From: a virus
IMG/VR virus record: IMGVR_UViG_3300036900_000024
Location: 1 to 22,760 of that record
Direction: 5' to 3' (one strand)
Length of the DNA stretch: 22,760 nucleotides
Position 1 is the stretch's first letter, and every line of letters begins with the position of its first letter. Positions 1 through 22,760 of this stretch are shown here, in pieces. The notes under the pieces were generated by a model. The model saw only the letters and a program-made list of their open reading frames with translations. It ran no database searches and was not told the DNA's origin. Position numbers and translations under genes: made by a program.

Positions 1-154
1 GGATGGTATTGAATGCGGCGGTGAGACCCTGGACGATGTTCTGTGCGTCCGTCACCACCTGGAGGGGAACGGTCTGCGCTGGCGTGGTGCCAGGGGTCTG
101 GCAGGAGACTAGCAGAAGCGCTGGGCTACCCAGCAGGATAGTTCGTCGGAACAT
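1..154 (-). CDS. Small phage lipoprotein, C-terminus cut by window edge
   Basis: The first 51 codons of a minus-strand gene are visible. The product starts MFRRTILLG, has a hydrophobic stretch through about residue 17 and a lipobox LVSC with the lipidated cysteine at C18. A Thr/Pro/Gln-rich linker and the beginning of a helical domain (TDAQNIVQGL) follow. This is a type II signal peptide, so the mature protein should be membrane-anchored and face the periplasm. The gene begins 4 nt after the stop of the holin candidate, with a weak AAGG upstream of the ATG. Its place after two membrane-protein genes suggests a lysis or envelope role. An outer-membrane spanin subunit is possible, but no embedded partner frame can be judged because the gene runs off the window. 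Confidence 0.7.
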   Translation of the reverse strand, partial: MFRRTILLGSPALLLVSCQTPGTTPAQTVPLQVVTDAQNIVQGLTAAFNTI

Positions 155-158
155 TGGT

Positions 159-683
159 TTATGCCTTCATGCCTGGAGACGTGCGATCCGGTGGCCATTG
201 CGGCGGTCGCCTGTCTTGGGGTTGGTAGCTCTCCGCAACCGGTGGTGCGTCCGCCGGAGCTGCGGGGTTGATCTCCATCCTCGTCGTAGTGACGACGGCG
301 GGGGGCGCTGTAGCCAGCAGCGTTCCGAGCCTCGCCGAGACCATCTGCTTCACATGGTCATCCGTGATGTCGAGCGTCTTCAGGGTGTCCGGCAACGAAC
401 TCAGGACGTGGTTCACGCCGTAGGCCAGGGCAGCATTGTTGACGGCCACATTTCCGAAGGCGCCCTGGTCCACCCGATCCAGCGCGTATTTGTAGGCCGC
501 GCCCGCGCCCGCGGTTGCCGCCGTCTCGACGCGCTGCGCCAATTCGGCGTTGTTCGCCATGTTGAACCGCTTCAGCACGGCGATGACCAGGATCGGAATG
601 GCCGCCGTGACAGCCGTAGAAGCCAATCCCAGCAGCGCCTCCAGCAGCGGTCCGAAGTCGATAGCGGTCACGGCTAACGCCAT
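159..683 (-). CDS. Candidate holin (LLH-like membrane protein)
   Basis: 174 aa. A short N-terminus is followed by one strong membrane segment at about residues 17-39 (LLGLASTAVTAAIPILVIAV) ending in KRF. Then comes a soluble helical region rich in Ala (ELAQRVETAATAGAGAAYKYAL, and near residues 106-122 DDHVKQMVSARLG), and a Pro-rich tail that looks disordered. One N-terminal membrane helix plus an Ala-rich cytoplasmic domain is the layout of LLH-type phage holins, and the neighbours are small membrane or lipoprotein genes. No endolysin is in the window; it may lie beyond the left edge. The start codon lies just upstream of the previous gene's stop, giving a 10-nt overlap. The holin role is inferred from architecture and position only; it could be another inner-membrane phage protein. 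Confidence 0.55.
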   Translation of the reverse strand: MALAVTAIDFGPLLEALLGLASTAVTAAIPILVIAVLKRFNMANNAELAQRVETAATAGAGAAYKYALDRVDQGAFGNVAVNNAALAYGVNHVLSSLPDTLKTLDITDDHVKQMVSARLGTLLATAPPAVVTTTRMEINPAAPADAPPVAESYQPQDRRPPQWPPDRTSPGMKA

Positions 684-853
684 CCGCCGAAACCACCGCC
701 GCCAAGACCGCCGAACAGAAACAAGACAAGGAGGATGACCAGGATCAAACCGATGATCCCCATGCCTCCCCCTCCGTAGTAGCCGCCGCGATAGCCGTAG
801 AAGCCGCCGCCTCCAACTAGGAGGATGACGACGATAATCAGGATGAGCATCAT
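674..853 (-). CDS. Small Gly-rich two-TM protein (DUF3309-like)
   Basis: 59 aa if the first of two tandem ATG codons is used. The start is set by a GGAG 8 nt upstream; longer in-frame extensions lack a ribosome site. The protein is almost entirely two hydrophobic segments (LILIIVVILLV near residues 3-13 and IIGLILVILLVLFLF near 36-50) joined by a glycine/tyrosine loop (GGGGFYGYRGGYYGGGG), with a Gly-rich tail ending GGWR. The layout resembles small DUF3309-type membrane proteins. It overlaps the zinc-ribbon gene upstream (TGA inside ATGATG) and the holin candidate downstream, so it is probably translated with them. A class II holin or antiholin role is conceivable, but nothing in the sequence proves it. 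Confidence 0.65.
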   Translation of the reverse strand: MMLILIIVVILLVGGGGFYGYRGGYYGGGGMGIIGLILVILLVLFLFGGLGGGGFGGWR

Positions 854-1011
854 CCGGTGATCTCCTCTCGTATCAGATCGGTCGGCGGCCGAGGAGGTGG
901 TGGCGCTGGCCTGACACGCCCGCATTGGTCGCAGTTCTCATGGTGCGCAAACGACGCGAAGCCGCACTGGCATCGCCATATCATCGGCATATCCGCAATC
1001 GCCTCCGGCAT
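850..1011 (-). CDS. Short zinc-ribbon protein
   Basis: 53 aa. The ATG is preceded by GGGAG at 7-nt spacing, starts 1 nt after the stop of the upstream gene, and the stop overlaps the start of the Gly-rich membrane protein. The core is W-R-C-Q-C-G-F near residues 12-18 and C-D-Q-C-G-R at 27-32, giving CxC-x10-CxxC, followed by a Pro-rich stretch (APPPPRPP) and a short charged tail. Four cysteines in this spacing suggest a single zinc-binding knuckle. There is no homologue I can name. It may bind nucleic acid or a protein partner. Placement between two solid genes with tight junctions argues that it is real despite its size. Confidence 0.7.
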   Translation of the reverse strand: MPEAIADMPMIWRCQCGFASFAHHENCDQCGRVRPAPPPPRPPTDLIREEITG

Positions 1012-1012
1012 C

Positions 1013-1297
1013 TCACACTCCCGCCACCGGCAGCCACGTTCCCCCGCCTCTGGACACGAATAGCGTGCTCCCGATCGCGCCCGCCGTGTCGCTGTAGAGA
1101 CTGCCGATCGGCTTCACCGCGACCGGCGCACCGACGCCGCTGGTCCAGTCCGGCGCCCCCGTGACGCCGACCGAGATCATCATGCCGCCTTTCAGCAGCT
1201 CATACGTCGCGCCCTGCAGCTTTAGCATCTGCTGCAAGGCGTCCACGATGCGGACGACATCGGAGATCGAGGAGGTGGCACCGAACGCGCCGCTCAT
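1013..1297 (-). CDS. Small tail-associated protein of unknown function
   Basis: 94 aa, starting in an ATGA overlap with the stop of the nozzle-like gene. The N-terminal third is helical (SDVVRIVDALQQMLKLQG). The C-terminal part is beta/Gly-rich and ends in a segment (PIGSLYSDTAGAIGSTLFVSRG, then TWLP) like those at the ends of phage tail-fibre and neck accessory proteins. It lacks a signal peptide or membrane helix. Immediate coupling to the nozzle-like gene suggests a virion or tail-assembly role. I do not recognise a named family. Confidence 0.75.
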   Translation of the reverse strand: MSGAFGATSSISDVVRIVDALQQMLKLQGATYELLKGGMMISVGVTGAPDWTSGVGAPVAVKPIGSLYSDTAGAIGSTLFVSRGGGTWLPVAGV

Positions 1298-3327
1298 CGC
1301 CGACCCGCCGGCGCAACGCGCGCTATCACCGCGCCCATCCGCTGGTGTCCCCCAAGCGTGTCACCACCTACCTGGAGCGCCACCAGCTTGTTGCGAAGGT
1401 TCATGTTGACCATCGGCGCGCTGCTGTTCACAGAGAACGGTCCATATGCCGTGCCAGGGTCCTCGGCGAAGTCTCGGCCAATGACCGTCAACTTGGTGAC
1501 CGGCTCAGGATCGCCCGCCTCGCGGATATGCTGGTGGAAGTCCGGTTCCAGCCGGTCGACGCGCATGTAGTCGCCCGCCTCGCCTAGCCAGAAGTTGCCT
1601 GACAGGAAGAACCAGACCATCGGGGCGCCGTTCGCGTCGTGGCCTTCCTCGTGCTGCATCAGCAGACCGGCGATGTCAGCGCCGATCGGGTTGCCCATGG
1701 TGGAGTGATCCGTCCATGCCGTGCGCTGGTACTGCGACGATTGCCCTTTGTCCCACAGGTTATCGGCGTAGTTCCACTTCACGTAGCCGATCGGCGCTGC
1801 GGCATCGTAGATCGGCGAGGACGGGTTGATCGGGAAGTGCCACGCTACCTCGTCGTAGAGGGTGTTCAGCGCGCCGAATATCTGCTCCGTCTGGCTGTCG
1901 TCGAAGTTGTCGAACATCCACGACCATACGGTGCAGTCCAGCGGCGCGATGGCGCCACCGTCATACCGGAAGAACCCACGGTCGGACGGCCAGACCACCG
2001 AGTTGCCGACCACGACCGGCGCCCGCATGCTGATCGCTTCGCAGTTCACGCCGATGCGGTTGAAGCCGAACACAAACGGCAGGCCCTGGTAGACCATCGA
2101 CCACAGACCGACATCGGTCCAGATCAGCGCACCGAGGCCAACCGCTATCCCGGCGACGATCGTCGAGCCGGATGGAAGCTGGAAGCTGCCCGCCTGGTTG
2201 GTGGCACTCGCCACCCACGCCGTGCGATCTCCGCTGTCGCTCCAGCGCACCAGGGTCGGAAACTGCTGGCCTCCGGTTTCCGCGCCAAGCGCCACCAATA
2301 TCTGCGCCTGGGCAATGCCGAACACCAGGATGTTTGCTATCGGCGCATTTGGCACGATGGCGGCGGGGATGACAGCCGGCGGAGACCACGAGTAGATCGC
2401 GCCGTTCATCGGCGAGGCGATGAGGTCCTGGCCCCAGTGATCGAGCGACCACAGGCGAAGGCCAAGGATCACGCTGCTGTTGGCTCCCCCCCAATCTCCC
2501 GCGCCCCAGTCACCGCCGCCCCACCCGCCGGAGGCCACGTTGACCGCCTGCCCTGACGCGATGAGATACTGGATCTGGACATTCCCGCCGTTCTCGACGC
2601 CGGTCGTGGTGGCGCTCGCCAGGCCGGTGGCTACGAAGTCCACGCGGTTCGCATCGACCACATTGGTGACGGTGTAGGTGCCAGACAGGACGATGGTCGC
2701 CACCGTCGTGGAGACGGGCACCGTGAACGCATCGCCGAGCGCAAGCCCGTGGTTGTTAAGCGTACGTCGCACGGTCGCGGTGCCGATCGTCGTGGAGAAC
2801 ACCGGAACGGCGCCGCCGTGGTTCACGAGCGTCGTGGCGGGCGCGGCCGCCTGGATCGTGTAGGTGGTGCCGCTGACGATGCTCTGCACCAGGTAGAATC
2901 CCTGGAGCACGATGCCGCCCACCGATACGGCGTCTATGATGTTGATCCAGTCGCCGACGCCTGCCGTGGTGATCGCATCGACGACGGTGACAACCTGCGA
3001 GCCTGCCGTGGTGGAGAAGTCCACCGCGATGTTGTCGGTCGCACGCAGCGGGGTGATGTCCCCGAGGATGCCGCCGCTGACGACGGCTAGGCGCTGCTCG
3101 GTGCCGATCGCCAGATATGGATTCCCATTAAAATCGGACCAAGCAAAAAGCGCCCGGCATGTTCCTACGTATGGCGGAGAGATGAGATACTGCACCCATC
3201 CGCCAAGCTTCTCGACCATGCCGTTGAAATGGCGGATGAGATTGCTGTCCGATATGCCGCCTTCGTTTAAGGTGGCTGTCTTCTCGATGTCGACACCCGG
3301 ACGGAACACCAGCTTCTTAAGAGGCAT
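1294..3327 (-). CDS. Tail nozzle / DNA-stabilisation-like protein
   Basis: 677 aa, the second-largest gene here. The start is supported by GGAGG 9 nt upstream of the ATG. The protein is rich in beta-forming residues throughout. There is a Val/Thr-rich insertion near residues 100-245 and a Gly/Trp segment (SGGWGGGDWGAGDWGG) near 265-280. It continues with LWSLDHWGQDLIASP near 292-306, a pattern typical of the beta-propeller body of short-tail nozzle proteins (the P22 gp10/T7 gp12-like class). The second half has further Trp-rich strands (WSDSGDRTAWV, WPSDRGFFRYDGG). There is no signal peptide or transmembrane helix. With two adaptor-like genes and a tailspike upstream, a nozzle closing the tail tube is the most sensible call. 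The assignment rests on composition, size and context, not on a catalytic motif. Confidence 0.65.
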   Translation of the reverse strand: MPLKKLVFRPGVDIEKTATLNEGGISDSNLIRHFNGMVEKLGGWVQYLISPPYVGTCRALFAWSDFNGNPYLAIGTEQRLAVVSGGILGDITPLRATDNIAVDFSTTAGSQVVTVVDAITTAGVGDWINIIDAVSVGGIVLQGFYLVQSIVSGTTYTIQAAAPATTLVNHGGAVPVFSTTIGTATVRRTLNNHGLALGDAFTVPVSTTVATIVLSGTYTVTNVVDANRVDFVATGLASATTTGVENGGNVQIQYLIASGQAVNVASGGWGGGDWGAGDWGGANSSVILGLRLWSLDHWGQDLIASPMNGAIYSWSPPAVIPAAIVPNAPIANILVFGIAQAQILVALGAETGGQQFPTLVRWSDSGDRTAWVASATNQAGSFQLPSGSTIVAGIAVGLGALIWTDVGLWSMVYQGLPFVFGFNRIGVNCEAISMRAPVVVGNSVVWPSDRGFFRYDGGAIAPLDCTVWSWMFDNFDDSQTEQIFGALNTLYDEVAWHFPINPSSPIYDAAAPIGYVKWNYADNLWDKGQSSQYQRTAWTDHSTMGNPIGADIAGLLMQHEEGHDANGAPMVWFFLSGNFWLGEAGDYMRVDRLEPDFHQHIREAGDPEPVTKLTVIGRDFAEDPGTAYGPFSVNSSAPMVNMNLRNKLVALQVGGDTLGGHQRMGAVIARVAPAGRR

Positions 3328-3363
3328 TGTTTTATGCCTCCACGAACGCTAGGATGTTGAAAC

Positions 3364-3397
3364 GAGGCGCCGCCTGTTTGCGGCAGGACAGCGCCTC
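3364..3397. repeat. Inverted repeat between nozzle and HNH genes
   Basis: GAGGCGC at 3364-3370 is matched by its reverse complement GCGCCTC at 3391-3397, with a second inner pairing CCTG/CAGG, so a stable hairpin can form on either strand. It sits between the divergent starts of the nozzle-like gene and the HNH gene, about 30 nt upstream of the HNH start. There is no T-run on either side, so it does not read as an intrinsic terminator. It could regulate the endonuclease gene or mark the edge of the insertion. Confidence 0.5.
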
Positions 3398-3427
3398 TGA
3401 CCACTGCCTCTGGATGAGAGAGACACG

Positions 3428-3967
3428 ATGGCTAAGCACCCTCTGCCCGACGCCGATGAGATACGCAAGCTGCTGGACTATAACCCGGATACCGGGATCT
3501 TTACGTGGAAGATCCGCACCGTTGAAGGGTTCATTGACCAGCATTGGTGCAACCACTGGAACTCTAAGTGGGCAGGAAAGAGGGCTGGCAACATCAATTC
3601 CGCCGGGTACTGCATTATCAATTTCCTGGGGCGCCAGAGGAAAGCGCACAGACTGGCGTGGCTTATAGTAAACGGCCGGTGGCCTCCAGAGCAGATTGAC
3701 CATATTAACGGCGATAAAAGCGACAACAGGATAGCTAACCTGCGTGAAGCTACGCGTAGACAGAATGCTATAAATACCCCAAAAAAACGGTCCAGCAACA
3801 ACCCATACAAGAATATTTACAAACGAGGGAAACGATGGGCGGTTTACGTTTCTGCTCATAAGAATATGCAGTACGTAGGGCTCTTTCGCACCCCAGAGGA
3901 AGCGCATAAAGCGTACTGCATGGCTGCCCGGAAGTTCCACGGAGAGTTTTTCAATCGAGGGCATTAG
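3428..3967 (+). CDS. HNH homing endonuclease with AP2 domain
   Basis: 179 aa on the plus strand, opposite to all structural genes. The N-terminus (IRKLLDYNPDTGIFTWK, residues 12-28) is the usual lead-in of HNH_3 enzymes. The HNH core runs about 72-110: H74 in AHRLAW, D91-H92 in IDHINGD, and N100-R101 with the NRIANLREAT stretch. An AP2-type DNA-binding domain follows at about 125-175 (NIYKRGKRWAVYV, then the GLFRTPEEAHKAY helix). Enzymes of this type cut DNA and spread themselves into phage relatives lacking the gene. The coding sequence is visibly more AT-rich than its neighbours, especially near 3690-3900, consistent with recent arrival. Its stop overlaps the convergent stop of the neighbouring minus-strand gene (TTAG). 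Confidence 0.93.
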   Translation: MAKHPLPDADEIRKLLDYNPDTGIFTWKIRTVEGFIDQHWCNHWNSKWAGKRAGNINSAGYCIINFLGRQRKAHRLAWLIVNGRWPPEQIDHINGDKSDNRIANLREATRRQNAINTPKKRSSNNPYKNIYKRGKRWAVYVSAHKNMQYVGLFRTPEEAHKAYCMAARKFHGEFFNRGH

Positions 3968-4203
3968 GTCAACTCAACGCCTAAAGCAGTTAGTTGGGTT
4001 TCAATGTCAGTGACATTGATCCTAAGAAAATCAGAGACATCAGCCCTAGACCGTTGGAGCAGCGTGTCGTCGAGCCCCGACCCGGTTATCGCATCCGCTA
4101 CCTTCATCAGCGAGTCCGCCTGCGACACCGCTGCCAGTCGCGAGACCAAGTCGGCCCGACGCGCCAGGAGCACCACGGCAGCATTTACATCTGCCACTTT
4201 CAC
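3964..4203 (-). CDS. Small helical protein downstream of the tail fibre
   Basis: 79 aa from a GTG that overlaps the fibre stop (GTGA). A longer reading exists upstream but would overlap the fibre gene by over 100 nt, so the coupled GTG is preferred. The protein is predicted mostly alpha-helical with regular Leu/Val/Ile spacing (VNAAVVLLARRADLVSRL near residues 6-23, and VTDIETQLTALGVEL near 64-78). It has no cysteine cluster, signal peptide or membrane segment. Small genes directly after fibres often encode fibre-attached or assembly proteins, but I recognise no family. Its stop abuts the HNH gene's stop. Confidence 0.75.
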   Translation of the reverse strand: MKVADVNAAVVLLARRADLVSRLAAVSQADSLMKVADAITGSGLDDTLLQRSRADVSDFLRINVTDIETQLTALGVELT

Positions 4204-5489
4204 CTGAGCCGCGCCTCCAGCGCCTCGATGCGGGCCAATGCCACCTGGAGCGCGCGCGTGAGGTAGGCAATCCAGTTGTCGGCCGGCATCATCAGCATTG
4301 CATCGGCGCAAGACACGAACCCGTCGCTGTCAACGCGCTCCGGCATCCCCTCGCACTTAACTGCCTGAACATACCGTGCATAGCCGGCGCGCACCTGGTC
4401 CTGCGCCAGAAAACCGGCTTCCGGTATCCCGCTTTCCTCCGGCGCCTCGTAGGTGCCACGCTTCAGGTATGTCACCGGCCGCGCCGTCATCACCCACCGC
4501 AAAGCGTCGTCCTCCGAAATCTCCTCGATGCCGCTTTTAAGCCGCGCGTCCGAGGTGGCGACGAACGCGCCTCCTCCCATCGAGGTGCCGCCGCTGGCGA
4601 AGAATGAGAAATTAGACCCTCCGCTTGAGAACGGTCCGCCGCCTGTAGTGTTATAAATCCATCCGCTCACGGCGAATGAAGCTGATCCGGCGCCGAATAC
4701 AGGCCCGATGAAGTTCCACGTCCCACCATCGTCCATCGTAAGCTTCGGTGTTCCCTGAGAGTTCGTGATCTGGATGCTACCGCCAGGGTTTGCATTTAAT
4801 AGTTGCGTATTGTTCGAGGAATTTACGCGTAGAATCCCTCTTGCCGTCCCTCCGGTGTCCTTCGCACCAAACGACTGATTGTTGTCGATGACAACGGCGC
4901 CGCCCGTAACGGTAATCTGCCCCGCTATAGAGGCGCCGCCAGACGTGGAAATGAGACCTGCTGCTCTTACGATACCCGAGAAGGTGCCCGTGGTAGCGGT
5001 CAGAGGCCCCGAGAAGGTGCCCGTGGTAGCCGTCAGAGGCCCCGAGAACGTGCCAGAGGTAGCCGTCACAGGCCCGGAAAAGGCCGGTGTCAGCACATCG
5101 ATATTCGTACCGTCCGATGTGTAGAACTGGCACATGCCTGGCGTGAGCGTCACAGTCCGGCCCGCGCCCGTCGTCAGGACCACGTTGTGCGCGCCCGTCG
5201 TGCTGTTCCGTGCCCAGCCTATGCGCGCGACCGGAGGCACCGTCACAGAGCAGTTGGAACCGAGCGCCCCGATAAAGTTCCACATCGCAAGCCGGCCCTG
5301 ATCCGGCGCGTTGTTCGCGGTGCTCAGCGTCTGCGTCGGGCCGGACAGTGCAATCGGCGTGTTGCCTGCCGCACCCTGCTCCGTTACCAGCCATGCGGCA
5401 TCGGCGATCGGTCCCCATGAATTGCGGACCGACGGATCCAGCGGCTGCATCTGCGCAATTCGCATCAGGGGCGTATATGTGGTCGCCAC
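4200..5489 (-). CDS. Tail fibre with S74 intramolecular chaperone domain
   Basis: 429 aa from a GTG 6 nt after the preceding stop. The N-terminal part (about 1-135) is beta-rich and may attach to the tail. Residues 138-170 are three tandem 11-residue repeats (SGPxTATxGTF). A Gly/Ser/Asn-rich shaft follows to about 310. The C-terminal 120 residues form a Peptidase_S74 / endosialidase-type chaperone domain beginning at SDARLKSGI (S313-K318), with S and K spaced five apart as in the self-cleaving Ser-Lys dyad of this family. The end (LARIEALEARLR) is a coiled coil with a trimerisation motif. Family knowledge says this domain trimerises the fibre and then cuts itself off before Ser313. The protein is probably one of two receptor-binding proteins, with the tailspike at 7287-8963. 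Confidence 0.9.
   Translation of the reverse strand: MATTYTPLMRIAQMQPLDPSVRNSWGPIADAAWLVTEQGAAGNTPIALSGPTQTLSTANNAPDQGRLAMWNFIGALGSNCSVTVPPVARIGWARNSTTGAHNVVLTTGAGRTVTLTPGMCQFYTSDGTNIDVLTPAFSGPVTATSGTFSGPLTATTGTFSGPLTATTGTFSGIVRAAGLISTSGGASIAGQITVTGGAVVIDNNQSFGAKDTGGTARGILRVNSSNNTQLLNANPGGSIQITNSQGTPKLTMDDGGTWNFIGPVFGAGSASFAVSGWIYNTTGGGPFSSGGSNFSFFASGGTSMGGGAFVATSDARLKSGIEEISEDDALRWVMTARPVTYLKRGTYEAPEESGIPEAGFLAQDQVRAGYARYVQAVKCEGMPERVDSDGFVSCADAMLMMPADNWIAYLTRALQVALARIEALEARLR
4980..5078 (-). repeat. Three tandem 33-bp repeats in the fibre gene
   Basis: Three consecutive 33-nt units encode SGP-V/L-TAT-S/T-GTF within the fibre shaft. The second and third units are near-identical in DNA; the unit first in the protein (5046-5078) differs at several positions, as expected for recent expansion of an older repeat. 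Copy number may vary among related phages and change shaft length. Confidence 0.85.
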
Positions 5490-5495
5490 GTCTCG

Positions 5496-6239
5496 TTACC
5501 CCGCTGGTGCGGCCATCGCCGCCTGTGGTGGTGGTTCGGGCGGCAAGCCCTTGCGGCGCCGCTCCTCTGCTCGTGCTGCTGTCAGCCGCTCGTGATACTG
5601 CTGCAACCAGGAGACCGCCTGCCGCGGATCGTCCGACTGCGCACCGAAGTTCGCCATGTAGCCGGCGATCTCGACCATGCAGGAGGCGACTAGAAGATCC
5701 GGGAACGCCACCGACAGATAGCTAGTCTGGTTGTCCGTTGACAGAGTTGCGGGCCGCCACGTCCCCGTCACCCGCACCGTGAACGCCAGGATCGGGGCGG
5801 GCGCTATGATGGCGTTCTGGTCATCCAGCATGGCGAAGTAAGTCGAACCGAATACCGGCGTGCCAGTCACGGACGTATCGGGCCAGATCAGGTTGACGTA
5901 ATCGAGCGACGCCCGCATGGCCGGGATCCAACTCGTGCCAACGCGAATGTCCAGACGCTCGACCGTGACTGGGTTCGTGTAGGCCAGCGGAGCGCCCTGA
6001 AAGACGATCGGATCGGCCACCTGAACCGGCATCCCCACCAGCGACAGCACCGAGTTGTTCGGCGTGCAGATCAGCGTCGTGTTCTGGCCGTGCGAGGCCA
6101 GCAGATCAGTCATGTCCCGCAGCGCCCGTAGCTCGCCGTTCTGGATCGCAGTGGGGATGTAGGCAGTGTAATCGGCGGCCGGGTTGACGGTCTGCTGCGC
6201 GAGTTCGGCAAGCGCGGCAGTGAGGTCGTCATAGGTCAT
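5496..6239 (-). CDS. Head-tail adaptor/stopper-like protein
   Basis: 247 aa, with the ATG overlapping the previous stop (ATGA). The N-terminus is helical (YDDLTAALAELAQQT, then IPTAIQNGELRALRDM). It is followed by a beta-rich centre with VERLDIRVGTSWIPAMRASLDYVNLIWP and a block YFAMLDDQNAIIAPAP, then a helical C-terminal end (VSWLQQYHERLTAARAEERRRKG) and a Pro/Ala tail. The pattern, an N-terminal helical bundle with a small beta insert carrying surface loops, is what I know from SU10/P22-type adaptor proteins that sit between portal and tail tip. Direct coupling to another adaptor-like gene supports this. Family placement is from overall pattern, not a diagnostic motif. Confidence 0.65.
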   Translation of the reverse strand: MTYDDLTAALAELAQQTVNPAADYTAYIPTAIQNGELRALRDMTDLLASHGQNTTLICTPNNSVLSLVGMPVQVADPIVFQGAPLAYTNPVTVERLDIRVGTSWIPAMRASLDYVNLIWPDTSVTGTPVFGSTYFAMLDDQNAIIAPAPILAFTVRVTGTWRPATLSTDNQTSYLSVAFPDLLVASCMVEIAGYMANFGAQSDDPRQAVSWLQQYHERLTAARAEERRRKGLPPEPPPQAAMAAPAG

Positions 6240-7081
6240 CGGAAATACGCGCTCAGATCAGGCGCCAAGTGCATGGGCGCGTGCTCGGTGTCCGCGTCCG
6301 CTGCCTCCTGCCATATGTCCTTCGCCAACAGGGTGAGCCCCTGAGTGCGGGACGGAGCCCATTTCACCGACAGCGCCGCAGCCACATCGGCGCACCACGC
6401 CTCGTAGAAATTGAACCGGACATCGAGCACGCCACCGTTCTCGATCTGCGCGTCGCTCAACCGTACGAAGGCCCAGTACAGCAACGTGTATGGTCCTGCC
6501 GCATCTGGCACCGGCCACACATTGATGTTCATCGGGCCGGAGGCCGGCGACTTCTGGAACCAATAGGAGGTGGGCGGGGACTGCTGGAGCTTCACCGGGA
6601 TCATCGCGTAGTCGGTTCGCGAGATCGGCGTCATGTAGGTGTCGACCAGATCAGAGCCGACCGTGATCCTCCGGTACACGTCGAAGATGTCCATGACAGA
6701 GGCATCGACGGCGTAGATCGCCTGACCCTGCACCATCGGCGTGGCTATCAGGCTCATCTTCCAGAGGTTGATGCCCCTGTTCGCCCACCGCGATTGCGTG
6801 AGGTTCATCGTCCGCCTGGCGCTCACGATGTGCTTTGTCTCAAGCTGCGTCGCCTCGATCCCGCAGCGCTCGTAGACCTCGATCAGCAGATCTGACAGCG
6901 GAGGATTGAACTGCGCGTTTTCTCCAGCGGGCGACGCGCTGCCCTCGATAGGGCTGTTACCGATATTGAAGTCGCCGATGGCGCTGCTGAAGCCGCCACC
7001 ACCGCCCGCTCCTCCGCCAGCTGGGGGCGCCCCGCCGGCACCAGCGGTGAACTCATCAAAGGTAGGGACGAGGACTGTCAT
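6236..7081 (-). CDS. Adaptor-like neck protein
   Basis: 281 aa from an ATGA-overlapping ATG. The first 60 residues are Gly/Ala/Pro-rich and look disordered. The folded part starts near residue 61 (PLSDLLIEVYERCGI) and continues with RRTMNLTQSRWANRGINLW and ISRTDYAMIPVKLQQSPPTSYWF. A strand-rich section with MNINVWPVPDAAGPYTLLYWAFVRL follows, and a C-terminal helix (FYEAWCADVAAALSVKW). The -RxxYxxxP-K-QSPPTxYW- plus -WPVPD- combination is typical of P22 gp4-like and tubular-protein-A-like adaptors in short-tailed phages. It probably contacts the portal or the nozzle. The long Gly-rich leader is unusual. The exact adaptor type cannot be decided by eye. Confidence 0.65.
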   Translation of the reverse strand: MTVLVPTFDEFTAGAGGAPPAGGGAGGGGGFSSAIGDFNIGNSPIEGSASPAGENAQFNPPLSDLLIEVYERCGIEATQLETKHIVSARRTMNLTQSRWANRGINLWKMSLIATPMVQGQAIYAVDASVMDIFDVYRRITVGSDLVDTYMTPISRTDYAMIPVKLQQSPPTSYWFQKSPASGPMNINVWPVPDAAGPYTLLYWAFVRLSDAQIENGGVLDVRFNFYEAWCADVAAALSVKWAPSRTQGLTLLAKDIWQEAADADTEHAPMHLAPDLSAYFR

Positions 7082-7290
7082 GCCGCTTTTGCCGCCTTCC
7101 AGTCCGAATCATCATAGTCTTCCACTTCCTCCACGATCGAAACGGGTGCCTTATCCTTGGCCGCTAACTCGGCCAGCAAACGGTCGATCTCCTCTTTCTG
7201 TTGGAGGATGTGCGAGCGCAGCCCTGCCTCGCGCTGCGCCGCCTCCATCACCATTGCCCCAAGTGCGCGGTTGTCGTGTTCCATGCTCAT
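7078..7290 (-). CDS. Small acidic coiled-coil protein
   Basis: 70 aa, starting in an ATGA overlap with the tailspike stop. The middle is a strong amphipathic coiled coil (LRSHILQQKEEIDRLLAELAAKD, about residues 24-46). It is followed by an acidic segment (IVEEVEDYDDSDW) and a short lysine tail. There is a second in-frame ATG at codon 3. It does not resemble a known family. Its position between tailspike and adaptor, plus the coiled coil, suggests an assembly or linking role in the tail. Confidence 0.75.
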   Translation of the reverse strand: MSMEHDNRALGAMVMEAAQREAGLRSHILQQKEEIDRLLAELAAKDKAPVSIVEEVEDYDDSDWKAAKAA

Positions 7291-8963
7291 GTGCCGATTA
7301 ATCCATGCGTAGTTAACGCCGCCTGCAACGACATCACGCGGCCGGCGAGCTGCGCCAGCGTGACCGTGCTGGTAGCAAATGCCGTAGCCTTGTCCGGCGT
7401 GCCAGTCATCGCGGCCCAGCCGGTATCACGCGCGGCAACAACCTGCGTCCCATCGGTATAATAGGCGCTGTCGGCATTGAACGTGCCGATGCCCATGCCG
7501 CTGCCGGTCGCAGCTCCTGCCCAAATGCCATTCAGCACAGTGATCTCGGTGCCAAACTGCGTCTGCAACTGCATGGCAGCAGTCGCAAAATTGCCAGACG
7601 TATGGAAGCCAGTCGTAAACGGCGAGGTGATGGTGATGCCGGCGCCGCTGCCAATGGTGCCAGTAAGCGGCAGGCTCAGACCGATCGTGGTGTGCCCGGC
7701 GCCATCGTAGGTCTGTGTGGTGACGGTCGTCCCTGCCTGTATCTGGCCCAAGCCACCAACCACGCCGCCGATCCACGCATAGCCGGCGCTGCCGATGGAG
7801 TTGGTGAGCACCATGCTGGTGGCACCGCTGGCTTGAATGCCTGAGACATTCCAATGTGCCGTGGCGCTCTCGGCCGCAAACGCTACGTTGGCGCTGTCGG
7901 TATGGTAAGCCCGATCGTAGATCACCCAGTCGCCACGCTGCTCGGCGGTGCCGAAGGCAGTTGCGGTGAATGCAAACGGACAACTAATCGCGCCCCAGTA
8001 GCTGTTATTTGCCATGGTGCCGGTTACAGCGATCGCCCGGTTGACGCTGCGCTCCCCATCCGGCGAGTTGTCGCCTTGATTGAGGATCATCGAGATACCA
8101 TTGCGGACTTTGCTGTCGTCCGGCCCTGACGCCCAGAGGTGCAGCTCCTCGACAACCTGCGACCCGCCGATAGACGACTTGCGCAGCGTCTGATCCAGCA
8201 CCGTGATCTGGCTGCCGAACAGATTGGCACCAGTTATGCTGCCGTCGCCCGAGTTCTGCGCCTTGATCTGAATGCCGGCTAACTGCGCCCCGCCGAACGT
8301 CTCGGTGAAGATAATCAGCGCGTCTTCCGTGCTCGTGACGCCGCTGCGGCTGATGGCGTGAATGTTGACCGACGAGTTGTTCCCGCCGTTGTTGCCGACA
8401 TAGTCGCTGTCTTTGATGATCGTAATGTTGGTATGGCCGGCATCGGCGGCGGTAAGCGGATTGAAGCCAAATCCCCAAGGACCAATGAACCACGGGGAAG
8501 CCGTTGACCCCTTGTAGCTGCCGAACATCACAGAGCCCGGCGGATCGGCGCCGTTGTTGAACACCATATTCGGCCCGTAGACCCACGCCATGGCGCGCGG
8601 TGACGGCGTCAGCGATGCCATGTTCGGATAGTGACCGGACGGCACGAAAGCGACACCGATACCCGAGGTCATGGAGTCGATGACGGTCTGAAAAACCGCC
8701 TGATCCGCTACATTGTTCGTCCCGGTCGCGCCGAAGTCCTTGACGTTCACCCAGTCGGCCGCCCGATCCTGCGCAGACCGCGATGTAACGGAGCCTGTAG
8801 CTGTGATATTGAGCGGCCCGGCCACCGTTCCGCCAACAGCCAGAGACAACCATGGACCGCCGGACAGGATAGGATCGTTCGCGTCCAGTTTGCCGGCGTA
8901 CGTCGTGTTCCACTCGCTGGCAGATGGAACGTAGCCTTTGACCCAATTCGGGGAACTGCTCAA
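7287..8963 (-). CDS. Tailspike with beta-helix domain
   Basis: 558 aa from a TTG start, preceded by AGAGG at about 9-nt spacing; no good ATG lies near it. The N-terminus (WVKGYVPSASEWNTTYAGKLD) is a tail-attachment sequence common in phage spikes. Residues 72-110 (VNVKDFGATG, then DQAVFQTVID, then VAFVPSGHYP) match the entry of right-handed beta-helix, pectate-lyase-3-like domains. The body is Gly/Ser/Thr/Asn-rich as expected for beta-helix coils. The C-terminal 45 residues (DTGWAAMTGTPDKATAF, then LAGRVMSLQAAL) form a trailing module shared by many phage fibres. A role in binding and perhaps cutting host polysaccharide is inferred. No catalytic residues can be assigned. Confidence 0.85.
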   Translation of the reverse strand: MSSSPNWVKGYVPSASEWNTTYAGKLDANDPILSGGPWLSLAVGGTVAGPLNITATGSVTSRSAQDRAADWVNVKDFGATGTNNVADQAVFQTVIDSMTSGIGVAFVPSGHYPNMASLTPSPRAMAWVYGPNMVFNNGADPPGSVMFGSYKGSTASPWFIGPWGFGFNPLTAADAGHTNITIIKDSDYVGNNGGNNSSVNIHAISRSGVTSTEDALIIFTETFGGAQLAGIQIKAQNSGDGSITGANLFGSQITVLDQTLRKSSIGGSQVVEELHLWASGPDDSKVRNGISMILNQGDNSPDGERSVNRAIAVTGTMANNSYWGAISCPFAFTATAFGTAEQRGDWVIYDRAYHTDSANVAFAAESATAHWNVSGIQASGATSMVLTNSIGSAGYAWIGGVVGGLGQIQAGTTVTTQTYDGAGHTTIGLSLPLTGTIGSGAGITITSPFTTGFHTSGNFATAAMQLQTQFGTEITVLNGIWAGAATGSGMGIGTFNADSAYYTDGTQVVAARDTGWAAMTGTPDKATAFATSTVTLAQLAGRVMSLQAALTTHGLIGT

Positions 8964-9011
8964 AGCGCGGCACCTCTACAGTAGGCGCCTGGACGAGCGC
9001 CGGTCAGTTGC

Positions 9012-9272
9012 TCAACACGCCTTCCCACCACGGCGCCGCTTGTCCATACGATCGGCCGACGCCTCGCCCTCGACGGAGCCGCCGGCCTTGAACCCGAACT
9101 TGGCCTTCACCTTGGCGCGCACCGTCGCCTTCTCTGCCGACGTGCCGTGCTGCGACACCCGCGCCTTGGCGTTCTGCCCGTGGCTCCGATCCTCGATCGG
9201 GTAGCGGCGCCCCGGCAGCGCGAAGTCGGACGCCGGCAGCGCCTTGCGCTTGGCTGCGTTCAGCCTCGCCAT
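9012..9272 (-). CDS. Basic DUF6582-like protein with RMDK motif
   Basis: 86 aa, coupled by a TGATG junction to the preceding basic gene. Residues 12-58 (ALPASDFALPGRRYPIEDRS, then AKARVSQHGTSAEKATVRAKV) match the short conserved module annotated as DUF6582 in many phages. The C-terminal end carries the motif GGSVEGxASxxRMDKRxRGG at residues 64-83, also present in the next gene upstream. The protein is very basic and likely binds nucleic acid or packs inside the head. The DUF6582 function is not established to my knowledge. Confidence 0.75.
   Translation of the reverse strand: MARLNAAKRKALPASDFALPGRRYPIEDRSHGQNAKARVSQHGTSAEKATVRAKVKAKFGFKAGGSVEGEASADRMDKRRRGGKAC
9024..9083 (-). repeat. Copy B of duplicated RMDK motif
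   Basis: Encodes residues 64-83 of the 86-aa basic protein. The 60-nt stretch closely matches 9401-9460 in reading frame, with many third-position changes, so it looks like an old divergent duplication. Confidence 0.7.
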
Positions 9273-9595
9273 CAGCCTACGGCTTCTGCCTCGTTGCCCT
9301 TCGCCGGCGCGTCGGTCGTGTTGTGGCCGGACGACATAGGCGAACCGCCTGCCGACTTCATGCCGCGGATCGAGCCGCCGTGCTTACGGCCCGGCAGCGC
9401 CCCGCCGCGCGCGCGCTTGTCCATCCGCTCCTCCGACGCCGATCCTTCGACCGAACCGCCTGACTTGCGCGCCTTGGTCTTGCCGCCGCGCTTGAAGCCG
9501 TCGCCCGTCTCCTTCATGGCGGACTCGGCCGCAGGCGAGCCCTTGGCGTTGTAGAGGGTGGTGCGGCCACCAGCCGCGCGGCGCTTACGTGCCAT
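9272..9595 (-). CDS. Very basic Gly-rich protein with RMDK motif
   Basis: 107 aa, with GGAG 6 nt before the ATG. The protein is dominated by Lys, Arg, Gly and Ser (MARKRRAAGGRTT, FKRGGKTKARKSGG, GRKHGGSIRGMKSAGG) and contains the 20-residue motif GGSVEGxASxxRMDKRxRGG at residues 46-65. There is no hydrophobic core, so it is probably unfolded until bound to DNA or another protein. Its place in the structural cluster suggests a virion protein that binds packaged DNA. It has a sister motif copy in the next gene. Confidence 0.7.
   Translation of the reverse strand: MARKRRAAGGRTTLYNAKGSPAAESAMKETGDGFKRGGKTKARKSGGSVEGSASEERMDKRARGGALPGRKHGGSIRGMKSAGGSPMSSGHNTTDAPAKGNEAEAVG
9401..9460 (-). repeat. 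Copy A of duplicated RMDK motif
   Basis: Encodes residues 46-65 of the 107-aa basic protein; its partner is at 9024-9083 in the next gene downstream. Confidence 0.7.
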
Positions 9596-9604
9596 GTAGT
9601 GCTC

Positions 9605-9937
9605 CTATTGAACCAATCCGGCCTGGATCGCCTCGGCGGTCACGGTGCCGGTGCCGACAGTCACGGTTATGCGCCACCCGCGCACAGGGAAGGTGAAGGT
9701 GAACGACGCATTTGCCGTGGATCCGGCCAGCGTCGTCGGCCGCACGCGCACCGTATCGGCCGGACCGTGGTACCAGCTTGCCGGCGTGAAGAAGTCATCC
9801 ATCGTGTACTCAAGCGAATACGTCGCCGAGCCAGTGACTGTCGTCTCGATCTGGAGGTTGAACGGCGTCAGATGGATGTCCGCGTTCTTCCAGCCGCTCG
9901 ACCCGACGCCAGTCTGCGACATGATGACTGGCAGCAT
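9605..9937 (-). CDS. Small beta-rich structural protein
   Basis: 110 aa. The ATG overlaps the stop of the preceding gene (TAATG). A longer upstream reading would overlap that gene by 300 nt and is rejected. The product is beta-strand-rich (IETTVTGSATYSLEYTMDD near residues 30-48, then ANASFTFTFPVRGWRITVTVGTG near 75-97) and ends in a short helix. No membrane segment or cysteines are visible. The RGWRITVT-GTGTVTA- pattern recurs in small phage proteins next to capsid genes whose role is unclear. A head or neck decoration role is inferred. Confidence 0.75.
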   Translation of the reverse strand: MLPVIMSQTGVGSSGWKNADIHLTPFNLQIETTVTGSATYSLEYTMDDFFTPASWYHGPADTVRVRPTTLAGSTANASFTFTFPVRGWRITVTVGTGTVTAEAIQAGLVQ

Positions 9938-10383
9938 TAGAAGTTGCTGTCCGACTGGTCGATGTTCATGTCGTAGAACATCGTCACGACGGTATTCCCG
10001 GCAGCCGCCGAGCCCACCGGTGTCACCGTCACCACCACGCTGGTGTTCGCGCCCACGTTCGCCATCGCGGCAAGCTGCGGACCGGTATAGGTCGGCCGCA
10101 GCCGCCCCGCCGCCGCCTTCACGTCGACGCCGGACACATACTGCGTGCCCGCCGCTGCGGTGCCGATGGAGAGTGTGTCCGAGGTCGCCGATGTCCACGC
10201 CACGGTGGTGTCGATGGTGAAGTCGATGATCTGGCACGCTGGCGGGATTGTCATGGTCGCCGACACAACATTCGTGGTGTTGTGGACCAGCGTCACGGTC
10301 TGGTTCAGCAGCGCGCTGCCGGAGTTTGCGGCAGTCGATCCGACCAGCACCGGGCCGCCAAAGTTTGTTCCTGGACCTGCCAT
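9937..10383 (-). CDS. Ser/Thr/Val-rich structural protein
   Basis: 148 aa, with AGGAAGGAG upstream of the ATG. The sequence is rich in Thr, Val, Ala and Gly, with alternating strands (VVSATMTIPPACQIIDFTID, TSATSDTLSIGTAAAGTQYVSG, SVVVTVTPVG). It ends in the acidic DMNIDQSDSNF. This is a compact beta-sandwich type of composition typical of capsid decoration or fibre-like surface proteins. It sits between the major capsid operon and the smaller tail genes. I know no named family. Confidence 0.8.
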   Translation of the reverse strand: MAGPGTNFGGPVLVGSTAANSGSALLNQTVTLVHNTTNVVSATMTIPPACQIIDFTIDTTVAWTSATSDTLSIGTAAAGTQYVSGVDVKAAAGRLRPTYTGPQLAAMANVGANTSVVVTVTPVGSAAAGNTVVTMFYDMNIDQSDSNF

Positions 10384-10405
10384 CTAGGCGGTCTCCTTCC
10401 TCGAC

Positions 10406-10522
10406 CTAGTAGCGCATCATCCCGGCACCGTATTTGACCTTGCCGCTGTCCTTCGTGGACTTCTCGGCAGTCGGCTCCGGCGCCTTGGTTTCTGCGGGGG
10501 CTTGCTTGGTGGTGGTGGTCAT
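10406..10522 (-). CDS. Tiny Lys/Glu/Pro-rich protein after the capsid gene
   Basis: 38 aa, with AAGGAG 8 nt before the ATG, the best ribosome site in this part of the window. The protein is disordered and charged (MTTTTKQAPAETKAPEPTAE, then STKDSGKVKYGAG and MMRY). It lies between the major capsid gene and a beta-rich structural gene, both on the same strand. Its size and composition resemble small head-associated linker peptides, but no function can be assigned. Confidence 0.7.
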   Translation of the reverse strand: MTTTTKQAPAETKAPEPTAEKSTKDSGKVKYGAGMMRY

Positions 10523-10547
10523 TGGTCGATCTCCTTGCGGTCGCGGG

Positions 10548-11456
10548 TTACGACGTAGGGGCTGTCCACCAAATACCGCGGGGATTTTTGATGCCCGACC
10601 CGTAGCGCTCGAACCCGATGACGAGCAGGTTCCCCGTCGTGGGATCGACCTGCAAATCCATCTCGAATGGAGTGCGCTCGTAGAACACAAGGCCCTTGAC
10701 GCTCGTGGTAATCCCCCAGGCGAAGTTGCTCGTGAGGAACTCGGAGACCGCGAATCCGCCAGGCAGCGCGCCGCTCGACAGGATCGCCGACACGTCGTTG
10801 TTCGCCGTGCCAACGCGCAACTCGGTCTTGAACAGCCGTTCCGCCTGCCACTGAAGCGCTAACGGTACGATCACCTTCTCGCCGCGCGTCATCGACTGAA
10901 GCCCGGCCTGATCTGGGAACTGCCTGATCTGGTTCAGCGCCGTCTCGACCGCGCTCTCGTTGAAGTCCAGATCGACGGTCGGCCGGTTGGCGTAGGTGCC
11001 GTTGTCGATCGGGTGGTCGACCGCCGCGAGCGCCTTGCCGTCACCACCGAACTGCGGGTTGAACACCGTGGCAGAGTTCAGAAGCTGGTGGACCAGGATT
11101 TCCTTCGTCTGCGCGAAGCTCTCCATCAACCCCATGCTCTGCGGGTTGAACTGATCCTTGTAGAGATTGTCGTCCAACGCCTCGCGGGTGATCGCGAAGC
11201 CCAGGCCAACGGACCGATGCTCGATATTCCAGACGAAGCGCTCGCCGGCGGCGTTGTCGAAGCTGGTTGCGTTCCCTTCGCCTTTGAGTTGGGCCAGACC
11301 GGTGTAGCGAGCCTCGGCAACGCGCTCCAGCGCCATCTTGCTCGTGCCCGTCGCCACGAACTCGCGCCACCGGGTCGGGATCTGCGGATACTTGCCTTCG
11401 ATGTCGGCGAGACCGGGGAGCAGAAAGTCCCGGATTTGGCTTCTGTTGATTGCCAT
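10548..11456 (-). CDS. Major capsid protein (Mu gpT-like)
   Basis: 302 aa; TAGGAG lies 9 nt upstream of the ATG. The sequence fits the Mu gpT-type HK97-fold capsid family: a basic N-terminus (NRSQIRDFLLPGLADIEG), a central NPQSMGLMESFAQTKEILVHQLLN helix region, the AVDHPIDNGTY segment near residue 145, and the ending FERYGSGIKNPRGIWW at residues 282-297. Length is normal for a gpT-like subunit without a covalently attached scaffold. It lies downstream of the accessory head gene, with scaffold candidate, portal and terminases further upstream, the usual order. Family placement is from recognised sequence pattern. Confidence 0.88.
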   Translation of the reverse strand: MAINRSQIRDFLLPGLADIEGKYPQIPTRWREFVATGTSKMALERVAEARYTGLAQLKGEGNATSFDNAAGERFVWNIEHRSVGLGFAITREALDDNLYKDQFNPQSMGLMESFAQTKEILVHQLLNSATVFNPQFGGDGKALAAVDHPIDNGTYANRPTVDLDFNESAVETALNQIRQFPDQAGLQSMTRGEKVIVPLALQWQAERLFKTELRVGTANNDVSAILSSGALPGGFAVSEFLTSNFAWGITTSVKGLVFYERTPFEMDLQVDPTTGNLLVIGFERYGSGIKNPRGIWWTAPTS

Positions 11457-11468
11457 TGCCGGGCGCTC

Positions 11469-12086
11469 CTATGCCTGACCTGTCCGCGTCCCAGCCGGGT
11501 ACGGATTGGTGTTCATCATCACTTCGAGGATCTGGTTGTCGTTCAACTCGCTGTAGTTGAACGGGGCGCCGTTGGCCGGAGCACTGACGATCCTCAGGAT
11601 GCGGAACGGCAGCGTCGCCGTGTTGGCCGGCGTCGCATCCAGCGCGCATGTGCTGATAAGCGCCGGGGCCAGCGTCGGAACGCCCGAGGTGCCAGTGAAA
11701 ATGTCAACGTTGAGGCCGATGCTGCTCTGCGTGATGGCGGTTCCGCGCATCTGCGCCTGGAACGTCATCAGCGGGTCATTGTCCACGAAGCACTCGACCA
11801 CGGTCGTGCTGGCCAGAGTCGGCGCCGTCCAGCCTGCAAACCACTCGACCCTGCCGGTCGCGGCCGACAGATACCGGCAGCCGCGGAAGATCCCGAGGAT
11901 CGTCGTGTCGCCCTTGGCGAACAGCCGCACCGTGCCATCGGTGAACAGCTTGCAGGGGTCTCCGAACGCGATCTGGGTCGCGTAGTTGTACGCGATGTTG
12001 AAACTGCGCTGGGCGTAGTTGGGGGAACCTCCAGCGTATTGCCGGCTGGTAGAAAAACCGCTGGGGGCAAGCGTGTTCGCTGCCAT
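11469..12086 (-). CDS. Capsid accessory/decoration protein candidate
   Basis: 205 aa. The start is the ATG with GGAG 7 nt upstream (product MAANTLAPSG); an upstream in-frame codon lacks a ribosome site. It is beta-rich (ATQIAFGDPCKLFTDGTVRLF, WTAPTLASTTVVECFVDND) and has no signal peptide or membrane helix. Immediately upstream of the gpT-like capsid gene, this is the usual slot for a decoration or capsid-stabilising protein of similar length in Mu- and HK97-type clusters. I recognise no diagnostic motif, so the name is contextual. Confidence 0.65.
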   Translation of the reverse strand: MAANTLAPSGFSTSRQYAGGSPNYAQRSFNIAYNYATQIAFGDPCKLFTDGTVRLFAKGDTTILGIFRGCRYLSAATGRVEWFAGWTAPTLASTTVVECFVDNDPLMTFQAQMRGTAITQSSIGLNVDIFTGTSGVPTLAPALISTCALDATPANTATLPFRILRIVSAPANGAPFNYSELNDNQILEVMMNTNPYPAGTRTGQA

Positions 12087-12148
12087 GGGTGACTCCGCTT
12101 CAAGAGCGGCAACCACACGGCGCGTGGGTAGCCTGGGGTTATTCGGGA

Positions 12149-12175
12149 GGGGAGAGACCGGCGCGGCCTCTCCCC
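12149..12175. repeat. Hairpin in capsid leader
   Basis: GGGGAGAG at 12149-12156 pairs with CTCTCCCC at 12168-12175, and the CCG/CGG inside can extend the stem after one mismatch. On the minus strand this is in the leader about 65 nt before the accessory head gene. There is no T-run, so it is not an intrinsic terminator. Confidence 0.6.
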
Positions 12176-12194
12176 CTGCTTTCGATGTGCTAAG

Positions 12195-12209
12195 CCCCCG
12201 GCGCGGGGG
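12195..12209. repeat. Short GC hairpin in capsid leader
   Basis: CCCCCG at 12195-12200 and CGGGGG at 12204-12209 with a 3-nt loop. This is very stable for its size, and no T-run follows on the minus strand. It probably stiffens or protects the leader transcript. Confidence 0.55.
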
Positions 12210-12219
12210 TTCCAGGCAA

Positions 12220-12231
12220 AGCGCGAGCGCT
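12220..12231. repeat. Short AGCG/CGCT palindrome
   Basis: AGCG-CGAG-CGCT, a 4-bp stem with a 4-nt loop, next to the other two leader hairpins. Weak on its own, notable only as part of the cluster. Confidence 0.35.
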
Positions 12232-12251
12232 ACATCTGGCGAGCGGCGCGC

Positions 12252-12281
12252 AGTATGCCGTCATTTTGGGCAGATACGCAA
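12252..12281 (-). promoter_or_regulatory. Weak promoter candidate for the capsid operon
   Basis: On the minus strand, TTGCGT (12276-12281) and CATACT (12252-12257) are separated by 18 nt, resembling -35 and -10 boxes with three and four matches. It lies just after the terminator stem-loop, so it could restart transcription toward the capsid genes. Short boxes like these occur by chance in GC-rich DNA. Confidence 0.25.
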
Positions 12282-12437
12282 GCAGGAAGAAAAGAACTGA
12301 GCGGGCGCCTGGAGGACCAATCCTACCGCCGCGCTCAGTTCTAGGTGGCTGTCATCCCCTACCGGCGCGGCAAAAGGCGTGACAAGCTGAATGGAACACG
12401 ACCTACCCTCAACAGGCGGTCGCGGAGGTTTTGCCAT
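12261..12437 (-). CDS. Doubtful 58-aa ORF in the module gap
   Basis: Starts ATG with GGAGG at 4-nt spacing and encodes MAKPPRPPVEGRS then a mixed sequence ending LRICPK. The ORF runs through the terminator stem at 12293-12342, and third codon positions are less GC-rich than in neighbouring genes, both arguing against a real protein. The ribosome site sits in a hairpin stem (12422-12448) with the start codon in the loop. It may be a short regulated leader peptide or chance. Confidence 0.25.
   Translation of the reverse strand: MAKPPRPPVEGRSCSIQLVTPFAAPVGDDSHLELSAAVGLVLQAPAQFFSSCLRICPK
12293..12342 (-). terminator. Intrinsic terminator of the packaging half
   Basis: AGAACTGAGCG at 12293-12303 is a perfect 11-bp match to its reverse complement at 12332-12342. 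On the minus strand, the stem is followed by a T-rich run (TTCTTTTCTTCC). The loop is 28 nt with a small inner hairpin (AGGA-TTGG-TCCT). This is a good rho-independent terminator for transcripts coming from the terminase, portal and scaffold genes. It separates them from the capsid and tail genes. Confidence 0.65.
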
Positions 12438-12448
12438 TTATCCTCCGC
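12422..12448 (-). promoter_or_regulatory. Hairpin sequestering a GGAGG ribosome site
   Basis: GCGGAGG and CCTCCGC form a 7-bp perfect stem around a 13-nt loop. On the minus strand the stem holds the GGAGG ribosome site and the loop holds the ATG of the 58-aa ORF. This is the layout of a translational switch, but the ORF itself is doubtful. Confidence 0.35.
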
Positions 12449-12464
12449 TAGATGCAAGTATGTT

Positions 12465-12764
12465 TCAACGGCTGTGGCGAAGGGCTCTGGCCGGGAAGGC
12501 CGCCGGCGCCTTGGGGGCGGCAACGCGCTCCGCCAGCAGTTTCCCCAGCAGATCATGCAGCCTGGCGATCTCCCGGTTCCTGGCCTGCAGCGCTTGCCCC
12601 GCCAAGTCCAAAGCCGACCGCAGGCACGCAATCCGTGTTTCGGCCTTGATCTCCCCGTCGAACGTGACGGCGATAGCGGCCTCCTCCAGTTCGGCAATCC
12701 GCGCTGCCTGCTCGGCAAGCTGGTATCCGGCGCCGTATAGCCGCAACTCCTCCTCGGTCTGCAT
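12465..12764 (-). CDS. Coiled-coil protein before the module gap
   Basis: 99 aa from an ATG overlapping the preceding stop (TGATG). A longer reading frame from 13094 is a shadow of the upstream gene. Most of the product is helical (ELRLYGAGYQLAEQAARIAELEEAA and LRSALDLAGQALQARNREIARLHDLLGKLLAERV). It has two coiled-coil stretches separated by a short beta segment (AVTFDGEIKAET). There is a basic Ala/Pro tail. This is the last gene before the terminator. It may assist scaffold or head assembly; no family is recognised. Confidence 0.75.
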   Translation of the reverse strand: MQTEEELRLYGAGYQLAEQAARIAELEEAAIAVTFDGEIKAETRIACLRSALDLAGQALQARNREIARLHDLLGKLLAERVAAPKAPAAFPARALRHSR

Positions 12765-13216
12765 CAATCGTCCTCCACCATCCGCTCCTGATCCGGCGCC
12801 GGTCCGATCGACTTCTTGATCCCGCGCCCCATTTGTCTGGACAGCCCGAGCCGCTGCATCTGGCTCGCCACCTGGTGCTTGGCCGCAAACCCGTCCAACT
12901 CGCGCGCCTCGTCGGTGATCTCTTTCGGCCGCTCCATCAGCATCTGGCCGCCGCGCACGATCTCCGCGCCGGCCTGCAGCCGCGTGCCGCTCAGTTCGGG
13001 GTGCCGCTCGGCAGGGACCGGCGTCCAGCCGTTGGCGTCGAGGTTCACGAGATGCTCGATGTCCTCTGACCCCATGAACGTCTTGCGCTTCCACTCATAG
13101 TGCATGCCGGGCGGAATGCGGCTGGTATCAATGTCATAGCGGTTGCCGGGCGTCCTGATCTGGAGCCGCCCCGGCAAGGAACGCTGGTCGCTGCGCTGTA
13201 TCGGTCGCTGGGCCAT
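12764..13216 (-). CDS. Conserved phage protein of unknown function
   Basis: 150 aa, with TGATG junctions on both sides. Features are a short basic start, the block RIPPGMHYEWKRKTFMGSED near residues 33-52, the strand-turn HLVNLDANGWTPVPAERHP near 55-73, and a GGQMLMERPKEITDEARELD segment near 89-108. It closes with a basic helix and an acidic end. The PGM-YEWKRK and LMERPKEI blocks look familiar from phage head modules, but I cannot name a family. There is no membrane segment or catalytic motif. Confidence 0.8.
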   Translation of the reverse strand: MAQRPIQRSDQRSLPGRLQIRTPGNRYDIDTSRIPPGMHYEWKRKTFMGSEDIEHLVNLDANGWTPVPAERHPELSGTRLQAGAEIVRGGQMLMERPKEITDEARELDGFAAKHQVASQMQRLGLSRQMGRGIKKSIGPAPDQERMVEDD

Positions 13217-13428
13217 CAGGCCGTCTCCTTCCCAGTCAGATACGCCGCGATCTTGCGTGCGGCGGCTATGAAACTGTCTACGTCGCCGACGAGGTTCATG
13301 CGCAAAGCCATCTCCATAGCCTGCGCGCGCGCGTAGTCATCTTGCATCAGAGTCGTGATATGCGGCGCGGCCGGCGTTCTTTCCCATTCGGCCGCCCATT
13401 CATTCTTAGGCTCCTGATAAATAGCCAT
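13216..13428 (-). CDS. Small protein downstream of the scaffold candidate
   Basis: 70 aa, ATG in a TGATG overlap with the scaffold candidate's stop. It begins MAIYQEPKNEWAAEWE, has a helical middle (YARAQAMEMALRMN), and a C-terminal helix with VDSFIAAARKIAAYL. There is no cysteine, signal or membrane segment. It is probably an assembly helper in the same transcript; function unknown. Confidence 0.75.
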   Translation of the reverse strand: MAIYQEPKNEWAAEWERTPAAPHITTLMQDDYARAQAMEMALRMNLVGDVDSFIAAARKIAAYLTGKETA

Positions 13429-14339
13429 CAGTTCAACCTCCCCTGGCTTCTGAGCTGCGCCTTGAGCGCCGCGTATTTCCGATACCGCCCTGGCACCAGA
13501 ACCCCATTCACCATCTGGTCTTCGATCGGCGTATCGCCCATCGTGTCGTCCGCTGCCTCGCGCTCCTCGGCCGTCAGCCGCACCTCGCCGGCCCGTGGCG
13601 TCGCACCACCGGCCCGACGCGACACCGGCAACGCACCGCCGTTCACCTCTCTACGGCGCGGCGCCGGATCCTCGTCCGCCTCCGTCTGCCGCTGCTGGCG
13701 TCCACCGCCCAGCCTGGAGTCGATGTGGTCGAAGTAGGCATCGCTGTCGACCGCGATCCCCTCGGCCGCCGCATCGTAGTGCGCCGCGGCCACCTTCGCC
13801 CGGAACCGCTCGCTGGTCTTGAACTCGGGATGATCCTTGATCCACTGCCGCTGCCGTGGCGAGTACTGCGCCAGGTCTACCCCACCGCTCTGCTGCCGCG
13901 GCGCCGGCGTCGCCTTCTCTTGCTCCAGCGCTTCCTTCATCCATTGCTTCTTCTGGGTGATGAGCGCGATTTGGCTTTCCGCCCGCGCAAGTGCCCGGTA
14001 CACCTTCCCCGCCTCGGCGTAGTTGCCCTCGGCGTTCAGCGTCGCGATCTGCGCCTCCAGCCCAGATGCCTCCGCCTCAGTTGCAGCGAGCGAAGCATCA
14101 AGCGACCGCTCCTCTGCCTCCCAACGATGGCCCGTTGCCGTAGCAGCCGAGCCCCTTGCCTCATCCCGCTCACGCTCTGCTCGTTGCGCGCGCTCCTGTT
14201 CGGCCGCGCGCGCCCGCCGCTCCTTCGCCAGCAGTTCCCGCAGATCGTCGTCCGACACCGCCTCATGGCCGTTGCCGTTGGGCTTCGACGCCGCACCTCC
14301 TGTGCCAACGTCGTCCTCGTCGTCGATGTAGCCACTCAT
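13428..14339 (-). CDS. Scaffolding protein candidate
   Basis: 303 aa, with GGAG 9 nt upstream of the ATG. It begins with an acidic, Gly/Asn-rich disordered leader. A long charged coiled coil follows at about residues 28-145 (LRELLAKERRARAAEQERAQ, then LEAQIATLNAEGNYAEAGKV). Next comes a second region near 155-225 containing QYSPRQRQWIKDHPEF and YFDHIDSRLGG, then an Arg/Glu-rich linker. A basic helical C-terminal tail (YRKYAALKAQLRSQGR) closes the protein. Coiled-coil middle plus basic C-terminal helix is the layout of capsid scaffolds, and the gene lies between portal and major capsid as expected. No protease gene is evident. Confidence 0.7.
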   Translation of the reverse strand: MSGYIDDEDDVGTGGAASKPNGNGHEAVSDDDLRELLAKERRARAAEQERAQRAERERDEARGSAATATGHRWEAEERSLDASLAATEAEASGLEAQIATLNAEGNYAEAGKVYRALARAESQIALITQKKQWMKEALEQEKATPAPRQQSGGVDLAQYSPRQRQWIKDHPEFKTSERFRAKVAAAHYDAAAEGIAVDSDAYFDHIDSRLGGGRQQRQTEADEDPAPRRREVNGGALPVSRRAGGATPRAGEVRLTAEEREAADDTMGDTPIEDQMVNGVLVPGRYRKYAALKAQLRSQGRLN

Positions 14340-14343
14340 TGGG

Positions 14344-14580
14344 TTACTCCTCCGCCAGCGCGGCGGTCAGGGTTGCTTTCAGCCAGCGGGATACGTGATC
14401 CCGCAGCAGCACCGCTGGATCGATTGCGGCCAGCCGGCGGCGCGCTTCGGCTGCCATATCGGGATTCATCCGTAGCGCGCGCTGCATCGTCCCCATCGAC
14501 GGCACAACCGCGTTCTCCCGGAGCCCGCTATCTCTCGCGCACGTCGCGAGCAGTTCATCGAGGGTGGGCGTTCCACTCAC
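14344..14580 (-). CDS. Small helical protein
   Basis: 78 aa from a GTG overlapping the GroES-like gene's stop (GTGA). Helical throughout (PTLDELLATCARDSGL, MQRALRMNPDMAAEARRRLA, VLLRDHVSRWLKATLTAAL). There is no motif I recognise. It lies between the GroES-like gene and the scaffold candidate in the same transcript. Confidence 0.7.
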   Translation of the reverse strand: MSGTPTLDELLATCARDSGLRENAVVPSMGTMQRALRMNPDMAAEARRRLAAIDPAVLLRDHVSRWLKATLTAALAEE

Positions 14581-14981
14581 ATAACGATGTCCGGCTGCTT
14601 GAGGATCAGGCGCACGTCCACATCCTCGACCACCCGGCAGCGACGATTGCCGAGTTCAAAAGCCCAGGTATCGCCCACGTTGATCGCGACCCAGTCGCCG
14701 ACCTTTGGCGTAATCCCTCCCCAACGGTGTGTGGCGTCTTCCGAGAACGCCAATTCACCCATTGCGAGAACGAGACAGACCTTGCCTTGATGGAGGTCTT
14801 CTTTGCGCATCCCCTGGTTCTCTGTGAGCAGCAGCCCGCCGCGTGTCCGCTCTGGCCGGATGTAGACCGCCAGCAGCACCTCGGTGCCAAGCGGCTGCAC
14901 GTCGGCCAGATACGGGCCGAGCGCCTCCATGATCTCCTGCTTCGGGTCGACCGTGTGTAGCATCGCAACAGCGGTTGCCAT
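14577..14981 (-). CDS. GroES-like (Cpn10-fold) protein
   Basis: 134 aa, with GAGGG just upstream of the ATG. Residues about 30-127 follow the GroES barrel: PLGTEVLLAVYIRPERTRGGLLLTE corresponds to the first strands leading to a mobile-loop-like segment (residues 49-63, ending RKEDLHQG). GKVCLVLAMGEL, then PKVGDWVAINVGDTWAFEL, then CRVVEDVDVRLI match the remaining strands. The first 28 residues have no GroES counterpart. It could be a phage co-chaperonin that works with host GroEL in capsid folding, or a head protein reusing the fold. Both are inference. Its place in the head-assembly cluster fits the first. Confidence 0.75.
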   Translation of the reverse strand: MATAVAMLHTVDPKQEIMEALGPYLADVQPLGTEVLLAVYIRPERTRGGLLLTENQGMRKEDLHQGKVCLVLAMGELAFSEDATHRWGGITPKVGDWVAINVGDTWAFELGNRRCRVVEDVDVRLILKQPDIVM

Positions 14982-15200
14982 TCAGCCCTCTACCTTTGTG
15001 AGTTCCCGCGCCTCGGCGATCACCCAGCGCAGCGCTGCCAGGTATCCCATCGCGCCCCGGTAATCCTCGAGCGTCGCACACTTGTTCTCGACTACGATGC
15101 GCGCCCGTTCGTCGTAGTGCTCCACAATCCGCGGCCCCAGGCGCACCCAGAGCCGCGGGTCGTGGTAGGTCGGTCGGCCGTCGTCAGGCAGGAGGGTCAA
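14982..15200 (-). CDS. Small protein, TTG start
   Basis: 72 aa from a TTG that overlaps the preceding stop (TTGA); no better start is visible. The sequence begins TLLPDDGRPTYHDPRLW and becomes helical (YDERARIVVENKCATLEDYRG, then LAALRWVIAEARELTK). The second half looks like a helical hairpin. It is directly followed by the GroES-like gene. Function unknown. Confidence 0.7.
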   Translation of the reverse strand: MTLLPDDGRPTYHDPRLWVRLGPRIVEHYDERARIVVENKCATLEDYRGAMGYLAALRWVIAEARELTKVEG

Positions 15201-15703
15201 CGCTTCTTCCCGCCATACGCCTTGATCTTCTCCAGCCGCCCCTCTCCTCCACCCGCACCATCGTCGAGCGGATAGCCCTTCAGCGCGCCGCCCCGCTTCA
15301 TCCCAGGCGGTCGCATTCCGGGAGGCATGCCGCCGGCTAGGCCGGGGGGAGGTCCACCCGGCGGCATCCCCGCACCAGGAGGCGGAGGACCACCTGGCAT
15401 CGGACGCGCCAGCCCGGGCGGCCCACCCATCGGCGGACCTCCGGCCGGCACAGGCACTGGAACCGGAACACGCTGCGGCGGCTGCGCACCACCCTGCGGC
15501 GCCACGATCACGTTGACATGCGTCGAATGCTTGCCCTTGACGTGCCCACCGCGTGCCCTGGCCTGCGGTGGTGCCGCTGCGTTGGCGCGCGAGATGCCGA
15601 ACGCCGCCAGCCTCTCGCCCGTGCCCGGGATCATACCACCGCCCGCATAGCCGCAGCGCTTCATCAGCGCCGACGCCTTTGCCGCGTGTCCAGACTTCGC
15701 CAT
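15197..15703 (-). CDS. Pro/Gly-rich virion-associated protein candidate
   Basis: 168 aa, with GGGAG upstream of the ATG. It starts with SGHAAKASALMKRCGYAGGG. A Lys/Gly stretch with ARGGHVKGKHSTHVNVIVAPQGG follows near residues 49-71. A long Pro/Gly/Met section (about 78-132) is collagen-like in composition, but with PPG and GGPP rather than strict GXY repeats. It ends KRGGALKGYPLDDG, then GEGRLEKIKAYGG. The ending and the RGG pieces are reminiscent of basic small phage proteins such as those at 9012-9595. Likely disordered and perhaps packaged or head-associated. Function unknown. Confidence 0.7.
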   Translation of the reverse strand: MAKSGHAAKASALMKRCGYAGGGMIPGTGERLAAFGISRANAAAPPQARARGGHVKGKHSTHVNVIVAPQGGAQPPQRVPVPVPVPAGGPPMGGPPGLARPMPGGPPPPGAGMPPGGPPPGLAGGMPPGMRPPGMKRGGALKGYPLDDGAGGGEGRLEKIKAYGGKKR

Positions 15704-15704
15704 G

Positions 15705-15902
15705 TCAGTCTCCCTTGATGATCGGCATCGTCCACGCCTTCACCCGAACGCGCGGCTTCCGTCGCATGAACCCAATCGGCCGCTGCACGTCTGGATACGT
15801 GTCGGCACCAGCCTCGGCCGCGTAGCAATCGCCGCGATGCTGCGTCGGCTCGCTCTCCCACTCGTAGAACGGCAGATCATCGGCCACCCACATGCGCGGC
15901 AT
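15705..15902 (-). CDS. Small protein of unknown function
   Basis: 65 aa from an ATG in a TGATG overlap with the preceding stop; a longer in-frame reading would overlap that gene by over 120 nt. It begins MPRMWVADDLPFYEWESEPTQ and contains DCYAAEAGADTYPDVQR and a basic end (FMRRKPRVRVKAW). I recognise no motif. It is part of the long coupled operon. Confidence 0.7.
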   Translation of the reverse strand: MPRMWVADDLPFYEWESEPTQHRGDCYAAEAGADTYPDVQRPIGFMRRKPRVRVKAWTMPIIKGD

Positions 15903-16558
15903 CACGGCACCTCGTCGAACTGCCGCAGCATCTCTGCCCCGTGTCGCGTCAGCCGCGCCGCCAGCTTGTGCCCCGGCAACTCCGAGGCGTCCGCCGGGTA
16001 GGTGCGTGTGCCGTCCGGCCAGTTCACCCACGCGCCTTCCCAGTACTCGCCGACCTCGATCATGTCGCTTTGCCGCAGCAAGTTGTGCCGGTCGTTCTTC
16101 GGATCCAGCACCACCATCGCCGGGCGCAGGTCGCCGCGCTTCTGCACCTTGAACAGCGCATCGAGGTCGACCGCCGGATCGATCACTGCCGGGACCACCG
16201 GTGGAGTTGGCACAGGCTCGGTCCTGGTCTGCACCGGGTTCTGTGTTGGCCGCACCGGCTGGGCTGCCTGTTGCGGCACCTTCGTCGGACCCTGGAGTGC
16301 TTGCGCATCCGTCTGCTGCCCGATCGGGCCGCCAAGCGGTGGATTGAGCGGAACCTTCGGACCCTGGAGACCAGCGCGCCGTTGCGCCTCCGCAGCCGCC
16401 GCAATCTTTTCGTCGAGCAGCGCCCGGTCCTTCGCCGCCTGATCGTCGCTCCTCGGCGCTGCCGATTTGCCGCCCAGCAGATCAACCGTCCGCTGACTGT
16501 CCTTCTGCGTCTGCTCTGCCGATGACAGCGCTGCGTCCTTCGGTGCCTTGTCGCTCAT
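15902..16558 (-). CDS. Low-complexity head-region protein
   Basis: 218 aa. Residues 1-130 are Gln/Ala/Pro/Lys-rich and likely disordered (QTQKDSQRTVDLLGGKSAAP, then PTQNPVQTRTEPVPTPPVVP). The last 85 residues look folded (DALFKVQKRGDLRPAMVVLDP, then IEVGEYWEGAWVNWPDGTRTY and an Ala/Arg helix to the end). There are no catalytic or metal motifs. The disordered-plus-folded layout is common for phage internal or assembly proteins. Function unknown. Confidence 0.7.
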   Translation of the reverse strand: MSDKAPKDAALSSAEQTQKDSQRTVDLLGGKSAAPRSDDQAAKDRALLDEKIAAAAEAQRRAGLQGPKVPLNPPLGGPIGQQTDAQALQGPTKVPQQAAQPVRPTQNPVQTRTEPVPTPPVVPAVIDPAVDLDALFKVQKRGDLRPAMVVLDPKNDRHNLLRQSDMIEVGEYWEGAWVNWPDGTRTYPADASELPGHKLAARLTRHGAEMLRQFDEVP

Positions 16559-16559
16559 C

Positions 16560-16790
16560 TCAGTTGGTTCCCTTCACCCAATCCGTGAACCGCTGCCACG
16601 GAGTGCGACGCTGCCACGCCACCTCGCGCAACTCGTTGGCGAGCCGCTCGATCTCGGCCTGCACCGCAGCCGCCTCGATTACCTCGGCCTCCGCTGCCTC
16701 GCGCTGCGTCTGGATCGCTCGCAGTGCCGCTTCCTTGTTGGTCCTACGTAGCAAGGCGGCGGCACGCTCCTTCGCTGTTCTGTGGGCCAT
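16560..16790 (-). CDS. Small basic coiled-coil protein
   Basis: 76 aa using the ATG in TGATG overlap with the portal stop; a GTG one codon upstream is less likely. It starts basic (AHRTAKERAAALLRRTNKEAA), continues as a heptad coiled coil (TQREAAEAEVIEAAAVQAE) and ends WQRFTDWVKGTN. There is no cysteine or membrane segment. Its position directly after the portal gene suggests a portal- or scaffold-related helper. Confidence 0.75.
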   Translation of the reverse strand: MAHRTAKERAAALLRRTNKEAALRAIQTQREAAEAEVIEAAAVQAEIERLANELREVAWQRRTPWQRFTDWVKGTN

Positions 16791-19156
16791 CACTTCTTCC
16801 CTTTCGCCGCCGGCCGCGGAGCCGGCTTGTTCGCCACCTTCCGCTTGATCTCCAGCTCCTTCAGCCCGCGCTCGTGCTCCGCAGCGGTGGCCGCCACATC
16901 CAACCCGTGCCCAGCCGCAGCGATCCGGTGCCCGGTCATCGTCTGCTCGTGCTGGTGCTGCATCTCCTGCGTCGCCCGCTCGTGCTCCGCAGCCGCCCGA
17001 ACCTGCTCGACGTTCAGCCGCTCGTGCTCAACCGCCAGCCGCTCGTTCTGTATCCTCTCCTCGCTCGCCAGGTCCGCAGCCTTGTTCTGCGCCTCAGCCT
17101 GCAACTCCACGCCCTGGTGCTGCGCCACGAGAGCCTCGTTCGCTGCCTTGCGCTGCTGGTCGACGCTATCGTTCTGCGCCTTCGCCACCTTGGCCTGCGC
17201 CTCGATCATCCGCGCCTGCCCGATCAGCGGATCAGGCGGTGCCGCCCCACCAGGCGCCGGCTGCGGGGCGGGCTGGTGCAGGAACTGGTCGGCATCGTTC
17301 ACCCCGATCGACTTCCAAGCCCGGTCATGCACCGCCACGCGGTCGTAGATGTCCGGATTCTGCCCGGCCACCGTCACCATCGCCGTCGCCAGCATGATGC
17401 GGTGCATCTGGCTCGGCACGTTCGGATCGGACGCCGGTACCAGATCAATGTCGGTGAACTCCGCCGCCGCCTGCCACTGACGCGCCGGGCTCTTGTTCAG
17501 CCGCCACAGCGCCTCTGGGTTCTCCGCGAAGCACTCTTTCAGCAACTGCAGCTCTCGCGCCTGCGAACGATACAGCCGCTTGTGGACCGAACTCTCGATG
17601 TGCGTCGCCTGCTCGATCATCGCGAGGATGGTGCCGACCGGGATGTCAACCCTTCCCTCGCCCATCGGTGCATCGGCCGCGCTCGATAGCTGCCCGCTCT
17701 CCTTGGCAATCATGTCGGCAAACTGGATGAACGTCGGGCTCGCGTCCTTATACGGCAGCGCCATCATGGCCTTGCGGATGTCGTCTACGCCCGCCGCATC
17801 GATGTCCGGCCACTCGCCCGGCATAGGCTTGATCTCGTTGGTCGACATGCGGGTGCCCTTGAGCTTCACCCCAGACGGCGCGTTCGCATACATCCCCGCC
17901 GTGACCAATATGCGCCAAATCGCCCTTAACGCTTTGGTTTGATTCCCGAGCAGATGCAGGTGCCCGAGGCACAGGAAGCCCAGCGCCGGGATCATCCCGT
18001 AGTGGACGAACTGCTGCTTGCGTTCGAACTCCTCGTCGCCGAACTTCCACCGCCGCCGGATGTCCAGCACCTGGCGCGTGTCCCGCTCCAGCGTCACCGC
18101 ATAGGAGACCGGCAGATCACTGTCCGCGTGCGAGTCGCTTATGCCATAATCCGCCAGGACCTGATCGCAGGTCGTCTCGTAGATGCAGTAGGGAATGTCC
18201 TGCGGGCGCAACCCGAACGGCCGCACGCCGCTGACATCGTCCTTCGCCCTCTGGTCTGCCGACTGCGACGGCTGCGGCATCGACAGCGGCACATCCCGCC
18301 AGTGCCCGAACTTCTGCATCCGGCGAACCTGCGCCCGCGTCATCTCCGCCCGGTGCGTAATCCGCGTCGCCGTGTCCAGGTCGGTGGCATCCTCCGACAC
18401 GATCAGGTCCATCATGTCGATGGCCTCGGACACTGGCCTCCTGCGCAACGGATGCTCATAGACCTTCTTGAACAGATTGCCGCCGAACATCAGACCGAAC
18501 AGCCCCCGGTCCATGTCGGGGTAGTACTCGGTCGCGACCGTGGTCAGGTAGTAGTTCATGTCGCGCTCTAGGGCCTGCGCAAGCTCATCCTGCTCTGCGT
18601 CGTCCCCCTCGTGCGTCTTGACCTTGCACGGGCCGCCGCTTGGCAGCAGCTCGGCAGACGCCGCCGACTGCGCCTTGACCACCGCGCCCAGCAGCATCGG
18701 ATGCCCGATGCGCGACGCCGGCCCCTCGTTCTTGTCCACGTCATCGATCGTCAGACCGAGCAACCGCAGCCCCTCGGTGTAATTCTCGATGAACAGCTTC
18801 CGGCTACCTTCATCCGCCTGGATGCCGTCAAGGATGTCCTGCGCCAGCCCCGGCAAATCACCATCGGTGTCGATCGCCAGATTGTCGCCGAACGTCGATG
18901 GCGGCTCGGTGTTCTTGCCGCGATGCACAGCGGGTGCCGCAAGCGTCACGCTGCCGTCGTCGGCGATCTCTACCGACAGCACGCCGTTCATCGGCGCATC
19001 GGCCACCGGATCGGCGCCGAAGCCCTGCCGTGGGTTCGCGCTGTAGTTCTGCTCGCGGGTGTAGCCGTCAGGCATCGGTGCGGGTTCTCCACACACCCAG
19101 GCCGGCGCGGCGGGATGGCAAGCTGCGGTTGTAATATTCTTTCGTCGCGGGGGCAA
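16790..19156 (-). CDS. Portal protein
   Basis: 788 aa if read from a TTG at the far end; an ATG at codon 28 (19075) with GGAG 11 nt upstream is an equally good start, giving 761 aa. The central part has the mix of helices and strands of large podovirus portals (FIENYTEGLRLLGLTIDDVD near 123-142, and DRGLFGLMFGGNLFKKVYEHP near 216-236). The C-terminal 110 residues form a long coiled coil (ERLAVEHERLNVEQVRAAAE, then ATQEMQHQHEQTMTGH). This fits the barrel-like extension of P22-like portals reaching into the capsid. Next to the terminase genes and just upstream of head genes, it is the usual portal slot. Forms the DNA entry ring. Confidence 0.8.
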   Translation of the reverse strand: MPPRRKNITTAACHPAAPAWVCGEPAPMPDGYTREQNYSANPRQGFGADPVADAPMNGVLSVEIADDGSVTLAAPAVHRGKNTEPPSTFGDNLAIDTDGDLPGLAQDILDGIQADEGSRKLFIENYTEGLRLLGLTIDDVDKNEGPASRIGHPMLLGAVVKAQSAASAELLPSGGPCKVKTHEGDDAEQDELAQALERDMNYYLTTVATEYYPDMDRGLFGLMFGGNLFKKVYEHPLRRRPVSEAIDMMDLIVSEDATDLDTATRITHRAEMTRAQVRRMQKFGHWRDVPLSMPQPSQSADQRAKDDVSGVRPFGLRPQDIPYCIYETTCDQVLADYGISDSHADSDLPVSYAVTLERDTRQVLDIRRRWKFGDEEFERKQQFVHYGMIPALGFLCLGHLHLLGNQTKALRAIWRILVTAGMYANAPSGVKLKGTRMSTNEIKPMPGEWPDIDAAGVDDIRKAMMALPYKDASPTFIQFADMIAKESGQLSSAADAPMGEGRVDIPVGTILAMIEQATHIESSVHKRLYRSQARELQLLKECFAENPEALWRLNKSPARQWQAAAEFTDIDLVPASDPNVPSQMHRIMLATAMVTVAGQNPDIYDRVAVHDRAWKSIGVNDADQFLHQPAPQPAPGGAAPPDPLIGQARMIEAQAKVAKAQNDSVDQQRKAANEALVAQHQGVELQAEAQNKAADLASEERIQNERLAVEHERLNVEQVRAAAEHERATQEMQHQHEQTMTGHRIAAAGHGLDVAATAAEHERGLKELEIKRKVANKPAPRPAAKGKK

Positions 19157-19159
19157 GGA

Positions 19160-19465
19160 TCATCGCTGCGCCTCAAGCGCTGCAACTCGGATCTCCAGGT
19201 CTCGGATGCGCCGCGAGATGTCCTCGGGTGGAATGTCAAACTCCCCGATGGCAATGCGTAAGGTTTCCACGCCTTTCCGTCCAAGGTTCGGGGTTCGAAG
19301 CCAGGCGGCTTCCCCGTAAGCCCGGATTACCTGCATGTCCCATGAGGGGAAGTTTTCAGAAACAAAGGTATCAACCATGCAATTGCGCAGCCGCGTCGGC
19401 AGATCCTTGACCCAAGCCGGCATTGTCGCCACGGCCACGTTATACCGACGTTTCTCCTCACTCAT
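19160..19465 (-). CDS. RNA-polymerase alpha-CTD-like DNA-binding protein
   Basis: 101 aa, with the ATG 1 nt after the terminase stop. Residues 21-75 align by eye with the C-terminal domain of bacterial RNA polymerase alpha: LPTRLRNCM against L-VRSANCL, then AAWLRTPNLGRKGVETLRIAI against [20 protein letters not shown]. Counting back to E. coli numbering, L262, R265, N268, C269, G296 and K298 are kept as L22, R25, N28, C29, G62 and K64; S299 is G65. These positions contact promoter UP-element DNA in the host protein. A C-terminal coiled coil (86-98) replaces the rest. It probably binds DNA as a multimer. Role unknown: transcription control or packaging are both possible. Confidence 0.8.
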   Translation of the reverse strand: MSEEKRRYNVAVATMPAWVKDLPTRLRNCMVDTFVSENFPSWDMQVIRAYGEAAWLRTPNLGRKGVETLRIAIGEFDIPPEDISRRIRDLEIRVAALEAQR

Positions 19466-19466
19466 G

Positions 19467-21122
19467 TCATGCGAGCCCATACTCCTCGGCCACCGACCGC
19501 TTCCTGCCATGGAACCACAGCGCCGCGTCCTGCTCCGCCTCGACCTCGCTCGCCAACTGCGCCAGACCGGTGCGCCGCATGTACATCAGCGCCTGCGTCG
19601 CCGTGTCGAACAGGTCGTCATGTCTCGCGCGAGGGAATTGCGCGACGTTGTCGATCATCAGGTCGGCCCACTTGGTCTTGGGCGCGTAGACCAGCCCGCC
19701 CGTGAACAGCGGCACCACCGCATGCGCTCGCGCCGTCTTGTCCCCTTTGGGATCGATGGCGATGAGCTGAAACTCCTCTTCGCGGGTCAGACGACGCAAC
19801 TCCTGCACCACTGAGATGCCGGACGCCTTGCCCTCGACCAGCACCGCATCGGCTTCCCGCCCCTTGCGCCGCGCGGTCTCCTTGATGCGCTCGACCAGGT
19901 CATGCAGTTCGAGGCGCTCCTGCCAGGCATGCAGCAGCATGATGCGCGGCCGGTTGCGCCACTCGAACACGCCCCAGACCGAGCAAGCCGACCAGTCGTT
20001 CTGCTGCTTGTCGGTGTAGGCGGTGTCGACCGAGACGCAGATCCACTCGAAGTCGGGCAGGCGCGTGCGGGACCGCATCACGCCGTCGACCTCTACCTCG
20101 CGGACCCAACTGTCCTCCTCATCCTCCGGCGGCCAGACACACCACCAGTCTCGGCGAATAATGCCGCCCCCACGCGGGACCGGCGATTGCTGGAACTGTC
20201 CTGCCCAGGCAAATGGACCAAGCTGCTGCGCCTGACGCCGCATCCATCCGGCATCGAACCGCTCTGGCCACAGTGGCTCTCCTTCCTCAGTGCGGGGGTC
20301 TGACCAGCCGATAGATGTGCGGCAGTGCCTAGCTGGCTCATACTCTGCTGGCAGGCAGAGGTGGACGAAACCACCACGATCCAGCACATGCCCAGACAGG
20401 TCGCGCTCTCCGAGGCGCTGCATGATGATGACTTCGGCGCCATTCGTGGGATCGTTGCTCCGCGTCGTCCACACCTCGTCGTAGGCGCGGATGACGGTCT
20501 CACTGACCTTTTCGCTTTCCACCTCGTCGGTCTTGGTGGGGTCGTCTATCAGACGGATGATGCCGCCTTTGCCAAGTGACTCCGGTATGCCGGTGCTGAT
20601 CCGACTGCCACCAGCCTCGTTGTCGAACTGCTCTTGGTTGTCGCGGTTGGGCGATATCTGAACTCGATCCCCCCATCTGTCGGCATACCACGTGCTGCCA
20701 ATAAGACGGCGCGCAGTGACCCCATCACCCTGCGCTTTGTTGGCCCCGTAGCTTGCGCACAGAAACCTCACGCCGGGACCGACCAGTGGGTTTTCGGGGT
20801 CTGGAGCTTTCGCCCACGTCCAGCACGGCCACGCTATGGATGTCAGCAGCGTCTTGCAGTGGCGAGGGGGGATGTTGATGAGCAGCCGCTTGATCTGTCC
20901 GGCAGAAACGGCGCTTAGGTGCTCGGCGATGGCTTCCAAATGCCACCCGCCAACGAACGGCGCCGGATCGAACCAGGGCCACGCGCGCTGCAGGAACGTG
21001 TAGAGCGACGCCTCGCACGCCAGCGCATCTTGCACGCGCAGCTCGCGCTCGATCTCCGACAGGACGAATTGCGCGCTACCGCTGGACAGCAGGTCGTCGA
21101 GGAAAGCGAGCGCCTCAGACAT
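19467..21122 (-). CDS. terL: Terminase large subunit
   Basis: 551 aa. The ATPase has a Walker A at residues 85-91 (PPRHCKT, a cysteine where many relatives have Gly, Met or Leu), a Walker B-like strand ending LIDDP (191-195), and a coupling-type segment VIIMQRLGERDLSG (231-244). The nuclease domain follows, with acidic residues at D366 (SVDTAY), E430 (VLVEGKASG) and D502/D503 (RHDDLFD), as expected for the RNaseH-like metal centre. The whole matches TerL of the COG5410/TIGR01630 type. It powers DNA packaging and cuts the concatemer, docking on the portal. The start overlaps the stop of the small membrane gene. Confidence 0.93.
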   Translation of the reverse strand: MSEALAFLDDLLSSGSAQFVLSEIERELRVQDALACEASLYTFLQRAWPWFDPAPFVGGWHLEAIAEHLSAVSAGQIKRLLINIPPRHCKTLLTSIAWPCWTWAKAPDPENPLVGPGVRFLCASYGANKAQGDGVTARRLIGSTWYADRWGDRVQISPNRDNQEQFDNEAGGSRISTGIPESLGKGGIIRLIDDPTKTDEVESEKVSETVIRAYDEVWTTRSNDPTNGAEVIIMQRLGERDLSGHVLDRGGFVHLCLPAEYEPARHCRTSIGWSDPRTEEGEPLWPERFDAGWMRRQAQQLGPFAWAGQFQQSPVPRGGGIIRRDWWCVWPPEDEEDSWVREVEVDGVMRSRTRLPDFEWICVSVDTAYTDKQQNDWSACSVWGVFEWRNRPRIMLLHAWQERLELHDLVERIKETARRKGREADAVLVEGKASGISVVQELRRLTREEEFQLIAIDPKGDKTARAHAVVPLFTGGLVYAPKTKWADLMIDNVAQFPRARHDDLFDTATQALMYMRRTGLAQLASEVEAEQDAALWFHGRKRSVAEEYGLA

Positions 21123-21267
21123 TAGTGAACAGCACCCACATTCCGCCGGCGACAGTGACCATGACCATGACGTAACCCGCGTAGTAGCTCATCGTGCCCT
21201 CATCACTCATAGCGAGCAGCACCGCCCAGATCAGCACGACGGACGCGATGCAGCCGAAGAAGATCAC
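21115..21267 (-). CDS. Two-TM small membrane protein
   Basis: 50 aa starting at a GTG that overlaps the lipoprotein's stop (GTGA), with GAGGG upstream. Nearly all of it is membrane sequence: helix one IFFGCIASVVLIWAVLLAM (2-20), a short acidic loop (SDEGTMSYY) and helix two YVMVMVTVAGGMWVLF (32-47). A longer upstream reading would override the lipoprotein and is not favoured. Two helices with a short loop is the layout of class II holins. Together with the lipoprotein it could form a lysis or membrane-modifying unit. Location between terminase genes is unusual. Confidence 0.65.
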   Translation of the reverse strand: MIFFGCIASVVLIWAVLLAMSDEGTMSYYAGYVMVMVTVAGGMWVLFTNV

Positions 21268-21407
21268 CGAGCCGCCCTCGCCTGCGACACTTCGAGCGCG
21301 CTGACGCGGCTCTCCAGCGTCTGAATGCGCGTGTCGAGTTGGTTGCCCTGGTATAGCGCCGCTGCGCCGCAGCCTTGGAGTAGCAATAGGAGTAGGAGCG
21401 CTCTCAT
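21264..21407 (-). CDS. Coiled-coil lipoprotein nested in the terminase region
   Basis: 47 aa. MRA is followed by seven Leu and the lipobox LQGC with cysteine at C13, so it is a lipidated exported peptide of only 35 mature residues. Residues 24-41 form a short coiled coil with a/d positions I28, L31, V35, L38, and two consecutive R-h-x-x-h-E trimerisation motifs (RIQTLE at 27-32, RVSALE at 34-39). The start overlaps the previous stop (ATGA), and the stop overlaps the next start (GTGA). Short phage lipoproteins beside a two-TM protein suggest an o-spanin or envelope-modifying role, but no i-spanin partner is visible. Confidence 0.75.
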   Translation of the reverse strand: MRALLLLLLLQGCGAAALYQGNQLDTRIQTLESRVSALEVSQARAAR

Positions 21408-21670
21408 GCAGTCCCACTCGCAGTCGGGTGGATGCGCTTCACATCGGGGAATGCCAGATCCCGCAACGCCTGCTCGATGCGGTCGCCGACATGCGCGTCA
21501 GCACCGCATGCCGCGCACAGCACGCCAGTGATCGCCGCTGCCTGACCATCCTCGCCAATGCAGGCAACGATATTGCCGCCGGGCAGAGGCAGCGGACCGC
21601 CGCATGCGAAACACAGCGGACTATTGCTGCGATCATGGCGTCCCACGACATCGCGGATCGTCATCACCAC
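21404..21670 (-). CDS. Zinc-ribbon protein after small terminase
   Basis: 88 aa (86 aa if the ATG two codons later is used). Two CxxC pairs, C20/C23 (LCFACGG) and C52/C55 (LCAACGA), are separated by 28 residues, which is the layout of a zinc ribbon. A charged helix follows (RIEQALRDLAFPDVKR) and a short Thr/Ser/Ala tail. The start is 39 nt after the small terminase stop and in the same frame, with no good ribosome site. It may bind DNA or RNA and help packaging. I recognise no named family. Confidence 0.7.
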   Translation of the reverse strand: MVMTIRDVVGRHDRSNSPLCFACGGPLPLPGGNIVACIGEDGQAAAITGVLCAACGADAHVGDRIEQALRDLAFPDVKRIHPTASGTA

Positions 21671-21709
21671 GGCATCGGCGTCAGTAGCGGGAGCGTCTTG
21701 GCCATCAGT

Positions 21710-22120
21710 TCACACGATCCCCAGCGCACGCTTAAGCAGCGTCGCGAGCGATGTGAGTTCGTCGGGCGTGAGTGCAGCGAGCGATACGCGCTGATTGCGA
21801 TCGTCGGCGGTGTGATCACGCGGTTTGCCGACGCCGCGGTTGAGCACGGCCTCGGTTGCCATGAGGCGAATGCGCGCGTCGTCGTCATCCATCAACTGCA
21901 CCTGGATCTCAGCCGCGCGCGGTGAAGCCTGAGCGCAGATCCGGCGCGCCTCGTGGTAGGCGGATAGATCGACTGGCCCGCTTGGATTGCCTGACTGGCC
22001 AGGCTGCCACGCAGCCACAAGTCGGCCGCGACCGTGCGCCGGGATGCGCTCAGCCTCCACGGTGATCACCTCGGTGTCATCACCGTGCCTTGGCTTCCGC
22101 TGCGTTGCGGACTTAGCCAC
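21710..22120 (-). CDS. terS: Terminase small subunit (DUF5681-like)
   Basis: 136 aa from a GTG. Residues 38-48 (WQPGQSGNPSG) are the DUF5681 signature, common in small terminases of proteobacterial phages, preceded by a basic N-terminus. The rest is helical (AYHEARRICAQASPRAAEIQ, then ATEAVLNRGVGKPRDH and LAALTPDELTSLATLLKRAL). TerS recognises phage DNA for packaging and passes it to TerL. The start overlaps the stop of the small gene to the right (8 nt). The TerL gene is about 590 nt downstream, an unusually long interval filled by three small genes. Confidence 0.85.
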   Translation of the reverse strand: MAKSATQRKPRHGDDTEVITVEAERIPAHGRGRLVAAWQPGQSGNPSGPVDLSAYHEARRICAQASPRAAEIQVQLMDDDDARIRLMATEAVLNRGVGKPRDHTADDRNQRVSLAALTPDELTSLATLLKRALGIV

Positions 22121-22298
22121 TGGTGGTTTCCTCCACGATTGCGGGCACCGGAAGCCAGAGCATTTGGAGGCTGGCGATATCCTTCCAGCACTGCTCTAGG
22201 CTGCCGTTGTTCCAGCGTAGTTGCGGGGTTAGGCGGAACATGACGCCGTCGACTAGGCGCGTTTGGATGCCGTCACGGTGGGTGACGATGTTGGTCAT
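22113..22298 (-). CDS. Small first gene of the minus-strand operon
   Basis: 61 aa with GAGGGG 6 nt before the ATG. The sequence (TNIVTHRDGIQTRLVDGVMF, then LRWNNGSLEQCWKDIASLQM) is beta then helical. No motif is recognised. As the first gene before terS, the leader and promoter of the structural operon should lie between 22299 and 22372. Confidence 0.65.
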   Translation of the reverse strand: MTNIVTHRDGIQTRLVDGVMFRLTPQLRWNNGSLEQCWKDIASLQMLWLPVPAIVEETTSG

Positions 22299-22318
22299 GC
22301 ATTACCCCTCATTAGGAC

Positions 22319-22348
22319 TTGACACCCTAGGTCATGTTGCGGTATGGT
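22319..22348 (+). promoter_or_regulatory. Sigma70-type promoter facing right
   Basis: TTGACA (22319-22324), a perfect -35 box, and TATGGT (22343-22348) at 18-nt spacing, 24 nt upstream of the ATG of the next gene. A TGAC/GTCA inverted pair lies across the -35 box and spacer and might serve as an operator. No equally good promoter was seen for the leftward operon in the same gap. Confidence 0.6.
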
Positions 22349-22372
22349 TATGCCATCACCAGGAGACGACAG

Positions 22373-22687
22373 ATGACCAGCACCATTGAGACGGCCGGCT
22401 ACATCATCGCCAACGAGCAGGCGATCTGGGGTGTCGGCGAGACACCGGCAGCGGCATGGGCTGACTTTGATCGCGGGATGGCGGCGAACAATATCGCCGT
22501 AGTCGATGAGGCTCCCGAGGCGAATGAGACGAGTTGGGACCCGAAGCCTGCGGTGCGCCGGGAGTTCTACTGCGAGCCTGCGACGGCCGGACTGCTGGCC
22601 GAGGTCAAGGACGCTGGCGGCAACCGGGCCTGGGGCTACGTCGGCAAGGTGGCCTGCACCGTTGCCGAGGAAGACGGCACCGAATGA
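22373..22687 (+). CDS. Plus-strand protein next to an HTH gene
   Basis: 104 aa, with AGGAG 7 nt before the ATG and a good promoter upstream; an in-frame codon 39 nt before that is rejected because it would lie in the promoter. The sequence (TSTIETAGYIIANEQAIWGV, then AWADFDRGMAANNIAV, then FYCEPATAGLLAEVKDAGG) is helical-beta with no membrane segment. The stop overlaps the ATG of the next gene (ATGA), so the two are coupled. It may act with that regulator, but the family is not recognised. Confidence 0.75.
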   Translation: MTSTIETAGYIIANEQAIWGVGETPAAAWADFDRGMAANNIAVVDEAPEANETSWDPKPAVRREFYCEPATAGLLAEVKDAGGNRAWGYVGKVACTVAEEDGTE

Positions 22688-22760
22688 CCTCCACCGAGTT
22701 CCGGGCTGCATTGGGCCGCGTTGGTGAGAGCCAGCGCGGTTTTGCGCGTTTGGTGGGCGT
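22684..22760 (+). CDS. HTH regulator, cut by window edge
   Basis: The first 25 codons of a coupled gene. MTSTEFRAALGRVGESQRGF and ARLVG resemble the first helices of small XRE-type helix-turn-helix proteins (the -EFRAAL-R-G-SQRGFARL- pattern). This would be a DNA-binding regulator of the rightward genes or of the divergent structural operon. The rest is outside the window. Confidence 0.6.
   Translation, partial: MTSTEFRAALGRVGESQRGFARLVG

Follow-up and report, generated by a model that had tools for sequence, protein, structure and literature searches.

Why does a virus carry a gene resembling the co-chaperonin GroES among the genes that build its head, and does the product still work with GroEL? 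The window analyzed here is the entire 22,760-base IMG/VR record IMGVR_UViG_3300036900_000024, which is likely a fragment of a genome. It contains an intact ORF of 134 amino acids at 14577-14981 on the minus strand, with its ATG at 14981 and its stop ending at 14577, and the presence of a GroES homologue at this position is confirmed. The ATG is preceded by a purine-rich stretch (AGGTAGAGGG) and abuts the TGA of an upstream 72-aa ORF with no gap. The three nearest IMG/VR relatives of the ORF are 86, 70 and 66% identical to it, and dN/dS values of ~0.2 against these relatives (0.096/0.46, 0.27/1.50 and 0.29/1.41) indicate purifying selection and thus a conserved, real protein gene. The gene, the parts of its product discussed below and its neighbors are as follows.

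19467..21122, minus strand: terminase large subunit (family matches)
16790..19156, minus strand: portal protein (family matches)
14982..15200, minus strand: 72-aa ORF, its stop abutting the GroES start; precedes GroES in five of the compared relatives' loci
14577..14981, minus strand: GroES/Cpn10 homologue, 134 aa (profiles, model, alignment)
14904..14981, minus strand: N-terminal addition, residues 1-26, with an H-x-x-D-P motif and a predicted helix at residues 13-25
14787..14858, minus strand: mobile loop, residues 42-65 (limits approximate), six residues longer than in E. coli GroES
14826..14834, minus strand: LLL, residues 50-52, equivalent by alignment to the GroEL-contacting I25-V26-L27
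14694..14759, minus strand: roof hairpin stretch, residues 75-96, length kept
14344..14580, minus strand: 78-aa ORF 3' of GroES, conserved in near relatives
13428..14339, minus strand: scaffold candidate, 303 aa (position; conserved in relatives)
12764..13216, minus strand: 150-aa head-cluster ORF, conserved in relatives
11469..12116, minus strand: 215-aa ORF before the capsid gene, conserved in relatives
10548..11456, minus strand: major capsid protein (MCP), 302 aa, about 33 kDa (Phage_capsid_4, E 4.1e-8; phrog_371)
6236..7081, minus strand: probable tail adaptor (31% to the annotated Pam1-type adaptor of phage DSL-LC04)

Read along the minus strand, the head cluster runs from terminase and portal through smaller ORFs to GroES, the 78-aa ORF, the scaffold candidate, small ORFs and the MCP. 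An earlier, sequence-only reading placed the GroES-like gene between a scaffold candidate and the portal; the portal holds, while the scaffold is a guess from position, the ORF at 13428-14339 having no match in Pfam, PHROG or NCBIfam. The indication of a short tail comes from the adaptor match, in a window that holds the genes of a fragment only. Outside the head cluster, the minus-strand ORF at 4200-5489 has, close to its end, a Peptidase_S74 intramolecular chaperone domain (Pfam E 2e-8), and its product is a probable tail fiber or spike protein, and an HNH endonuclease gene at 3428-3967 (Pfam HNH_3 E 4.8e-19; AP2 below cut-off) lies on the plus strand, opposite to its neighbors, and is probably a mobile endonuclease gene.

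Searched as a single sequence, the window protein matches PHROG 3188 ‘co-chaperonin GroES’ at E 3.2e-7, Pfam Cpn10 at E 0.0016 (18.8 bits, below the 21.1 cut-off) and NCBIfam GroES at E 0.022 (14.7 bits, far below the 120-bit cut-off); the corresponding PDB search gave no significant match. Its best matches in the viral library are GroES proteins of uncultured phages, and while the window protein falls below the Pfam cut-off, the related phage GroES proteins tested are all above it (10/10). With a profile built from 50 relatives, 18 of the 23 PDB matches with E values of 10 or less are Cpn10/GroES chains of bacterial, mitochondrial and plastid origin; E. coli GroES is matched at 1.4e-4 by this profile and at 1.8e-3 by a second one, with residues 27-127 of the window protein aligned to it (profile probability 95). 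An AlphaFold2 monomer model from 47 aligned sequences (pLDDT 89.4, pTM 0.85) has exclusively Cpn10 proteins as its top structural matches in the PDB, including 8wuc (Z 9.5, 91 residues aligned, 2.9 A) and 1aon_O (Z 8.9, 88 aligned, 2.7 A), and the best Foldseek match of the model to Cpn10 chains has an E of 1.2e-5. Weaker matches are those to T4 gp31 (Z 6.8-7.8) and to oxidoreductases that contain a GroES-like domain (Z no higher than 6.1). Given its relatives, the window protein can be assigned firmly to the GroES/Cpn10 family, as judged by sequence profiles and the predicted fold. The original description of a GroES-like gene is thus borne out by the sequence profile, by the predicted fold and by the conserved order of the genes, and structure prediction, proposed at the time as the step in which another fold could emerge, returned the GroES barrel in the monomer model.

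Relative to E. coli GroES, the window protein has ~25 extra residues at its N-terminus, with residue 26/27 aligning to GroES residue 1/2; the addition noticed earlier is therefore real, although about 25 residues long by alignment rather than 28. We compared it across 190 family ORFs (the window, 3 phage records and 186 IMG/VR loci). Between 24 and 27 residues precede the GroES core in 171 of these ORFs, and the H-x-x-D-P motif is present in 97/190. One locus in which GroES is broken after the first strand (L110) was excluded from the set of representatives, and L146, L112 and L141, which belong to that set, were excluded from its alignment. RW-type relatives carry a different N-terminus, and some syntenic relatives are near GroES length (QDWS535, 113 aa; MW202785, 107 aa; MW202796, 111 aa); by these sequence comparisons, the extension is clade-specific.

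The mobile loop is longer than that of E. coli GroES but retains the contact triplet. G49-LLL-T53 aligns with G24-IVL-T28 and keeps the G-G-hydrophobic-T pattern; in E. coli GroES, I25, V26 and L27 are described as part of the GroEL interface (PMC5653362). The three positions of the triplet are all hydrophobic in 179 of the 190 family ORFs and not so in 11, and variants among syntenic relatives include IIR in Pag-Yong1 and IDL in QDWS535. The Gly-to-Gly spacing of the loop is 26 in the window protein and its three nearest relatives, 24 in 184/190 family ORFs, and 25 and 27 in one each, versus 20 in E. coli GroES; in alignments the four-residue difference also separates the family from the co-chaperonins of M. 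tuberculosis, T. thermophilus and Chlamydomonas. The suspicion of an altered mobile loop was correct with respect to length, the loop being six residues longer than in E. coli, but not with respect to the GroEL-contacting triplet, which is kept as LLL for IVL; the comparison with a GroEL-binding loop, suggested as a check for residues 49-63, is this one, with its spacing of 26 vs. 20 and retained hydrophobic triplet. The kept triplet favors a working co-chaperonin over a structural protein.

E. coli GroES resembles the window protein in its barrel, in the loop pattern of two glycines, hydrophobic triplet and threonine, and in a roof hairpin of similar length (G75-D96 spacing of 21 vs. 19), with Trp106 occupying the region of Tyr71. 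It is about 22% identical in the structural alignment and is without the 25 extra N-terminal residues and the 6 loop residues. T4 gp31, also a phage co-chaperonin with a mobile loop longer than that of GroES (22 vs. 16 residues), has no roof loops and gives a chamber some 8% larger (PMC6318259); the window protein, in contrast, keeps the roof length. No sequence relationship between the window protein and gp31 was detected by hhalign (probability 0.5, E 0.12). We rejected an assignment to the gp31 type, as the roof hairpin is present; kinship by sequence was not detected either. Among GroES proteins of the same module, that of MW202796 (L290:4636-4971) has a roof stretch of 11 residues versus 19, as in gp31, and the roof may have been lost on more than one occasion.

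The usual reason for a phage to encode a co-chaperonin is that its capsid protein exceeds what the chamber can hold, as with gp23 of T4. While gp23 has a mass of about 56 kDa, the window MCP has just 302 residues and should fit an ordinary GroEL chamber without a larger cage; the explanation given for gp31 is thus not transferable to this locus.

Co-chaperonins in short-tailed phages have been described before. GroES is one of 13 core genes in 82 HTVC023P-type podovirus genomes (PMC9599517) and the genome map of the CRP-901 type names it as well (PMC10149686), so the surprise that the sequence-only reading expressed at finding one in a short-tailed-type genome was unwarranted. HTVC023P-type pelagiphages and Roseobacter phages CRP-901/902 have a homologous GroES between portal and MCP, both of which are also homologous to those of the window. 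These GroES proteins have low identity to the window protein (about 25% for 023Pt_psg01) and different N-terminal extensions, and the mobile loop of the window clade is two residues longer than that of HTVC023P-type/CRP-901 GroES. The closest named GroES relatives that we found are those of the metagenomic phage MW202675 (Manatee Spring; 36% identity over part of the protein) and of Caulobacter phages RW, GB2A, RLK and KcrB (32% over part of the protein), all with the same head cluster as the window; MW202675 GroES has an N-terminus of the window kind, and several large genes lie between it and the portal. The chaperonins of soil viruses in PMC8390657 are described there as GroEL-like and are therefore not relevant to this gene. 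Phage GroES is thus already known as a core gene, to which the window adds another member; in a search of mainly open-access literature we found no discussion of its constant place next to the MCP of this family or of its longer loop.

That place is nearly invariable. Among 50,697 phage records, 19 encode an MCP related to that of the window, and all 19 carry GroES (16 according to gene tables, three Caulobacter phages by protein match; the GroES genes of GB2A and RLK are annotated as hypothetical). The gene lies between portal and MCP in 18/19 records (in MinM2 across the start of the record; in GB2A, RLK and KcrB the order was read from match coordinates). The exception is vir526, assigned to Methanomicrobiales, in which GroES comes before the terminase. 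The Cpn10 of vir526 (BK063670, L292:109-465; Pfam E 1.6e-9) has a shortened roof stretch.

For IMG/VR, related loci comprised the best 80 of 524 and the best 80 of 595. Among the loci listed, those found with GroES and extending at least 6 kb downstream contain the MCP in 22/22, 33/33 and 30/30 cases, and those found with the MCP and extending at least 4.5 kb upstream contain GroES in 8/8 and 40/40 cases; some contigs occur under two locus numbers, so these counts are not numbers of independent phages, and the 40 loci, from the best 80 of 595, are a narrow sample, all at least 90% identical to the query in MCP. The portal is within the upstream flank in 16/25, 9/34 and 34/34 loci of three sets. 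We take the missing portals to be largely the result of flank limits, given that some 9 kb separate the end of the portal gene from GroES in MW202675. One IMG/VR contig, 3300010965_000005 (90,582 b; L083, L087), has two GroES copies mirrored about its midpoint, which points to a palindromic assembly artifact and not to two genes.

GroES and MCP distances are correlated (Spearman 0.83, 57 non-redundant pairs, 0/2000 permutations), a correlation for which shared descent alone may be the source. When bacterial and archaeal genomes were scanned with the GroES alignment, no relative turned up, and a scan with the MCP alignment led to two loci. One, on a 487-kb contig of Phenylobacterium deserti (L297:3311-8888), shares the gene order portal, GroES, MCP and is probably a provirus; the other is on a short contig with just 1.4 kb before the MCP. 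A search for structures already solved for members of the MCP or portal family found none and gave a single weak match, to a fructokinase, at E 0.019.

With which GroEL might such a protein work? A search for GroEL in 37 related records of 39-91 kb, some of them fragments and most of the size of complete phage records, was negative in all 37, while the same search was positive in 14/14 control genomes; the most likely partner is therefore the GroEL of the host. We favor, with a probability of roughly 80%, the interpretation that the window protein serves host GroEL as a dedicated lid and is produced alongside the head proteins whose folding it helps. Co-production is suggested by the location of GroES in the head cluster and by its start abutting the stop of the preceding gene. 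Seven copies would probably form a dome, as in other members of the family, and the dome would bind host GroEL through the hydrophobic triplet of the mobile loop, replacing or supplementing host GroES. Head proteins would then fold in the chamber capped by this lid, the MCP being the most likely substrate in view of the linkage between the two genes. With its greater length, the mobile loop should raise the dome and so enlarge or loosen the chamber, an effect also assumed for T4 gp31. A more specific version, in which the longer loop together with the conserved N-terminal helix and the H-x-x-D-P motif reshapes the host GroEL chamber or holds the MCP or scaffold, is put forward tentatively, and we regard it as doubtful.

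The linkage by itself would fit a scaffold-like or structural role, too. A protein that uses the GroES barrel in the prohead or virion (as a surface protein, plug or scaffold partner), without working with GroEL, could account for the constant position next to the MCP among the head genes and for the GroES of a virus assigned to Methanomicrobiales, and the extra N-terminus and lengthened loop could serve as its binding surfaces. Such a protein would have no need of the GroEL-contacting triplet and its glycine, which most of the 190 ORFs keep, and the viral library matches are all either named co-chaperonins or unnamed. We therefore consider this role improbable, and the structural function once suggested for the gene product is not supported, to judge by the kept triplet. 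The triplet alone would also suffice for a regulator or decoy lid that keeps host GroEL away from host proteins or influences the host stress response and has no part in phage folding, and the lack of a phage GroEL in the records searched is consistent with this; a position beside the MCP in the head cluster, and not among early genes, makes it very improbable. The protein could instead be an ordinary spare GroES, an extra lid for cells in which host GroES is limiting or shut off, with nothing special for head proteins. Its core fold, roof length and triplet resemble those of GroES, the 37 records lack a GroEL and the MCP should need no special chamber, which makes this a realistic, if not the favored, explanation. 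It does not readily account for a longer loop in 190/190 family ORFs (spacing 24-27 vs. 20), for clade-specific N-termini under conservation, or for the invariable linkage to a single family of MCPs.

A dedicated lid for host GroEL remains our preferred interpretation, and the occurrence of GroES beside one MCP family in every testable case makes this family a test case for phage-encoded co-chaperonins. Hosts of phages with the GroES-MCP pair span Pelagibacter, Roseobacter, Caulobacter, Alcaligenes and cyanobacteria, in addition to the virus assigned to Methanomicrobiales, and the customary reason of an oversized capsid protein does not suit an MCP of 33 kDa. The question can be tested in relatives that are in culture and whose hosts are known (Caulobacter phage RW, HTVC023P, CRP-901 and QDWS535). 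If the lid does reshape the chamber, host GroEL would be a head-assembly station specific to one MCP family, in very different hosts.
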